Shown piece after piece: positions 1-64,000 of a stretch of 64,000 nucleotides of DNA. This DNA comes from Planctobacterium marinum (GTDB lineage: Bacteria > Pseudomonadota > Gammaproteobacteria > Enterobacterales > Alteromonadaceae): the NCBI RefSeq assembly GCF_036322805.1, contig NZ_AP027272.1, positions 4,808,184-4,872,183 on the forward strand, in the 5' to 3' direction. Position 1 is the stretch's first letter. Each line of letters opens with the position of its first letter. Position numbers and translations under genes: made by a program. Below the pieces are notes generated by a model. It saw only the letters and a list, made by a program, of their open reading frames with translations, searched no databases and had not been told where the DNA came from.

Positions 1-221
1 TGGTCTTTGAGTTTATTAATACTATTTAACCAGACTCCATCCGAGCCTGAGCGACCGAAACCTTGTTCTAATATTAATTTTGGCTTGTCATTCTCATAAC
101 ATTCCAAATAAAGGCTATAACCGCCCACATCAAACATGCCAGATTTGGTTGCAATAAGTTCTTCGGCTGAAGTATGCAAGCTTGGCAATATTAAACATAC
201 AAGTAAAAGTCTATAAAACAT
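1..221 (-). CDS. alpha/beta hydrolase-like exported protein, N-terminal part only
   Basis: Reading frame of 73 codons that begins at ATG 221 on the minus strand and runs off the left edge of the window. A good ribosome-binding site (AGAAAGGA) lies just upstream. The first ~18 residues (MFYRLLLVCLILPSLHTSA) form a signal peptide. The visible mature part contains 'KPKLILEQGFGRSGSD', which resembles the strand plus oxyanion-loop start of alpha/beta-hydrolase proteins. The catalytic triad lies outside the window, so neither substrate nor activity can be judged. The family assignment rests on this short stretch only. Confidence 0.55.
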   Translation of the reverse strand, partial: MFYRLLLVCLILPSLHTSAEELIATKSGMFDVGGYSLYLECYENDKPKLILEQGFGRSGSDGVWLNSINKLKD

Positions 222-361
222 GGTGATTCCTTTCTCATGGGACTTAACATTCTTACTAAAAGCCGTAGAAGTAATGTCTACAGCGATCAGGCGCTTGTTT
301 AATCAGTATACTAAAAAAACCTTAATATGAATGCTATATAACAATACTAGTTCGGAGATCT

Positions 362-394
362 ACAAAAAAGCCGGGCACCCTAAGGTAGCCCGGC
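362..394 (-). terminator. Rho-independent terminator of the secreted nuclease gene
   Basis: GC-rich inverted repeat GCCGGGC...GCCCGGC at 370-394, followed on the minus strand by a run of T (363-369). It sits 28 bases beyond the stop codon of the nuclease gene. Confidence 0.85.
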
Positions 395-422
395 CTCCAC
401 TCTCGGAGCGTTGAGAGTTTAA

Positions 423-3029
423 CTAGTTGTGGCTGTAGGCCTTCATGGAAACATCGGAGTACTTCTTATCACCACGGATACGGATATACCAGGTGCCGGC
501 TTCGGGTGCATCTATCACACAGCTTTCGCTGGTGCCTGCAGTGTCTGACTTGCAGTCATAATGGCCATCGGTGGGCTTTTTGCCATGCTCAATCACCATA
601 TACAAATCGCCGCTACCGCCTTCGGTGGAAACCTCTAACATCTTCATGCCTTCTGGCAATTCAAAGCTGTAAGTTCTCCAGCCTGGGTTGCCGGATAAAT
701 CAGACCAGCTTTTCTGATACTCATCGTACGTATCCAGCTCGATGATCACCGGATCGTGATCAGACGCGCGGTATGCGTTTGGCGCATACAAGTTAGCTTG
801 CTGATAATCGGATTTGTATTCTACATTGTAATCCAGCGCGATGGGCTCATCGGCGTTGATGTGCCAGTCGGTGACGCTTTTCACTTTTTTGCTTAAGCTG
901 GCTGAGGCAAAAGCGTGATCCAAACTACCTGACTCGCCGCGGTAGATGTAAGAATGGTTGTGACTACCGAGGTATTCTTCCTTTAGGGCAGTTAAACCAT
1001 TGTCTTTAAAGGCGGTGATGGGATCTTCCATGCCATAAGCATTGATATCACCCAGGATCATGATGTCTGATTCAGCTTTACCGGTTGGATTACCCGCTAA
1101 CCAACCCATCAGTTCATTTGCCGCTAAGACTCGCGTGGCATTCCAACAACCCTGACCATCACCTAAGTCCTGGTCAGCACCTTCGGCTCGGCTACAACTA
1201 CCTTTGGAGCGCAGGTGAGCCACTACAAAGGTTAATTCATCATTATTAGATAAATCTCTGAAGGTTTGTGCCACTGGCGCACGGTTACCGTAATCAAAGG
1301 GCACTTCAGTGGTATGGGCGGCAGTACCAGCCTCTTCCACCATATCTTTGCGATATATGATGGCTGAAGTGATTTTATCAGTACCGATGTTGTCGGCATT
1401 AAAGTCAACGAATGCCCACTCGCCTTCGGAGGCACTATCATTCAAACCATTAACCAGATCCGTAATAGCACTGAACTCACCGAAGCCGTCGTTTTCAACT
1501 TCTAATAAACCTACAATGTGAGCGTCCATCGCCAGGATAGCAGCAATAGTTTTATCTCTCTGACGCACAAATTCTTCCATCGAATCAGCACCACGAGAGG
1601 TGGGGAAACCTGCGCCCTGGCCGTCGCCATTAAAGTAGTTAAGTACGTTGTAGCTGGCTACACGCAGTTCACCCTCGTAAGTGTATTGAGGGTTTTCGCT
1701 ACGTGGGTTGGCATCAACAAAAGTCAGTGCCTCAGTAGGATGGATACGGTATTTGCTGAAACCGTAGGTAACTACCCCGGTAACGCCTTCGATTTCAGTG
1801 CCGGCACGCAAGGTATTCGCGGCGCTAAGCTCTGGCGCAGGATACGGGATAGCATCCGGGTTTTGCTGAGTGCTGCCATCGTCGATAGTGATTTGATTCA
1901 GCGCGTTAGCTGCCGCTACAGCATTGGCAGCGTCACCCGGTGTCGCGATTTGCGTTGGATTGTACAAACGGCCATTGGAGACAATGATTTCCCCATAGCG
2001 GCTCAAGCTGTAGTCATCAGATACCGTTAAGGTTTGAGGCATGTTAACCAGCATACCTTCAACACTTTCCAGCGCAGAAGCACTTTCTACCGGCAAAGAA
2101 ATGCTCGCTGGCGTTACGCTTGCACCGCTGGCACACACTTCCAGCGCAGCAACATTACCTAACTGGGTGGCACCGTAATATTCCTGAACTTCTGCCACAA
2201 GACGCACTGTGTCGCCAACGTTGACAGCATTATTGCTGTCGTAAACAAAGATACCTTCTGAGGTATTCGCATCGCTATCGTTATCAGCATCTTCTTCTTG
2301 CAGGAAATAACCTTTTAATTGGTCACTTTCCTGTAAATCAGCAGTGACAACGGCTTCTACCACCACGGTATTGCCTTTTAAGGGGCTTTCATCACCCGCC
2401 CCCTGCACGGCGCTTAACAAAGTTGCCGCATCAGAGCAAAGTCCCAAGTCAACGCTATTGTTATCATCGTCAGTTGCGCCGTGCTTGCCTAAATCGTCAA
2501 AGCTGTTCTTGTCGAATACCTGCCATTCTGCATCGGGATAAAAGGCATCGAAGGGGTTTACATCACCACTTACAATGCCGCTGATACGACGCAAGGTACG
2601 ATCTTTAGTTGTCACGCCATTGCTATACCAGCTAGAGCCAGGGTCCACACCCACCTGGCCGATAGAATCGATAACTTCCCCATTTTTAGTGAGCACAACG
2701 GCATCATCACCATTAAACCAGCTGCCACTTTTAACCTGATTCGCCACATCTAAAATGGCTTGTGCCGAGCTGCCGTGGGCAACGACATAGGCGGCGTCTG
2801 AGGCCAATGTGCCTTCTAGCACAATGCTATAACCTAAGGTGGTTTTGCCATTGAAATAGTATTCAAGTTGATATTGAGACAAATCAATAGCTGCGCCCGT
2901 TGGATTGTGCAACTCAATGGCTTTGTTGTAGCTGCTGCCTTCGACATATTCTGAAATGTAAATATCGTCAGCAACTGCGGTTGAGGCTGCCATTACTGCA
3001 GCGGTCACCAGGGAAAGTTTGGTCAACAT
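423..3029 (-). CDS. secreted endonuclease/exonuclease/phosphatase-family nuclease (ExeM/NucH-like)
   Basis: 868-residue exported nuclease, probably degrading extracellular DNA for nutrient scavenging or biofilm turnover. Order of parts: signal peptide (1-20, cleaved near AVA-DD), lamin-tail domain (about 20-150, starting 'IYISEYVEGSSYNKAIELHN'), a linker/OB-like region (about 195-430), then the EEP nuclease domain (about 450-770). The EEP catalytic signatures are all present: 'ASYNVLNYFNG', 'GLLEVEND', 'LGDINAYG' and the terminal 'SDHDPVII'. The last ~90 residues (GNPGWRTYSFELPEG onward, with a Cys pair) look like a bacterial pre-peptidase C-terminal (PPC) domain, common on secreted marine hydrolases. 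It stands alone between its own terminator and the hslU terminator. The ExeM/NucH type is known in Shewanella and Vibrio; the substrate here is inferred. Confidence 0.9.
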   Translation of the reverse strand: MLTKLSLVTAAVMAASTAVADDIYISEYVEGSSYNKAIELHNPTGAAIDLSQYQLEYYFNGKTTLGYSIVLEGTLASDAAYVVAHGSSAQAILDVANQVKSGSWFNGDDAVVLTKNGEVIDSIGQVGVDPGSSWYSNGVTTKDRTLRRISGIVSGDVNPFDAFYPDAEWQVFDKNSFDDLGKHGATDDDNNSVDLGLCSDAATLLSAVQGAGDESPLKGNTVVVEAVVTADLQESDQLKGYFLQEEDADNDSDANTSEGIFVYDSNNAVNVGDTVRLVAEVQEYYGATQLGNVAALEVCASGASVTPASISLPVESASALESVEGMLVNMPQTLTVSDDYSLSRYGEIIVSNGRLYNPTQIATPGDAANAVAAANALNQITIDDGSTQQNPDAIPYPAPELSAANTLRAGTEIEGVTGVVTYGFSKYRIHPTEALTFVDANPRSENPQYTYEGELRVASYNVLNYFNGDGQGAGFPTSRGADSMEEFVRQRDKTIAAILAMDAHIVGLLEVENDGFGEFSAITDLVNGLNDSASEGEWAFVDFNADNIGTDKITSAIIYRKDMVEEAGTAAHTTEVPFDYGNRAPVAQTFRDLSNNDELTFVVAHLRSKGSCSRAEGADQDLGDGQGCWNATRVLAANELMGWLAGNPTGKAESDIMILGDINAYGMEDPITAFKDNGLTALKEEYLGSHNHSYIYRGESGSLDHAFASASLSKKVKSVTDWHINADEPIALDYNVEYKSDYQQANLYAPNAYRASDHDPVIIELDTYDEYQKSWSDLSGNPGWRTYSFELPEGMKMLEVSTEGGSGDLYMVIEHGKKPTDGHYDCKSDTAGTSESCVIDAPEAGTWYIRIRGDKKYSDVSMKAYSHN

Positions 3030-3395
3030 GGATTTATTCCTGTAATCATTCAGTAGGGGTTCACAGCGATTTACTTTGTCGCAGTGTGCGTCGTCATTCA
3101 GGCGCTACTTTGCCCGATTTAATTAAGACAGGAAGGATTTTTATAAAAACATAATATTCCATTAACAACGCAGTAAAATCAGTTACTTAGCCTATATTGA
3201 ATAAGCTTACTTATGTCATTGAGTAAGTTTTTAACGCTCGCAACTGGTAACAACTCAGCATTTCAGTGAGCCAAAATTTGGGTAAGATACATATCCGACA
3301 GATGGATGTCGGTGTGGTGCTAAATGATAATTAACCCTAATACAAAAAACCCGCCGTAAAGAGGCGGGTTTAAAAATGCATTAAGTGCTATTGGC
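3030..3395. other. intergenic region between hslU and the nuclease gene
   Basis: 366 bases. They hold the hslU terminator (3347-3371) and, by position, the promoter of the nuclease gene. The part near the nuclease is AT-rich. I see no ORF with a ribosome-binding site and no clear operator. Confidence 0.5.
3341..3371 (-). terminator. Rho-independent terminator of hslVU
   Basis: Perfect stem AAACCCGCC/GGCGGGTTT (3347-3355 with 3363-3371) and a 7-base loop. On the minus strand it is followed by a T run (3344-3349). It lies 25 bases beyond the hslU stop. Confidence 0.9.
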
Positions 3396-4724
3396 TCAGA
3401 GAATAAAGCGACTTAAGTCTTCGTTCTCTACCAGTGACTCCAGATGATCATCAACGTATTTAGCGTCAATCACCACGGCTTCACCGTCCATTTCTGAGGC
3501 GTCATAAGAGATATCTTCCATCAAACGCTCCAGAACTGTGTGCAAACGACGGGCGCCGATGTTTTCTGTGGTTTCATTCACCTGCCATGCGGCATGGGCG
3601 ATGCGGTCGATACCATCTTCAGAGAAAGTCAGGCTAACGCCTTCAGTTGCCATTAGCGCTTGGTATTGCTCAGTCAACGAAGCATTGGGCTCGGTTAAGA
3701 TGCGTTTGAAATCGTCGGTGGTCAGCGCCGATAACTCCACGCGAATAGGTAAGCGACCCTGCAATTCCGGGATCAAATCACTGGGCTTAGCCATCTGGAA
3801 CGCACCAGATGCAATAAACAGAATGTGGTCGGTTTTCACCATGCCGTGCTTGGTGCTCACGGTAGAGCCTTCTACCAGGGGCAGTAAGTCCCGCTGTACA
3901 CCTTCGCGAGAAACATCGGCGCTGCTGACATTTTCGCGCTTACAAATTTTATCAATCTCATCGATAAACACGATGCCATTTTGCTCGACGGCATCCAGCG
4001 CTTTTTCTTTCAGCTCTTCCTGGTTTACCAACTTAGCAGCTTCTTCTTCCACCAGCAGTTTAAGTGCGTCTTTAACCTTCAGCTTTTTCTTCTTCTTTTG
4101 CGAGCCAGATAAATTCTGGAACATGCCCTGAAGCTGATTGGTCATCTCTTCCATGCCGGGCGGTGCCATAATTTCAACACCCACCTGAGGTAGAGACACG
4201 TCGATTTCGATTTCTTTATCGTCCAATTGGCCTTCGCGCAATTTCTTGCGGAAGATTTGGCGCGAGCCTTTATCTTCAGTGGCTTCTTTCTCACCCCAGA
4301 CATTTTCAGCGGGCGGTAACAATGCATCAAGAATTCGCTCTTCTGCAGCTTCTTCAGCGCGATAGCGCACTTTGGCCAGCTCTTGCTCTTTGGTCATCTT
4401 CACCGCGATATCGGCTAAATCCCGAATGATGGTCTCAACTTCTTTGCCCACATAACCTACTTCAGTGAATTTAGTGGCTTCTACCTTGATGAAAGGTGCG
4501 TTAGCCAGTTTCGCCAGTCGACGGGCAATCTCAGTTTTACCGACACCCGTTGGGCCAATCATTAAAATGTTTTTCGGAGTAACTTCTTGGCGCAACTCCA
4601 TTTCCAGTTGCATGCGACGCCAGCGATTACGCAAGGCGATAGCGACGGCACGCTTGGCGTTTTGCTGGCCGATAATATGATTGTCTAGTTCGTGGACAAT
4701 TTCACGAGGGGTCATTTCAGACAT
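3396..4724 (-). CDS. hslU: ATP-dependent protease ATPase subunit HslU (ClpY)
   Basis: AAA+ unfoldase that feeds proteins into the HslV peptidase chamber in the cytoplasm. The start is the ATG at 4724 ([13 protein letters not shown]...), with AGGA upstream, 13 bases after the hslV stop. This gives 442 residues, the usual family length. Longer readings upstream would run into hslV. Visible motifs: Walker A '[15 protein letters not shown]', Walker B '[11 protein letters not shown]', sensor region '[15 protein letters not shown]', and the C-terminal 'EDLSRFIL', whose tail docks into HslV in the known complex. The I-domain (about 110-240) is present, including the lysine-rich '[10 protein letters not shown]'. 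Co-transcribed with hslV. Confidence 0.97.
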
Positions 4725-4737
4725 ACTTAATCCTGAT

Positions 4738-5262
4738 CTAATAATCCAGTGTTTCCACAGTCTGGCTGTGATTGGTGAAGACGCAAATACTGCCGGCGAT
4801 AAACAGGCTCTTCTCAGCGATATCTTTGGCAGACAGTTCGGTATTTTCCAACAGCGCAGTAGCCGAAGCTTGAGCGTAGTTGCCACCTGAACCAATGGCA
4901 ATTAAATCCATCTCCGGCTGAATAACATCACCGTTACCGGTAATGATTAACGAGGCAGTTTCATCAGCAACAGCCAATAACGCTTCTAAGCGACGCAGCA
5001 TACGGTCAGTACGCCAGTCTTTGGCTAATTCTACTGCGGCTTTGGTAAGATGCCCCTGATGCTTTTCCAGTTTAGATTCGAAACGCTCAAATAAGGTAAA
5101 GGCATCGGCAGTACCACCAGCGAAACCAGCTAATACTTTATCATTGTATAGACGGCGTACTTTTTTGGCATTACCTTTCATCACGGTATTGCCCAATGAA
5201 ACCTGACCATCACCGGCCATTACCACCTGATTGCCTCGGCGGACAGACACTATCGTTGTCAT
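4738..5262 (-). CDS. hslV: ATP-dependent protease peptidase subunit HslV (ClpQ)
   Basis: Threonine peptidase of the two-component HslUV protease. The start is ATG 5262, preceded by AGGA, giving 174 residues ([10 protein letters not shown]...). Removal of Met exposes the catalytic Thr of TTIVSVR. A further upstream in-frame ATG would add an unrelated tail and hide the N-terminal nucleophile, so it is rejected. The typical '[22 protein letters not shown]'-like core is visible in shorter pieces ([11 protein letters not shown]), as is '[13 protein letters not shown]'. It is the first gene of hslVU, directly behind a sigma-32-like promoter. Confidence 0.97.
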
Positions 5263-5329
5263 TTTGATTCCTGCGTTATGTAGCGGGGTAAAAATATATA
5301 AACCGCGCTTATTCAAACTATCTGCAGTT

Positions 5330-5356
5330 TGTGGGGGTGATTAGTTTGATTTCAAG
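5330..5356 (-). promoter_or_regulatory. sigma-32 (heat-shock) type promoter of hslVU
   Basis: Minus strand: CTTGAAA (5350-5356) as -35 and CCCCCACA (5330-5337) as -10. Thirteen bases separate CTTGAA from the C-run. This is close to the Escherichia RpoH consensus CTTGAA-N13-17-CCCCATNT. It lies about 70 bases upstream of the hslV start, fitting the known heat induction of hslVU. Confidence 0.75.
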
Positions 5357-5372
5357 CTTTTTGTGCTGGCAA

Positions 5373-6218
5373 CTATCTTTCAAACTGTAAGCGGATTTCT
5401 TCAGAGAGGCTTTCAGCCTGGCGTATTTCCTTCGGTTTCATGGTGGCGGTGATACGTTCAATAAACCAAGTGGCGTTACCGTAGGTTTTACTGTCGTCAG
5501 TGATATCCTTTAAAGCTAAACCATAGGCAAGAGCCCTTATATAATCTTGTCCTTGCGGTTGGGGTCCATTTTCCTTGTAACCGTACATCAGCCAGAGTAT
5601 AGCTTTTTCGCTGCCTTTAACAGCGAGTGCTTCGGCTACCTGATACTTTTTCTGCGAGAGCCCATAGCGCGCCTCAATCATCGCATCCCGGTCGGACAAA
5701 TCGATATTCTGAAAACGATAATATTCCTCATCACGGGTTGCCCAGAATTTTGTTAACGCCTGCTCAGAGCCAGCTAATGCCGCCTGTTCTAAAAGAGTCA
5801 CATAATCAATAGAACGATCTACATCTTTGCAGCGCTCGAATTGCGCCAGTTTTTCCTCAACCAGAAAATGGCTTTCGTTTTTTTGATTGGCATCGTCCAG
5901 CCAGGCTTGCATTGCAACGTCATCCGCTAAAGCGCGCTGGCAGCCTTTTAGCAAGGAGGCCTGCTGGTAAAGCACTTCAGAGTCAATAAACACTTCATCT
6001 GTACTTTTTTTCTGGAACTCAGATTCAATATCGTCAGACGAGACATGGTCCAATGGAGATAGAGTTGTACTGCTAGCTACTTCAGATTTGCCTTGGTTTG
6101 AGTTATCTAGCGCAGATTGCGTAGTGCTTGAGAGTTGATCTTGAGGCGATTGCTGCCAACCTATCCAGATTAGCAGCAATACAATTGCGATTACGCTGGC
6201 TTTTACCAGATTCGGCAC
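5373..6218 (-). CDS. membrane-anchored alpha-helical protein of unknown function
   Basis: 281 residues from a GTG start at 6218, overlapping the end of ftsN by 16 bases, so it is translationally linked to ftsN. Residues 5-22 (VKASVIAIVLLLIWIGWQ) form a single N-terminal membrane anchor. A low-complexity Ser/Asp/Gln linker follows (about 25-75), then a helical, mostly acidic domain (about 80-280) with two Cys. The helical part ('YGLSQKKYQVAEALAVKGSE', 'YIRALAYGLALKD') faintly recalls Sel1/TPR-type pairing, but I cannot assign a family. The anchor and position suggest an envelope protein acting alongside FtsN; that is inference. Confidence 0.75.
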   Translation of the reverse strand: MPNLVKASVIAIVLLLIWIGWQQSPQDQLSSTTQSALDNSNQGKSEVASSTTLSPLDHVSSDDIESEFQKKSTDEVFIDSEVLYQQASLLKGCQRALADDVAMQAWLDDANQKNESHFLVEEKLAQFERCKDVDRSIDYVTLLEQAALAGSEQALTKFWATRDEEYYRFQNIDLSDRDAMIEARYGLSQKKYQVAEALAVKGSEKAILWLMYGYKENGPQPQGQDYIRALAYGLALKDITDDSKTYGNATWFIERITATMKPKEIRQAESLSEEIRLQFER

Positions 6219-6823
6219 GTCGTAAATCCAGCGCGTTGCAAGGTATGACGGTCTTTTTCAGCCATACGTTTACGCTCATACGGCCCCATCACCACTCGAT
6301 ACCAGCGACCATTCTGGCCATTACTTTCTTTGATATTTGATTCGATTCCCTGGAAGGCAATGCGGGCGCGCATGCTTTCAGCCTGTTCTTGCTTGCGAAA
6401 AGAACCACATTGCAGAATATATTCTTGGGTGGAAGTATGTGTTTCTTCTGGCAGGTCCACTTCAACTTCGTAGTCGGGGTCTGTCAATGTGGTCATAAAC
6501 TCCCACTCTTCTTTCGGAGCCTCCGGCAATTCATCCTCTTTTTTAACTGCCGTTTCCTGCTTTTGCACCGTGGCTTTATTACCTTCAGAGGCATCCTTTA
6601 TGTTCCACAGGAAAACCCCAAAACCCATCACCACAGCTAAGGTAAATACAATGCGAAACCAAGGTGTTGCTTGGTCGCTACTGGCATGTTGTACCGCAGC
6701 AGGTGCAGCTGAGCCACCGCTTTTACTGCGCGGAGAAGACGCCCGTTTTTTGGGAGCAGGTTTTGTTTTTGTGGTTTTCTTTGGGGGAACTCTGTCCCTG
6801 GCCACGTAATCTTTAGGTGCCAT
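6203..6823 (-). CDS. ftsN: SPOR-domain cell-division protein, FtsN-like
   Basis: 206 residues with the FtsN layout. A basic cytoplasmic tail (1-50, Lys/Arg/Pro/Ala-rich) is followed by one membrane span (about 56-72, 'IVFTLAVVMGFGVFLW'), a charged periplasmic linker, and a C-terminal SPOR domain (about 128-206, 'EYILQCGSFRKQEQAESMRARIAFQG', seen here in shorter pieces, to 'GPYERKRMAEKDRHTLQRAG'). SPOR domains bind denuded septal peptidoglycan, and FtsN triggers septal wall synthesis. It lies downstream of priA and upstream of hslVU, as in many gammaproteobacteria (priA-cytR-ftsN-hslVU in Escherichia), here without cytR. It is shorter than Escherichia FtsN (319 aa), with a shorter linker. Confidence 0.85.
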   Translation of the reverse strand: MAPKDYVARDRVPPKKTTKTKPAPKKRASSPRSKSGGSAAPAAVQHASSDQATPWFRIVFTLAVVMGFGVFLWNIKDASEGNKATVQKQETAVKKEDELPEAPKEEWEFMTTLTDPDYEVEVDLPEETHTSTQEYILQCGSFRKQEQAESMRARIAFQGIESNIKESNGQNGRWYRVVMGPYERKRMAEKDRHTLQRAGFTTCRIW

Positions 6824-6944
6824 TGTATAATTAGTAATAGATTTATTTAGTTTTTAGCGCCGGCGGATCTTACCGCTTATAAACTGTGGTGAAAACCACT
6901 TCAAAGTTAATTTCTACTGTCATTCACTAGCAATAAACATAAAG

Positions 6945-9152
6945 TTAATAAAAATCAGTAGGATCCACATCGATAGACCAGCGCACTTTGTGTTTTGTTG
7001 CAAGACTTTCTAACGCGGATAAATGTTTGTTTAATGCTCTATGCAGGGGTAAGCGCTGCAAATGAGACAGCAGAAGTTGCATTCTGAAACGCCCTTGGCG
7101 TTTTTCCATTAGCGAAGGAAACGGGCCTATCACTTTCAGGGCAGGCTCATTAAGTGATTGTTCCATATGGAACATTTTTGCCACATGCAATAAAAACTGC
7201 TGACTGTCTGAAAGACTAATGGATTCCGACTTGAGTAATATCTGAAACTCAAAAGGCGGTAGTTGTGCAGCTTGCCGCTCTTTTAATGTGGTACGAGCGA
7301 AGTGTCCGTAACCATTGTGCAGCAAATCCAACAACAAACCGTTATCAGGATGACAAGATTGCAGCCACATCTCGCCTTCACTACCGGCGCGTCCAGTTCT
7401 GCCAGCCACCTGAGTAATTAACTGCGCTAACTGCTCAGTGGCTCTGAAATCGGCACTGTACAGCGCCGCATCCACATCTAATATTGCCACCATGGAAAGG
7501 TGAGCAAAGTGATGCCCTTTAGCCAAAATTTGAGTACCCACCAATATTTGATATTTGCGCTGGTTAATGGCTTCGAGTGTTTCATTCAAAGAACGCTTGC
7601 CAGACATACTATCGCTGTCCACTCTGGCCACCTGATAGTTGGGAAACAATCTGGACAACGCTTCTTCCAGTTGCTCAGTACCCACACCGCTGGCATTGAC
7701 ATTATTGCTACCGCAAGATTGGCAGCCAGGTTGGCGTTTTTTTACCGAACCACAATGATGGCAATGCAACTGCTGAGTGGATTTGTGCCATGTATAGGGT
7801 TTATCACAATGCTTACAGCTATCTACATAGCCGCAATCGGAGCACATCAAGGCAGGTGAATAACCGCGGCGATTAATAAATATCATCACCTGCTGCTGTT
7901 GCCGAAGATGCAAATTGATGCGCTCAATGAGATAAGGACTTAAGCCCGCATCGAGGTGTTGCTCCCGAATATCCAGCAACTGTTGATTGACCTTGCTGCC
8001 CTTCACCACCTTTTCACGCAAGTGCAAATGCCGATAACGAGAAGTTAACGCGTTGTTGAGCGTTTCCAATGAAGGTGTGGCAGAGCCCAATACCAGTGGT
8101 ATATCCAACTGCTTGGCGCGCATAATGGCCAAGTCTCGGGCGTGATAGCGAAAACCGTCCTGTTGTTTGAAGGAGCTATCATGCTCTTCATCCACCACTA
8201 TCATGCCCGGCCATTTAAGGGGTAAAAACACCGCTGAGCGGGTGCCGATAATAATACCTACTTCGCCATCACGGGCTTTTTGCCACACCGCCAGGCGCTC
8301 ATTATCGGAAAGACCGGAATGCCATACACCAATATCAATAGCAAAACGCTCTTCAAAACGGGACAGTGTTTGTGGTGTTAAGCTAATTTCGGGTACCAGC
8401 ACAATAACCTGACGTTGTTGCTGTAGCTGATTCTCAATTGTCTGCAGATAAACTTCGGTCTTACCGCTTCCAGTTACTCCTTCAATTAAAAAGGGCTGAA
8501 ATCCCTGAGTGCTATTTATGGCACTAATAGCCAGCGCCTGTTCAGTGCTGGCAAAGGGACGTGAGGCTACCTTTAAGGATTTAGTCCAACTGTGATCAGC
8601 TTTGCTAATGCTTTCTTCACAGATGAGTAAGTCTTGTTTATGCAATGCTCGCAAAACGGGCTTATTGAATTGCCGCAAAAGCTCTGTTTCCGAAACAGGA
8701 CCGTCCATCAATAGTTGCAACAACGCCTGCTGTTTTGGTGCCTTGCGCAATTTTTCTAAGCTATCTAAGCAAATACCATCCGCTACCCGCCACAAACGTT
8801 CTGTCGGTCGGCTATCAGGCTCGCCTTTACGCAGCTTAGCAGGTATGGCAGTGAGCAAGACATCGCCAATAGGATGACAATAATAAGCGGTCGCCCAACA
8901 CAGCAGCTCCAGCATGGTTTTGCTGAATAGCGGCGCCTCATCTAAGGAACTCAATATGGGCTTGAGCTTTTCAACCGGCCACTGTGATTGCGCTTTGGTA
9001 TTAACTACAATGCCAATTTTCTCACCATGACCATAGGGCACCTTTACGCGCATTCCAGGCAGCAGTTTACCTACCATTTCATCTGGTATCTGATAATCGA
9101 ATGCCTGCCGTTTAGGTATTGCAAGCGCAATTTCTGCAATCTTATTGGTCAT
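6945..9152 (-). CDS. priA: primosomal protein N', 3'-to-5' DNA helicase PriA
   Basis: 735 residues, full length for PriA. It recognises stalled or repaired forks and starts DnaB reloading through PriB/DnaT/DnaC. Visible parts: N-terminal DNA-binding domain ('ALAIPKRQAFDYQIP'), Walker A 'EGVTGSGKTEVYLQ' (about 223-236), DEEH box 'VDEEHDSSFKQQDG', the aromatic-rich loop just after it, and helicase motif VI 'ITQVAGRTGRAG'. The zinc-binding insertion has paired Cys in 'CSDCGYVDSCKHC' and later 'CHHCGS...CQSCGS' (about 435-482). It is divergent from rpmE, the common order in this group. Partners DnaT and DnaC are encoded near oriC in the same window. Confidence 0.97.
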   Translation of the reverse strand: MTNKIAEIALAIPKRQAFDYQIPDEMVGKLLPGMRVKVPYGHGEKIGIVVNTKAQSQWPVEKLKPILSSLDEAPLFSKTMLELLCWATAYYCHPIGDVLLTAIPAKLRKGEPDSRPTERLWRVADGICLDSLEKLRKAPKQQALLQLLMDGPVSETELLRQFNKPVLRALHKQDLLICEESISKADHSWTKSLKVASRPFASTEQALAISAINSTQGFQPFLIEGVTGSGKTEVYLQTIENQLQQQRQVIVLVPEISLTPQTLSRFEERFAIDIGVWHSGLSDNERLAVWQKARDGEVGIIIGTRSAVFLPLKWPGMIVVDEEHDSSFKQQDGFRYHARDLAIMRAKQLDIPLVLGSATPSLETLNNALTSRYRHLHLREKVVKGSKVNQQLLDIREQHLDAGLSPYLIERINLHLRQQQQVMIFINRRGYSPALMCSDCGYVDSCKHCDKPYTWHKSTQQLHCHHCGSVKKRQPGCQSCGSNNVNASGVGTEQLEEALSRLFPNYQVARVDSDSMSGKRSLNETLEAINQRKYQILVGTQILAKGHHFAHLSMVAILDVDAALYSADFRATEQLAQLITQVAGRTGRAGSEGEMWLQSCHPDNGLLLDLLHNGYGHFARTTLKERQAAQLPPFEFQILLKSESISLSDSQQFLLHVAKMFHMEQSLNEPALKVIGPFPSLMEKRQGRFRMQLLLSHLQRLPLHRALNKHLSALESLATKHKVRWSIDVDPTDFY

Positions 9153-9245
9153 CTCAGCGCGGTTGAATGGATTGATTCCCGTGGGTATATAAGGTCTCGC
9201 GTGACAACTATTATGATACCACGCTTATTTTTTAAGCATTTATGC

Positions 9246-9274
9246 TTGATCCCCGAAAGGCGATACATTAATAT
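9246..9274 (+). promoter_or_regulatory. sigma-70 promoter of rpmE
   Basis: TTGATC (9246-9251), 17-base spacer, TAATAT (9269-9274). Transcription would start near 9281, leaving a ~105-base 5' leader before rpmE. Confidence 0.65.
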
Positions 9275-9280
9275 GCGCGC

Positions 9281-9385
9281 CTCTTTGCCTCAAGGGGCAA
9301 ATGGAGAAAGATTTTTTGTAATTAACATCGTATGGTGGCCAGCTTCGGGTTGGTTAGCGATACGGCCTTAATAATGAGGTGCCCC
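9281..9385 (+). promoter_or_regulatory. 5' leader of rpmE, candidate ribosomal-protein L31 autoregulatory RNA
   Basis: A leader of about 105 bases lies between the predicted start site and the rpmE ATG. It contains a GGCC...GGCC pairing segment around 9337-9366 close to the ribosome-binding site. Structured L31 leaders are known in gammaproteobacteria. I infer a similar role from position and length only, since I could not fold or search the RNA. Confidence 0.3.
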
Positions 9386-9598
9386 ATGCAACAAGGTATT
9401 CACCCAGAATACAACGAAATCAACGCTAACTGCTCTTGCGGTAACAGCTTCAAGATCCGCTCTACTTTGAAAAAAGACCTGGCTCTTGACGTATGTTCAG
9501 CTTGCCACCCTTTCTACACTGGTAAGCAAAAGATCCTTGATACTGGTGGTCGCGTTGATCGCTTCAAGAAACGTTTCGCTGTACTGGGCAAAAAATAA
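9386..9598 (+). CDS. rpmE: 50S ribosomal protein L31, zinc-binding form
   Basis: 70 residues from ATG 9386 ([16 protein letters not shown]...), with GAGGT nine bases upstream. An upstream in-frame ATG lacks a proper site and would add a non-conserved tail. The four zinc ligands of the C+ form are intact: C16, C18, C37 and C40 (CSCG...CSACHP). The C-terminal '[11 protein letters not shown]' is typical. It has its own promoter and terminator and is divergent from priA. Confidence 0.97.
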
Positions 9599-9624
9599 GA
9601 CTGTCCGTTACACAAGTTACGTGA

Positions 9625-9650
9625 AAAACCCGGCTGATGCCGGGTTTTTT
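9625..9650 (+). terminator. Rho-independent terminator of rpmE
   Basis: AAAACCCGGC-TGAT-GCCGGGTTTT stem followed by more T, 27 bases after the rpmE stop. Confidence 0.9.
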
Positions 9651-9889
9651 GTTTCTGAAACACAGAACAACTGCCGCAGCTCTTGGTATTGTACAAACTT
9701 CCAGCCCTGCTCCGACTACCTAAATTTGCCATAGCTGTAACCCCTCCTGTTATGTTACAGTTTGCAGCACAAAAAGAATTGCAATAAGCAATCTACTCAT
9801 TAATAAAAATAAGCTTAAAAAGCAGCAAGTACCGACGACGACATAACAAAACCTATTTATTGGATATTTTACTGAGGCCCTACAACTTT

Positions 9890-11146
9890 ATGTCTGATCT
9901 ACGTCAAAAGGCACTGGACTATCATGCCTTCCCCAAACCCGGAAAAATCAGTGTAGAACTAACCACACAAGCTGAAACGGTGGAGCACCTGGCTCTGGCA
10001 TACAGCCCCGGTGTCGCAGAACCTGTAAAAGAAATTGCTGCCGATCCGGAAAATGCTTACAAGTACACTATCAAGGGTAACCTGGTTGCCGTTATTTCCA
10101 ATGGCACCGCCATTTTAGGGCTGGGCAATCTGGGCCCGCTGGCTTCAAAGCCAGTGATGGAAGGTAAATCCCTGTTGTTTAAGCGTTTCGCGGGTATCGA
10201 CTCCATCGATATCGAAGTACAGCACGACTCCGTACAAGAGTTTATTGATACCGTCGCCAATATCTCCATTTCCTTTGATGGTATCAATCTGGAAGATATC
10301 AAAGCACCAGAATGCTTCGAAATTGAACAGGCCCTCATTGAGCGTTGTGATATCCCGGTGTTTCACGATGATCAACATGGCACAGCCATTGTAACGGCGG
10401 CTGGCATGTTAAACGCGCTGGAAATTCAAGGTAAAACTCTGTCAGACGCTAAAATCGTTTGCTTGGGCGCTGGCGCTGCCGCAGTTGCCTGTATGGATAT
10501 GCTGGTAACCTGTGGTGCAAAACGACACAACATTTTCATGTTAGACAGCAAGGGCGTGATCCACTCTGAACGTGAAAACTTACCAGCTCACAAACAAAAA
10601 TTCGCCAACGACACTGACAAGCGCACCTTAGAAGATGCCATTGACGGCGCTGACGCATTTTTAGGCGTGTCTGGCGCGAACCTGTTGAGTGTTGAGGCCT
10701 TGCGCAAAATGGCCCCCAACCCGGTGATATTTGCCTGCGCTAATCCGGATCCGGAAATAAAGCCAGCGTTAGCAAAAGCAGAGCGCGAAGATTTGATTAT
10801 CGCAACAGGCCGTTCAGATTATCCCAATCAGGTAAATAATGTATTGTGCTTTCCCTTTATTTTTAGAGGGGCTCTGGATGTGCGAGCTACTGTTATCAAC
10901 GATGCAATGAAAGTAGCAGCGGTTGAGGCTATCCGACAACTGGCAAAAGAAGAAGTACCCCACGAAGTGCTGGCTGCGGCCCATGTGAATCACCTGGAAT
11001 TCGGCAAAGACTATATTATTCCGAAACCGATGGACCCAAGATTGTGCCGCCGAGTGGCCACAGCCGTAGCACAAGCTGCCGTAGATTCGGGTGTGTCGAA
11101 AATAAATTGCCTTCCGGTAAATTATCTGGCAGAGTTACCCGCGTAA
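9890..11146 (+). CDS. malic enzyme, short form (malate to pyruvate + CO2)
   Basis: 418-residue malic enzyme from ATG 9890 (MSDLRQKALDYHAFP...). A 10-codon longer reading from 9860 has no ribosome-binding site, while GAGG lies 12 bases before 9890. It decarboxylates malate oxidatively to pyruvate, yielding NAD(P)H. Visible: N-terminal 'GKISVELTT' and 'LALAYSPGVAEPVKEI', metal/substrate region 'FHDDQHGTAIVTAAGMLNAL', and a Rossmann motif 'IVCLGAGAAAVACMDML' (about 185-202). It corresponds to the malic part of MaeB; the phosphotransacetylase-like tail of long MaeB proteins is absent. Cofactor preference (NAD or NADP) cannot be told from sequence alone. With PEP carboxylase nearby it bridges the PEP/pyruvate/C4-acid node. 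Confidence 0.92.
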   Translation: MSDLRQKALDYHAFPKPGKISVELTTQAETVEHLALAYSPGVAEPVKEIAADPENAYKYTIKGNLVAVISNGTAILGLGNLGPLASKPVMEGKSLLFKRFAGIDSIDIEVQHDSVQEFIDTVANISISFDGINLEDIKAPECFEIEQALIERCDIPVFHDDQHGTAIVTAAGMLNALEIQGKTLSDAKIVCLGAGAAAVACMDMLVTCGAKRHNIFMLDSKGVIHSERENLPAHKQKFANDTDKRTLEDAIDGADAFLGVSGANLLSVEALRKMAPNPVIFACANPDPEIKPALAKAEREDLIIATGRSDYPNQVNNVLCFPFIFRGALDVRATVINDAMKVAAVEAIRQLAKEEVPHEVLAAAHVNHLEFGKDYIIPKPMDPRLCRRVATAVAQAAVDSGVSKINCLPVNYLAELPA

Positions 11147-11310
11147 ATTACGAATGGTAATTTTGCTGACCTAAGGTTAGTTGTACAATAGGGATAATGA
11201 GTAAATTTGTGGGCCGGATTAAGTCGTACAGAGCCACCAAAACAGAATAATAATATTATCAGTGAAATGACATTTTCGTACTGTAAATTATAAATACAAG
11301 AGTTCGAAAA

Positions 11311-11484
11311 ATGACAACCCCTGACACGACGCGCCAGCCCAAACGGCAAGAGCTGACGCAAGAGCTTCTGAAACACTATCAGTGTCAACCTAAGCTCTCA
11401 AAAATGAAAGAGGCACAGCCAAGGCTGGAAGCCCAGTTTCAATTTCCCAAAGCAGTATGGGAAAAATTAAGAGCTAAGAATTAG
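11311..11484 (+). CDS. small basic protein of unknown function
   Basis: 57-codon frame from ATG 11311 to TAG 11482-11484, with AAGAG about 10 bases upstream and a strong terminator 23 bases downstream. Composition is basic and Gln-rich (QELTQELLKHYQCQPKLSKM). It probably forms two helices. I do not recognise a family. A codon pattern without rare stretches and the dedicated terminator favour a real gene. It lies between the malic enzyme (same strand) and ppc (convergent). Confidence 0.5.
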   Translation: MTTPDTTRQPKRQELTQELLKHYQCQPKLSKMKEAQPRLEAQFQFPKAVWEKLRAKN

Positions 11485-11506
11485 ATACTATTAATTCAAA
11501 GCAAAA

Positions 11507-11530
11507 AAAGAGTCGCTATTGCGACTCTTT
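11507..11530. terminator. bidirectional terminator between the small basic gene and ppc
   Basis: Perfect 10-bp stem AAAGAGTCGC/GCGACTCTTT with a TATT loop, flanked by A7 on the left and T5 on the right, so it can serve both converging genes. Confidence 0.9.
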
Positions 11531-11554
11531 TTGTATCTGCAGTAAAGCTTGTCG

Positions 11555-14179
11555 TTAGCCAGTATTACGCATACCCACAGCAATACCAGTAATGGTTACC
11601 ATCATGGCTTTTTCCAGCGTTCTGTCTTCCTGAGTATCATCCAGCGCCCTGATGCGCTGTAACAGCTCCATTTGCAAATAGTGCAGCGGCTGCAAATAAT
11701 CTGCGCGAATCGACATAGACTGTTTGCCTTTTGGATCAGACTCCATGACTTCCTGTTGCCCTAACAATTTCAGCAAAAGGGCGATACTGTCGGTTAACTC
11801 AGAACGAAGTTTATCGCCAAAGTGCTGTAACTCCGCTGGCACCAGCTTGTCATCATAAGCCTTCCCCACTCGGGTGTCGGCTTTATAAAATACCATGTCC
11901 AACATAGACAAACGCGAACGGAAGAAAGGCCAACTGGCCAGCATGTCCTGTAATAGCGGCTCATTGCCTTTATCCAGAGCATTTTGCACCGCTGGCATTA
12001 CGCCCAACCATGAAGGCAATACCATCCGGGTTTGGGCCCAAGCGAAAATCCACGGAATGGCGCGTAAACTTTCAATCCCCCCAGTGGGTTTGCGTTTCGC
12101 GGGACGGCTACCCAAAGGCAACTTGCCCAGTTCTTGCTCTGGTGTGGCCACGCGGAAGTAAGGCACAAAATCCGCATCGTGGCGTACCACTTTGCGGTAA
12201 TTGTCTCTGGCGTCGGCCGCCATATCCGTGATCGCCTGACGCCACTCTGGTTTTGGCTCGGGTGGCGGTAAAATAAAAGCTTCCAGGATAGCACTGGCGT
12301 ATAAATTAAGACTGCGCTTAGCCAGCGCCGGCATACCAAACTTATAGCGAATAGTTTCACCTTGCTCGGTAACCCTGAAGCCACCGTCCAATGATCCTGG
12401 AGGCTGAGACAAGATAGCGGAATGTGCTGGCAAGCCGCCACGCCCTATCGTGCCACCACGACCGTGGAATAACGTGAGTTTGATATCGTTTTCTTGCGCT
12501 ATCGCCACTAAGGCTTCTTGCGATTCGTATTGCGCCCAACCTGCGGCAAGCGCGCCAGCATCTTTGGCAGAATCAGAATAACCAATCATCACATATTGCT
12601 GGCCTTTGATGTAACCGCGATACCAGTCAATGGCCAACAGATCACTCATTACCTTAGGCGCATTGTTCAAATCGTCCAGAGTTTCAAACAAAGGCGCTAC
12701 TGGCATGGCCCAACCAACATTCATTTCCTGCAATAACAACTGCACTGCCATCACATCAGAGGGCAAACTAGCCATGGAAATAATATAAATCCCAAAGGCC
12801 TCGCGATTGTTTTGCGCAATAACTTTACAGGTATCAATCACCTCTTTGACTTCCGCGCTGGGCTGCCAATTAGTGGGGAACAATGGGCGCTTGGAATTTA
12901 GTTCGTGTAATAAAAACGCTTGCTTGTCGGCTTCGGTCCATTGGTTATAGTCGCCGATACCCAAGTGGCGGGTTAGCTCACCAAACACATTAGCGTGACG
13001 CTCGGAGTCTTGTCGCACATCCAGGCGCAACAAATGCACGCCAAAACAATGAGCACGTCGGATGGTATCCAGCAACAAACTGTCGGCAACGTTACTCATG
13101 CCACAGGCATATAACGAGTTGTAACAGGCCATCAACGGCGCCAGAATTTCTTCATCTGACTGGATCCAGTCTTCCTGGTCTACCGGAAACCCTTCCAGGT
13201 GGCTGGCAATGCCATCACGCGTCAGGATCAGTTGATCCCACACCGGACGCAACAAGGCGCGGTAAGGCTCAAGGGCATCTTCACCGACAATACTGCGCAC
13301 ATAGTCGTCGCAATCGGTCATGGATAATTCCACAACTAAACGCTCTATGTCATCTGCAAATAATCGCGCAGCGCGCTTTCTGGCCAATAACAGAACTTTT
13401 TGAGTAACCTTAGCGGTAACATTGGGATTACCATCCCGATCGCCGCCCATCCAGCTGCTGAAATGCACTGGTGACGCATCCAATGGCAAGCTCTGACCAA
13501 ACTGGGCTTGTAGTTTGCCATCTAATTCGCGAATAAAATCAGGCACTGCTTCCCATAAAGAATTCTCGATTACCGCGAAGCCCCATTGTGCTTCATCCAC
13601 TGGCGTAGGACGCACCGCGCGTACTTCTTCCGAGTGCCACGCTTGGGTAATAAGATCAGCAATTCGCAACTCCAGTGACTTGCGCTGTACGGCACTGAGT
13701 TCATCACTGCGCATGCGTTTTACACACTGGGTTAATTCGGAGTACTTGTGAATGAAGGTGCGCCGATACACTTCTGTTGGGTGTGCAGTTAGCACCAGAT
13801 CAATGTCTAGCTTGGCGACCGTATCAGCAAACGAGCTTTGTGAGAAACCCATATCCTCTAATCGCGCTAACAGGGCTTCCATTGGATCGTCAATCTGCGC
13901 ATTGCTATTGTGTTCCTGCTCCACAATATTGGCCAGGTTCAGAAACTGGGTAAAAGCACGAGCTACCGTGAGTAATTGCTCGTTTTCCAGCTCAGAAAAA
14001 AGCGATTGCAGTTGTTCTGTCGCTTCTTGTTCACCCTGGTTGGACTTGCGACCCGCTTTACGGATTGTTTCGATGCGCTCTAGCCATGCTTCACCTAACT
14101 GGTCTTTAATGGTGGTGCCCAAGGTACTGCCTAATTGACGAACAGTGTCCCTTAGCTGATTTTCCATAGCGTCTGACAT
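11555..14179 (-). CDS. ppc: phosphoenolpyruvate carboxylase
   Basis: 874-residue enzyme that carboxylates PEP to oxaloacetate to refill the TCA cycle. The start is ATG 14179 (MSDAMENQLRDTV), preceded by GGAG. Catalytic signatures: 'VLTAHPTEVYRRT' (His of the first site), 'SSWMGGDRDGNPNVT', the glycine loop 'LFHGRGGTIGRGG', and 'GYSDSAKDAG'. The C-terminus 'TGIAVGMRNTG' is the conserved end needed in the allosteric/catalytic core. It stands alone between the shared terminator at 11507-11530 and its own upstream region. Confidence 0.97.
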   Translation of the reverse strand: MSDAMENQLRDTVRQLGSTLGTTIKDQLGEAWLERIETIRKAGRKSNQGEQEATEQLQSLFSELENEQLLTVARAFTQFLNLANIVEQEHNSNAQIDDPMEALLARLEDMGFSQSSFADTVAKLDIDLVLTAHPTEVYRRTFIHKYSELTQCVKRMRSDELSAVQRKSLELRIADLITQAWHSEEVRAVRPTPVDEAQWGFAVIENSLWEAVPDFIRELDGKLQAQFGQSLPLDASPVHFSSWMGGDRDGNPNVTAKVTQKVLLLARKRAARLFADDIERLVVELSMTDCDDYVRSIVGEDALEPYRALLRPVWDQLILTRDGIASHLEGFPVDQEDWIQSDEEILAPLMACYNSLYACGMSNVADSLLLDTIRRAHCFGVHLLRLDVRQDSERHANVFGELTRHLGIGDYNQWTEADKQAFLLHELNSKRPLFPTNWQPSAEVKEVIDTCKVIAQNNREAFGIYIISMASLPSDVMAVQLLLQEMNVGWAMPVAPLFETLDDLNNAPKVMSDLLAIDWYRGYIKGQQYVMIGYSDSAKDAGALAAGWAQYESQEALVAIAQENDIKLTLFHGRGGTIGRGGLPAHSAILSQPPGSLDGGFRVTEQGETIRYKFGMPALAKRSLNLYASAILEAFILPPPEPKPEWRQAITDMAADARDNYRKVVRHDADFVPYFRVATPEQELGKLPLGSRPAKRKPTGGIESLRAIPWIFAWAQTRMVLPSWLGVMPAVQNALDKGNEPLLQDMLASWPFFRSRLSMLDMVFYKADTRVGKAYDDKLVPAELQHFGDKLRSELTDSIALLLKLLGQQEVMESDPKGKQSMSIRADYLQPLHYLQMELLQRIRALDDTQEDRTLEKAMMVTITGIAVGMRNTG

Positions 14180-14459
14180 AGGTTCTCCGAATTTAATAAA
14201 ATTTCAGTTTTTGCGGAATTTCACCACAGAAAGTCACTAAACTTACCTCATTTTGTAATTAAATTACAAGAATTTGCTAAATTCCCTTGTCTTCCAGGTA
14301 AAAATACACTCTGTCGCTTTATGCTGTATGCTAGTTTTGAATGTCCTGACGGATCTTATTGAATTTGTTATTTAATCACTTTTGTTGGTACTTTCTACCC
14401 TAAAAACCCGATCAATAGCAAATGACAAACCTGTGAATATGGAAAGTGGTTACTCAAAT

Positions 14460-15617
14460 ATGAAGCAAAATCCAACCATTTTGGCATTGGCCAGCGAATT
14501 TAAGGGCGCCGAATTTATCCGCGAATGCAAACACCAAGGTTGCGAGATCTTTGTTATCGCCAATGAGCGCTTCAAAGATCATCCATGGCCATGGGACTGC
14601 ATAGACCGCTTTCACACCATGCAGGACTTGCGAGTGCAACCCGATCTCACTCACACCGTTGCCTGGTTAATGCGCCATAATCAAATTGACCGCATTGTGG
14701 CATTGGATGATTACGATGTGGAACACAGCGCCGATCTCCGAGAGCACACCCGCCTGCCGGGCATGAAGCACACAAATGCGCGCCTGTTTCGAGACAAGCT
14801 GGCGATGCGGGATGCTGCATGGCAACATCAATTACCTCAACCGCGTTTTACTGGCATTCTCAACCATCATCAAGTTTACGAGTTTATGGAATCGGTCCCT
14901 GCCCCGTGGATCCTGAAACCGCGCACTTTGGCGGGCTCTGAAGGGATAGAAAAGCATTACCAACAAGAAGACCTTTGGCAAAAACTGGAGGCATTGGGTG
15001 ACCGCCAATCGTATTTTTTGCTGGAAGAATTTGTTAGCGGCGATGTCTATCACGTAGATTCGCTGTGCTGGAAAGGAGAAGTGATTTTTGCGCAAGTCAG
15101 CCGCTATGGCGCGCCCCCACTCACCATGCTGCAGGGACAAGGCATTTTTTCCACCAGAGTCTTACCGCGAGATAGCGAAGACAGCCTGAAACTTATCGAA
15201 CTCAATAGACAGTTATTATCTGCCTTCGGGCGGGAATACGGTCCAAGCCACAGTGAATTTATCAAAGGCGAAGATGGTGAATTCCGCTTCCTGGAAACCT
15301 CAGCCCGCGTGGCGGGTGGTAACATTGAACACACCATTGAATGTGCCTCAAACCTGAAAATATGGCAGGAAGCCGCCAAAATGGAGCTGGCTGATTTTCG
15401 CAACGAGCATTACAGCTTGCCGGATTTGCGCAATGATTATTCAGGCTTAGTAGCTTGCCCCTGGCACGAAGCACAACCCGACATCGCCAGCTTTGCTGAA
15501 GACGAGATTAAATATCGATATCAGGCTGATGGCTACGCTAGCCTGGTGGTGCAATCCGAAGATTGTGGGCGAGTGGAGTGGTTATTACAGGATTTGGCAA
15601 AAAGACTACTGGCCTGA
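14460..15617 (+). CDS. ATP-grasp carboxylate-amine ligase-like protein
   Basis: 385 residues from ATG 14460 (MKQNPTILALASEF...), chosen because AAGTGG lies about 10 bases upstream; longer readings (14439, 14382) lack a site. N-terminal pre-ATP-grasp Rossmann-like domain (1-105), lid and ATP-binding domain (about 120-310), with 'PAPWILKPRTLAGSEGI' as the phosphate loop region and 'FRFLETSARVAGGNIEH' as the metal-binding strand. This is the fold of amino-acid ligases and carbamoyl-phosphate-type enzymes. The exact substrate is unknown. It lies 103 bases before speA on the same strand, with only a weak hairpin between, so a link with arginine/polyamine metabolism is possible but inferred. Confidence 0.75.
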   Translation: MKQNPTILALASEFKGAEFIRECKHQGCEIFVIANERFKDHPWPWDCIDRFHTMQDLRVQPDLTHTVAWLMRHNQIDRIVALDDYDVEHSADLREHTRLPGMKHTNARLFRDKLAMRDAAWQHQLPQPRFTGILNHHQVYEFMESVPAPWILKPRTLAGSEGIEKHYQQEDLWQKLEALGDRQSYFLLEEFVSGDVYHVDSLCWKGEVIFAQVSRYGAPPLTMLQGQGIFSTRVLPRDSEDSLKLIELNRQLLSAFGREYGPSHSEFIKGEDGEFRFLETSARVAGGNIEHTIECASNLKIWQEAAKMELADFRNEHYSLPDLRNDYSGLVACPWHEAQPDIASFAEDEIKYRYQADGYASLVVQSEDCGRVEWLLQDLAKRLLA

Positions 15618-15676
15618 TATTGGCTTTAAAGCACAACAAAACTATACTTGCAGCAATAATTTTATGTGAATAAACG

Positions 15677-15699
15677 AAGTGCTCCCCATCGGAGCACTT
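15677..15699 (+). terminator. hairpin between the ATP-grasp gene and speA
   Basis: AAGTGCTCC/GGAGCACTT, a perfect 9-bp stem with a 5-base loop followed by only three T. It could be a weak terminator or an attenuator in the speA leader, since it ends 21 bases before the speA start codon. Confidence 0.5.
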
Positions 15700-15720
15700 T
15701 CGCATTGAGAGACAACGAAT

Positions 15721-17637
15721 TTGAACAACTGGACTATTGAAGATGCCGAAGAGCTTTACCGGGTAAAACGCTGGGGCGCGGGTTACTTCGAAATTGGTGA
15801 AAACGGCAATCTAAAGATCACGCCTTCGCAGAATAACGAAAGTCTGCGTATTGACTTCAAATCTGTCATAGATGAAATCCGAGCTGAAGGTATTCAGTTT
15901 CCAGTGGTTGTGCGCTTCCACGATATTTTGCGCGCGCAAGTAGCCAAACTTAATCAGGTATTCAGAGACACCATTTCTGCTGCGGAATATCAAGGCAACT
16001 ATATGGGCGTGTATCCGGTTAAAGTAAACCAGATGCGTGAAGTCGTGGAAGAAGTTGTAGATGCCGGTGAACCCTTTCAATTCGGCCTGGAAGCGGGCTC
16101 AAAAGCAGAGCTTTTAACCGTTATGGCCTACAATACCAATCCCGGTGCCTTAACCATCCTCAACGGCTACAAAGACGAAGAGTTTATGCGTCTGGCGTTT
16201 ATGGGTCTGTTGATGGGTCGTCGCATCATTATTGTTGTAGAAAAGTTCAGTGAGCTATATACCATTGCCAAACTGGCTAAAGAGTTAGGCATCAGTCCGG
16301 AAATCGGTTTAAGAGCTAAAATGTCGGTTAAGGGTAGAGGCAAATGGGCCGGTTCCGCGGGCGACAGAGCCAAATTTGGTTTGTCCACCTCCGAATTAGT
16401 AGCCGCGGTAAAATACCTGAAAGACGAAGGTCTGGATGAGCGCCTGAAGTTGTTACACTTTCATATCGGCAGTCAGCTTACTGATATTCGCGCCATCAAA
16501 GATGCCATTACCGAAGGTGCGCGTATCTACGCCGAACTGCGCCACCTCGGCGCTAACTTGGAATTTGTGGATGTGGGCGGTGGCCTCGGTATTGACTATG
16601 ACGGTAGTGCCTCCACCAACGAATCCTCGCGCAACTACAGTATTAAAGAATACGTGGGCGACATTGTTTATGGTATGCAGGAAATCTGCGATGCTGAGGA
16701 AGTACCACACCCGAATCTGGTAAGCGAAAGTGGTCGTGCCCTGACCGCTCACCACAGCTGCGTGGTAACAGAAGTTGTCAGCGAAATTAAACCACAAGGC
16801 AGTCAGGCAATTCACACCAGCGATCCCGATGAGCACTTCATTGTCAGCAATATGCGAGAACTGTCGGAAAATCTGGAAAAGTATCCTAACTCACAAGAAG
16901 TGTACAACGATGCCGGAGACTGGAAAGAACAAGCACTTAATGCCTTTAAGTTGGGCGTGCTCAATCTTGAACAGCTGGCTACGGTTGAAACCCTGTACTG
17001 GCAGATCATGCAGGTGATTCAAACTCGCCTGGAAAAAGACGAGTTTGTTCCGGAAGAACTGAAAGAAATCGAATTACAAATGGCCTCTCAGTACCTTGGG
17101 AATTTTTCGGTGTTTCAATCGGCAGCCGATACCTGGGCTATCGATCAGATACTGCCAGTGGTGCCTATTACTCGTATGAACGAGAAACCCACGATCACCT
17201 GCTCCATTGCAGATATTACTTGTGATAGTGACGGCAAGATTGACAACTTTATCGGTGAAGACGGTATTTCCCCCACCATTAAGATGCACCCGTTGAAACC
17301 CAACGAGCATTATTACGTGGGCTTATTCCTGACCGGAGCTTATCAAGATGTTATGGGGGACATGCACAACCTGTTCGGCCGCCTCAACGAAGTACACATT
17401 TTCAGCTACGATGATGATCCGGAAGATTTTTACATTGAAGAAATTGTCCGTGGTTCTTCAGTAGAGCACGTACTGAATATCATGCAATACCACCCCAAAT
17501 CCATGGCCCAGGATGTAAAACGCGTAATCGATAAAAAGATTGCCGATGGTGAGCTCAAACCCCGCGACGGCGTTAAGCTCATCGACTTTTATGAAGCTTG
17601 TCTGGAAGGTTACACCTATTTAAAAACCACAAGTTGA
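15721..17637 (+). CDS. speA: biosynthetic arginine decarboxylase
   Basis: 638 residues from a TTG start (MNNWTIEDAEELYRVKRWG). PLP enzyme turning arginine into agmatine for putrescine synthesis. Visible: PLP lysine region 'GVYPVKVNQMREVVEE', substrate/PLP regions 'GLEAGSKAELL', 'LLHFHIGSQLTDIRAIK', 'FVDVGGGLGIDYDGS' and 'SESGRALTAHHSCVV'. The C-terminal part ('RLNEVHIFSYDDDPEDFYIEE') also matches SpeA. Length matches the family (about 630-660). No in-frame ATG lies nearer than the conserved N-terminus, so the TTG start is accepted. It ends with its own terminator. Confidence 0.95.
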   Translation: MNNWTIEDAEELYRVKRWGAGYFEIGENGNLKITPSQNNESLRIDFKSVIDEIRAEGIQFPVVVRFHDILRAQVAKLNQVFRDTISAAEYQGNYMGVYPVKVNQMREVVEEVVDAGEPFQFGLEAGSKAELLTVMAYNTNPGALTILNGYKDEEFMRLAFMGLLMGRRIIIVVEKFSELYTIAKLAKELGISPEIGLRAKMSVKGRGKWAGSAGDRAKFGLSTSELVAAVKYLKDEGLDERLKLLHFHIGSQLTDIRAIKDAITEGARIYAELRHLGANLEFVDVGGGLGIDYDGSASTNESSRNYSIKEYVGDIVYGMQEICDAEEVPHPNLVSESGRALTAHHSCVVTEVVSEIKPQGSQAIHTSDPDEHFIVSNMRELSENLEKYPNSQEVYNDAGDWKEQALNAFKLGVLNLEQLATVETLYWQIMQVIQTRLEKDEFVPEELKEIELQMASQYLGNFSVFQSAADTWAIDQILPVVPITRMNEKPTITCSIADITCDSDGKIDNFIGEDGISPTIKMHPLKPNEHYYVGLFLTGAYQDVMGDMHNLFGRLNEVHIFSYDDDPEDFYIEEIVRGSSVEHVLNIMQYHPKSMAQDVKRVIDKKIADGELKPRDGVKLIDFYEACLEGYTYLKTTS

Positions 17638-17657
17638 TCTTGCAAAAACTGGATCTG

Positions 17658-17684
17658 ATGGCGCTCAAATGAGCGCCATTTTTT
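17658..17684 (+). terminator. Rho-independent terminator of speA
   Basis: ATGGCGCTC-AAAT-GAGCGCCAT stem (17658-17679) running into a six-T tract. Confidence 0.9.
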
Positions 17685-17701
17685 AGCCGTGAGTAACCTG
17701 A

Positions 17702-17824
17702 CATCCCACACTACATAAAATTCAAATCCAACAACAGCATAAGTCCATCAAGCCCCTTTTTAATGTCCTGCTTGCGACCCTATTAATGGCCTGCTCTGAT
17801 AAGCCAGTACACCCTCATCAATAA
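17702..17824 (+). pseudogene. possible remnant of a small lipoprotein gene
   Basis: A frame open from 17702 to TAA 17822-17824 encodes 'KSIKPLFNVLLATLLMACSD', a textbook lipoprotein signal (basic start, hydrophobic core, L-M-A-C lipobox). It stops eight residues after the Cys pair region and has no ATG, GTG or TTG in frame after the preceding stop. It is most simply the decayed front end of a lipoprotein gene. A very short lipopeptide with an unusual start is possible but less likely. Confidence 0.25.
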
Positions 17825-17935
17825 AAACCAGATGCATTGTTTAATGCTCCGTCCAAACTTATGCAAACTGGTACAACTACGAAATATTCAGTAAATTAGA
17901 AGAAACTAAATTCTACCCCTGCAAGGAACCTTCTC

Positions 17936-18541
17936 ATGAATGAACTGGATTTTGCTGACGTCTCCCCCTGTGATTATGCTGATGGCCTGCCCCGAGAGCA
18001 GTTTATGGATTTTTATATCAGGCCTTTGTGGCAGGGTATACCCCGAATTGCTGGCCCTGCATTTACCGTGAAATGCGCTCCCGGTGATCACCTGATGTTG
18101 CACGCCGCTATTTATGAAGCGAATCCCGGCGATGTGATTGTCTGCCAGGCAGATGAGCGCTTTGCAGTTAGTGGTGGTAACGTCTGCGCCATCGCGCAAA
18201 AACGCGGTATTGCCGGTATGATAGTAGACGGTGTGATCCGGGATGTTGCCGAAGTGCGGGAAGCGAAATTTCCGGTATTTGCTAAAGGCGTTTGTCCGAA
18301 GCCCGGTGCTAAAAAGGTCAAATCACCGCTCAATCAAACCATACAGTGTGGCGGCGTCACCGTGCACCCAGGCGACATTGTGGTGGCCGATGAGGAAGGC
18401 ATTGCCGTTATCCCCAAGGCGCTGGCATCTGAGGTCTACGAAATAGGCAAAAAACGCCGCGACAAAGACGCAGCCCTGACTTTAGAACAATGGCAAGCCA
18501 ATCACGAGCAACTCATTAAAGAGAAGTTAGACTCTCTTTAA
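17936..18541 (+). CDS. RraA-family protein (aldolase / regulator-of-RNase fold)
   Basis: 201 residues from ATG 17936, with AAGGA upstream. Matches the RraA-like/HMG-aldolase fold: 'GPAFTVKCAPGDHLMLHAAI', 'PGDVIVCQADERFAVSGGNVCAIAQKRGIAGMIVDG' (here in parts) with 'DGVIRDVAEV', and 'VHPGDIVVADEEGIAVIP'. In 4-hydroxy-4-methyl-2-oxoglutarate aldolases the G-x-x-R-D (here 'GVIRDV') residues bind metal and pyruvate; they are present. A long C-terminal helix (about 170-201) extends past canonical RraA (161 aa). More likely a small-molecule aldolase or oxaloacetate decarboxylase than an RNase E inhibitor. No pathway partners adjoin it. Confidence 0.8.
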   Translation: MNELDFADVSPCDYADGLPREQFMDFYIRPLWQGIPRIAGPAFTVKCAPGDHLMLHAAIYEANPGDVIVCQADERFAVSGGNVCAIAQKRGIAGMIVDGVIRDVAEVREAKFPVFAKGVCPKPGAKKVKSPLNQTIQCGGVTVHPGDIVVADEEGIAVIPKALASEVYEIGKKRRDKDAALTLEQWQANHEQLIKEKLDSL

Positions 18542-18763
18542 CAGTTGAATCAGGGTTGGATTGCCAAAGTGCACCATTAGCACACCACAGCACTGACTGA
18601 TAAACAGCATCATGGCAGAGCATACCAATAAGGTATTTTGCTCTGCCAATCCCACTCCTGCCAGGTGATAACTAGCAATAAAGCTAAAAATTAGCAGCGC
18701 CGAGCATCCATTGCAGAAAGCAGTGATCTGGCTTAGCGTAAGTTGATAAATTAATCGGAACAT
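18527..18763 (-). CDS. small membrane protein, possibly SOS-controlled
   Basis: 78 residues from ATG 18763, with GGAG/AAGGAAG directly upstream. Two hydrophobic segments (about 18-37 'NGCSALLIFSFIASYHLAGV' and 43-63 'TLLVCSAMMLFISQCCGVLM') predict a two-span inner-membrane protein with a basic C-terminus (LLKRV). Four Cys fall within or near the spans. No family recognised. The 3' end overlaps the convergent RraA-like gene by 15 bases. A LexA-box-like palindrome and matching promoter lie 58-83 bases upstream, suggesting DNA-damage induction. Confidence 0.55.
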   Translation of the reverse strand: MFRLIYQLTLSQITAFCNGCSALLIFSFIASYHLAGVGLAEQNTLLVCSAMMLFISQCCGVLMVHFGNPTLIQLLKRV

Positions 18764-19116
18764 CTTCCTTGAGCTCCTTCAGGTTATTCAGTCAATGAAT
18801 TAAAGCCGATAATTGAATTATGTGAAACTGTACTAAAGTACAGTTTATTCAGCTGATTCACGTCATAGCAAAGCAATCTACTCGCATGTGCCATTATATC
18901 GATAATTTCGAAATGCCATGTCAAAGAACCTCTGTATATAGGCTTATAAATATCACTCAAGCAAGATTTATATATACTTTTTCCGATATAAAAACGCTTA
19001 ATCTTCGAATATACCTGGTTGTAATTTAAGGCTATAAATTCAACAACACAGGTGTCGTGCAATACAACAAACGAATTTGCCAGACACTCAATATCTTGTT
19101 ATGTCAGGAGAACGTT
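18764..19116. other. AT-rich divergent intergenic region
   Basis: 353 bases between the small membrane protein (minus) and the hibernation-factor-like gene (plus). Contains the LexA-like palindrome with a minus-strand promoter at 18799-18846. The remainder is AT-rich with several TATAAA-like stretches near 18950-19030 that could be the plus-strand promoter. A 92-codon minus-strand frame here (18784-19062) has no ribosome-binding site and is not accepted. Confidence 0.5.
18799..18846 (-). promoter_or_regulatory. LexA-box-like operator with promoter for the small membrane protein
   Basis: A perfect 22-bp palindrome (18825-18846: AAACTGTACT, AA, AGTACAGTTT) contains CTGT-N8-ACAG at 18828-18843, the Escherichia-type SOS box. 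On the minus strand it abuts a -35 TTCACA (18821-18826), then 16 bases, then a -10 TTTAAT (18799-18804). LexA bound here would cover the -35. Confidence 0.55.
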
Positions 19117-19473
19117 ATGAGACTCATCGTCAAATCTGCAAACTTAAACCTGCAAGAAACTCACAGAGAAACCGTAAAAAAACGCGTCGGCAGTGTTTTT
19201 CATCGCACCGTAGATGCCATTCAATCACTCACCATCACCCTCAGTGATGTCAATGGACCAAAAGGCGGTCCGGATAAACAAGTGAAGGTAAAACTAAAAT
19301 CCGACAACATGCCGCTGATCGTTGTCATCGACAAAAAAAGTAATTGGATAGCGGCTGTCAATTCGGCGTTAAACCGAGTAAATAATAGCTTTCTCAGAAA
19401 ACTAAAACGCAAAAAACAGGTGAATGCGAAAGTCAAAAACCTGGTTTTAACCAGTGATTTGGTGGCCAGTTAA
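19117..19473 (+). CDS. ribosome-hibernation (HPF/RaiA-like) family protein
   Basis: 118 residues from ATG 19117, with strong CAGGAG upstream; longer readings from 19057 lack a site. The fold pattern is that of sigma-54-modulation/S30EA proteins: N-terminal strand 'MRLIVKSANLNLQETHRE', 'HRTVDAIQSLTITLSDVNGPKGG', central strands, then a helix 'AAVNSALNRVNNSFLRKLKRK'. The basic C-terminal part fits rRNA contact. 'DVNGPKGGPDKQVKVKL' is typical of the HPF/RaiA relatives found in marine gammaproteobacteria. Lacks the dimerisation tail of long HPF. Function (ribosome binding under stress) is inferred from family. Confidence 0.75.
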   Translation: MRLIVKSANLNLQETHRETVKKRVGSVFHRTVDAIQSLTITLSDVNGPKGGPDKQVKVKLKSDNMPLIVVIDKKSNWIAAVNSALNRVNNSFLRKLKRKKQVNAKVKNLVLTSDLVAS

Positions 19474-19493
19474 GCTGGTTTTTATAAAGTATG

Positions 19494-19515
19494 CAAGGCT
19501 CCGGTGGGAGCCTTG
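19494..19515. terminator. hairpin between the HPF-like gene and the GGDEF-EAL gene
   Basis: CAAGGCTCC/GGAGCCTTG, a 9-bp perfect stem with a 4-base loop and no T tract. Lies between two converging genes and probably ends transcription with help, or is Rho-assisted. Confidence 0.55.
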
Positions 19516-19536
19516 TGATAATTGAGGGGAATAAGC

Positions 19537-21606
19537 TTATTGCGCGACTCTGGCCAGTAAAAACTCGGTGGTATCTTCCACCGACAAGGGGCGACTAAAG
19601 TAATAACCTTGGATCATGTCACAGCCCATATCCTTCAATTGGGTAGCCTGCTGCTGATTTTCCACGCACTCTGCAATCAGACTTAACCCTAAGCTCTTAC
19701 CCAAGGTGATAATAGACTGGATAATACCGTCGTTAATGTTGTCTACCCCCATCTGACGCACAAAACTACCATCAATTTTTAAGGTGCCCACAGGTAAATC
19801 CCGCAAGTAACTCATACTGGAATAGCCTGTACCAAAATCGTCCACCGCGATATTGATTCCCATTTGACGCAATTGCTCTAAAACCCGAATGGCGTGTTCA
19901 GTGTTAGAAATAAAGGTATTTTCAGTAATTTCAATTTCCAGACTCTTTGGTGATAAGCCAGTTTTTTCCAAGATTTGAGTGATCTGATCTACGGCATTTG
20001 GATGCATGATAAAAGAAGCAGGCAAATTAACTGCTACACGAGTCTGCTCACAACCGAGTGCTTGCCAACTGGCATTCTGACCACACGCCTCCTCGAGTAC
20101 CCACAGACTCAAAGAATGCATTAGTCCCACATCTTCAGCCACGGGTAAAAACTGCACAGGGTTGAGTAAGCCTAACTCTTCATCTTGCCAGCGGATCAGC
20201 GCTTCAATGCCACAAACCCGGCCGGTTTCGGTACAAATTTGTGGTTGATACACCAGATGAAAGCTTTTGTTTTCCAGCGCTAAACGCAATTTGTGCTCCA
20301 GGGTCAGTCGTTCCAGTGAGCCATCAATCATGTCGTGTTCAAAGAAACAATACTGACTCAAGCCCTTCTCTTTGGCCCGATACATGGCAACATCAGCGTG
20401 ACGCAGTAAAGTAGAGGCATCGGTACCATCATCCGGAAAGCGTGCAATTCCGATACTGGTGGAAATATGTAACTGGTTCCCGGAGAGTTCAATCGGCTCA
20501 CTGAGGGTAAAAATGATTTGTTCAGCCAAGGGGATGATGTCTTCTTTGCTGTGTAAATGCTCCAACAAGATGATAAATTCATCACCGCCCCAGCGACACA
20601 CGGAATCGGCTTTTCTCACCACGGACGAGAGCTTTTCTGCCACCTGAACTAGTAAGTCATCACCAACTGCATGACCGAGGTTATCATTAACGTACTTGAA
20701 CCTGTCCAGGTCCAAAAACATCAATGCCATTTGTGAATTTTCGCGACTGGCATTGTCGATACCATGATTAAGTCGGTCCACCAGCAAATGGCGATTAGGC
20801 AATTGCGTCAAGGCATCATAATTAGCGCGGTTAAATAGTTGTTCCGTGCGCAAGGCCACTAAAGATTCCAGCCTTTCACTGTGGGCATGCAGTTGCTTCT
20901 CGTGCTCTTCAATCGTATCCAGCATGCTATTCACGCCGGTAATCAAAGTACCTAACTCGTCACTGCCTTTTAGCCTGACACGACGGTTATAACGGCGATT
21001 ACGGGCCACATAGCCTACCAACTCCACCAATTTGTTCATGGGAGCCGCCAGAAAAGCCTGCAATCGCCAATGTAAAAAGAAGGACACAGCCAGACTGACA
21101 ATAAACACCAGCGCGAGGATCAACAGATAATTACCTCGCTGATCCGACAAAGCATTGCTATCGGACTCCATGATGACATAGCCAATAACTTCATTGTCCA
21201 TGCGCACAGGATAATGCACAGTTAAGTAAGTGCTACTATCAAGCTTATTTTGTAATTCCTGATAATCCGGCAGGCGCTTTTCAGGATCCCGCTGATAGCT
21301 GGCAAACAGGTTATTGTCCTTATCCAGTAACAGTGCATATTGGGTAGCTGGAAAGGATTTAAGTGAAGCTAATACGTCACTGGCAGCCTGTGTATCGCCA
21401 AACAACAACGCCGAGCGAGAGGTCGCTGCTATAAGCTGCGCTTTACCATTGAGATTTTCTGACAGGCGGGTTTTATGATCGGAGACATACTTGCCATAAA
21501 GTAACACTGAGGCCAGCGCCAAGGTAATACTGGTAACAATGGTCGCCACTAAAAGCTGCTTTTTAAAAAATGAAAGCTGCTCGTATTGGGCAATTAGCTT
21601 TTTCAT
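19537..21606 (-). CDS. membrane cyclic-di-GMP enzyme with HAMP, GGDEF and EAL domains
   Basis: 689 residues. Membrane span (about 17-37), periplasmic sensor region (40-158, CHASE8-like as in YfiN), second span (160-179), HAMP (about 181-235), GGDEF (about 258-422) and EAL (about 435-689). The GGDEF site is intact (GGDEF 340-344), with a complete inhibitory I-site RKAD (331-334) five residues before it. The EAL domain keeps E468 (EAL), 'EITENTF', 'DDFGTGYSS', 'KIDGSFV' and 'AECVENQ', so synthesis and hydrolysis both look possible. Its start overlaps the yfiR-like stop (ATGA), so the two are co-translated. By analogy with YfiBNR of Pseudomonas, the periplasmic YfiR-like protein would hold the cyclase off. 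The fused EAL domain differs from classical YfiN. Confidence 0.9.
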   Translation of the reverse strand: MKKLIAQYEQLSFFKKQLLVATIVTSITLALASVLLYGKYVSDHKTRLSENLNGKAQLIAATSRSALLFGDTQAASDVLASLKSFPATQYALLLDKDNNLFASYQRDPEKRLPDYQELQNKLDSSTYLTVHYPVRMDNEVIGYVIMESDSNALSDQRGNYLLILALVFIVSLAVSFFLHWRLQAFLAAPMNKLVELVGYVARNRRYNRRVRLKGSDELGTLITGVNSMLDTIEEHEKQLHAHSERLESLVALRTEQLFNRANYDALTQLPNRHLLVDRLNHGIDNASRENSQMALMFLDLDRFKYVNDNLGHAVGDDLLVQVAEKLSSVVRKADSVCRWGGDEFIILLEHLHSKEDIIPLAEQIIFTLSEPIELSGNQLHISTSIGIARFPDDGTDASTLLRHADVAMYRAKEKGLSQYCFFEHDMIDGSLERLTLEHKLRLALENKSFHLVYQPQICTETGRVCGIEALIRWQDEELGLLNPVQFLPVAEDVGLMHSLSLWVLEEACGQNASWQALGCEQTRVAVNLPASFIMHPNAVDQITQILEKTGLSPKSLEIEITENTFISNTEHAIRVLEQLRQMGINIAVDDFGTGYSSMSYLRDLPVGTLKIDGSFVRQMGVDNINDGIIQSIITLGKSLGLSLIAECVENQQQATQLKDMGCDMIQGYYFSRPLSVEDTTEFLLARVAQ

Positions 21607-22166
21607 GTTTTCTTGATTCGGGCCAGTTTTAATAACTCTGAGCTGATTTCCAGCTCCAGTGCTTGCAATCGTTGCATGTCTATTTCAAAGCGTAGCCGTT
21701 TTCCTTCTTCATAAAAAGAAAAAGTGGCGACATTTTGAAAAATAGAAGTATTTGAGGAAACGATTAAGACTTCTTTTAAAACATCCAGAATCGGTTGCTG
21801 TGCATCACTTAAATAAGCAAGATCGCAGCGATTGTTAACCGCAATAGGCTTAACCTCAACCCTCAACTGCCGCTCGCCAACCGTGCGATTTGCAACCAAG
21901 GCCTGTAAAAATTCCAACAGCGGATCCTGTTCAGCCAGACATACCACAACCGTTTCTCTGGGGGTACGTGTATCCAGGTCCGGCCAACTGATGAACTTAG
22001 TGAAATTGAAAATATAAGCGGCTTTTAACTTATCAAGCCGGGTGAGCTGTGGGTAATCCTGAGACTGCGCATTGCTGCTACTGACTGCCAAACCTAACAT
22101 CATAGCCAACAGCAGTCGACTTAGATATCGAGAGCGAGAAGACTTTGATAGAGCTTGCAACAACAC
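21603..22166 (-). CDS. YfiR-family periplasmic protein (DUF4154)
   Basis: 187 residues from GTG 22166, with a signal peptide (about 1-34, 'LLLAMMLGLAVSSSNAQ'). The body has YfiR hallmarks: 'KLKAAYIFNFTKFISWP', 'VVVCLAEQDPLLEFLQAL', 'RTVGERQLRVE', and the C-terminal 'ATFSFYEEGKRLRFEID'. YfiR represses a membrane diguanylate cyclase and responds to envelope and redox changes. Two Cys (in VVVCLAE and NNRCDLAYL) could form a disulfide as in the Pseudomonas protein. Lies between an outer-membrane protein and the GGDEF-EAL gene in one operon. Confidence 0.85.
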   Translation of the reverse strand: MLLQALSKSSRSRYLSRLLLAMMLGLAVSSSNAQSQDYPQLTRLDKLKAAYIFNFTKFISWPDLDTRTPRETVVVCLAEQDPLLEFLQALVANRTVGERQLRVEVKPIAVNNRCDLAYLSDAQQPILDVLKEVLIVSSNTSIFQNVATFSFYEEGKRLRFEIDMQRLQALELEISSELLKLARIKKT

Positions 22167-22178
22167 CGGATTAATTCC

Positions 22179-23246
22179 CTACCTCGAACTGGAAAAAGCG
22201 ATACCAGCTCGCCAGTTTTCTTTGGGTTGTGGACCGTTTAAATACTGATACAAAGGCTTGGCCATCTCTAATCCAAGACTGTATGCATCACTAAAGCGCC
22301 ATCGAATTCCAATACTGGCCAGTAACTTTTTACCACCGTATAAATCTGGATTAGTGATACTTGCGGGATAAGGATTGGTTTGCGCCACTAACAGCGCTGT
22401 ATCTGCACCCTGTATCGATTGAGAGTGGACGTATTCAAGTCCCAAAATGGTATGTAACGACTCATTGTTTTGATATCTGTATTTACCTTTTACACTGTAA
22501 CGGTTTCCCAAGCGATAATCTCTGTCGTTTTTACCGGTGCGAATGGTGGCTGACAAATCCACTTCAAACTGATGTTCTGTCAGCGATTGATAGCTCAATG
22601 TCAGTGGTATGTCCCAGGTACCCGAACCTAATTGCATGGTGTATGGGAGCTGCTGATCGCCCGGTGCTCTAGGGGTATCTCCCCGCTCATCAATGGAGCC
22701 AGTGGGTATACTCAGTTTAACCTGCAACGCCCACTGATGTGATAACTGTTGCGCCAGTACATACCTTGCTCCCAGAGATAAGTCACCGGGTCCATGGCTT
22801 TTCAACAAAAACGTTTCATAGCCGGGTACAGCAGAGATATGATCGGTTTCCTGCTGGATATAAGGCAATACCAGGTTAAATTGCCACTCTGGACGCCATT
22901 GATATTGAATACCTAAAATTGACGCTCGCTGCGTAATGACGGTTGGTACCACGGGAAAGTTACTGTCTGTGCGCGGTTCTGCTCCCGGAGTAAACAACAC
23001 TTCGTCCAGAGAGAGTTTATCGGCCCCCTTGAGATAGCCATCAAATTCAGCTTGTTGATAACGCAGCGACCAGGTCCAGTTTTGACTATTCGGCTCTGCG
23101 TCTTCCGTTGATGCACTAAATAACTCTTGGAGACTCATCTCGGCAAATTCAGCAGGAGTAGACTGGGCAGTGGCTTTTGAAGATAGAAATGCGCAAACCA
23201 TACAGAATAGTGTTTTGGTAATCGCACAGCGGGGTGATCTGGACAA
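22179..23246 (-). CDS. outer-membrane beta-barrel protein of the YfiR/GGDEF operon
   Basis: 355 residues from a TTG start at 23246 (GAGG seven bases upstream). Signal peptide about 1-27 (CMVCAFLSSKATAQ). A short 'FAEMSLQELFSAS' motif follows; it is common at the N-terminus of outer-membrane partners in YfiR-type operons. The rest alternates polar and hydrophobic residues in long beta-hairpins with an Arg/aromatic ending (RAGIAFSSSR), resembling the 'transporter/phenol meta-pathway' barrel family. It may act as a surface sensor or channel whose state is relayed by YfiR. First gene of the operon, 12 bases before yfiR. Confidence 0.7.
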   Translation of the reverse strand: MSRSPRCAITKTLFCMVCAFLSSKATAQSTPAEFAEMSLQELFSASTEDAEPNSQNWTWSLRYQQAEFDGYLKGADKLSLDEVLFTPGAEPRTDSNFPVVPTVITQRASILGIQYQWRPEWQFNLVLPYIQQETDHISAVPGYETFLLKSHGPGDLSLGARYVLAQQLSHQWALQVKLSIPTGSIDERGDTPRAPGDQQLPYTMQLGSGTWDIPLTLSYQSLTEHQFEVDLSATIRTGKNDRDYRLGNRYSVKGKYRYQNNESLHTILGLEYVHSQSIQGADTALLVAQTNPYPASITNPDLYGGKKLLASIGIRWRFSDAYSLGLEMAKPLYQYLNGPQPKENWRAGIAFSSSR

Positions 23247-23357
23247 ACGCGTACCTCTCAGGAAATCTCAAGTTACCATCCGAGGTCATTTTATCCATAG
23301 ATTCCTAGCGTAACCCAAATGTCGCTAAATACGCAGCAAATTTTACCGATGTTCCCG

Positions 23358-24101
23358 TTATTTAGCAGCAAATAGAAGATAATTAACCGAAGTATCGCTA
23401 CTGGTGCGCCACTTGCTGGTGAAAGGATTGAAACTCATTCCGGAAATCGCACCTGCAGTCAGTCCATTTTCGGCAATCATGCCCTGTAACTCTGCGGGTT
23501 TCACAAACGCCTTCCAGCTGTGGGTCCCCACGGGAAGCAAGCGCAACACGTACTCTGCACCAACGATTCCAAACAAAAACGATTTAAAGGTGCGATTCAG
23601 TGTTGCCAGCACCAGCAATCCGCCGGGCTTTAAAAGCGCACAACACTCTGCGATCAACTGCGCTTGATCCGGGACGTGTTCTATCACTTCGGTGTTCATT
23701 ACAATATCAAACTGGCGTGACTCATCCACTAACACCTCAGACAAACAGTGTCGATAGTTAATGCTCAAACCAGAGGCTTTAGCGTGACGCTGAGCGACTC
23801 TAATACTCATTTCACTGGCATCAATTCCGGTAACCGCAACGCCCAATTGCGCTAGTGGCTCACATAACAAGCCACCACCACAACCAACGTCCAGGGCACT
23901 TAATTCAGACAAGGATTTTTCCTGAAAGTGCTGCCGGATTTGCCGCTCTATGACGTGCCAGCGGCAGGCATTAAATTCTAATACACGGCGGTATTGACCA
24001 TTGGGATCCCACCAGGCTTCAGCGAGCGCATCAAATCGCGCGATTTCTTCCGCACTGGTGTTAGCACTTTTAGTGTACTGAAGAGCACTTTTATCCAACA
24101 T
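23358..24101 (-). CDS. ubiG: UbiG-type SAM-dependent O-methyltransferase (ubiquinone synthesis)
   Basis: 247 residues. UbiG carries out both O-methylations in ubiquinone biosynthesis. The N-terminal 'EEIARFDALAEAWWDPNGQYR' region (seen as 'EIARFDALAEAWWDPNG') is the UbiG signature. SAM site 'ALDVGCGGGLLCEPLAQLG' (about 69-87), then 'TEVIEHVPD', 'LVLATLNRTFKS', and the membrane-interaction insert 'GAEYVLRLLPVGTHSWKAF', ending 'VNYLLFAAK'. It departs from typical UbiG after WWDP ('YRRVLEFNACRWHVIERQI'), so it may be a divergent copy, and another ubiG could exist elsewhere. Stands alone after the fadE terminator. Confidence 0.82.
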   Translation of the reverse strand: MLDKSALQYTKSANTSAEEIARFDALAEAWWDPNGQYRRVLEFNACRWHVIERQIRQHFQEKSLSELSALDVGCGGGLLCEPLAQLGVAVTGIDASEMSIRVAQRHAKASGLSINYRHCLSEVLVDESRQFDIVMNTEVIEHVPDQAQLIAECCALLKPGGLLVLATLNRTFKSFLFGIVGAEYVLRLLPVGTHSWKAFVKPAELQGMIAENGLTAGAISGMSFNPFTSKWRTSSDTSVNYLLFAAK

Positions 24102-24147
24102 AAAATCAATACCTCATCTACCCTTTGGCAATAAGTTGCAGAAACAA

Positions 24148-24172
24148 AAAAGGCGACACAATGTCGCCTTTT
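24148..24172 (-). terminator. Rho-independent terminator of the acyl-CoA dehydrogenase gene
   Basis: AAAAGGCGACA/TGTCGCCTTTT stem with a 3-base loop. On the minus strand it is followed by further T. Lies 19 bases beyond the fadE-like stop. Confidence 0.9.
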
Positions 24173-24190
24173 CAAATTTCTTTGCATCAA

Positions 24191-26443
24191 TTAAGCAGCA
24201 GGTTTGTGCTCAACTTCAGCAGGAACTTCATCAGTCAGTAGATTCAAATCAAAGTCGTATTCATCTACTCTGACTGCAACACGACGCTTAGCATCATAAT
24301 CCAATACGGCGTCTGCTTCAGTCTGGTTCAATACACCGCGCTTCTGCATTTCGGTTACGATACCAGCGAAGTCAGTTGCAGGTGCAACAGGCTGTGCACG
24401 CAACGCTTTCTGGATTTTACGCAACATCGGCATTACTGCGTGTTTCGCCACGAATGCCTGATAGTTGATGTCGTAACCATCGCCCGGCTTGGTTTCTACC
24501 AGATGAGTGATCTCTTTGCGGAACGCGTTGTTCTGCAAGCTCACTTCGGACAATTCACGCACCAGGTCATCAGAAATAGCGTGAGTGCTATTGCTGTAAG
24601 TTGCGGTTAACAAGCGCATCAAACCACGAACAGCAGTATTCGGGAAGTTGGCCACAAACGCTTTCTGCGCTTGCTCAGCTTGCTGTAGCGCCCACTGAAT
24701 ACCGTATTCAAAATAAGGCTTAGCATCTACGCGATTGGTTTCACTCACTTTCTGCTCGTAAAAGCGGATTGCCGCCATTGACATGTAACCGTAGCTCATC
24801 ATGTCACCCAAGCGGGCAGACAACATTTCAGCTTTTTTCAGGTCACCACCTAACACCAACAACGCCAGGTCTGCCATAGTGGCCAGATTAGACGCCACTT
24901 TGTTCAGGCGCTTTTCGTACTTTCTAACCTCAGGTAGCTTGCTTGAACTACCGCGCGTGAAAGGTAAATAACTCTTACCTAAGCTGCGGAAAGCGTTTGC
25001 AACACTAAAGCCAATAGTCTTGCGCAACAGAGAGTTAAACTTGGCATCAGCACCTTTTTCATTACTGTGAATCTGTTCAACTAACTCTTTCATGTAAGGG
25101 TGGCAACGCATCGTACCTTGACCGAAAATCATCAGGCTACGAGTCAGGATGTTGGCACCTTCTACCGTAATAGCAATGGGTTGTGCTTTGTAACCATTAG
25201 CCATGGTGTTTTGCGGACCTTGCTGGATAGCTTTACCCGCAGTGATATCCATGCCGTGTTGCAAAACTTCACGACCTAACTCAGTCATGTGATATTTAGC
25301 CATAGCCGTTACAACTGAAGGCTTCAGACCTAACCCCAGACCTTCTGTTGTCAACTGACGCATAGCTTCTAACAAATAGGTTTTACCAGCCATATCAGCC
25401 AGTTTTTCCTGGATACCCTCGAAGCGACCAATTGGAACGCCGAACTGTTCACGTACGAAAGAGTACTCAGTAGCTGCTTTAAACGCAGACTGCGCTGTAG
25501 AGGTACCTAATGCTGGAAGTGAAATACCACGACCTGCACCTAAACAGCTCACTAGCATCTGCCAGCCACGTCCGATGTTCTTCTGACCACCGATGATGAA
25601 GTCCATTGGAATGAACACATCTTTGCCGCGTGTAGTACCGTTGTAAAAACGCATGCCCATTGGGTCATGACGGTTACCAAGCTGAACACCCGGGTGCGAT
25701 TTAGGGATCAAAGCACAGGTAATACCCAGCTCGACTTTGTCACCCAACAAACCATCTGGATCTAAACACTTAAACGCCAAACCTAAAACAGTGGCAATAG
25801 GCGCAAGTGTGATGTAACGCTTGTCCCAGGTTACAGAAAGACCTAAAACTTCTTTGCCTTCCCAAGTACCTTTGGTCACCACACCCACATCAGGGATAGC
25901 ACCCGCATCAGAACCTGCATCTGGGCCCGTTAATGCGAAACAAGGCATGTCTTGGCCAACGGCCAGTTTCGGCAACCACTGTTCTTGCTGCGCTTTAGTT
26001 CCATAGTGCATTAACAACTCACCCGGACCGAGCGAGTTAGGTACCATAACGGTTACCGCTACAGCACAGCTACGGGAAGCAATCTTGGATACGATTGTCG
26101 AGTTAGCGTAAGGGCTGAACTCCAAGCCACCATAGGCTTTGGGAATGATAAGGGCGAAGAATTTGTTCTTGCCTAAGAAGTCCAAAATTTCTTGTGGTAC
26201 ATGCACACCGTCTTCTTGAAGGCGGTAGTCATCTACCATTTTAATTAGTTCGCGCAGCGGGCCATCGATAAAGGCTTGCTCATCTGCACTTAAAGTTGCT
26301 TTCGGCACATTTCTCAATGCCGCCATATCAGGTACACCGCGATATACTGAAGCTTCCAGCCACACATCGCCAGCATCCAGCGCTTCCTGCTCTGTTACAG
26401 AAATTGGGGGTAAAACTTTCTTAAAGGTTGTACGTATACTCAT
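24191..26443 (-). CDS. fadE: FadE-type acyl-CoA dehydrogenase
   Basis: About 750 residues, first oxidation of fatty-acyl-CoA in beta-oxidation. The start is placed at ATG 26443 (MSIRTTFKKV), with GAGTG six bases upstream; a GTG three codons earlier (26452) is the alternative. Core acyl-CoA dehydrogenase domain about 70-480: 'KNKFFALIIPKAYGGLEFSPYA', 'CFALTGPDAGSDAG', 'YSFVREQFGVPIGRFEG' and 'ILTRSLMIFGQGTMRCHPY' (in shorter segments). The ~270-residue C-terminal extension (DUF1974-like) defines the FadE group. Has its own terminator. A one-sided FadR-like half site (TCCGACCAGTT, 26463-26473) lies just upstream and is treated as unproven. Confidence 0.92.
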   Translation of the reverse strand: MSIRTTFKKVLPPISVTEQEALDAGDVWLEASVYRGVPDMAALRNVPKATLSADEQAFIDGPLRELIKMVDDYRLQEDGVHVPQEILDFLGKNKFFALIIPKAYGGLEFSPYANSTIVSKIASRSCAVAVTVMVPNSLGPGELLMHYGTKAQQEQWLPKLAVGQDMPCFALTGPDAGSDAGAIPDVGVVTKGTWEGKEVLGLSVTWDKRYITLAPIATVLGLAFKCLDPDGLLGDKVELGITCALIPKSHPGVQLGNRHDPMGMRFYNGTTRGKDVFIPMDFIIGGQKNIGRGWQMLVSCLGAGRGISLPALGTSTAQSAFKAATEYSFVREQFGVPIGRFEGIQEKLADMAGKTYLLEAMRQLTTEGLGLGLKPSVVTAMAKYHMTELGREVLQHGMDITAGKAIQQGPQNTMANGYKAQPIAITVEGANILTRSLMIFGQGTMRCHPYMKELVEQIHSNEKGADAKFNSLLRKTIGFSVANAFRSLGKSYLPFTRGSSSKLPEVRKYEKRLNKVASNLATMADLALLVLGGDLKKAEMLSARLGDMMSYGYMSMAAIRFYEQKVSETNRVDAKPYFEYGIQWALQQAEQAQKAFVANFPNTAVRGLMRLLTATYSNSTHAISDDLVRELSEVSLQNNAFRKEITHLVETKPGDGYDINYQAFVAKHAVMPMLRKIQKALRAQPVAPATDFAGIVTEMQKRGVLNQTEADAVLDYDAKRRVAVRVDEYDFDLNLLTDEVPAEVEHKPAA

Positions 26444-26884
26444 AATATTCACTCATCTGACATCCGACCAGTTGAGGTAAGTATGAGTGAAAACCATTTT
26501 TGGATCAAAGTTTTTTAACAAAATATTTATAAAACTGTTGTATTTTTATACGATTCGATTAACCACTCGGTCAGGATAAACATCTGATTTACAATTGATT
26601 ATTTAACTTAAAGCAGCAATTTAGAATTCATTACCTGGAAAAATTTAAACAAGCTTTAATGGGGATCCATTCACCAAAAAAGAGTAAATTACTACCCTGA
26701 ACGCATCAATTCGACATGCATTAATGGCAAAACAAGTCAATATTCTTCCTTCTATTTATATAAATTCATCAACCGTGCGTCAGGTGAAAACTGAATGAAG
26801 AGTTGTGAAGAACACTCTATCCGTATTTACAGTGCTAGCTATTGGCCTTAGATTGCCGACGTTGTTAAATCAATTCGAAAAAAA
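26444..26884. other. AT-rich divergent intergenic region
   Basis: 441 bases between fadE (minus) and the large lipoprotein (plus). Very AT-rich, with promoter-like TATAAA runs near 26535 and 26755. Contains the FadR-like half site at 26463-26473. No ORF with a ribosome-binding site. Confidence 0.5.
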
Positions 26885-28810
26885 ATGCACTCAACTATTT
26901 CATCCAAACAATATTTAAAACCAAGCGCAATAACATGGATTATGGTACTTGCTGTTACTTTGTTATCCGCATGTGGCGGCACCAATACTCAGCAAACCAC
27001 CCCCGTTGAAAGTGATCCCACACCGGTTGCCAATCTGACGATTTCGCAGATCATGGCTAACAATCTGTCCAATTATGAAGCCGGGGATATATTGCGTGTC
27101 GATTATCAATTGGAAGTGACAGAACTGGAGCAACCCGATGTGTCTATTGATTTTTACCTGGTTCATAGTGATTCAGAAGATGAAACAGAGATAGCAGAAA
27201 CGCATTTTCTGCACACAGCAGCTCATACGGCTGTAGAAAATGGTTCCAGTGTGGACTCTTTTGCCATTGAAATTCCAGCTGTTGCACACTCTGGTAATTA
27301 TTGGATTCTGGCGATTGTCGATCCTGAAAATACAGTAGCTGAGGATAACGAATCAGATAACCATCCCAATATCGATAACGAACAACACGTCGATGGTGAT
27401 TTCCCGGCAATTTCTATCGAAATTAACGCCCCTTCTGAACACGAATTTGAATTCGTGCGCAGTTATGTTGATAGCGGTATCGTAATTCTCGATAGCCCAG
27501 AATTACACGAAGGCACCGGCCAACATTATTCAGATATCATCGGCCACATAGATGCGATATATCACGGTGATCATGTAGCACTCGCCGCCCTCACTGCGGA
27601 AATTGAAATTGGCGGCAATTATCACGCAGTAACGCTTTGGGATGCAGAAACCGGCCAGTATTTAGACAGTCAAACCATTGAGTTTGCCTATGACGGCGAC
27701 GAACATTTTTTTGGTTTTGATATCGGTCTGGAGGACCAACAATTGGAAGCCTTGTATGCTGAATACGATGCCAATGCAGAATCCAACGCGGTAACCATTA
27801 GATTTACACTGACAGATACCACCGAAGTCGCAGTAGAATCTGATAACAGCAACAATACAAAGGAGCTTACTGTGCCGCTGTACTTCTTTGAGCGACAAGA
27901 CGATGAAGAGGACACAGGCACAACCGGAGACAAATCTCCCGGACTGCACAGCTATGCTGGCAAAGACTTCGAATTTACCGGCAACAAACTCAAAATAGAT
28001 GGCTCTTACGATAAATCCTATGGTGATGCCAGCAAATTCAAAGTGGGCGTTGAATTAGGTGGTGAAATGCAGGTTGATTTGCTGGATAAGGCCGCTTCTT
28101 TGGAAGCAGGCGGCTCGGTGGATATGTGGATATTTAATGCTCACAACACCATTTTTGGCGCCAGCTTTGATGGCCAGGCTTATCTTACTGGCGTTAACAC
28201 CGGCTATGATTCAGAAATGGTGATCTTTAACACGACGGTGTACGAAGATTCCAAATGGGTAGCCAAATTTGAAAAAACCTTTGAAAAGTCTTGGGAAGAA
28301 GACCGCATTCTCGCTAAAGCTAACTTTTCAGTGGGACCAATCCCCATGAGCGTCAAAGCCGGTATTGACGGTAGTGTTGGATTTGAATTAAGCATTGGCT
28401 ACGCACTTAGTGAGTTGTATGCCAATGGTGATATATTCTCCACTAATTTTGGCGGTTATGCTGAAGGTGGCGTTGATGCCGTTGTAGCCTCGGCAGGTGT
28501 GACCATTGAATTGTTAATCATAGACAACTTACTGGCCATGGAGTCCAGTGCAGAATTAGGCTTACTGGAAGATGGTGAAGCGAACCCCAGAGTAGACTAT
28601 AGTTTTGAACTCACCGACGACATTGATGTTATCAGTGGTCGCTTTGGTCTTTACGCAGAGGTAAGTTCCGTTAAGTGGTGTAAAAAATGGGGCATACCAT
28701 ACCCTTGTGGCACCAAGAAAAAAACCTATAACCTGTGGTTTTATCAAACCCCCAGTGTTTACAACAAATCCTGGACTATCTTCTCCAGAGAAGGCACGGT
28801 TTCTCTGTAA
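26885..28810 (+). CDS. large beta-rich lipoprotein of unknown function
   Basis: 641 residues. Lipoprotein signal (basic start, hydrophobic 17-27, lipobox L-L-S-A-C, Cys30). Residues about 48-340 contain two immunoglobulin-like CARDB-type units ('YEAGDILRVDYQLEV', 'SGNYWILAIVDPENTVAEDNESDN', 'VAVESDNSNNTKELTVPLYFF' in pieces). An acidic linker (345-360) leads to a long C-terminal beta-sheet region (about 365-620) with Cys pair 'KWCKKWGIPYPCG'. Serine or metal catalytic motifs are not seen. The next gene on the same strand encodes the secreted vitellogenin-N-like protein 94 bases on, so the two may form a surface/periplasm pair. The composition gives no sign of recent transfer. Confidence 0.7.
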   Translation: MHSTISSKQYLKPSAITWIMVLAVTLLSACGGTNTQQTTPVESDPTPVANLTISQIMANNLSNYEAGDILRVDYQLEVTELEQPDVSIDFYLVHSDSEDETEIAETHFLHTAAHTAVENGSSVDSFAIEIPAVAHSGNYWILAIVDPENTVAEDNESDNHPNIDNEQHVDGDFPAISIEINAPSEHEFEFVRSYVDSGIVILDSPELHEGTGQHYSDIIGHIDAIYHGDHVALAALTAEIEIGGNYHAVTLWDAETGQYLDSQTIEFAYDGDEHFFGFDIGLEDQQLEALYAEYDANAESNAVTIRFTLTDTTEVAVESDNSNNTKELTVPLYFFERQDDEEDTGTTGDKSPGLHSYAGKDFEFTGNKLKIDGSYDKSYGDASKFKVGVELGGEMQVDLLDKAASLEAGGSVDMWIFNAHNTIFGASFDGQAYLTGVNTGYDSEMVIFNTTVYEDSKWVAKFEKTFEKSWEEDRILAKANFSVGPIPMSVKAGIDGSVGFELSIGYALSELYANGDIFSTNFGGYAEGGVDAVVASAGVTIELLIIDNLLAMESSAELGLLEDGEANPRVDYSFELTDDIDVISGRFGLYAEVSSVKWCKKWGIPYPCGTKKKTYNLWFYQTPSVYNKSWTIFSREGTVSL

Positions 28811-28828
28811 ACATTCGGCTCTGTTCTG

Positions 28829-28862
28829 AACTCAGGAAGGTGGCATGTCACTTTCCTGAGTT
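28829..28862 (+). terminator. long hairpin between the lipoprotein and HEAT-repeat genes
   Basis: AACTCAGGAAGGTG pairs with CACTTTCCTGAGTT (one G-T pair) around a 6-base loop. No T tract follows, so it may reduce rather than stop read-through. Confidence 0.5.
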
Positions 28863-28904
28863 ATCAGTAGAAAGGCTAACTTAGTTTTAAAAAAAGCGAT
28901 TTTC

Positions 28905-30683
28905 ATGATCCTAAGACTCTCTTATTTTTTGCTTATTGGTTTAGTTTGTAATCAGACGCTAGCAAGCAGTTCAACGGCACAAAGTTGCACTCGCAGTTAT
29001 GAACTCAACATTGATACCGCCACACACTTTGACTTTGGTTCAGGCAGCAGCAACAAACAAACATTTAGTGCTCAGTTATCGTTAATGGCGCTTGATGCAG
29101 AGACAACAATCCCTGACTCAACATGGTGGGGAGTGCAATTAAGCGAAATAGAGATGCAAGGCAATGGCAAAATCATGGTTAGCACCCCCGAACTGAGTAT
29201 GCCTTTTGCCCTGTTAAAACAAGATGATGGCAAACTCATTGAGTTTCGATTTGCACCACAGCACGACGACAGCACAAAACAACAATTACAAGGACTGGCC
29301 TACTATCTGCAATTTCCAAACGAAGCCCATTGGCCAGAGAATACTGAGCAACGCGAAGAAAGCGATACCATAGGGCTGTATAGTGTGCGCTACGAGAAGC
29401 CCTCGACATTTGCGGGTCAAACTGTTTTGCCCTACAGGAAAAACAAAACCCATTATCAGTCCAACGAGAATATGAAAATCAATGGTGGTAATCCCATTCA
29501 GACCATTGAAATCAATACTTCACAGCAAGACATTGCTTTAAATTCCTGTTGGTTTGACACAGTACAAGGCCAGGAAGATATAAAGTTTTCCGGAACGGCG
29601 GATAGTTTTTCAATGTCTTTAAGCCAAACCTATATGATTAAACCGATGCAGACATTGGCAGAAGTAGCGCTTTGGGCAATGCCCACCAATGTGAATGATT
29701 GGGTGTTTCCGGAAGCAGTTGTCACTGAATTAACAGAAGCGGAAATCAAAGCGCTTGAGCAACGTTTTATCAAGGCATTAAAAGACACCGATTTATTGTC
29801 CATGCGCGGCTCTCAACTGGCAGATTGGTTATTGCAATTTGATCCGGTAATTTCAGTATTGCGTGAGGAGCTACTGACAACACGATTCGATGACAAACAA
29901 AAAATGCGTTTGTTTAATGCCTTGGGTCATCTGGATAGTGACAATGGCAATCAATTACTGGTTACCCTTATCAATGATGTCGCGTTTTCAGAGACAGATC
30001 GGTTTCGCGCCATCAGAGCTATCACCACTGGCACCAGCGCCCTCACTGCCCCGCTCAAAAACCAGCTATCAGGTTTGTTGAATCAAGATGAGTTTATTGG
30101 CTCTGAAGCGCTTTATGGCGCTGCCATTATGACCTTGGGAGCCGTGCTGCAACGCCGTAAGCACAATACACTGTCTGATGAATTATTCATGGAACTGACA
30201 CAGCGCTTAGTGAATGCCGAAGATGAGCAACAGCAATCCGCGTTAGTCGCCAGTTTGGGTAATAGCCAGATGCCAGAAGCAGTAACAACCCTGCAAGACT
30301 TCGCGCAATCCAGCAGCGCTCGTGTCAGGGCCAATGTGGCAGCCTCCTTTGGACAAATCGCCGATAACGACGCGCAACAAGCCTTGAAATCTATGCTGCA
30401 AAACGAGCCGAATGACAAGGTGCAACAAGCGGTACTGGGTGCTATTGGACAGTTTCAGTTGAACAATACCGAACTGCAAAAAATCTCTGAAATCGCCCAA
30501 CAAAGCAAAAGCGAACGCACCAGAGGTAACGCCATCAAAGCCCTGGCCCAACAAACCCACAAAAGTCAGCAAGCACAACAACAACTGCGCCAACTCATGA
30601 TGAAAGAAACCAGTCGCCGTAATTTTGCCCTTGCGGCAAAATCCATCGAAGCGTTGAAACAAACAGCTGAGACTGATCCCTAA
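28905..30683 (+). CDS. secreted protein with vitellogenin-N-like beta domain and HEAT-type helical repeats
   Basis: 592 residues with a signal peptide (1-20, ending TLAS). Residues about 22-265 are beta-rich; the pattern 'DGKLIEFRFAPQHDDSTK' ... 'QGLAYYLQF' ... 'ESDTIGLYSVRYE' recalls the N-terminal sheet of vitellogenin/apolipophorin-type large lipid-transfer proteins (I-x-x-I-x-F, N-x-K-x-x-I-L-x-L-Q, E-x-D-x-x-G-x-C/Y). Residues about 275-590 are repeated helical pairs of HEAT type ('ARVRANVAASFGQIADNDAQ', 'DKVQQAVLGAIGQF', 'RTRGNAIKALAQQ'), matching the helical domain that follows in those proteins. No catalytic motif. Role, perhaps lipid or lipoprotein carriage, is inference. It follows the beta-rich lipoprotein gene. 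Confidence 0.65.
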   Translation: MILRLSYFLLIGLVCNQTLASSSTAQSCTRSYELNIDTATHFDFGSGSSNKQTFSAQLSLMALDAETTIPDSTWWGVQLSEIEMQGNGKIMVSTPELSMPFALLKQDDGKLIEFRFAPQHDDSTKQQLQGLAYYLQFPNEAHWPENTEQREESDTIGLYSVRYEKPSTFAGQTVLPYRKNKTHYQSNENMKINGGNPIQTIEINTSQQDIALNSCWFDTVQGQEDIKFSGTADSFSMSLSQTYMIKPMQTLAEVALWAMPTNVNDWVFPEAVVTELTEAEIKALEQRFIKALKDTDLLSMRGSQLADWLLQFDPVISVLREELLTTRFDDKQKMRLFNALGHLDSDNGNQLLVTLINDVAFSETDRFRAIRAITTGTSALTAPLKNQLSGLLNQDEFIGSEALYGAAIMTLGAVLQRRKHNTLSDELFMELTQRLVNAEDEQQQSALVASLGNSQMPEAVTTLQDFAQSSSARVRANVAASFGQIADNDAQQALKSMLQNEPNDKVQQAVLGAIGQFQLNNTELQKISEIAQQSKSERTRGNAIKALAQQTHKSQQAQQQLRQLMMKETSRRNFALAAKSIEALKQTAETDP

Positions 30684-30732
30684 TCACCAGCTTCCGTAAG
30701 GTTATTAAAGCGCAATTGAACCAGGTTATGTG

Positions 30733-31287
30733 ATGGCAAAAATCGCAAATCCGCAGGGTAAAGGTAACCATTTACTCAGTAATCATTGGTTTGAGGATGT
30801 TCAACTTCAGGTTAAATCTGCGGATCAGATCTTCAGCGACTATATATTATCAATGCTGGTATTAAGCGCCGAGTTTTCCTTCAAACCTGTGCCCGACAAT
30901 GAATATTTTCTGTATTTGTGGAAAGGGCAATTGAGGCTTAGCCTGATCCCGGCGCGCAAGTGTAATTTCCCAGAGGTAGAGTGTCTTGCAGTTTGTTTTC
31001 TCAATGCTGATCTCACCTGGAAAGTGATATTACACCCCCAACAAGCGTTGAGTAGTAAAGCGAAAGAATGGCTGCAAAACTTTGCCGAGGCAATGCAAAG
31101 CCAAATAGAGAGGGCAGATTCATTTAGGGAATTATTACCTTATTACGAAGAAAGCCTACCTTTTTATCGCCGTCTCTACGCTTCTGGATTAGCAAAAAGC
31201 TTAACCAAATCGGCACAAAAAATTCGCCTTTTGGATAAAAAACCAGAACTACCACAATCCAGGTTTTTACCGGCACTAAGCGGGTAG
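30733..31287 (+). CDS. uncharacterised cytoplasmic protein, DUF2452-like
   Basis: 184 residues from ATG 30733 (MAKIANPQGKGNHLL), one codon inside a GTG alternative. The N-terminal 'NPQGKG' followed by a mixed beta/alpha domain and a basic C-terminal helix ('KSLTKSAQKIRLLDKKPELP') resembles the DUF2452 family of marine gammaproteobacteria; this is a recollection of pattern, not a search. No signal peptide or membrane span. Its end overlaps the convergent carbonic anhydrase gene by 12 bases. Confidence 0.6.
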   Translation: MAKIANPQGKGNHLLSNHWFEDVQLQVKSADQIFSDYILSMLVLSAEFSFKPVPDNEYFLYLWKGQLRLSLIPARKCNFPEVECLAVCFLNADLTWKVILHPQQALSSKAKEWLQNFAEAMQSQIERADSFRELLPYYEESLPFYRRLYASGLAKSLTKSAQKIRLLDKKPELPQSRFLPALSG

Positions 31288-31875
31288 GGTCATATCCTGT
31301 CCGAGTTTTTTCAAACGTCCGTTTTTAATACTGTAGATAAAGCTGTGCACCTGAATATCCTTTCCGGCAGCTTTTGCTGATTTAACAATAGAGGTACGCA
31401 GCACATTCAGGGCTTGTTCCCGCACATTAAGCTCACACATGCGATCATCTTTTGCTTCACCTTCAAGGCCTTCTAGTTCATGAGCATATTTGCTGGCGAC
31501 GTCTTGAATATGACCAAGCCAATTATCAATCAGCCCCAACGGCTCACCTTTGAGTGCTGCTGTAATACCGCCGCAACCATAATGACCACATACAATAATG
31601 TGTTTCACTTCCAGTACGTCTACGGCATATTGCAATACCGACAAGCAATTCAGGTCGGTGTGTACCACCATATTAGCCACATTGCGGTGCACAAAGAGTT
31701 CACCCGGTAACAAACCCACTATGTCATTTGCTGGAACGCGACTATCAGCGCACCCAATCCACAGGTATTTGGGTTTTTGCTGTTTCGACAACTTATCGAA
31801 AAAATCCGGTTTTTCTTCATCAATCTGTTCTGCCCATTTCACGTTATTATCGAGCAGTAATTGAATTTCTGGCAT
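31276..31875 (-). CDS. can: beta-class carbonic anhydrase
   Basis: 199 residues; interconverts CO2 and bicarbonate, supplying bicarbonate to enzymes such as PEP carboxylase in this same window. Zinc ligands and active-site dyad are visible: 'CADSRVPAN' (Cys and the Asp-Arg pair), and 'CGHYGCGGITAAL' (His and second Cys). The C-terminal 'SFIYSIKNGRLKKLG' is typical of the Can/CynT group. Start ATG 31875. Convergent overlap with the DUF2452-like gene. Confidence 0.95.
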   Translation of the reverse strand: MPEIQLLLDNNVKWAEQIDEEKPDFFDKLSKQQKPKYLWIGCADSRVPANDIVGLLPGELFVHRNVANMVVHTDLNCLSVLQYAVDVLEVKHIIVCGHYGCGGITAALKGEPLGLIDNWLGHIQDVASKYAHELEGLEGEAKDDRMCELNVREQALNVLRTSIVKSAKAAGKDIQVHSFIYSIKNGRLKKLGQDMTLPA

Positions 31876-32000
31876 AGTTTAGTTGTCGCTGTAGCTGGTG
31901 ATTGATGGCAGTATACCTGACAAGACGCCGCAACAAAGCTCTGATCTGTAAGAACCTGTTGAGCTTTGCCTGTGATTGATTAAGGAAAGCTCACCATGTT

Positions 32001-33878
32001 TCAATCATTGGCGATCGCAAGGTCTATTTGCGCTTCCAACACAGTCAACGGTAATGCACCGTTATCCAGTACCAGATCATGGAAGTCCCGGATATCAAAA
32101 TTGTCTCCTTGCGCCTCCCGCATCCGCTCGCGCAATTCCAGTATTTTCAGCATGCCCGTCATATAGGCGGTAGCCTGCCCGGTGTAGATGCTATATCTGG
32201 CAATATTACCCAAAGCACTGTTGTTACTTACCCCGACGTTTTCTTCAAACCAGGAAACGGCTCTTGATTGACTCCAGCCAAAGGCGTGAATGCCGGTGTC
32301 CACCACCAATCGCGCCGCTCTTAAGGCTTCAAAGTTAAGTCGGCCAATATCACCATAGATATCATTGGCATACCAGTTGTAATCACCCGCCAAACGTTCT
32401 GCATATAATCCCCAGCCTTCGATATAGCCCGTTGCCGGATAATTCCGGCGAAAATCAGGTAATGCCGTTTCCTGTGCTAACGCTATTTGCATGTGATGTC
32501 CGGGCATCGCCTCGTGATAAGCCAAGGTGGGCATAATAAAGTAAGCCTCCGGGCTGACATTCTGCGCAAAAAAAGCCCCATCTCGCGAGCCATCTAAAGA
32601 ACCTCTGACATAAAAGCCGCCCGTTGGTCCACCTACCACTCTCACTTGTTGCACCGGAAATCGGTTAAACAGTGGCATCATTCTATCTTCAGCATCACTG
32701 ATAAGCCGCTCATAAGTACTGATGATCTGACCTGTGGCAATAAAACCGCCGTCATTGGCTACGCGGCTAAATAGTTGCTGTAAGGACTCACCCGCCGAAT
32801 AACCTAATTGGTCAAACCGCTCGCGCAATTCGCTGTGAATTCGGGCGATTTCCTGCAATCCCAGCTCGTGAATTTCCAAGGCCGTTAAATTCGTAGTGGT
32901 GTGATAACGCAAGCGTTGCTGATAATAAGCCTCACCACCGGGAAACTGTCCTACACCAATCTGTTGGGGTGCGCGATTGCGTTGTGCTTGCAGAAAACTT
33001 ACAAGCTGGTTGTAAGCAGGCACAATCTCATCTCTTATTGTGGCTCTTGCGGTATCGCGAAAGCTCGCTTTTTGGGTATCGGTTAAACTGCTGATGTCAT
33101 CCAGTTTACTGCTGAAGTTGGCAAAGTAAGCTGAAGCATCAATATTGCTGACGGCATTACTGTGCACATTAATAGAGACATCTAATGTAAACTGCGGCTC
33201 AATAACCCCGTAGGCTTCCATTTCCTGTAAGTTATTGATGAGCTGTGTGAACTTATCATCTACGAAGGTCAGTCGCGTCAGATAATCCTGTACATCGGAT
33301 TCTGTCTGCAAGGGGTGCAAATCGGAGAAAAACAACTGAGTACCGCTGGGAACGCCAGTGAGAAAATAAGTGGCCTGATAGTCAAAGTAGATAAAACCCC
33401 GCATTTCAGCATTGCGCTGTGCAAGCCACAAAAGGCTATCGTAATTAACTTGTTGTGCTGTATCTAAACTGGCTCTGTCGATTAGCTGCAATCGCTCATA
33501 AAGTGCCTGCCACATGGCAATGGTGGTCACCTGATAGGGAAAATCAATAGGAGTCAGAGCTAACGTATCTAGCTGATACTGTTCTGCCAGGCCCAATCCC
33601 AAAACGCTTTCTGGATCCCTCAGTGAAAGCACTGGCCATGCCATATCCAGAATATCGTTCAAGTCCATATCCTGAATCAAATCTGCAAACTCGCTGGCTG
33701 CGATGCCTGGCTCAGGCGGAGTTGGAGCAGTGGGATTAGTAGGCGTGGTGGGTGTTGAGGGTGTACCGGGCGTATTATTTGTTGTACCGGAAGAACCGCC
33801 GCCGCAACTGGCAAGCAAACTAATCCCGATAAATACCAAGGCTGAACCCAAAATAAATGGTCTGCGCAGTAGATTCAT
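32001..33878 (-). CDS. DUF885-family lipoprotein, probable metallopeptidase-like protein
   Basis: 625 residues. Lipobox LLAS-C (Cys25), then a Thr/Pro-rich spacer (about 30-60) that would hold the domain away from the membrane. The large helical domain carries the DUF885 signature 'YHEAMPGHHMQIALAQE' (about 450-467), whose HExxxxHH layout looks like a gluzincin-type zinc site, and 'YIEGWGLYAERLAG', supplying a further Glu. Members are thought to be peptidases or amidases; no substrate is established here. Stands alone. Confidence 0.85.
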   Translation of the reverse strand: MNLLRRPFILGSALVFIGISLLASCGGGSSGTTNNTPGTPSTPTTPTNPTAPTPPEPGIAASEFADLIQDMDLNDILDMAWPVLSLRDPESVLGLGLAEQYQLDTLALTPIDFPYQVTTIAMWQALYERLQLIDRASLDTAQQVNYDSLLWLAQRNAEMRGFIYFDYQATYFLTGVPSGTQLFFSDLHPLQTESDVQDYLTRLTFVDDKFTQLINNLQEMEAYGVIEPQFTLDVSINVHSNAVSNIDASAYFANFSSKLDDISSLTDTQKASFRDTARATIRDEIVPAYNQLVSFLQAQRNRAPQQIGVGQFPGGEAYYQQRLRYHTTTNLTALEIHELGLQEIARIHSELRERFDQLGYSAGESLQQLFSRVANDGGFIATGQIISTYERLISDAEDRMMPLFNRFPVQQVRVVGGPTGGFYVRGSLDGSRDGAFFAQNVSPEAYFIMPTLAYHEAMPGHHMQIALAQETALPDFRRNYPATGYIEGWGLYAERLAGDYNWYANDIYGDIGRLNFEALRAARLVVDTGIHAFGWSQSRAVSWFEENVGVSNNSALGNIARYSIYTGQATAYMTGMLKILELRERMREAQGDNFDIRDFHDLVLDNGALPLTVLEAQIDLAIAND

Positions 33879-34068
33879 AATACTAGTATCAAGCTGATGA
33901 TGTCCCTTTTAGCATTAACCATGGCTGTCACTTTGTCAGGTAATGTCACACTTTATTACATTTGTACCATCTCTCGGTATTACCAAATCATCAGCAATAA
34001 TTGCATTTTTCGTTGTTACGGCTAAATTTTTTCTTGATCTTTTTTTGAATTAACCCGGATGAAAAATT

Positions 34069-34497
34069 ATGCATTTAGTTAACTACTTAATCTTTAATGG
34101 TCGTTGCGAAGAAGCCATCGAGTATTATCAAAAAACACTTAACGCCGAACTCGTTATGTTGATGCGATTTGAAGATATGCCGGCTGAAGGTAATGAAGAC
34201 TGCCAGATGCCGGAAGATATGGGCCAGAAAATCATGCACGCTGAAATTCAAATTGGTGATTCAAAAATTATGATGTCGGATAGCCCAGAACAAGGCCCTG
34301 TTAATTTCAGCGGATTTTCATTGTCTATTGCCGCAGACTCGATAGAGCAAGGAAGCAGTCTGTTTTCCGCCCTGGCAGAAGATGGAAAAGTAATCATGCC
34401 ACTGGCAGAAACCTTTTGGGCTAAGGCGTTTGGTATGTTAGAGGACAAGTTTGGTTTGAGCTGGATGGTGAATGTCGAAGCAAGCGATGAATCTTAA
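34069..34497 (+). CDS. VOC-superfamily protein, PhnB-like
   Basis: 142 residues from ATG 34069, with GGATG upstream. Paired beta-alpha-beta-beta-beta modules: 'LIFNGRCEEAIEYYQKTL' at the N-terminus and 'WAKAFGMLEDKFGLSWMVN' at the end are the PhnB/3-demethylubiquinone-methyltransferase-like glyoxalase-fold signature. Activity unknown: such proteins range from antibiotic resistance to isomerases. Convergent with the M20 hydrolase gene, with a hairpin between. Confidence 0.85.
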   Translation: MHLVNYLIFNGRCEEAIEYYQKTLNAELVMLMRFEDMPAEGNEDCQMPEDMGQKIMHAEIQIGDSKIMMSDSPEQGPVNFSGFSLSIAADSIEQGSSLFSALAEDGKVIMPLAETFWAKAFGMLEDKFGLSWMVNVEASDES

Positions 34498-34507
34498 ATT
34501 TGATACC

Positions 34508-34543
34508 GCGTCCGACTGAACACTTCCGTATTCCGTCGGACGC
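34508..34543. terminator. hairpin between convergent VOC and M20 genes
   Basis: GCGTCCGAC (34508-34516) pairs perfectly with GTCGGACGC (34535-34543) over an 18-base loop. No clear T tract on either side; probably a shared transcription-end hairpin. Confidence 0.5.
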
Positions 34544-34551
34544 TCCAAAGA

Positions 34552-35835
34552 TTAATGCTTGTTCATATAATCCATGGTTAGGTTCGTCAGTAATTTAACC
34601 CCTAGATTCATACCTTCATCATCCACATAAAACTCTGGTGTATGGTGAGCAGGGGCTTCGCTGTCTGGTACGTCTTTGGGTTTGCCACCCACAAACAAAT
34701 ACAGGCCGGGAATTTCTTTCTGGAAGAAAGAGAAATCTTCCGCACCAGTTGTAGGTTTGCGGCTAATCACATTATCTTTACCTGCCGTTCGCACCAGGGT
34801 ATCCAGCATGTCGCCCATCAACTCAGGATCGTTATAAGTAACCGGATAGTTATAATCCAGTGGTAGCGTGACTTCTGCGGTGGCACCCATGCTTTCGGCA
34901 ATGGCTTTCACTTTACGCGGTAACGACTCATAAATATGCTCTCGCGCCGCATCGTTTAAGGTGCGAATGGTACCCACCATTTCCACTTCATTGGGAATGA
35001 TGTTAGAACGAACCCCGCCCTGGATTTTACCCACAGTGACAACAGCGCCATCTTCCACTAACTCCAGTTCGCGGCTGACAATAGTTTGCAGGCCCATAAT
35101 AATTTGGGCCGAAGTCACTACTGGATCAACACTCATCCAGGGATAAGCACCGTGTGCCTGTTTACCTTTAACCACCACTTTGAAGGGATCTACCGCGGCC
35201 ATGATGCCGCCCGCGCGATACGCCACGGTATCCACTTCCAAGCCTGCCCAGATGTGCAAACCAAAAATCACATCCACATCAGGATTTTTCAGCACACCTT
35301 CTTCCACCATCACTTCAGCACCACCGCGCTCACCGGCAGGTGCACCTTCTTCAGCAGGCTGAAAGATAAACTTCACTTTGCCTTTTAATTTATCTTTGTT
35401 TTGCGCCAATAATGTTGCTGCGCCCATCAACATGGCCATGTGGGTATCGTGCCCACAAGCATGGCTTACTGGCACATCGTTGCCGTTGTACTCACCACGG
35501 GCGGTGGACTTCCAGGGTAAATCGTTAACTTCCTGTACCGGCAGGGCATCCATATCGGCTCGAAGCCCAACTACCGGACCGGGCTTACCACTATCTAACA
35601 CAGCGACAACACCAGTAATTGCGACACCAGTTTGTACTTCAAAGCCTAGTTCCCGCATATAACTAGCAATATACTTTGCCGTTTCAAACTCGCGGTTGGA
35701 TAACTCCGGGTTTTGATGGAAATGACGACGCCATTCAACCGTTTTTGGCTCTAATTTTTCCGCCTGAATGGCGATATCTGCCGTGGCATGAACCGCAAAG
35801 ATAGCGCTAAGCGCCAGTGTGAGTTTTCTTATCAT
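34552..35835 (-). CDS. exported M20-family amidohydrolase
   Basis: 427 residues with a signal peptide (about 1-19, LALSAIFAVHATA). M20D amidohydrolase of the hippurate/IAA-amino-acid hydrolase type: 'WRRHFHQNPELSNREFETA', metal motif 'SHACGHDTHMAMLMGAA' (about 122-138), 'FIFQPAEEGAPAGERGGA', and the late 'TGAEDFSFFQKEIPGLYLFVGG' (in parts). It would split an amide bond in the periplasm. Lies 55 bases after an ATP-grasp ligase gene on the same strand, so it is probably in one transcript with it and beside the cyanophycin-like genes. A role in recycling a peptide or amide made by the ligases is inference. Confidence 0.9.
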   Translation of the reverse strand: MIRKLTLALSAIFAVHATADIAIQAEKLEPKTVEWRRHFHQNPELSNREFETAKYIASYMRELGFEVQTGVAITGVVAVLDSGKPGPVVGLRADMDALPVQEVNDLPWKSTARGEYNGNDVPVSHACGHDTHMAMLMGAATLLAQNKDKLKGKVKFIFQPAEEGAPAGERGGAEVMVEEGVLKNPDVDVIFGLHIWAGLEVDTVAYRAGGIMAAVDPFKVVVKGKQAHGAYPWMSVDPVVTSAQIIMGLQTIVSRELELVEDGAVVTVGKIQGGVRSNIIPNEVEMVGTIRTLNDAAREHIYESLPRKVKAIAESMGATAEVTLPLDYNYPVTYNDPELMGDMLDTLVRTAGKDNVISRKPTTGAEDFSFFQKEIPGLYLFVGGKPKDVPDSEAPAHHTPEFYVDDEGMNLGVKLLTNLTMDYMNKH

Positions 35836-35890
35836 TATCGTTCCTGTTGGGTTGGAATAGTTTCGCTTCGCATTGCATTGAGCCCCGATA

Positions 35891-37156
35891 CTACCCGTGT
35901 ACCCCCAACATTCTCAACCGATTTTCAATGGCAAACATCTGATCCAGGGTTTCACCAGCGATGATGCCGTAGATATGCGTCTTCAATTTTTTATCTTCGA
36001 TATACTCATTGGCAGACACAATCACAAAGTCCTTATGCTCCAGATCCCGATGTAAACGCACCATGGCCTCATCCAGACTACAATCCACCGAATAGCCAGT
36101 GGAAAACTTGGCGTACTCTTTCTTTTCTTGCTGTAAGTTGCGGCGCAAAACACACAAAGGCGTAGAACCATTAATGCGGATATTGGCATCAATCACAAAC
36201 ATTTCACCTTCGGCGTTTTCCAGTACATCTACACCTACGACGCCGAAATAACCGTGTTTGTGCAGGAATCGACTGAGTACGGCGATCTTATGTTGAAACT
36301 TTTCCATCGTATCGCTATAACGGATCACACCACCGATCATCTCTCCATCTTCGGTGACCATTTGATTAGTCGCGCCTAATAGTGTGGCTTTGCCCTCGCG
36401 ATCCACATAAAACTGGACACAGTAGTTACCCACTTCGTTGAGTACAAATTCCGATACCAATACCGTGCGCACCAGGCCCGCTTTAATATACTGACGGATA
36501 TCAATGGAGCAGAAATCCAGGTCTTCCTGGTTGCGAATAATGTAGGTGCCCTCACCCGCCAGGCCATGAGACACCTTCACCAAAAACGGATATTCATCGG
36601 GCACTTTCACCTGACTGATATCCACCTGAGTTAAATCGTAGTGAGTAAATTTGGGATAATGCACCCCCATCTCAGCCAGTGTTACCTTGCTCAACAAGCG
36701 ATAGTGTTCATCGGGGTCGATAGCGTGCTTTTCTTTTTTGAGGTGATCAAAAGGAAACAACGACAGGATCTTATCGTATTTATCTGACTCGTTCAGTTCG
36801 TTAAATATGTTTTGGTGAGGATAAACATCCAGATTGTCGTACTTAAAACCAAAATGCTCCCGCCAATAAGTTAAAAGGGGATCGGAGGGCTTTTCCATCA
36901 AAATTGCGGGTATATCATCCCCCATCACCGACAAAACCCGCCAGGGCTCCATTTGTGCCGTTTTATTGTAGGGGACTTTGCTCTCTTCAGAGTTACCATC
37001 CTGGATAAGGTACTTTTGATTATTAGGGAAATGACTCCAGCCTGCGGTACTGGGATAAGACACGTAATAGCCGTATTTGCCATCCTGAATATCATTGGCG
37101 AATAACTCAGAAAAGGAATTACCCGAAAAAAGCTTAAAGTCCTGCTCGATGCTCAT
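35891..37156 (-). CDS. ATP-grasp ligase of the cyanophycin-like cluster
   Basis: 421 residues from ATG 37156 (MSIEQDFKLFSG), with GAGGG six bases upstream; the longer TTG reading is rejected. Domain order: a pre-ATP-grasp region (1-150), lid (150-190), phosphate loop 'KVSHGLAGEGTYII' (194-207), and metal-binding strands 'GVVGVDVLENAEGEMFVIDANIRINGS' (seen as 'GVVGVDVL' and 'FVIDANIRINGS', 305-331). The N-terminal region ('GYYVSYPSTAGWSHFPNNQ') matches nothing I know. It should join a carboxylate to an amine using ATP. Divergent from the CphA2-like gene across 321 bases, upstream of the exported M20 hydrolase. It may supply a dipeptide building block; inference. Confidence 0.75.
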   Translation of the reverse strand: MSIEQDFKLFSGNSFSELFANDIQDGKYGYYVSYPSTAGWSHFPNNQKYLIQDGNSEESKVPYNKTAQMEPWRVLSVMGDDIPAILMEKPSDPLLTYWREHFGFKYDNLDVYPHQNIFNELNESDKYDKILSLFPFDHLKKEKHAIDPDEHYRLLSKVTLAEMGVHYPKFTHYDLTQVDISQVKVPDEYPFLVKVSHGLAGEGTYIIRNQEDLDFCSIDIRQYIKAGLVRTVLVSEFVLNEVGNYCVQFYVDREGKATLLGATNQMVTEDGEMIGGVIRYSDTMEKFQHKIAVLSRFLHKHGYFGVVGVDVLENAEGEMFVIDANIRINGSTPLCVLRRNLQQEKKEYAKFSTGYSVDCSLDEAMVRLHRDLEHKDFVIVSANEYIEDKKLKTHIYGIIAGETLDQMFAIENRLRMLGVHG

Positions 37157-37477
37157 GAAACCCTCTGTATAAGACAATGTGCGCTACTCCTTTTTTAGCC
37201 TAGTTCAGGAAAAAACGATTGCCACCAGACTAGGGGGTTTTTATGGCTAAATTATTTCGAATGCATAGTTATTCAACAATTTCCCCAAAATCGCTCTCAT
37301 ATCACTGAATTGCAATGATTTGCGCATAAGATTTCACGGCTTATGAATGGCTATTTAAGCGCAGAAAATTGGTAATTTTTGCTTTATTGCTATGCTTAAA
37401 GACATTTGATAGCTTGAACCAGACAGGTTCATATTTGCTCAATCCAATACTCAGCCAACACGCTATAGGACAACCTC
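37157..37477. promoter_or_regulatory. divergent control region of the cyanophycin-like cluster
   Basis: 321 bases without a gene. For the plus strand, TTGGTA (37369-37374), 16 bases, TATGCT (37391-37396) make a plausible sigma-70 promoter. Just after the expected start lies an inverted repeat TGAACC-AGACA-GGTTCA (37415-37431) that could be an operator or leader hairpin. AGGA seven bases before the CphA2-like ATG is its ribosome-binding site. No clear minus-strand promoter was picked out. Confidence 0.4.
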
Positions 37478-39448
37478 ATGACTGACTTCGTGGCAGAACA
37501 AACTTCTCGAACAAATGCAAAAGACTCAGATGCATTTGATGTATTCAATTTACGTCACTATGTCGGGCCCAACCCGGATTTGTCCTGCGAAGCACTGGCT
37601 TTTGATTTTGCCTTTACCGGACACCCTAAACCTGCTCCATTGAACGACATCCATTCGGCGGTGGCAGAGCGTTTACCAGAACTGGCCAAGGTAGAGTGTG
37701 AAAACTACGCACAGTTATTTGGTCATACTGTGTCTGTGGTTAACCGCCTGGATCTCAACCTGCACATGGACAAATGGGAAGTACAGGAAAAAGAACACGG
37801 TGCTCGTATCGCCTTTCAGGTGATCCACAAAACCACGTCCTGGAAAGTTGTCTATTTTGTCTGGGATTGGTTTGAATATATCTGCGACCCGGATAACAAC
37901 GAATTTGATTACGATGCCCAATTTGCGGAATTGCAGGAGTCCTTCAATCGTTCGGTATTTGGTGGCCCTACTTCCTACAGCCTGCTTAAAGCCGCCGCCA
38001 AAAAACACGTCCCCGTCACCTATTTATGGGACGAAGGCCTGTTTCAATACGGTTATGGCAAAAGCATGATCCGCGGTATCGCTACTACATTTGATGTAGA
38101 CAGCCACGTCGACTCTGACTTCACCTGTCGCAAAGACGATTGCAAAGCCTTTCTGGCGGAATACGGCTTCCCGGTACCCGAAGGCGAAGTGGTATATGAA
38201 CTAGAAGAAGCCATTGAAGTTGCCGAAGATATTGGTTACCCGGTGGTGTGTAAACCGGTAGTGGGTCACAAAGGTATTGGCGTTACGGCCAATATTGAAA
38301 ACGAAGATCAGCTGCGCAAAGCCTTTATTAATGCCGTTGCCGCGGTACCAGAAGGCGAACCACAATCCATTATTGTAGAAACCTTCGTTACCGGCAACGA
38401 CCATCGTATTTTATGCGTAGATGGCGAATTTGTGGCCGCCCTTAAACGGGAAGCGGCCTATGTGATTGGCGATGGTGAGTCCACCATCATGGAGCTAATT
38501 AATATCGAAAACGGCAAAGAAATCCGCGCCGATACCGCCACCTCACCGCTGGGTAAAATCCTGACAGATGATGTGATGGATAATACCTTAAGTGATGCAG
38601 GCCTAACCCGTGACTCAGTATTAGAGCGGGGCGAAAAAGTCCATCTGCGCAAAGTGGCCAACCTGTCGTTGGGCGGCGTGAGTGAAGACGTGACAGATAT
38701 CGTGCACCCGGAAATCATTGCCATGAGTCGTGCTATAGCGCAGCACTTTAAGCTCACGGTATTCGCCCTGGATGTGATCACCGATGATATCGCCAACGAC
38801 TGGAAACCAGTAAAAGGGCAAAAACGCGCCAACTTCGGTATCATCGAGATCAACGCGGCACCGGGCATTTATATGCACTTAAAACCCGCCTACGGTCGCT
38901 CCATCGATGTGCCTACTCGCATCATCGAAACCTTCTTTGATGAAAGCCTGGATGCCCGTATTCCTATCCTGACCTTCAATAAACTCAGCAAACCTGGCAT
39001 GAAGCGCATTATCGATTACATCATGCACCACGATATCTGTCGTTACCCGGCAGGCGTGTGTACTGACGGTATGTTTCTGAAAAAACACGAGTTTCCAGTG
39101 AACCCTGATTACAACGCCAACATGCGCAACGTGCTGAGAAATCCCAGAGTAGAAATGTTGCTGGCAGAAATGCCATTAGCGGTCTACGAAACGGAAGGAA
39201 TGTATTACAATAGTTCAGATTTATTGGTGCTCGAAGATCCCAACGAGACAGAAATGATTCTGGCAGAAGATATGGAACCCGGCGCCATAGTGATGATCCG
39301 TAAAGGCAACGATGTAGAAATTCGCCGCGGCGATGCTGAGCCTGAAGCCATGCAGGTAGAATTCGAGGATGAATTCTTTTCCCTGGTACTACACGAAATC
39401 AAAGCCCACTTTGGCAAAAAAATCATCTTACAACCGGCAACCCTTTAA
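37478..39448 (+). CDS. cyanophycin-synthetase-like protein with truncated, inactive Mur-ligase domain (CphA2-like)
   Basis: 656 residues. Residues 24-160 match the cyanophycin synthetase N domain ('LRHYVGPNPD'). Residues about 185-490 are its ATP-grasp domain: 'FQYGYGKSMIRGIATT', 'KPVVGHKGIGVTANI', 'ETFVTGNDHRILCVDG', 'YVIGDGESTIMELI', 'LRKVANLSLGGVSEDVTD', 'IIEINAAPGIYMHLKP'. From 495 the Mur-ligase domain begins ('RIPILTF'), but where CphA1 has TGTNGKTT this protein reads 'FNKLSKPGMKR'. 'CTDGMFL' and 'NVLRNPRVEMLLAE' still align, and the protein stops about 160 residues in. So only the ATP-grasp site can work. This is the state of CphA2, which polymerises beta-Asp-Arg dipeptides. The monomer here is unknown. 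Followed by a cyanophycinase-like gene. Confidence 0.85.
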   Translation: MTDFVAEQTSRTNAKDSDAFDVFNLRHYVGPNPDLSCEALAFDFAFTGHPKPAPLNDIHSAVAERLPELAKVECENYAQLFGHTVSVVNRLDLNLHMDKWEVQEKEHGARIAFQVIHKTTSWKVVYFVWDWFEYICDPDNNEFDYDAQFAELQESFNRSVFGGPTSYSLLKAAAKKHVPVTYLWDEGLFQYGYGKSMIRGIATTFDVDSHVDSDFTCRKDDCKAFLAEYGFPVPEGEVVYELEEAIEVAEDIGYPVVCKPVVGHKGIGVTANIENEDQLRKAFINAVAAVPEGEPQSIIVETFVTGNDHRILCVDGEFVAALKREAAYVIGDGESTIMELINIENGKEIRADTATSPLGKILTDDVMDNTLSDAGLTRDSVLERGEKVHLRKVANLSLGGVSEDVTDIVHPEIIAMSRAIAQHFKLTVFALDVITDDIANDWKPVKGQKRANFGIIEINAAPGIYMHLKPAYGRSIDVPTRIIETFFDESLDARIPILTFNKLSKPGMKRIIDYIMHHDICRYPAGVCTDGMFLKKHEFPVNPDYNANMRNVLRNPRVEMLLAEMPLAVYETEGMYYNSSDLLVLEDPNETEMILAEDMEPGAIVMIRKGNDVEIRRGDAEPEAMQVEFEDEFFSLVLHEIKAHFGKKIILQPATL

Positions 39449-39498
39449 GGACCGCCAGATCCTTAGCAGTATAGGTAGAAAAATTGGTGTTTAATGTA

Positions 39499-40326
39499 AT
39501 GCATAATAACAAAGGTACTTTAACCCTAATCGGAGGCGCAGAAGATAGAAACAGCAACAGTGGCGTGCTTCGAAATCTGGTAGACAAAACCAAAGCCCGT
39601 TATGTGGCTGTGGTACCTACCGCCTCCATGTATGGCTACGAACTGGGCGATGAATACAAAGACACCTTTCGTCGCCTGGGTGTAGAAAAAATCGAAATTC
39701 TGGATATTAAAGAACGCCGCGATACCGAAAACGAGCGTTTTCTGGAAATCGCCAAAGAGGCCGATCTGATCTTCTTTACTGGTGGCGACCAGGTAAAACT
39801 GGCCCATGTGTTCTTACATACAGAATTATTAAAGATCATCAAAAACCGTCACTTCTTATCGGGCTTGCACCTGGCAGGTACCAGCGCTGGCGCCATGGTA
39901 ATGAGCGACCCGCTGATTTACGAAGGTGACGGCAAAGACTTCCAAAAAGGTGCGGTATTTTTCGAGCCGGGTTTTGGTATCACCGCCAGTACCACAGTCG
40001 ACACTCACTTTATGGAGCGCGGCCGTATCCCGCGTATTTGTGCCTTTCTGGCATCGGGTTACAGCAAACGCGGCATCGGGGTAGGTGAAGACACCGCCGC
40101 CTTCATTACCCCAGATGACAAACTGGAAGTGTTTGGTTCCGGCATCGTTGTGATGTTCAACGCCGACAAAATGCGTTACTCCAACTTCCACAACATCAAA
40201 GAAGACGAGCTCATCGATATGGATAATGTGGCCATGTCTTTCCTGGTGCACGGCTCCCGCTTTGATATGAGCAAATGGGCGCAAATCAAACCTTCGAAAC
40301 GCAAGAAGATTATTGCGGCTTCTTAA
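39499..40326 (+). CDS. cyanophycinase-like serine peptidase (S51-type)
   Basis: 275 residues from ATG 39499 (MHNNKGTLTLIGG); TTG 39484 is an alternative with AGGT upstream. Features of CphB: 'LIGGAEDRNS', 'FFTGGDQVKLA' (Gln98), nucleophile 'GTSAGAMVMSD' (Ser129), 'TVDTHFMERGRIPRI' (Asp168, His170, Arg174, Arg176, Arg179) and 'GVGEDTAAFI'. The spacing matches Synechocystis CphB residues Q101, S132, D172, H174, R178, R180 and R183 as I remember them. The residue matching Gln173 is Thr169, so substrate fit may differ. No signal peptide, so it acts in the cytoplasm. It lies 50 bases after the CphA2-like gene, surely the same operon. Confidence 0.88.
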   Translation: MHNNKGTLTLIGGAEDRNSNSGVLRNLVDKTKARYVAVVPTASMYGYELGDEYKDTFRRLGVEKIEILDIKERRDTENERFLEIAKEADLIFFTGGDQVKLAHVFLHTELLKIIKNRHFLSGLHLAGTSAGAMVMSDPLIYEGDGKDFQKGAVFFEPGFGITASTTVDTHFMERGRIPRICAFLASGYSKRGIGVGEDTAAFITPDDKLEVFGSGIVVMFNADKMRYSNFHNIKEDELIDMDNVAMSFLVHGSRFDMSKWAQIKPSKRKKIIAAS

Positions 40327-40664
40327 ACAAGCCCGCCCGACTAAAGTCGAGCCTACATTCAGATTTTACCACTTCTGTAGGTTCCGCTTAAACACCATGG
40401 ATGGTGTGAATGTCTTTGTAGCAGGGAGCAATAAAAGACCAGCTGGACAAAACAATTGCCGGGGCGCCGGCAGCGCCTAAAGGGAAACCTTCCCCCGTTG
40501 GAATCCTCCGCCATCCCGGATTTCTCTAATTCCCCCTCGGATATAAAATTCTAATTGGATTAAAGAACTGCTGGAGCGTATTGATTAGTCACATGGGAAT
40601 GTCACCCTGCTGCAGGTTTATTGTTATACTGGCTTACAATCAACTCTGATATTGAATTAATACC
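40327..40664. other. intergenic region holding a dispersed repeat
   Basis: 338 bases. The first part contains the repeat at 40375-40447. A GC-rich stretch (about 40456-40530, with GCCGG and GGCGCC palindromes) follows. The last 60 bases resemble a promoter for the DUF2750 gene. No ORF with a ribosome-binding site. Confidence 0.5.
40375..40447 (+). repeat. dispersed repeat, copy A, with CACCAT-GG-ATGGTG inverted core
   Basis: Core CACCATGGATGGTG at 40393-40406, followed by TGAATGTCTTTGTAGCAGGG and an AAAAGAC...CTGGAC end. The same order of words occurs in opposite orientation at 57346-57471, with high identity over about 70 bases. Non-coding and placed between genes, like REP/MITE-type repeats. 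Confidence 0.75.
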
Positions 40665-41021
40665 ATGGACAAAAACATTCAAGACCTGCTGAACCAGCCT
40701 GCGGAGCAGCGTTATAACTACCTGATCAATCAGGTGAAACAACACCAGCAAATCTGGATCCTAGCCGATGATGTAGGTGCGGTGATGTTTAACAGTGAAC
40801 AGGAAGATTGTATCGGTATCTGGCCCGATGAAGCCATGGCGCAGTTGTGGTGCACTGATGACTGGGATCATTGTAAACCCATGCCAATCACAATCGATAA
40901 ATGGCTAAAAGACTGGATCCCGGGCCTTGAAGAAGATGAAGTATCAATTCTGGTTATGCCCGATAGCAACGATGAAGGTGTAGTTGTTGAACCGTGGGAA
41001 CTGGCCGAGCGTCTAAAATAA
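40665..41021 (+). CDS. DUF2750-family protein
   Basis: 118 residues, acidic, soluble. 'QIWILADDVGAVMFNSEQED', 'IGIWPDEAMAQLW' and 'KPMPITIDKWLKDWIPGLEEDEVSILVMP' (in pieces) are characteristic of DUF2750, a small cytoplasmic family in Proteobacteria with no known function. Ends 26 bases from the convergent AraC-type gene. Confidence 0.85.
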   Translation: MDKNIQDLLNQPAEQRYNYLINQVKQHQQIWILADDVGAVMFNSEQEDCIGIWPDEAMAQLWCTDDWDHCKPMPITIDKWLKDWIPGLEEDEVSILVMPDSNDEGVVVEPWELAERLK

Positions 41022-41047
41022 GACTCTTATCTATTGCTGTGTAGCAA

Positions 41048-41920
41048 CTAAACCAGCAGTTGCTTTCTGATTTGCCGAGGGCTCATTCCGAGCCCTTTTT
41101 TAATGACATCGCTGAAATGGGCAGGTGAGGCAAACCCCAGAGACATGGCAATCTCGGTAATAGAGGTTTCTTTCGCTAACTGTTCAATGCCCAAGTTAAT
41201 GCGTAGCAGCTTGCGATATTGATGCACACTTATCCCCATAATGTTTTTAAACACCCGACACAGATGAAATTCAGAAGTATGCAATACGTTGGCTAGCTCA
41301 CTGATGCTTTGATTTTTTTCTGGTTGTCTTGCAATTGCTACCTGGGCTGCTTCCGCCAAAGCTCGCCAACGCTTGCGCTTATTTACTTTTTGAGCTGTTT
41401 GCTTATCCGGCACGGCATTGTTAAACAGAACTGCCAGCAAAATGAGGATTTGCTCAAAGCCTGCTTCGGCAGAAATTTGTTGAGCCTTCAGGTTCTGCAG
41501 CATTCGGTAAAACATCAAATTAACGCCCGGATTGCTCAGTAGTTGATCCAACCTGATTTCTTTGTCCGATATTCTAAAGTGCTTCAGTGGATGCGCTTCT
41601 ATAGCATTGAAAAACACCTCGCTATCTAACTCCAGCCAATGGCAGTGATCACCCCGGGGGTCGCACACCTGGCGTTCGTAACTGCTACTACCATCGTAGA
41701 TATTGATTTTGCTGGCATCCGATAAAAAGCGACCACCACTGCTTTTGCAGATGTAAGTTGGCGTTGCAGGGAACACCAAGGTGGGTAAGGTAATAGCACC
41801 GGCACTGGCAAAATCATCACTAGATGCAGGACAGGAAAAACGCCCTACCCTGACCTTGGCGTGATTCAGGTACAGTTGACTGTATTGCGAGCAATGGGCT
41901 GATTCAGGCATTTTGAGCAA
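41048..41920 (-). CDS. AraC-family transcriptional regulator
   Basis: 290 residues. An N-terminal cupin-like sensing region (about 10-165) with several Cys ('QVCDPRGDHCHWLEL') is followed by two helix-turn-helix units at the C-terminus (about 190-288; 'QSISELANVLHTSEFHLCRVFKNIMG' in pieces and 'SITEIAMSLGFASPAHFSDVIKKGLGMSP' in pieces). Divergent from the DUF1579-like gene 71 bases away, so it may control that operon. The effector is unknown. Confidence 0.9.
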   Translation of the reverse strand: MLKMPESAHCSQYSQLYLNHAKVRVGRFSCPASSDDFASAGAITLPTLVFPATPTYICKSSGGRFLSDASKINIYDGSSSYERQVCDPRGDHCHWLELDSEVFFNAIEAHPLKHFRISDKEIRLDQLLSNPGVNLMFYRMLQNLKAQQISAEAGFEQILILLAVLFNNAVPDKQTAQKVNKRKRWRALAEAAQVAIARQPEKNQSISELANVLHTSEFHLCRVFKNIMGISVHQYRKLLRINLGIEQLAKETSITEIAMSLGFASPAHFSDVIKKGLGMSPRQIRKQLLV

Positions 41921-41991
41921 GAATTTGAAAGTTTTTATCTGTCCTGCCCACTAAGATAGCAGGTACTGAGGAAAAACAGGTAATACGAGTT

Positions 41992-42510
41992 ATGAAAGCC
42001 CTTCTCTGTTTGTTTTTGTTAAGCACATTGAGTTTGACCGCATGTGCCCAAAATAGCCCGCCTGATTGCCAATCAGAACCCCACCGACAGTTTGATTTTT
42101 GGGTGGGTGATTGGGTGGTTTCCGATAAAGACGGTAATCTGCAAGGTCACAATACCATTGAGTTGTTATTGAATGACTGTACCCTGCAGGAAAACTGGCG
42201 AGGTGCCAAAGGTAGTAGCGGCAAGAGTTTTAATCTTTACGACCGCCAAACCAAACAGTGGCATCAAACCTGGATAGATGCCAACGGCGGTATTTTATAT
42301 CTTGATGGCACCTTACAAAATGAGGTTATGGTGTTAGAAGGAGAACGCTTAGGCCGGGATGGCAAACCAGTAACTCACAGGATTAGCTATACGCCCTTAG
42401 AAGACGGTCAGGTAAAGCAACACTGGCAAGTGAGCAGAGATAGTGGAAAAACCTGGCAGGATGCGTTTCTGGGCTTCTACAAGCGAAAATCCAGTACAAC
42501 GGCCATGTAA
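41992..42510 (+). CDS. DUF1579-like lipoprotein
   Basis: 172 residues. Lipobox LTA-C (Cys18) then 'HRQFDFWVGDWVVSDKDGN', the hallmark start of DUF1579-type beta-barrel proteins, ending 'GKTWQDAFLGFYKRK'. Probably a calycin-like domain in the periplasm that binds a small molecule; no activity known. Its stop overlaps the next gene's ATG (TAATG), so the two are translated together. It may be under the divergent AraC regulator. Confidence 0.82.
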   Translation: MKALLCLFLLSTLSLTACAQNSPPDCQSEPHRQFDFWVGDWVVSDKDGNLQGHNTIELLLNDCTLQENWRGAKGSSGKSFNLYDRQTKQWHQTWIDANGGILYLDGTLQNEVMVLEGERLGRDGKPVTHRISYTPLEDGQVKQHWQVSRDSGKTWQDAFLGFYKRKSSTTAM

Positions 42511-43056
42511 TGCGCTCGCTCATTTTTTGTTTATTTCTTTGTGGGGTCGTTTCAGCAAAAGCTGACATCAATGACATTGATAAAATAAACCCCAATGCCC
42601 CAAAAGAAACCCAACAATTTGAACCCTTGCTGGGCCAATGGGCAATCACCGATTTTAATCTCACAGCAGATGGCAGGTGGCAAAAAGGCCAAGGCGCCGA
42701 CTGGCATTGGTACACCATATTTGATGGCCACGCCATTCAGGACGACTGGATTGCGCCAGCATTAAACCAAGATATACCAGATAGTGAACGTCAATTCGGC
42801 ACCAATATCCGTATCTTTAATCCGAAAGAGAATCATTGGGAGCTGGCTTGGATGTCTAAAAAAAGGACAGCAGCTGAATACCTTCACGGCCAATATGATA
42901 AACAACGAGATTGTAATGCGCGGCACTTTTTCCGGTAACGAGTCCAAAATTACCTTTTACGATATTCAAGCTAATCGCTTTCACTGGAAACTGGAGATAA
43001 AAACCGACACAGACTGGAAAGAGGTATATCGGATTATTGCATCTCGTCAAATGTAG
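42510..43056 (+). pseudogene. frameshifted exported DUF1579-related gene
   Basis: Starts at ATG 42510 with a signal peptide (MRSLIFCLFLCGVVSAKA). 'FEPLLGQWAITDFNL' shows it is a relative of the preceding gene. Frame 1 runs well until a seven-A run at 42858-42864, after which it soon stops (near 42938). The matching continuation ('KKGQQLNTFTANMINNEIVMRGTF', in pieces, to 'DWKEVYRIIASRQM') is in the +1 frame to TAG 43054-43056. Six A instead of seven would restore one 181-residue protein. A recent indel, a sequencing error or slippage on the A run are all possible. Confidence 0.75.
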
Positions 43057-43126
43057 CGCCATTTGAGTATTTTCTTTCACCTGGCTACACTGATTTTCAC
43101 AGTTAAAGACAAGTCAGTTCGGTGTG

Positions 43127-44029
43127 ATGGAAGAAAAGCAAATAAAACAATTTCAGGAAGATGGCTATTGTTTAATAGAAAACGTGCTATCAGAGGATCT
43201 ATTGCAAAGGTGGCGAACTCTATCCGAGGAGTTGGAATGCAAAGCGGTAAAGAGCCATAAAGAACAAAGCCATTTGCACGGTGCTGTCGTTGTAGAGGAT
43301 AAGCCAGGGCCACGTCTTATGCGCTTTGACGACATATTTGCACAAGATCCAGATTTGATATTGGAAACCCTGGCCCTACCCGCAGTTTTAGAGATGTCGA
43401 AAAGCTTGTGCGGTAGAGGCAGTGTACCAGTACAAATGGACGTTCTTTTCAAACAACAACACCCACACCCGGTTATCAAATGGCATCAAGGCGCTCAACA
43501 CAGTCGTCACTACCCGTATCTCAACGTAGGAATTTACCTTGATGATGCTCCAGCGGGTGATGGCTGTTTGCGTTATTTACCCGGAACGCAACACGAACTT
43601 CAAGACATTGACGCCTTGTCTAAAGAACATGGTTGGGAAATACCAGGGGTAATTGAACAACCAGCGAAAGCGGGAGATATGCTGGTACAAGATATGATGA
43701 TATTACACGGCTCGCAACCGAAACGCTCTCCGGGTGTAAGAAGAACAATCTACATTGAGTTGCGACCGTGGCAATCTATTGTTGAATCAAAATCACAATC
43801 TGAACATTGGGCAGAACTCAGAAAACAATGGATGAGTTTGGTCCTGCAAAAAGATGCCGCCGCAATTTGGCCACAACTATGGCTGGAAGATTATCCTGAT
43901 GCGCCAGAACCACAGCAATTGATTAACGAAATATTAGAGCGAAGGGAACCACCTCAACCCGCTGTGTGGGGAATTTTTCCGGTAGAGTCAAAAAATTATC
44001 CGGTTCCAGATGATATGCTGGAGTGGTAG
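43127..44029 (+). CDS. PhyH-fold Fe(II)/2-oxoglutarate enzyme with H-x-G motif, halogenase candidate
   Basis: 300 residues from ATG 43127 (GTG 43124 also possible). Phytanoyl-CoA-dioxygenase fold: 'FQEDGYCLIENVLSEDLL' at the start, 'NVGIYLDDAPAGDGCLRYLPGTQ' (in parts), 'GDMLVQDMMILHGSQPKRSP' and 'RRTIYIELRP'. The iron triad should be H-x-D...H. Here the first part reads W-H120-Q-G122, so the carboxylate ligand is Gly; the second His is H194 and the 2-oxoglutarate Arg is R205/206. H-x-G/A is the known change in Fe(II)/2-oxoglutarate halogenases, where chloride or bromide takes the open site. Substrate unknown. The adjacent decayed paralogue has the same H-Q-G. Confidence 0.8.
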   Translation: MEEKQIKQFQEDGYCLIENVLSEDLLQRWRTLSEELECKAVKSHKEQSHLHGAVVVEDKPGPRLMRFDDIFAQDPDLILETLALPAVLEMSKSLCGRGSVPVQMDVLFKQQHPHPVIKWHQGAQHSRHYPYLNVGIYLDDAPAGDGCLRYLPGTQHELQDIDALSKEHGWEIPGVIEQPAKAGDMLVQDMMILHGSQPKRSPGVRRTIYIELRPWQSIVESKSQSEHWAELRKQWMSLVLQKDAAAIWPQLWLEDYPDAPEPQQLINEILERREPPQPAVWGIFPVESKNYPVPDDMLEW

Positions 44030-44071
44030 ATGTATGTGTCTTAAAAAAAGTATCAAAATGAAGTTTACTGT

Positions 44072-44898
44072 GTGGTTAAAAAAGCCATTCTTTCTACTTT
44101 GTTGGCCCGCGAGGATAACATGGCCAAAGCCATGGAGACTGCTGCTTTAGAGCAATCAGCAGAGTTGGATATGCCACAAGTGTCACTGGATAGCATTGAG
44201 TTCCCCTCAGTGGTATTTAGAATTGATCACATTTACCGTAGTCATTCAGCAATAGTCAATGAGCTATTGAGTTCGCCCGTGGTTTACAGGTCAATACTCG
44301 CGCTTGCAGGTAATGATGTTATCCCGCTTGGGGTTGATATTCTTTATAAGAGTTCTTATGACGCTTCCGCAGTTCCATGGCATCAAGGCTCTATTCACAA
44401 TGGCTCAGTGCCTTGTTTTGCCATGAGCGTTTAGTAGGATGACACTGATGAAGATGATGGCTGTCTGTGCTATCTACCAGGCTCCCATAAACACAAACAA
44501 GATGTTCATCAGCTAGCAGCTCAACACGGTTGGAATATTCCTCAGTGCCAACAAGTGCCCGTTAATGTAGGGGATGTGCTGTTTCACGATGTGGTGACAC
44601 TGCATGGCTCAACACTTAAAGTCAGCTCGGGTTCCTGACGCACCATTTATATCGTGTTTCGACTAGCAAGCGAAATACTGGCCACGGGTTCACAAAGCGA
44701 AAACTGGGTAAATTTGAGAGAGTGTTGGATGGTTCTGCTGCATGCCAAGGCAAAAAAACCAACGATTCAAATAGTGCAGATGACTCCCATATTGAAGAAT
44801 TGCCCTCAGAGTTCTACCAACAGTTATATGCTAAAAGGGAAAATCCTACCCCCTCTAATTGGGCGTTTCCCCCAGTGAAGCGAGAAGTTTATCCTTAA
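44072..44898 (+). pseudogene. decayed paralogue of the PhyH-fold H-x-G enzyme
   Basis: Reads from a GTG near 44072 in one frame with good similarity to the preceding gene: 'AVPWHQGSIHNG', 'DDGCLCYLPGSHKHKQDVHQ', 'GDVLFHDVVTLHGST', 'RTIYIVFRLAS'. It is interrupted by tandem TAG TAG (44432-44437) where the intact copy has Tyr-Leu, by TGA (44636-44638) where it has Arg, and by a frame change near the A7 run at 44752-44758. The final part ('EFYQQLYAKRENPTPSNWAF') continues in another frame to TAA 44896-44898. Each stop is one base from the expected codon. It is a pseudogene, still easy to read, hence not very old. Confidence 0.85.
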
Positions 44899-44901
44899 AA
44901 C

Positions 44902-44929
44902 AAAAAACCCGGCTTATGCCGGGTTTTTT
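44902..44929. terminator. bidirectional terminator at the end of the atp operon
   Basis: AAAAAACCCGGC-TTAT-GCCGGGTTTTTT, perfect stem with A6 and T6 ends. It serves atpC (minus) and the converging pseudogene. Confidence 0.93.
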
Positions 44930-44945
44930 CATTCTGAGAATCAAC

Positions 44946-45362
44946 TTACTTGCGCATGGAGCGAATGACTCGCAATTGCGCGATAGCTTGTGCCAATTCA
45001 TGTGCCGCTTCGGCATAGTCAAAGTCAGTGCCTGGATTAGCAATGTGCTCTTCAGCACGACGCTTAGCTTCCAGGGCTGATTGTTCGTCAAGCTCTTCAC
45101 CGCGGACAGCCACATCAGCCAGAACAGTTACCGTACCTGGTTGGATTTCCAGTACGCCACCGTTGATATAAATGTGTGCTTCTTCGCCATGTTGCTTCAC
45201 TAAACGAACCATGCCGGGCTGTAAGGTTGTCAGCAATGGAGCGTGCCCTGGGTGGATACCCAATTCACCTTCACTACCTGTCACCTGAATGTGCTCTACG
45301 CGACCAGAGAACAAGCTCTGCTCGGCACTTACTACATCCAGATGTGTTGTCATAGCTGCCAT
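44946..45362 (-). CDS. atpC: F1F0 ATP synthase epsilon subunit
   Basis: 138 residues ([20 protein letters not shown]). N-terminal beta-sandwich with '[20 protein letters not shown]', and a C-terminal helical hairpin ('[11 protein letters not shown]', '[17 protein letters not shown]') that inhibits rotation in the known enzyme. Central stalk part. Last gene of the atp operon, followed by its terminator. Confidence 0.97.
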
Positions 45363-45422
45363 ATCCCCCTCCTAAGGTGGACCCGGAACCAGGCGCATTG
45401 ATGACTCAATACGCCCGACCAA

Positions 45423-46820
<1,398 letters not shown>

Positions 46821-46839
46821 TTAATTTATTAACCTTTGC

Positions 46840-47700
46840 CTACACCGCAGCAGCACCACCAACAATCTCACTGATTTCTTGTGTGATCGCGGCTTGACGT
46901 GCTTTGTTGTATATCAGTTGTAATTCATCAATAAGATTACCAGCGTTATCCGTAGCCGCTTTCATGGCTACCATACGCGCAGCTTGTTCTGATGCTGCAT
47001 TTTCTACAACGCCCTGATATACCTGAGATTCAATGTAACGAACCAACAATGTATCCAAAATAGGTTTTGGATCAGGCTCGTAAATATAATCCCAGCGATG
47101 TGTTAAATCATCTTCATCAGATTTTGGCAAAGGCAGCAATTGCTCAACTTCAGGTACTTGTGACATGGTGTTTTCAAAACGATTGTTAACCAGGAAAATC
47201 TTATCCAGTTTACCCTCGTTGAATTGTTCCAACATCACCTGAACCAAACCTATAACATCTTTGGCAGAAGGCGCTTCACCTAAACCAGACTCAGCAGCTA
47301 AGACGTTGCCACCGAATCGATTAAAGAAAGCGCAGGCCTTTGAGCCCAGTGCGGCGAAGTCTACTTCGACGCCCTTGTCTTGCCATTCTTTAACTTCTTT
47401 GGATACGACTTTAAATTCGTTGGTATTCAATCCACCGCACAAACCACGGTCGGTAGAAATTACGATAAAACCAACGCGTTTAACGTCACGCTCTTCCAAA
47501 TAAGGATGTTTGTATTCCAGGTTACCATGAGCAATGTGGCCGATAACCTTACGCATACTTGTTGCATAAGGACGACTGGCAAGCATGCGATCTTGCGCTT
47601 TTTTCATCTTTGAAGCCGCTACCATCTCCATTGCACTGGTGATTTTTTGCGTATTCTTGATGCTGCCGATTTTGCCTTTTATCTCTTTACCGTTTGCCAT
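46840..47700 (-). CDS. atpG: F1F0 ATP synthase gamma subunit
   Basis: 286 residues from the second of two adjacent ATG codons (47700, [20 protein letters not shown]), which has AGGAG at the better distance. The rotor shaft: long N- and C-terminal helices that pair ('[28 protein letters not shown]' in parts, '[10 protein letters not shown]'). Central '[13 protein letters not shown]' is conserved. Confidence 0.97.
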
Positions 47701-47755
47701 CATACTCTCCTGTGATTACAAGGAATGACGCTCGCGCTTCATTCCTTCGGGTTTA

Positions 47756-49297
<1,542 letters not shown>

Positions 49298-49311
49298 GCC
49301 CTTTTTCCTCG

Positions 49312-49845
49312 TTATGCTTGTAACGCGTCCGTAAGACGGTTGAGTTTACTCTTAATGGAGCCGTCGATAACCATGTCGCCTGCCTGGATTACAAAGCCAG
49401 CGATCAATTCAGGATCCACGTTACAATTCAGCTTAACTTTTCGTGCAAGGCGTTTTTCCAAAGATTGGCTGATTTCCTGCTGTTGCGCGTCAGAAAGGTC
49501 AGTTGCTGATGTAACATCAACATCGATTTCTTTCTCGTATTCCGCTTTCAACTCAGTAAACAGCACTAAAATCTCAGGTAAGGCCTGTAAGCGCTTGTTT
49601 TCAGCCAAAACCTTTATAAAGTTTTGACCATTCTCATTCAATTGTTCACCGCAAAGGTTGATAAACAAATCAGCTAGCGTATCCGCCGCGGTAGAACCGC
49701 TTAGGATTTCTTTTACCGATTCATTTTTTGCAACTTCAGCAGCAAAATGCAGCATTTCAAGCCAGTTGTTTACGGCTTGCTTTTCTACTGCGTAATCAAA
49801 TGCAGCATTCGCATAGGGACGAGCAACGGTTGTCAATTCAGACAT
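49312..49845 (-). CDS. atpH: F1F0 ATP synthase delta subunit
   Basis: 177 residues, peripheral stalk subunit joining F1 to subunit b. N-terminal '[16 protein letters not shown]' helical bundle start and C-terminal '[22 protein letters not shown]' (in parts) are the OSCP/delta signatures. 14 bases separate it from atpA. Confidence 0.96.
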
Positions 49846-49858
49846 AGCTCAGTCTCCC

Positions 49859-50329
49859 TTATAGCTCGGTGACAAGTTTTTCAACAATGTCACTGTGTGC
49901 TGCTGAATCAATTTCACGAGCTAAGATACGCTCCGCGCCCACAACTGCCAGAGTTGCAACCTGTTTGCGAAGTTCTTCTTTAACACGATTACGTTCAGCT
50001 TCGACTTCGGCTTTACCTTGATCAATGATTTTGGCACGCTCGTCGTGACCGCGTTGAGTTTCCTCATCTACGATCTGCGTAGCACGCTTTTTCGCTTGTT
50101 CAATAATGTCAGCCGCCTGTGCTTTTGCTTCTTTTAATTGCTCAGTTGCTTTTTTCTGAGCTAATTCGAGGTCTTTTTCAGCGCGATCAGACGCGGCAAG
50201 ACCATCAGCAATTTTCTTTTGGCGCTCTTCAATTGCCCCTAACAGGTGTGGCCATACATATTTCATACAGAAAAGTACGAACACCACGAAAGCAATTGAT
50301 TGTCCAAGTAGAGTAGCGTTGATATTCAC
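49859..50329 (-). CDS. atpF: F1F0 ATP synthase b subunit
   Basis: 156 residues, the stator stalk. Membrane helix near the N-terminus (about 5-25, '[20 protein letters not shown]') then a long charged coiled coil ('[20 protein letters not shown]', '[16 protein letters not shown]'). Length equals Escherichia AtpF. Confidence 0.97.
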
Positions 50330-50369
50330 AACCCCATCTCCTCTGTTCGTTAAAATCTAAGTCGTTTGT

Positions 50370-50633
<264 letters not shown>

Positions 50634-50702
50634 TTAAAGTTTAAGTTTAAGTTTTAAAATCTTCAGCAGCGCAACCCTGTGGAATTTGCGCTGCCGTTGA
50701 AT

Positions 50703-51545
<843 letters not shown>

Positions 51546-51576
51546 CTATCCTAATTGTCAAAGTTTAAAAAACGTT

Positions 51577-51972
51577 TCAGGCAACGTGTGCTTTGTTCAC
51601 ACGATGCAAAATAATCAGTATCGGATATTGCAGCAGCAACATGCTGCAAAATCCTAAAATCACTATCGCTTTGTCCAGAAAGGGCAGTTGGTAAATCACC
51701 ATGAAAGCTACCAACACCAGCAACAATTTATACTTGTTCCCTTTCTTCATGCTGTTTACGATTTCTTTGGTTTTACTGGCACCGGAAAAACGGAACACAT
51801 AAAACGAAAAAACAGCATTAGTTAATACGCTCAGGGTTCCACCTGTGACTACGGAAATTGCGGAGGAGAGATCACTCAACAGGTAAAATAGTACACCTGC
51901 CGTCATGACTATCGCAAATTGCAAGACTAGCATCTGTTTGGCTAACCTTTTACCGGCTTTGGCCAAATCCAT
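51577..51972 (-). CDS. atpI: ATP synthase protein I (AtpI)
   Basis: 131 residues, four predicted membrane spans (about 15-33, 39-60, 83-98, 101-122). AtpI helps c-ring assembly or magnesium supply in other bacteria. Basic N-terminus (MDLAKAGKRLAKQ) and 'SVVTGGTLSVLTNAVFSFYVFR' (in parts) match the gammaproteobacterial form. First gene of the atp operon, 41-75 bases downstream of a clear promoter. Confidence 0.88.
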   Translation of the reverse strand: MDLAKAGKRLAKQMLVLQFAIVMTAGVLFYLLSDLSSAISVVTGGTLSVLTNAVFSFYVFRFSGASKTKEIVNSMKKGNKYKLLLVLVAFMVIYQLPFLDKAIVILGFCSMLLLQYPILIILHRVNKAHVA

Positions 51973-52019
51973 AAGCTAAGAGTTCCTCATAGGGTCACAC
52001 AGAAACTTAAAGCGCGAAA

Positions 52020-52047
52020 AGTATACTGCTTTAAAACCAGTTTTCAA
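52020..52047 (-). promoter_or_regulatory. sigma-70 promoter of the atp operon
   Basis: Minus strand TTGAAA (52042-52047), 16-base spacer, TATACT (52020-52025). The start would fall near 52013, about 40 bases before atpI. Confidence 0.7.
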
Positions 52048-52115
52048 GCCAAACCGCGTTATGTCTGAAAGATCCGGTTACATTATCAGCATGACGACGG
52101 AATGTGGTGTATTTT

Positions 52116-53006
52116 TTATGAATTCTTTTCAATATGAGCCAGAATTCCATCCAATTGCTCAAGGTTGGCAAAGTTAATCACCAACTTGCCTTTGCCCTTA
52201 GCATTATGTGAAATAGCCACTGTCGTTCCCAAGTTTTCTCCCAACCGGTTTTCCAGGCTTTTTACATCAGGATCCTCTTCAGGCTTGGCTTTCTCTGGCT
52301 TGGGCTGCATAATTTTGCGCACCAAAGATTCCGTATCTCTTACCGTTAAGCCTTTATTCGCTACGGTTTGTGCCGCTTCACTTTGCTTGTCGCCCTCTAA
52401 GGTGAGCAAGGCCCGAGCATGACCCATTTCGATATCGCCATGTTCCAGCAAAGTTTTGACATCGTCGTTCAAATTATTCAAACGTAAAAGATTCGTTACA
52501 GTGGTACGAGACTTACCCACAGCCTCAGCCACTTCCTGATGAGTTAACTCAAATTCCAGAATCAAACGCTCTAGTGCTTGGGCTTCTTCCATGGCGTTTA
52601 AGTCTTCCCGCTGAATATTTTCAATCAGGGCGATGGCAACTGCCACTTCGTCAGGTACGTCTTTAACCAGACAAGGTACCACGTCCAACTCAGCCAATTG
52701 TGCAGCACGCCAGCGACGTTCACCCGCGATAATTTCGTATTTGTTATCAGCAACTTGGCGAACAACGATAGGTTGAATGATACCTTGTGAGCGGATGGAA
52801 GAAGCCAGTTCTTCCAAGGCTTCCGGAGACATGTCTTTACGTGGTTGGTAGCGACCGGGCTGCAAAAACTCTACAGGTAACTTTTGCAACTCACCTTTGG
52901 CCTGTTCGGTTTCGGGTACCTCGTCAATTTTGACTTCGCGCTGAGTCTGACTGGTGGCCAACAGGGCATCTAAGCCTCGTCCTAATCCTCGTTTTTTCGC
53001 TGACAT
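52116..53006 (-). CDS. parB: chromosome-partitioning protein ParB
   Basis: 296 residues. CTP-dependent clamp that loads at parS near the origin. 'KRGLGRGLDALLA' start, ParB/Srx domain with 'QPGRYQPRKDM' and the CTP-site 'GERRWRAAQLAELDVVPC' (about 116-133), helix-turn-helix 'LTHQEVAEAVGKSRTTVTNLLRL', and a C-terminal dimer domain. The family binds parS 16-mers; I did not find a good one in this window. Pairs with ParA upstream. Confidence 0.96.
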   Translation of the reverse strand: MSAKKRGLGRGLDALLATSQTQREVKIDEVPETEQAKGELQKLPVEFLQPGRYQPRKDMSPEALEELASSIRSQGIIQPIVVRQVADNKYEIIAGERRWRAAQLAELDVVPCLVKDVPDEVAVAIALIENIQREDLNAMEEAQALERLILEFELTHQEVAEAVGKSRTTVTNLLRLNNLNDDVKTLLEHGDIEMGHARALLTLEGDKQSEAAQTVANKGLTVRDTESLVRKIMQPKPEKAKPEEDPDVKSLENRLGENLGTTVAISHNAKGKGKLVINFANLEQLDGILAHIEKNS

Positions 53007-53031
53007 AGTACTCTCTTTGAAAAAGCTCGCA

Positions 53032-53048
53032 ATTACCTGACAGGTAAT
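53032..53048. repeat. perfect palindrome between parA and parB
   Basis: ATTACCTG-A-CAGGTAAT, 8-bp arms, 26 bases upstream of the parB start within a 60-base gap. May be an operator for parB or a small processing hairpin. Confidence 0.6.
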
Positions 53049-53066
53049 CAGTTTTTATCGAAATAG

Positions 53067-53837
53067 TTAAGTTTTTTTACCACGACGTAGAATTTCCCCC
53101 GCCAGCGCCAGATAAGCTTTAGCTCCGGTAGACGATTTTTCGTAATACATGGCCGGTGCACCAAAACTCGGCGCTTCAGCTAAGCGCACGTTGCGTGGTA
53201 TCACGGTGCGGTATACCTGTTCGCCAAAATGACGTTTGAGTTGCTCGGACACATCATTGGCCAGGCGATTTCTCGGATCGTACATGGTGCGCAGTACGCC
53301 TTCGATTTTTAGCTCTGGATTCACTACTGAGGCGAGTTTTTGAATGGTATCCAAAAGTGCGGTTAAACCTTCCAGCGCGTAGTATTCACATTGCATTGGA
53401 ACGAGCACAGAATCCGCGGCAGCCATGGCATTGACCGTAAGCTGACTGAGGGAAGGCGGACAATCGATGAAGATAAAATCGTACTGGTCCCGTACCGGCT
53501 GAATGGCATTGCGCAAACGCAATTCGCGGGCAAATACTTCCATGAGCTTAATTTCAGCAGCTGTGACGTCGCCATTGGCAGCAATTAAATGATACTTACC
53601 AGTCGTGGCCTGAACTACCACTTCCTGGATGGGTTTTTCTTCGATCAACAACTCATAAGCGGTGGACTCCACTTCGTATTTGTCCACACCACTGCCCATC
53701 GTGGCATTCCCTTGAGGGTCAAGATCAATCAAAAGTACTTTGCGCTTTGTGGCTGCCATTGATGCAGCGACATTCACCGCGGTAGTGGTTTTTCCGACAC
53801 CACCTTTTTGATTAGCTATTGCTATTACCTTTCCCAA
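53067..53837 (-). CDS. parA: chromosome-partitioning ATPase ParA (Soj)
   Basis: 256 residues. Deviant Walker A 'NQKGGVGKTTTAVNVAASMA' (9-28) and Walker A' / B 'FIFIDCPPSLSQLTVNAM' mark the MinD/ParA ATPases. Forms DNA-bound gradients that pull ParB-origin complexes. The stop is 60 bases before parB; the start follows the rsmG stop by 2 bases. Confidence 0.97.
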   Translation of the reverse strand: MGKVIAIANQKGGVGKTTTAVNVAASMAATKRKVLLIDLDPQGNATMGSGVDKYEVESTAYELLIEEKPIQEVVVQATTGKYHLIAANGDVTAAEIKLMEVFARELRLRNAIQPVRDQYDFIFIDCPPSLSQLTVNAMAAADSVLVPMQCEYYALEGLTALLDTIQKLASVVNPELKIEGVLRTMYDPRNRLANDVSEQLKRHFGEQVYRTVIPRNVRLAEAPSFGAPAMYYEKSSTGAKAYLALAGEILRRGKKT

Positions 53838-53839
53838 AA

Positions 53840-54490
53840 TTATCCTTCCACTTGTGTTCTTTTCACGGTAATCAGATAACGGTCTGCATCCAGCCCGGGC
53901 ACAATTAACTCATCTGCCGAGGTCATTGTAAAACCATCAGGCAAATTAGCGAGTTCTTGTTCCGGGTATTGACCTTTCAGCGCTAAAAACACGCCTTTGT
54001 CGTCGGTCAGGTGTTGGCACCAGGACAGCATATCCGAAATGGAAGCAAAAGCCCTGCTTAACACACCATCAAATGCGGTTTCAGGTTGATAATCTTCAAC
54101 TCTGGATTGCACAGGCTCTATATTAGTGAGAGATAATTCATATGCAACTTGTTTGATAAAACGAATGCGTTTTCCCAAGCTGTCCAGCAATACAAATTGC
54201 TTATCTGGATACATAATAGCCAGCGGTATGCCGGGTAATCCAGGACCTGTACCGACATCAATATAGGTATTTTTACTCAGTAGTGGCGCCACTGCTATCG
54301 AATCCAGAATGTGCACATAGAGCATTTGTTCCGGATCCCGAACAGAGGTGAGGTTATAGGCTTTGTTCCACTTGTGCAGCAACTGCAGGAAATCCAGCAA
54401 TTTTTGTTTCTGCTGGGCAGTAACAGGCACACCGAGTTTCTGCACTGCATTGTCAAAATCCAGTGCTATTTTTTCCATGGGGAAGTTCAT
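53840..54490 (-). CDS. rsmG: 16S rRNA (guanine-527-N7) methyltransferase RsmG
   Basis: 216 residues. '[27 protein letters not shown]' (in parts), SAM loop '[17 protein letters not shown]' and '[15 protein letters not shown]' are RsmG signatures. Its ATG overlaps the mnmG stop (TGATG). The mnmG-rsmG-parAB order is common near origins. Confidence 0.97.
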
Positions 54491-56385
54491 CAGGCTGATT
54501 TACGCAATAAACCGTGTTTTTTCAGATAAACCAATAATAGCGAAATCGCTGCCGGCGTGATACCGGAAATTCGAGACGCCTTACCAATTGTTTCTGGCCT
54601 TGCATCGCTTAACTTGGCTACCACTTCGTTGGATAAACCTGAAATCAATGAAAAATCCATATCTGCAGGGATCTGGGTGTTTTCGTTGCGTTTAGTGCGC
54701 TCTATCTCATCAAGCTGTCTGGCAATATAGCCGGCGTATTTGATCTGAATTTCCACCTGCTCAGCGGCTTGTTCGTTTTGCTGTTGCAATCCCGAGTCCA
54801 ATTCTGGCAGCGACATCAAGGTCGCGTAGGTCATTTCCGGACGACGAATTAGTTCTTCCAGAGAGTGCTCACGTGTCACCGGATTTTTCAGAATTTTGTT
54901 CAATTCCGGTACAACCGGATGATTAGGGTGTACCCAGTTAGCGCGCAGACGCTGTTTTTCCTGCTCAACCGCTTCCTGTTTGGCATTAAATGCCTGCCAG
55001 CGATGCTCATCCACCAAACCGACCTTGTACCCCAATTCTGTTAAGCGGATATCGGCGTTATCTTCACGCAATAACAAACGATATTCAGCGCGACTGGTAA
55101 ACATGCGGTAGGGCTCTTTGGTACCAAGTGTGGCCAAATCGTCAATCAATACCCCGAGGTAGGCTTGCTCACGGCCCAGGATTAATGGCTCTTTGCCCAA
55201 CGATTGCAAAGCAGCATTGGCTCCCGCCATTAACCCTTGCGCGCCGGCTTCTTCATACCCCGTGGTACCGTTGATTTGACCTGCGAAAAATAGCCCCTGA
55301 ATGTATTTGGTTTCCAGAGATTGTTTTAAATCCCGTGGGTCAAAGAAATCATATTCAATGGCATAGCCCGGACGAATGATATGAGCATTTTCAAAACCGC
55401 GAATAGAGTGAATAAGCTCCATCTGCACATCAAATGGCAGACTGGTAGAAATCCCATTGGGATAGACTTCGATGGAATTTAAACCTTCTGGCTCCACGAA
55501 AATCTGATGGGTATCTTTGTCAGCAAATCGCATGATTTTGTCTTCGATAGACGGACAGTAGCGCGGTCCAATACCTTCGATAACCCCGGTATACATGGGC
55601 GATCGATCCAGTCCACTACGGATAATATCGTGGGTTTTACTGTTGGTATGGGTGATATAGCAAGAGATTTGTCGCGGATGCTGTGCGCGATTGCCAAGAT
55701 AAGAAAACACCGGCAAAGGCGTATCACCTGGCTGCTCTTGCATCACCGAATAATCTAAGGTTCTGGCGTCTAAGCGGGCAGGGGTACCGGTTTTTAATCG
55801 GTCTACGCGAAATGGCAAAGCACGTAATCGTTTAGCCAGGGCATTTGATGGTGCATCACCAGCTCGACCACCTTGATGATTTTCAAGACCAATGTGTATT
55901 ACCCCACCAAGGAAAGTACCAGCGGTTAATACCACTGTTTTGGCCATGAATTTTACACCCATTTGGGTAACAACGCCCACGATCCTGTCATTTTCAATAA
56001 TAAAATCGTCACAGGATTGCTGAAAAATGGTGAGGTTTTCCTGGTTTTCCAGCTTTTGACGAATATGGGTTCGGTATAACGCCCGATCTGCCTGAGCACG
56101 TGTAGCCCTGACAGCAGGGCCTTTGCTGGCATTTAATGTTCGAAATTGGATACCAGCGTGATCAATGGCAACGGCCATTTCTCCACCTAATGCATCAATT
56201 TCTTTAACAAGATGACCTTTTCCAATCCCACCAATTGCAGGATTACAGGACATTTGTCCTAGCGTTTCCATATTTTGTGTTAACAGAAGCGTGCGTACAC
56301 CGATACGCGCTGCTGCTAAAGCAGCCTCGGTTCCAGCGTGTCCACCACCGACGACGATAACATCATATTGTTGTGTGTAAACCAT
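54490..56385 (-). CDS. mnmG: tRNA uridine-34 carboxymethylaminomethyl enzyme MnmG (GidA)
   Basis: 631 residues from ATG 56385 ([20 protein letters not shown]), with AGAGG upstream; the TTG one codon earlier is not needed. FAD motif '[21 protein letters not shown]' (in parts), '[22 protein letters not shown]' (in parts) and '[17 protein letters not shown]'. Works with MnmE (encoded 3 kb away) to modify wobble uridine. It is the left neighbour of oriC, as gidA is in Escherichia. Confidence 0.98.
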
Positions 56386-56418
56386 CAATAGCCTCTGTTA
56401 AAAAATGGGGCGCTTATT

Positions 56419-56828
56419 CTATACACAAATAAGGTTTTGTAAACTGTTTATATTTTAGACAATATGGGATTTTAATGGAAATGCCGCAAAGTTATAAAAA
56501 ATAAAGATCTGTATAGATCTTTTATTATTTTTATTATTAAGCAGGCGTTTTTCTGTGGAAAACCTTATTTTAATTATATTTATCAATTGCTTACGTACTT
56601 AATAAGTTGTCATTTAATACTGTATTTCTCACCGTAAACTCGGTGATAACTTGCCACGTTATCCACAGATGGATTTTTGCTGAAAAGTTATTCAAGGATC
56701 TTCTGACCATGATCTCACGGCTTATTCCTTATTTTATTCACAGGTGTGATCAAAGTACGATCTAGCTGTGGGTAAATTGTGATCTGTGCCGTTTTTCGGG
56801 TTTTCTCGGATGTGCATAACTTTTGATC
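56419..56828. other. oriC: chromosomal replication origin oriC
   Basis: Layout as in Escherichia, from mnmG outward. (1) AT-rich unwinding region about 56440-56560 with two GATCT starts (56506, 56516), the second giving GATCTTTTATTAT, near the 13-mer consensus. (2) An R1-like DnaA box on the minus strand (TGTGGAAAA, 56554-56562). (3) A perfect IHF consensus TATCAATTGCTTA (56581-56593). (4) DnaA boxes TTATCCACA (56659-56667, perfect), TTATTCACA (56734-56742, perfect), TGTGGGTAA (56767-56775, one mismatch), TGTGCATAA (56811-56819, perfect on minus). (5) Eight GATC sites between 56506 and 56828, suggesting Dam/SeqA control. Flanking mnmG and dnaC/mioC agree. Confidence 0.93.
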
Positions 56829-57136
56829 AATAAATCCAAGATAGTTGCAAAATAATTAGTTATGCCATTTTAGTGACTGTTAGTTATACAAATACAGTGT
56901 GATATTTAGACGTTTACTAGTAAAAAATAAAAACGGTAAGACAAAAAGAGAGTTGTTAACAGGGATTAGAAAGTGGAAAAGTGATTTTTAAGCCCGATAG
57001 TTTTGAATATGATGGATGTAGTTATCGTCAAAAATAAGTGAAATAGGTTTGTATTGATAGCAACTTAGTAGTCCTGATGAGTGTAGTTGGAAGTTTTTCT
57101 ATACTTTATTTATACGTCAGGAAAGCTGAAAGGGCC

Positions 57137-57471
57137 AGGAGCACAGGAAAATGGGCAACATGTATGTTGTACAAATCGATATTGTGGGCTCGTTTTAGGT
57201 CCGCTTTGAGCTGCAGGGATGCAGTGAATGCCATTTGTGCCGGGAGCTTTTAAACGGCCAGGCGGACAGTTTCGTAAATATTGCTTTAGCCAGTACTGTT
57301 TTCTGCACGGTCGATTTTTGCCCGAGCAAATTCAGCATTTACCGCTGTCCAGATCGTCTTTTTTTGCTCCCTGCAAAAAAGACATACACACCATCCATGG
57401 TGCTCGCCGATTAATGCTCCTGCCGTATCGACATTCACACCATCCATGGCGCTCAAGCAAGACCTACATAG
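57137..57471 (-). repeat. dispersed repeat, copies B1/B2 and a divergent third core
   Basis: Two CACCAT-type cores on the minus strand: CACCATGGATGGTG (57389-57402) and a variant at 57438-57451 ending GCG. The downstream words (GTGTATGTC, GCAGGGAGCA, AAAAGAC, CTGGAC to 57347) match the plus-strand copy at 40375-40447. A related core CAACAT-GT-ATGTTG lies at 57156-57169. The outer boundaries are approximate. Probably a non-coding repeat family of this genome, here in tandem next to oriC. Confidence 0.7.
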
Positions 57472-57504
57472 GTTAAATCGAGGCTGTGGATAGCAGAGAT
57501 GGGT

Positions 57505-58323
57505 TTATTTCACCTGATTAGGTCGATAACCGGTGTTGGTATCGCTATAGCCACTGTATTCATCTGAGAGGCTATCACGTCGACTGGGGCCACTGAACTT
57601 CACCTTGTAGGTATCGTATTCCTTGATGGATTCAAAGCAGTACTGGCCAAGTGCGTTTTGTAGTTGTGGTAAACCGTGATTAGTGATGAGTATACAATTC
57701 TTTTTGTTGGCCAGACGCTGTCTTAACAGGTTGCCCAGCCAGCTTTGTGAATTTTTATTGAGTTGCGTTTCATTGACACAAACCTCATCCAGGATGAGCA
57801 AGTCAACTTCAATCAGATCTTTGTTTATTTCGCGGAACTTTTCGCCGACGTTATCTTGCGCTTTGTAATCCCAGGAAAAGGTACGCAATTCCAATAAACT
57901 GGAGAGCTGTCGATAGAGCACGGTAATTTCATGCTCGTTGATAAGCTCATGCGCAATAGCTCCGGCAATATGGGATTTACCGCGACCGTAGTCACCGTAA
58001 AACAACATCAGGTGAGAGCCACTTTCACGCCAACTACTGTCTTGGTGGGCGGCAATAAAACTTTTTGCGATGCTGACAGCTTCTACTACGTCTGGACTAT
58101 CCAGTTCCAGGTTTTCAAAACGCCACTTTGGGTTGAGGTCGGATTTACCTTGCAGTGTCGCGACGCGATCCACTCTGGCTTTTTGTTGAGCCAACTGTAT
58201 ATCTTGATTTGCTTGTAACTCATAAACTTTGCGCAAAGACTGATAATCCATTGCCGGACCAGAATCCAATTTTTTGCCCAAGGTCTCTGAAAATTTTCTG
58301 AGTTTGTCGTTAAGATTTTCCAT
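57505..58323 (-). CDS. dnaC: DnaC-like replicative helicase loader ATPase
   Basis: 272 residues. Resembles Escherichia DnaC throughout: N-terminal helical region (helicase-binding, 1-65), 'NPKWRFENLELDSPDVVEA', Walker A 'GDYGRGKSH' (110-118), Walker B 'VDLLILDEVCV' (173-183), and sensor region 'NCILITNHGLPQLQNALGQ'. DnaC opens the DnaB ring onto single-stranded DNA at oriC and restart forks. Overlaps dnaT by 14 bases. Transcription runs toward oriC. The C-terminal tail (about 245-272, Ser/Tyr-rich) extends past Escherichia DnaC. Confidence 0.85.
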   Translation of the reverse strand: MENLNDKLRKFSETLGKKLDSGPAMDYQSLRKVYELQANQDIQLAQQKARVDRVATLQGKSDLNPKWRFENLELDSPDVVEAVSIAKSFIAAHQDSSWRESGSHLMLFYGDYGRGKSHIAGAIAHELINEHEITVLYRQLSSLLELRTFSWDYKAQDNVGEKFREINKDLIEVDLLILDEVCVNETQLNKNSQSWLGNLLRQRLANKKNCILITNHGLPQLQNALGQYCFESIKEYDTYKVKFSGPSRRDSLSDEYSGYSDTNTGYRPNQVK

Positions 58324-58954
58324 GGTATCTGTCTATGAGTTTCTTGGTATTTTCGTCAATCACCACTTCAGGTTGTTTTTCTACCTGCTGGTAACCAATG
58401 ATGGAATCTGGATTATAGCCTTTTATTTGTCGGGATTTGCGAATATGGAGCACAAATTTTTGTGTCCATTGCCACTCTGAAAAAGTCTGTTCAGGACGGC
58501 CTAGCCAATAGGCAATAAACTCGCCTAGCTCGGTATCAGAATAGTCTTTTTGTATCACGCCAACCAGTTGTGCTATTTCTTCGAAAGTTTTGTCGTTGGG
58601 ACGCCAGTCTTTGTTTATTCTTTTGCGTTGCGACAACGCCGGGTTTTGTACTTGCAGCATTTGTGGCAGCCGGAACTGCACACCCGAAAGGGAATCACTG
58701 TCATTGATTGTGGTTAAGGGTTCTAACAATTCTTCGGCAATCAGTTCCAATATGAACTCGTTGATCTCTCTACCCAAGGTTATATTAGCGCCGCCGCTAT
58801 TGAGCAACTCTTGAATGGCCTTGTAGTTGAGAGGTGGACAATTTCCTGTCTGTGGATTGGCCGCAGGGCGAAAGTACAGCAGGTATAACACTCTGGAGTT
58901 GTTGTGCAGTGGTTTTGCCAGGGATTGCAGCTCAGTTTGATTCAAACAATCCAC
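58310..58954 (-). CDS. dnaT: DnaT-like primosomal protein
   Basis: 214 residues. The C-terminal half carries the DnaT DNA-binding pattern: 'KDWRPNDKTFEEIAQL' (116-130), 'DTELGEFIAYWLG' and 'FSEWQWTQKFVLHI' (158-171), aligning with W-x-P, F-I-A-Y-W and W-x-x-K of Escherichia DnaT. The N-terminal part (about 1-100) looks like a winged-helix replication-protein domain ('LNYKAIQELLNSGGANIT'). DnaT passes DnaB-DnaC to PriA-marked forks; priA is also in this window. Overlaps mioC by 23 bases and dnaC by 14 bases, so the three are one transcript. Confidence 0.8.
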   Translation of the reverse strand: MDCLNQTELQSLAKPLHNNSRVLYLLYFRPAANPQTGNCPPLNYKAIQELLNSGGANITLGREINEFILELIAEELLEPLTTINDSDSLSGVQFRLPQMLQVQNPALSQRKRINKDWRPNDKTFEEIAQLVGVIQKDYSDTELGEFIAYWLGRPEQTFSEWQWTQKFVLHIRKSRQIKGYNPDSIIGYQQVEKQPEVVIDENTKKLIDRYHGKS

Positions 58955-59384
58955 CTGCTAATTGATTTGCTAACCACTCGCCTGCAACTTCCTCAGGCAT
59001 TGGGTGCTGTAACACATCAATGCAAAATAGTTCAGATAAGGGTTTTGCTCCTGACTTGCACATGAGTTCATAAAGGGTTTTTCCTGCCTGACAAAAAGTA
59101 TCATAGCTGGAATCACCCAAAGCAATAACGATGAATTGGATCTGGCTTAAATCTGAGTCGGGCAGGGCGTTAGCAAAAGCTTGAATGTTATCCGGCAAAT
59201 CGCCCGCGCCATGGGTAGAGCTGCATAATACCCAGATACCTGATTGCCTTATCTGAGTAATATCAGGTTGAAAATGCACTTCAGCGTTAAACCCTGCTTG
59301 ATGCAATTCTGTTTGAACTTGCTCAGCAACATATTCAGTGGCACCTAACATGGAGCCAGTAATAATCTCTATCTGATCGGCCAT
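58932..59384 (-). CDS. mioC: flavodoxin-like protein MioC
   Basis: 150 residues, close to Escherichia MioC (147). FMN-binding signatures: 'GSMLGATEYVAEQVQ' (8-22), 'VLCSSTHGAGDLPDN' and 'ALGDSSYDTFCQAGK'. Electron carrier; linked to biotin synthase activity in Escherichia. As there, it lies beside oriC and is read toward it, though here dnaT and dnaC lie between. Its start overlaps the mnmE stop (TAATG). Confidence 0.92.
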   Translation of the reverse strand: MADQIEIITGSMLGATEYVAEQVQTELHQAGFNAEVHFQPDITQIRQSGIWVLCSSTHGAGDLPDNIQAFANALPDSDLSQIQFIVIALGDSSYDTFCQAGKTLYELMCKSGAKPLSELFCIDVLQHPMPEEVAGEWLANQLAGGLFESN

Positions 59385-60751
59385 TATTTACCTATGCAAA
59401 AAGAGGAAAAAATCCGGCCCAGCAGATCATCAGAGCTGAATTCGCCGGTTATTTCGTTCAAAAACTGTTGTGCAATACGCAACTCTTCAGCCAGCAGTTC
59501 GCCGGCTCTGAATTCAGTGAGTTGTTCGTAACCATTATCAATGTGTTGTTGTGCCGACTGCAGTGCCTTGACATGTCGGGCACGGGCGCTGAATTGACCT
59601 TCTGTGGTTTGCTGAAATCCCATGCACTCTTTAAGGTGTTGTTTTAATAATTCAACACCATCTCCCGTGTTGGCAGAAAGGGAGATAATCGGATCTGGAT
59701 CGGCTCTCAGCTCTGTGGCTTCGCCACTGAGATCGGCTTTATTGCGCACTATGGTGATCTTGTTTTGTTCGGGTAATTGAGCGTGAAATTCTGGCCATAA
59801 AGTGGCGGGGTCTGTGGCGTCAGATTCAGTACTATCCACAAGCAGCAGGATGCGATCCGCCTGATTGATTTCCTGCCAGGCACGCTCAATCCCGATCTGT
59901 TCTACCTTGTCAGGACTTTCCCGTAAGCCGGCGGTATCGATTATGTGTAGTGGCATGCCATCAATGTGGATATGCTCTTTTAATACGTCGCGAGTGGTGC
60001 CCGCGATATCCGTTACTATCGCGGATTCTTTACCGGCAAGCTGATTTAAGAGACTGGATTTACCCGCATTGGGTCGACCGGCAATAACTACCTTCATGCC
60101 GTCTCGCAAAATACTGCCTTGTTTGGCTTGTGCCAGGGTACTTTGCATTTTGCTTTTAAGAGCATCAACACCGTTTATCACCGTGGCATCAGCAAGAAAA
60201 TCGATTTCTTCTTCTGGAAAGTCAATGGCGGCTTCAACGTACATGCGCAGATGAATAACTTGTTCTACCAGCTCATGGATATGTCTGGAAAACTCACCTT
60301 GCAATGAGCGCATGGCACTTTCAACTGCCTGAGAGGAAGACGCATCAATGATATCAGCGATAGCTTCAGCTTGAGTAAGGTCAAGCTTGTCGTTTAGAAA
60401 AGCCCGTTGACTGAATTCTCCCGGGTTAGCAAAGCGCACTCCGTCAATTTTGACGATTTCGTCCATCAACATCGAAAGCAATACCTGGCCACCATGTCCT
60501 TGTAATTCCAGAACATCTTCACCGGTAAAAGAGTGGGGGGCTTTGAAATAGAGAGCGATACCCTGGTCGAGAATTTGCTTATTGAGATTATAAAAGGGCA
60601 AGTATTCAGCTGCTCTCACAGCTGGTACTTTACCCAATAAGTGTTGCGCTACTGTCTCGGCCAGTTTTCCCGATACGCGAATAATGCCTACACCGCCTTT
60701 GCCGGGCGCTGTCGCTTGGGCAACTATGGTATCCTGGTCACTGGCCAACAT
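59384..60751 (-). CDS. mnmE: tRNA modification GTPase MnmE (TrmE)
   Basis: 455 residues. N-terminal tetrahydrofolate-binding domain ('[16 protein letters not shown]'), helical domain, and inserted G domain with P-loop '[14 protein letters not shown]', '[10 protein letters not shown]', 'DTAGLRES' and 'NKADL'. It ends with the invariant 'FCIGK' whose Cys is needed for modification. Works with MnmG. Eleven bases after the yajQ region, start of the mioC-dnaT-dnaC transcript. Confidence 0.98.
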
Positions 60752-60762
60752 GAGGTGTAATC

Positions 60763-61245
60763 TTAATCTCTGAAGTTTTTATACTGAAACGCTTGCTCTA
60801 ATTCTGCACCTTTGATCAGTGCAATGGCTTGTTGCAAGTCGTCTCGCTTTTTGCCGGTAACTCTCAGCTCTTCACCCTGGATAGCAGTTTGTACTTTGAT
60901 TTTGGAATCTTTGATGAGCTTAACCAGCTTCTTCGCGGTTTCTTTATCAATACCTTGTTTAAACTCTATGTCCTGTTTACAGGTTTTTCCGGTTTTATTA
61001 ACGTCTTTGAGATCTAACGAGCGAGTGTCGATATTTCGCTTAACACATTTGTCGCGCAGAATACTTTGCATTTGTTGTAACTGAAAATCGCCTTCGGCGC
61101 TCATGCTGACGATGTTTTCATTTCTGCTAAATGTGGCTTCTACACCTCTGAAGTCAAAACGGGTAGAAATCTCTCTATTGGCGTTATCTACAGCATTTTG
61201 CAATTCTGACAATTCGATTTCAGATACTACGTCAAATGAGGGCAT
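60763..61245 (-). CDS. yajQ: YajQ-family nucleotide-binding protein
   Basis: 160 residues from ATG 61245 ([21 protein letters not shown]), with AGGAG upstream; longer readings are rejected. Two ferredoxin-like halves; '[13 protein letters not shown]', '[25 protein letters not shown]' (in parts) and '[18 protein letters not shown]' are characteristic. Homologues bind cyclic-di-GMP (Xanthomonas) or tRNA/GTP. Usually located elsewhere in Escherichia; here inside the yidC-mnmE gap. Confidence 0.95.
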
Positions 61246-61282
61246 GTTGAATACTCCTGATATTTTCGGTGCCGTTAAGCAC

Positions 61283-61306
61283 AAGGCCCTGATTAAACAG
61301 GGCCTT
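61283..61306. terminator. hairpin between yidC and yajQ
   Basis: AAGGCCCTG/CAGGGCCTT, perfect 9-bp stem, 6-base loop. On the minus strand, where yidC ends, only weak T follows, so partial termination or read-through into yajQ-mnmE is likely. Confidence 0.55.
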
Positions 61307-61311
61307 AAAAA

Positions 61312-62955
61312 TTAGTTAACTTTTATGCCTTTCTTTTCCATTGAGGCATAAATTAATTTAGCCTGGACTAACGTAATGACGTTACTGATCAACCAATAAA
61401 GTACCAATCCGGCCGGGAACCACAAGAAGAAGACACTCATGGCAACTGGCATCCATTGCATGATTTTCTGCTGCATCGGGTCGGTTACCGTCACCGGGTT
61501 CAGCTTTTGCAGAAGATACATACTGGCACCCGTTAATACCGGTAACACAAAGTATGGATCCATTACCGATAAGTCTTCTATCCAGAAGATAAAGTCAGCG
61601 TGACGCAATTCAACCGACTCTAACAGTACCCAATAAAGTGCCAGGAAGATTGGCATTTGTAACAGTAGTGGGAAGCAACCACCCATAGGGTTGGTTTTTT
61701 CCTTTTTGTACAATTCCATCATGCCTTGCGACATTTTCTGACGGTCGTCACCGTAGCGATCTTTCAGAGCCTGGATTTTCGGGGCTAAAGCGCGCATTTT
61801 AGCCATGGATTCGTATTGCGCTTTAGTGAGCGGGTACATTAAACCTTTCACTATAATCGTGATGATGATAATGGCCGCACCCCAGTTAATAACGATGCCT
61901 TGAATAAAGCTCAACAAACTAAAAAGGGGTTGTGCCAACCACCACAAAAAACCGTAGTCAACTGTCAGATCGAGACCACGCGCAAGCGCTGCCAGTGTAT
62001 CTTGATCTTTCGGACCAATGTACAAGGTACTATTCACCGTGGTTTTATCACCTGCTGCCACAGTGACTGGTGAACCAGTGTAGCCAATAACGGCTTGGTT
62101 TTGATTAACGGTTCTGGAATACAGATTAGTATTTTGTTCTTGTGGCGGTACCCATGAAGACACGAAATAGTGTTCCAACATTGCAACCCAACCGCCCTGA
62201 GTCGTCTCTTTCAAATTCTCGTCGGCGATATCGGAAAAATCGTATTTTTTGTAGCGCTCTTCAGAGGTGGAGTAAGCTGCGCCGCGATAGGTTGGCATGA
62301 ACATGCTGCCACCTTGTCGGCCGGTTACTTGTTTAAGCTGAGCATATTGTTGAAAGCTGATGGTGTCGTCAGTACTGTTAATTACTTCAAACTTAACATC
62401 AATTGCATGGCTATCTCGGGTAAAGGTGAATATTTTCTGATAGGTAATCCCCTCAGCTGAAACAAAAGTCAGGGGAACTACCAAGGTATCGCCTGTCATT
62501 TCGAAAGAATCTGTCGTGCTGCTGTATACCGGGCGGCCATCAGGATTGGAATCAGGTCCATGGCTACCAACTAATCCACTTTGTGCCACATACAACAGGT
62601 CGCTGTCAGGGTTCAGGATCTGAATGGGGTCGGGTTTGTCTATTTCCAGCGGAAACTTAAGTAATTTTGCCGATACAACATCACCACCTTTTGTATCAAT
62701 CAACAGTTCGTGAGTGCTTGTTGTGACGCTGATCAACTTTTGACTTGAAGCGTTGGTGATGCCAGGTACCATCTGCTGGCCTTCCGGTACATCCATCGCT
62801 GCAGTACCTGAACTAGCAGTGGGTACAGATTCTTGTATTTCTGGTGTGACTTTTGTCTCAACAGGTTTTGGACCATAGTCAATTTGCCATTGGTTCCATA
62901 ATAAAAACGTTACCAAAGCGAGTCCGATAACGAGAAAGCTACGTTGCGATTCCAT
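61312..62955 (-). CDS. yidC: membrane protein insertase YidC
   Basis: 547 residues from ATG 62955 (MESQRSFLVIGLALVTFLLWNQW, in part), the conserved start; the 16-codon longer frame overlaps yidD and is rejected. First span 6-22, then a large periplasmic beta domain (about 60-340), then five spans with 'GAAIIIITIIVKGLMYPLTKAQY' (in parts) holding the hydrophilic-groove Lys/Arg region, and 'NPMGGCFPLLLQMPIFLALYWVL' (in parts). Inserts membrane proteins, including ATP synthase subunits a and c encoded nearby. Seven bases after yidD. Confidence 0.97.
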   Translation of the reverse strand: MESQRSFLVIGLALVTFLLWNQWQIDYGPKPVETKVTPEIQESVPTASSGTAAMDVPEGQQMVPGITNASSQKLISVTTSTHELLIDTKGGDVVSAKLLKFPLEIDKPDPIQILNPDSDLLYVAQSGLVGSHGPDSNPDGRPVYSSTTDSFEMTGDTLVVPLTFVSAEGITYQKIFTFTRDSHAIDVKFEVINSTDDTISFQQYAQLKQVTGRQGGSMFMPTYRGAAYSTSEERYKKYDFSDIADENLKETTQGGWVAMLEHYFVSSWVPPQEQNTNLYSRTVNQNQAVIGYTGSPVTVAAGDKTTVNSTLYIGPKDQDTLAALARGLDLTVDYGFLWWLAQPLFSLLSFIQGIVINWGAAIIIITIIVKGLMYPLTKAQYESMAKMRALAPKIQALKDRYGDDRQKMSQGMMELYKKEKTNPMGGCFPLLLQMPIFLALYWVLLESVELRHADFIFWIEDLSVMDPYFVLPVLTGASMYLLQKLNPVTVTDPMQQKIMQWMPVAMSVFFLWFPAGLVLYWLISNVITLVQAKLIYASMEKKGIKVN

Positions 62956-62962
62956 AATAATG

Positions 62963-63211
62963 TCAGTTCTTTTTTGTTTTCTGCGGAATGGGGTCGTATC
63001 CACCGGGATTCAATGGGTGACACCGGATAATTCTACGAATTGTTAGCCAGAGTCCTTTAACGACTCCGAAATGTTCGATAGCCATAATGCTATACTGAGA
63101 ACACGTAGGATGAAAGCGACAATTTCCACCGAGCAGAGGTGAAATGAAACGTTGGTAAAGCTTTACCAAAAAAATCAATCCGCGGCGCAGCGCTTTATCA
63201 ATTTTTTCCAT
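62963..63211 (-). CDS. yidD: membrane-insertion efficiency factor YidD
   Basis: 82 residues. '[29 protein letters not shown]' (in parts), with conserved Cys pair 'C-R-F-x-P-T-C-S', and '[12 protein letters not shown]' are the YidD signature. An amphipathic N-terminal helix suits the inner membrane face. Overlaps rnpA by 37 bases, the normal rnpA-yidD arrangement. Confidence 0.96.
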
Positions 63212-63534
63212 AGCTTTTCCAATAACAGATTGAGTTCTTGGTTGTTCAAATCAGCAATACCGGTTTTCGCAATGATAACAATATCAATGTTTGGTAGCCG
63301 GTGTTGTTGTTGTCTGAAACTTTCCCGGATAATTCGCTTAATGCGATTTCGACCTACAGCTTTCTTTACCCTTTTTTTAGGTACAGTGATGCCGAGGCGA
63401 GGATTATTCAGATTGTTTATTCGAGCGAGAGCTGTAACTTGTGGGGATACTGCTGGGGTAGCGTCTGAGAAGACATGCTCAAAGTGAGCTGGTTTTAACA
63501 ACCTAAACTCTTTGGAAAATTCCTGAGAACTCAC
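63175..63534 (-). CDS. rnpA: ribonuclease P protein component
   Basis: 119 residues, basic. '[14 protein letters not shown]', '[30 protein letters not shown]' (in parts, containing the RNR motif 'GRNRIKR') and '[18 protein letters not shown]'. Assists the catalytic RNA in tRNA 5' processing. Twenty bases downstream of rpmH. Confidence 0.97.
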
Positions 63535-63554
63535 TTTGAGATCATATCAAACAC

Positions 63555-63689
63555 TTAAGCTGATAAGCGGGCACGGCCTTTAGCGCGACGTGCGGCAAGA
63601 ACTTTACGTCCATTTTTAGTAGCCATACGTGCACGGAATCCATGACTGCGCTTACGCTTCAGATTGCTGGGTTGAAAAGTTCTTTTCAT
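63555..63689 (-). CDS. rpmH: 50S ribosomal protein L34
   Basis: 44 residues, too short for many gene lists: [20 protein letters not shown], then '[24 protein letters not shown]' in two overlapping parts, matching L34 along its whole length. Highly basic. First gene of rpmH-rnpA-yidD-yidC, behind a near-consensus promoter, and divergent from dnaA, which should start just past the right edge. Confidence 0.98.
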
Positions 63690-63748
63690 CTTAATATCTG
63701 CCGCAGTTGGTTAGTTTAAGGGGGTTACCCCTGATTTAAGGACGCGCA

Positions 63749-63777
63749 ATTCTAAAGAGTTTCCTTGTGTGCGTCAA
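63749..63777 (-). promoter_or_regulatory. sigma-70 promoter of rpmH-rnpA-yidD-yidC
   Basis: Minus strand TTGACG (63772-63777), exactly 17 bases, TAGAAT (63749-63754): one mismatch from consensus in each hexamer, typical of a strong ribosomal-protein promoter. Confidence 0.88.
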
Positions 63778-63854
63778 CATTAAATAGCAATAAGATCAAA
63801 AAACAACCCACTTATTTAATACGGTATCCAAATAAAGGATAAATAAACCAAAGT

Positions 63855-63874
63855 ATATGCACAGTTTATCCACA
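63855..63874 (+). promoter_or_regulatory. DnaA boxes in the dnaA control region
   Basis: Perfect TTATCCACA at 63866-63874 and ATATGCACA (one mismatch) at 63855-63863, tandem and same orientation. They fit DnaA autoregulation of the dnaA gene expected just right of the window. Confidence 0.75.
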
Positions 63875-63969
63875 GATGGTTGTTAGTGTTACGTTTTTGA
63901 AAGGGCAATAAGGCCGAAAACCTGCCTGTTTTAGCTCTGTTTAAAGGCCTTAAAATAGCTAAAATTGCT

Positions 63970-63975
63970 TATAAT
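63970..63975 (+). promoter_or_regulatory. candidate dnaA promoter -10 element
   Basis: TATAAT, perfect -10, with TGC just before it (extended-like). No good -35 at 17 bases. Orientation and place suit dnaA transcription out of the window. Confidence 0.5.
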
Positions 63976-64000
63976 ACATGGTGCTGTGAACGTATAAGCG

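What the first reader, a model, noticed from the sequence alone, without database searches (positions are those of the whole stretch)
34552..40326. Four-gene divergent cluster that may make and degrade a cyanophycin-like isopeptide
A CphA2-like ligase and a cyanophycinase-like hydrolase are in one operon. A second ATP-grasp ligase and an exported M20 amidohydrolase read the other way from a shared 321-base control region. Cyanophycin systems normally need CphA1; none is visible here. CphA2 enzymes need a ready-made dipeptide, and the second ATP-grasp enzyme is a natural candidate to make it. The product could be cyanophycin-like or a new amino-acid polymer or dipeptide. Presence of the genes is seen; the joint pathway is inference.
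Basis: partly seen in the sequence, partly recalled or inferred. Interest (0 to 1): 0.82.

Follow-up and report, generated by a model that had tools for sequence, protein, structure and literature searches.

The report
Dipeptide ligase tied to cyanophycin polymerase
An Alteromonadaceae-type bacterium that already has a full gene set for the nitrogen-storage polymer cyanophycin carries a second set, in which a cyanobacteria-like polymerase and a cyanophycin-degrading enzyme sit beside an ATP-using enzyme that likely makes the polymerase's two-amino-acid building block; in every checked genome that has the ATP-using enzyme the polymerase is present too, which would point to a so far undescribed way of making such polymers.

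The parts
34552..35835 (-). M20-family amidohydrolase, 427 aa, N-terminus looks like a signal peptide; read here as a resident neighbour
   Evidence: PF01546 137.7 bits, TIGR01891 355 bits; relatives 70-89% in many Alteromonadaceae; N-terminus printed, signal peptide judged by eye
35891..37156 (-). AG2: ATP-grasp amino-acid ligase-like enzyme, 421 aa, candidate beta-aspartyl dipeptide ligase
37157..37477 (.). 321-base divergent spacer
   Evidence: aligned with G296 and G297
37385..37416 (+). Conserved stretch TATTGCTATGCTT-n2-A-n-ACATTTG-n-TAGC-n-TG upstream of cphA2, possible promoter or operator
   Evidence: kept in all three genus genomes in the alignment; function not tested
37478..39448 (+). 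CphA2-type cyanophycin polymerase, 656 aa
   Evidence: 8fxh 695.7 bits, 7ta5 604.3 bits, CphA1 chains 199-216 bits; no Mur domain in Pfam; G-domain residues
39484..40326 (+). Cyanophycinase (S51), 280 aa; 35 bases after cphA2
   Evidence: TIGR02069 191.4 bits, cut-off 126.6; alignment to solved cyanophycinases

Best explanation
This is a second cyanophycin-type gene module in which a CphA2-type polymerase and a cyanophycinase are divergently paired with an ATP-grasp enzyme (AG2) that likely joins aspartate through its side chain to another amino acid and so would supply CphA2 with fresh dipeptide. In the known scheme CphA2 re-polymerises beta-Asp-Arg released from cyanophycin; AG2 would add a route from free amino acids that does not pass through CphA1. 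Shown: gene identities by sequence, the fold class of AG2's predicted model, CphA2 in every AG2 genome checked, adjacency of AG2 to isoaspartyl peptidase genes in many cyanobacteria, and a complete CphA1 system elsewhere in this genome. Inferred: that AG2 is a dipeptide ligase, that its bond is a beta-aspartyl bond, and that the product goes to CphA2. Open: the second amino acid. Arg is the default, but 48 of 49 AG2 genomes checked also have a CphA1-type gene, so another partner is a real possibility.
Against: No activity is known for AG2. It fails the LdmS model's cut-off (82.6 against 475). CphA2 often lacks AG2: 20 of 33 cyanobacteria and sister genome G296. Isoaspartyl peptidase adjacency is only 2 of 13 in the separate sample, 1 of 11 if the two genomes already in the first set are left out. 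In 77 of 80 loci AG2 is not seen near CphA2, in some because the contig is short. AG2 and CphA2 both favour large-genome cyanobacterial lineages, so shared ancestry inflates the counts. With CphA1 present a beta-Asp-Arg maker would be redundant. One AG2 (G321) has two stops inside.
Confidence: 0.5

Rival explanations
1. CphA2 and cyanophycinase only recycle beta-Asp-Arg, as described for cyanobacteria, and AG2 makes an unrelated dipeptide; AG2 and CphA2 are found together because both belong to the same lineages or were acquired together.
For: CphA2 works without AG2 in 20 of 33 cyanobacterial genomes and in G296; CphA1 is present in this genome and in 48 of 49 AG2 genomes; in cyanobacteria AG2 is rarely near CphA2.
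Against: AG2 is absent from all 72 sampled cyanobacteria with only CphA1-type genes and from large-genome ones among them; the tie recurs in a gammaproteobacterium, a SAR324-group genome and cyanobacteria; adjacency to isoaspartyl peptidase or CphA2 genes recurs in different orders.
Confidence: 0.27
2. AG2 uses beta-Asp-Arg (or another isoaspartyl dipeptide) as a substrate and joins it to an amino acid or a second dipeptide, making a primer or cap for CphA2, or scavenging dipeptides.
For: Ties to CphA2 and isoaspartyl peptidase fit a dipeptide consumer as well as a producer; short primers matter for CphA1 (PMC9262961, passages) and CphA2-type sequences lack the primer-making N-domain motif.
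Against: The nearest solved relative is, by recall, a ligase of single amino acids; no direct evidence for dipeptide binding.
Confidence: 0.13
3. All four genes form one pathway, with the exported M20 enzyme splitting the dipeptide or polymer outside the cytoplasm.
For: M20 is on the same strand as AG2, 55 bases downstream, in the window and in L117; equal contig lengths suggest M20 on 7 of 8 long CphA2 contigs.
Against: M20 relatives at 70-89% occur in many Alteromonadaceae genera, while AG2 and CphA2 were found in 1 of 247 genomes of the order; M20 keeps its place without AG2 in G296; a signal peptide would put it apart from three enzymes without one.
Confidence: 0.08

Closest known systems
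CphA2 of cyanobacteria (8fxh/8fxi and 7ta5; that these are CphA2 entries is recalled)
   Same: Length, domain layout, about 50% identity to the Stanieria protein, loss of Arg458 and of the N-domain HxxEH motif, pairing with cyanophycinase
   Different: Not in a cyanobacterium; member of a separate clade of 22 in the tree; beside AG2
LdmS / SAOUHSC_02373, staphylococcal L-Asp-L-Met ligase (that the two names are one protein is recalled; 7r8p, 7r8q)
   Different: 19% identity over the fold; AG2 is far below the LdmS model cut-off; AG2 is tied to CphA2
Canonical cphA1-cphB-isoaspartyl dipeptidase clusters (PMC10206079)
   Same: Polymerase and cyanophycinase side by side; isoaspartyl peptidase beside AG2 in many cyanobacteria
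   Different: Polymerase is CphA2 and an ATP-grasp ligase is added; the canonical kind exists separately in this genome (L002)

Membership tests
CphA2 | Sequence closer to CphA2 than to CphA1 | tested here: met
   696 and 604 bits against 199-216 bits
CphA2 | No working Mur-ligase half (about 630-660 aa) | tested here: met
   656 aa; no Mur domain in Pfam; alignment ends where CphA1's M domain goes on
CphA2 | No N-domain HxxEH metallopeptidase motif | tested here: met
   aligned columns read Q, G, H in the window, H, E, H in the genome's CphA1
CphA2 | Polymerises beta-Asp-Arg | not testable with these tools
   needs an assay
Cyanophycinase (CphB) | Passes the curated cyanophycinase model | tested here: met
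   TIGR02069 191.4 bits, cut-off 126.6
Cyanophycinase (CphB) | Catalytic Ser, His, Glu and the Arg-rich substrate loop (positions recalled) | tested here: met
   GTSAG, H, E and three Arg kept; the Gln before the His is Thr
LdmS | Passes the curated LdmS model | tested here: not met
   82.6 bits, cut-off 475
ATP-grasp amino-acid/peptide ligases | Fold nearest to amino-acid or peptide ligases | tested here: met
ATP-grasp amino-acid/peptide ligases | Makes a dipeptide from free amino acids | not testable with these tools
   needs an assay
Canonical CphA1 system in the same genome | CphA1, cyanophycinase and isoaspartyl dipeptidase genes | tested here: met
   L002: CphA1 1148 bits (cut-off 850), cyanophycinase 269.7 (126.6), TIGR01975 397.9 (331)

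The most novel reading that the evidence does not exclude
AG2 founds an unrecognised enzyme family, beta-aspartyl dipeptide synthetases, that with CphA2 forms a two-enzyme, CphA1-independent route from free amino acids to cyanophycin or to a new branched poly-aspartate whose side chain is not arginine, with cyanophycinase and isoaspartyl peptidase as the undoing steps.
Probability: 0.4. Interest if true: 0.82.

Novelty: new variant of a known kind. Interest (0 to 1): 0.62.

Why it matters
CphA2 is described as an enzyme that polymerises beta-Asp-Arg recovered from degraded cyanophycin, and as cyanobacterial (PMC9262961, PMC10206079, passages). A dedicated dipeptide maker would turn it into a polymerase working from free amino acids, could explain why many genomes keep both CphA1 and CphA2, and would give a two-enzyme tool for defined isopeptide polymers. 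The test is small: one enzyme of about 420 residues, ATP, aspartate and a panel of amino acids. A named candidate is WP_012599657.1 of Gloeothece citriformis PCC 7424, annotated as hypothetical, next to an isoaspartyl peptidase gene on plasmid pP742401.

Tried and rejected
Rejected: 'no CphA1'. Set aside as pathway member: M20. The sigma-70 scan found 7 sites (9.3 expected) and the terminator scan 8 (6.2 expected), no clear excess. A plasmid search with the window's CphA2 (E limit 1e-60) found two records, both annotated cphA at 35% identity. A plasmid search with AG2 found three records, of which I looked at one. A viral-contig scan with AG2 confirmed none of 8 pattern matches. Literature: ten searches listed no paper that I recognised by title or abstract start as describing an ATP-grasp dipeptide maker for CphA2 or CphA2 outside cyanobacteria; the library holds only open-licence papers. 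Papers: PMC10206079 passages and part 1 of 5 of the text; PMC9262961, PMC9427784 and PMC13338154 passages only; Klemke 2016 and the CphA2 structure paper of 2022 seen only as references; the staphylococcal ligase paper (PMC9486568) is not held, so its Asp-binding residues could not be compared. The contig coincidences rest on equal contig lengths, not on fetched DNA; a shared length of 5362 bases between a CphA2 and an AG2 cluster was set aside as possible chance. Not looked at or dropped: 27 of 107 confirmed places were not returned; genomes of 30 of the 80 loci were not asked for and 1 of the 50 asked (L055) is not held; one search scored only the candidates sharing most words and the protein lists show 120 rows at most. 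No tree-aware test of the co-occurrence was run.

Full report
What is there. The window is the last 64 kb of a single-contig genome of 4.87 Mb. The four frames are real. Kinship: genus-mate G297 carries the cluster on a contig of 87,478 bases, the same length as the contig of L008, titled 'Alteromonadaceae bacterium isolate MAG4'. The source is therefore taken to be an Alteromonadaceae-type gammaproteobacterium.

CphA2 and cyanophycinase. The 656-residue protein at 37478-39448 matches two solved chains, 8fxh and 7ta5, at 696 and 604 bits and CphA1 chains at 199-216 bits. That 8fxh and 7ta5 are CphA2 is recalled; the listing names them 'RimK domain-containing protein ATP-grasp' and 'Glutathione synthase'. 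Identity to the Stanieria protein P0067 is 50%. Of the CphA1 G-domain residues named in PMC9427784 (passages), located here by motif in the genome's own CphA1, the window keeps Lys220, Lys261, Arg309, Arg323, Asn394, Ser396, Asp431, Glu450 and Gly456; Glu215 is Asp, Arg458 is Tyr as in Stanieria, and the column of His267 holds Lys in the window and in 12 of 13 other CphA2-type rows (Glu in one), with a His one place before. The downstream protein passes the cyanophycinase model and keeps the catalytic positions, with Gln to Thr just before the His (which residues are catalytic is recalled). In the tree the window lies in a clade of 22 (support 0.995) beside a clade of 101 (0.97) that holds the named cyanobacterial proteins; one member of the 22 is named as alphaproteobacterial. 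The papers seen call CphA2 cyanobacterial.

The genome has CphA1 too. L002 holds CphA1 (1148 bits, cut-off 850), a Mur-only protein of 564 residues, cyanophycinase (269.7 bits) and IadA (397.9 bits, cut-off 331) in a row. No PF01112 isoaspartyl peptidase gene was found in the genome.

Who has AG2. A scan of the species-genome collection returned 80 of 107 confirmed places: one Alteromonadaceae, one SAR324, 78 titled as cyanobacteria (two of the 80 loci, L038 and L084, are of one strain). For 50 of the 80 the genomes were asked for; 49 are held, and 49 of 49 have a CphA2 match: 48 at 693 bits or more (G274 in two frames) and SAR324 at 465 bits, 39% identity; 48 of 49 also have a CphA1-type match, SAR324 being the exception. 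A sample of 292 genomes from the phylum of G260 has CphA2 in 33 (666 bits or more) and AG2 in 13, all 13 inside the 33 (list check). G260 was the chosen centre and G259 was also in the first set, so 11 are new handles; one genome can bear two handles, so some overlap is possible. None of the 72 genomes with only a lower, CphA1-type match has AG2. Among genomes of 5 Mb or more (rounded sizes read) it is 12 of 28 against 0 of 29. In 52 genomes of the SAR324 group AG2 is in one, the only one with CphA2; eight have CphA1-type matches only. In the window's order each of AG2 and true CphA2 is in 1 of 247 sampled genomes, the window's own; the other 11 matches are CphA1 or weaker. In the genus AG2 is in 2 of 3 genomes. 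Fisher values ignore shared ancestry.

What lies beside AG2. A same-strand gene of one family, of which one member was scanned (PF01112, 279.5 bits), lies next to AG2 in 41 of 80 loci: upstream in 36 (from an overlap of 22 to a gap of 423 bases) and downstream in 5. In the sample of 13 it is there in 2, one of which (G259) was already in the first set. Gloeothece citriformis PCC 7424 has AG2 followed by 'isoaspartyl peptidase/L-asparaginase family protein' on plasmid pP742401 (PF01112 282 bits; AG2 48% identical to the window's). PMC10206079 describes IaaA, the plant-type asparaginase, as an enzyme that splits beta-Asp dipeptides. In G407 AG2 follows two tandem CphA2 genes on the same strand. 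In Nostoc loci L033 and L035 cyanophycinase is about 4.5 kb and CphA2 about 6 kb from AG2; in L035 the CphA2 frame is broken. In the other 76 cyanobacterial loci and in SAR324 no CphA2 is seen in the fetched flank, which is short in some.

AG2 is an extra, not a core part. Genus-mate G296 keeps M20, cphA2 and cphB (87, 91 and 82% identity) with no AG2 between them. From equal contig lengths, 5 of 8 long contigs with close CphA2 relatives also carry AG2 and 7 of 8 carry M20. In the cyanobacterial sample 20 of 33 CphA2 genomes lack AG2. This one-way pattern is what an added supplier of CphA2's substrate would give; a passenger of the same lineages could give it too.

M20. It belongs to a broad amidohydrolase family; its N-terminus looks like a signal peptide by eye. 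Relatives at 70-89% are in many Alteromonadaceae genera. I treat it as a resident neighbour.

Spacer. The cphA2 side of the spacer has a block kept in all three genus genomes, 37385-37416 in the window; its role is not known.

Judgement. Proposed mechanism: AG2 makes a beta-aspartyl dipeptide, CphA2 polymerises it, cyanophycinase releases it again. The last two steps rest on family membership; the first is inferred.

Noticed in passing
L107:6449-10949 (SAR324 genome G256): A split cyanophycin synthetase: cyanophycinase, a CphA2-like protein of 636 aa, then a 510-aa protein with a CphA1 N domain (PF18921, 142 bits) and a Mur-ligase middle domain (PF08245, 33.7 bits); no whole CphA1 match in that genome.
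   Followed up: partly
L002:5285-11993: The genome's main cph cluster includes a 564-aa Mur-ligase-only protein next to CphA1.
   Followed up: partly
tree; P0014-P0019, P0022, P0042: A clade of CphA2-type proteins apart from the cyanobacterial one, mostly from metagenomes, one named as alphaproteobacterial.
   Followed up: partly
L005, L006, L007 (G000:C1 about 2299 kb, 294 kb, 2870 kb): Three longer open frames (622, 615, 482 aa) with weaker cyanophycinase matches, below the model's cut-off.
   Followed up: no
L122:7961-11911 and 12088-13476: Tandem CphA2 genes before AG2 in a cyanobacterium of 3.5 Mb, with a DcuC-type carrier (PF03606, 364.5 bits) divergent beside them.
   Followed up: partly
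window 32001-33878: DUF885 protein gene next to the cluster; the nucleotide comparison with sister genome G296 shows no match here.
   Followed up: no
window 43124-44029 and 44072-44434: A phytanoyl-CoA dioxygenase-type gene (PF05721, 78.8 bits) followed by a short frame of 120 residues on the same strand that was not scanned.
   Followed up: no
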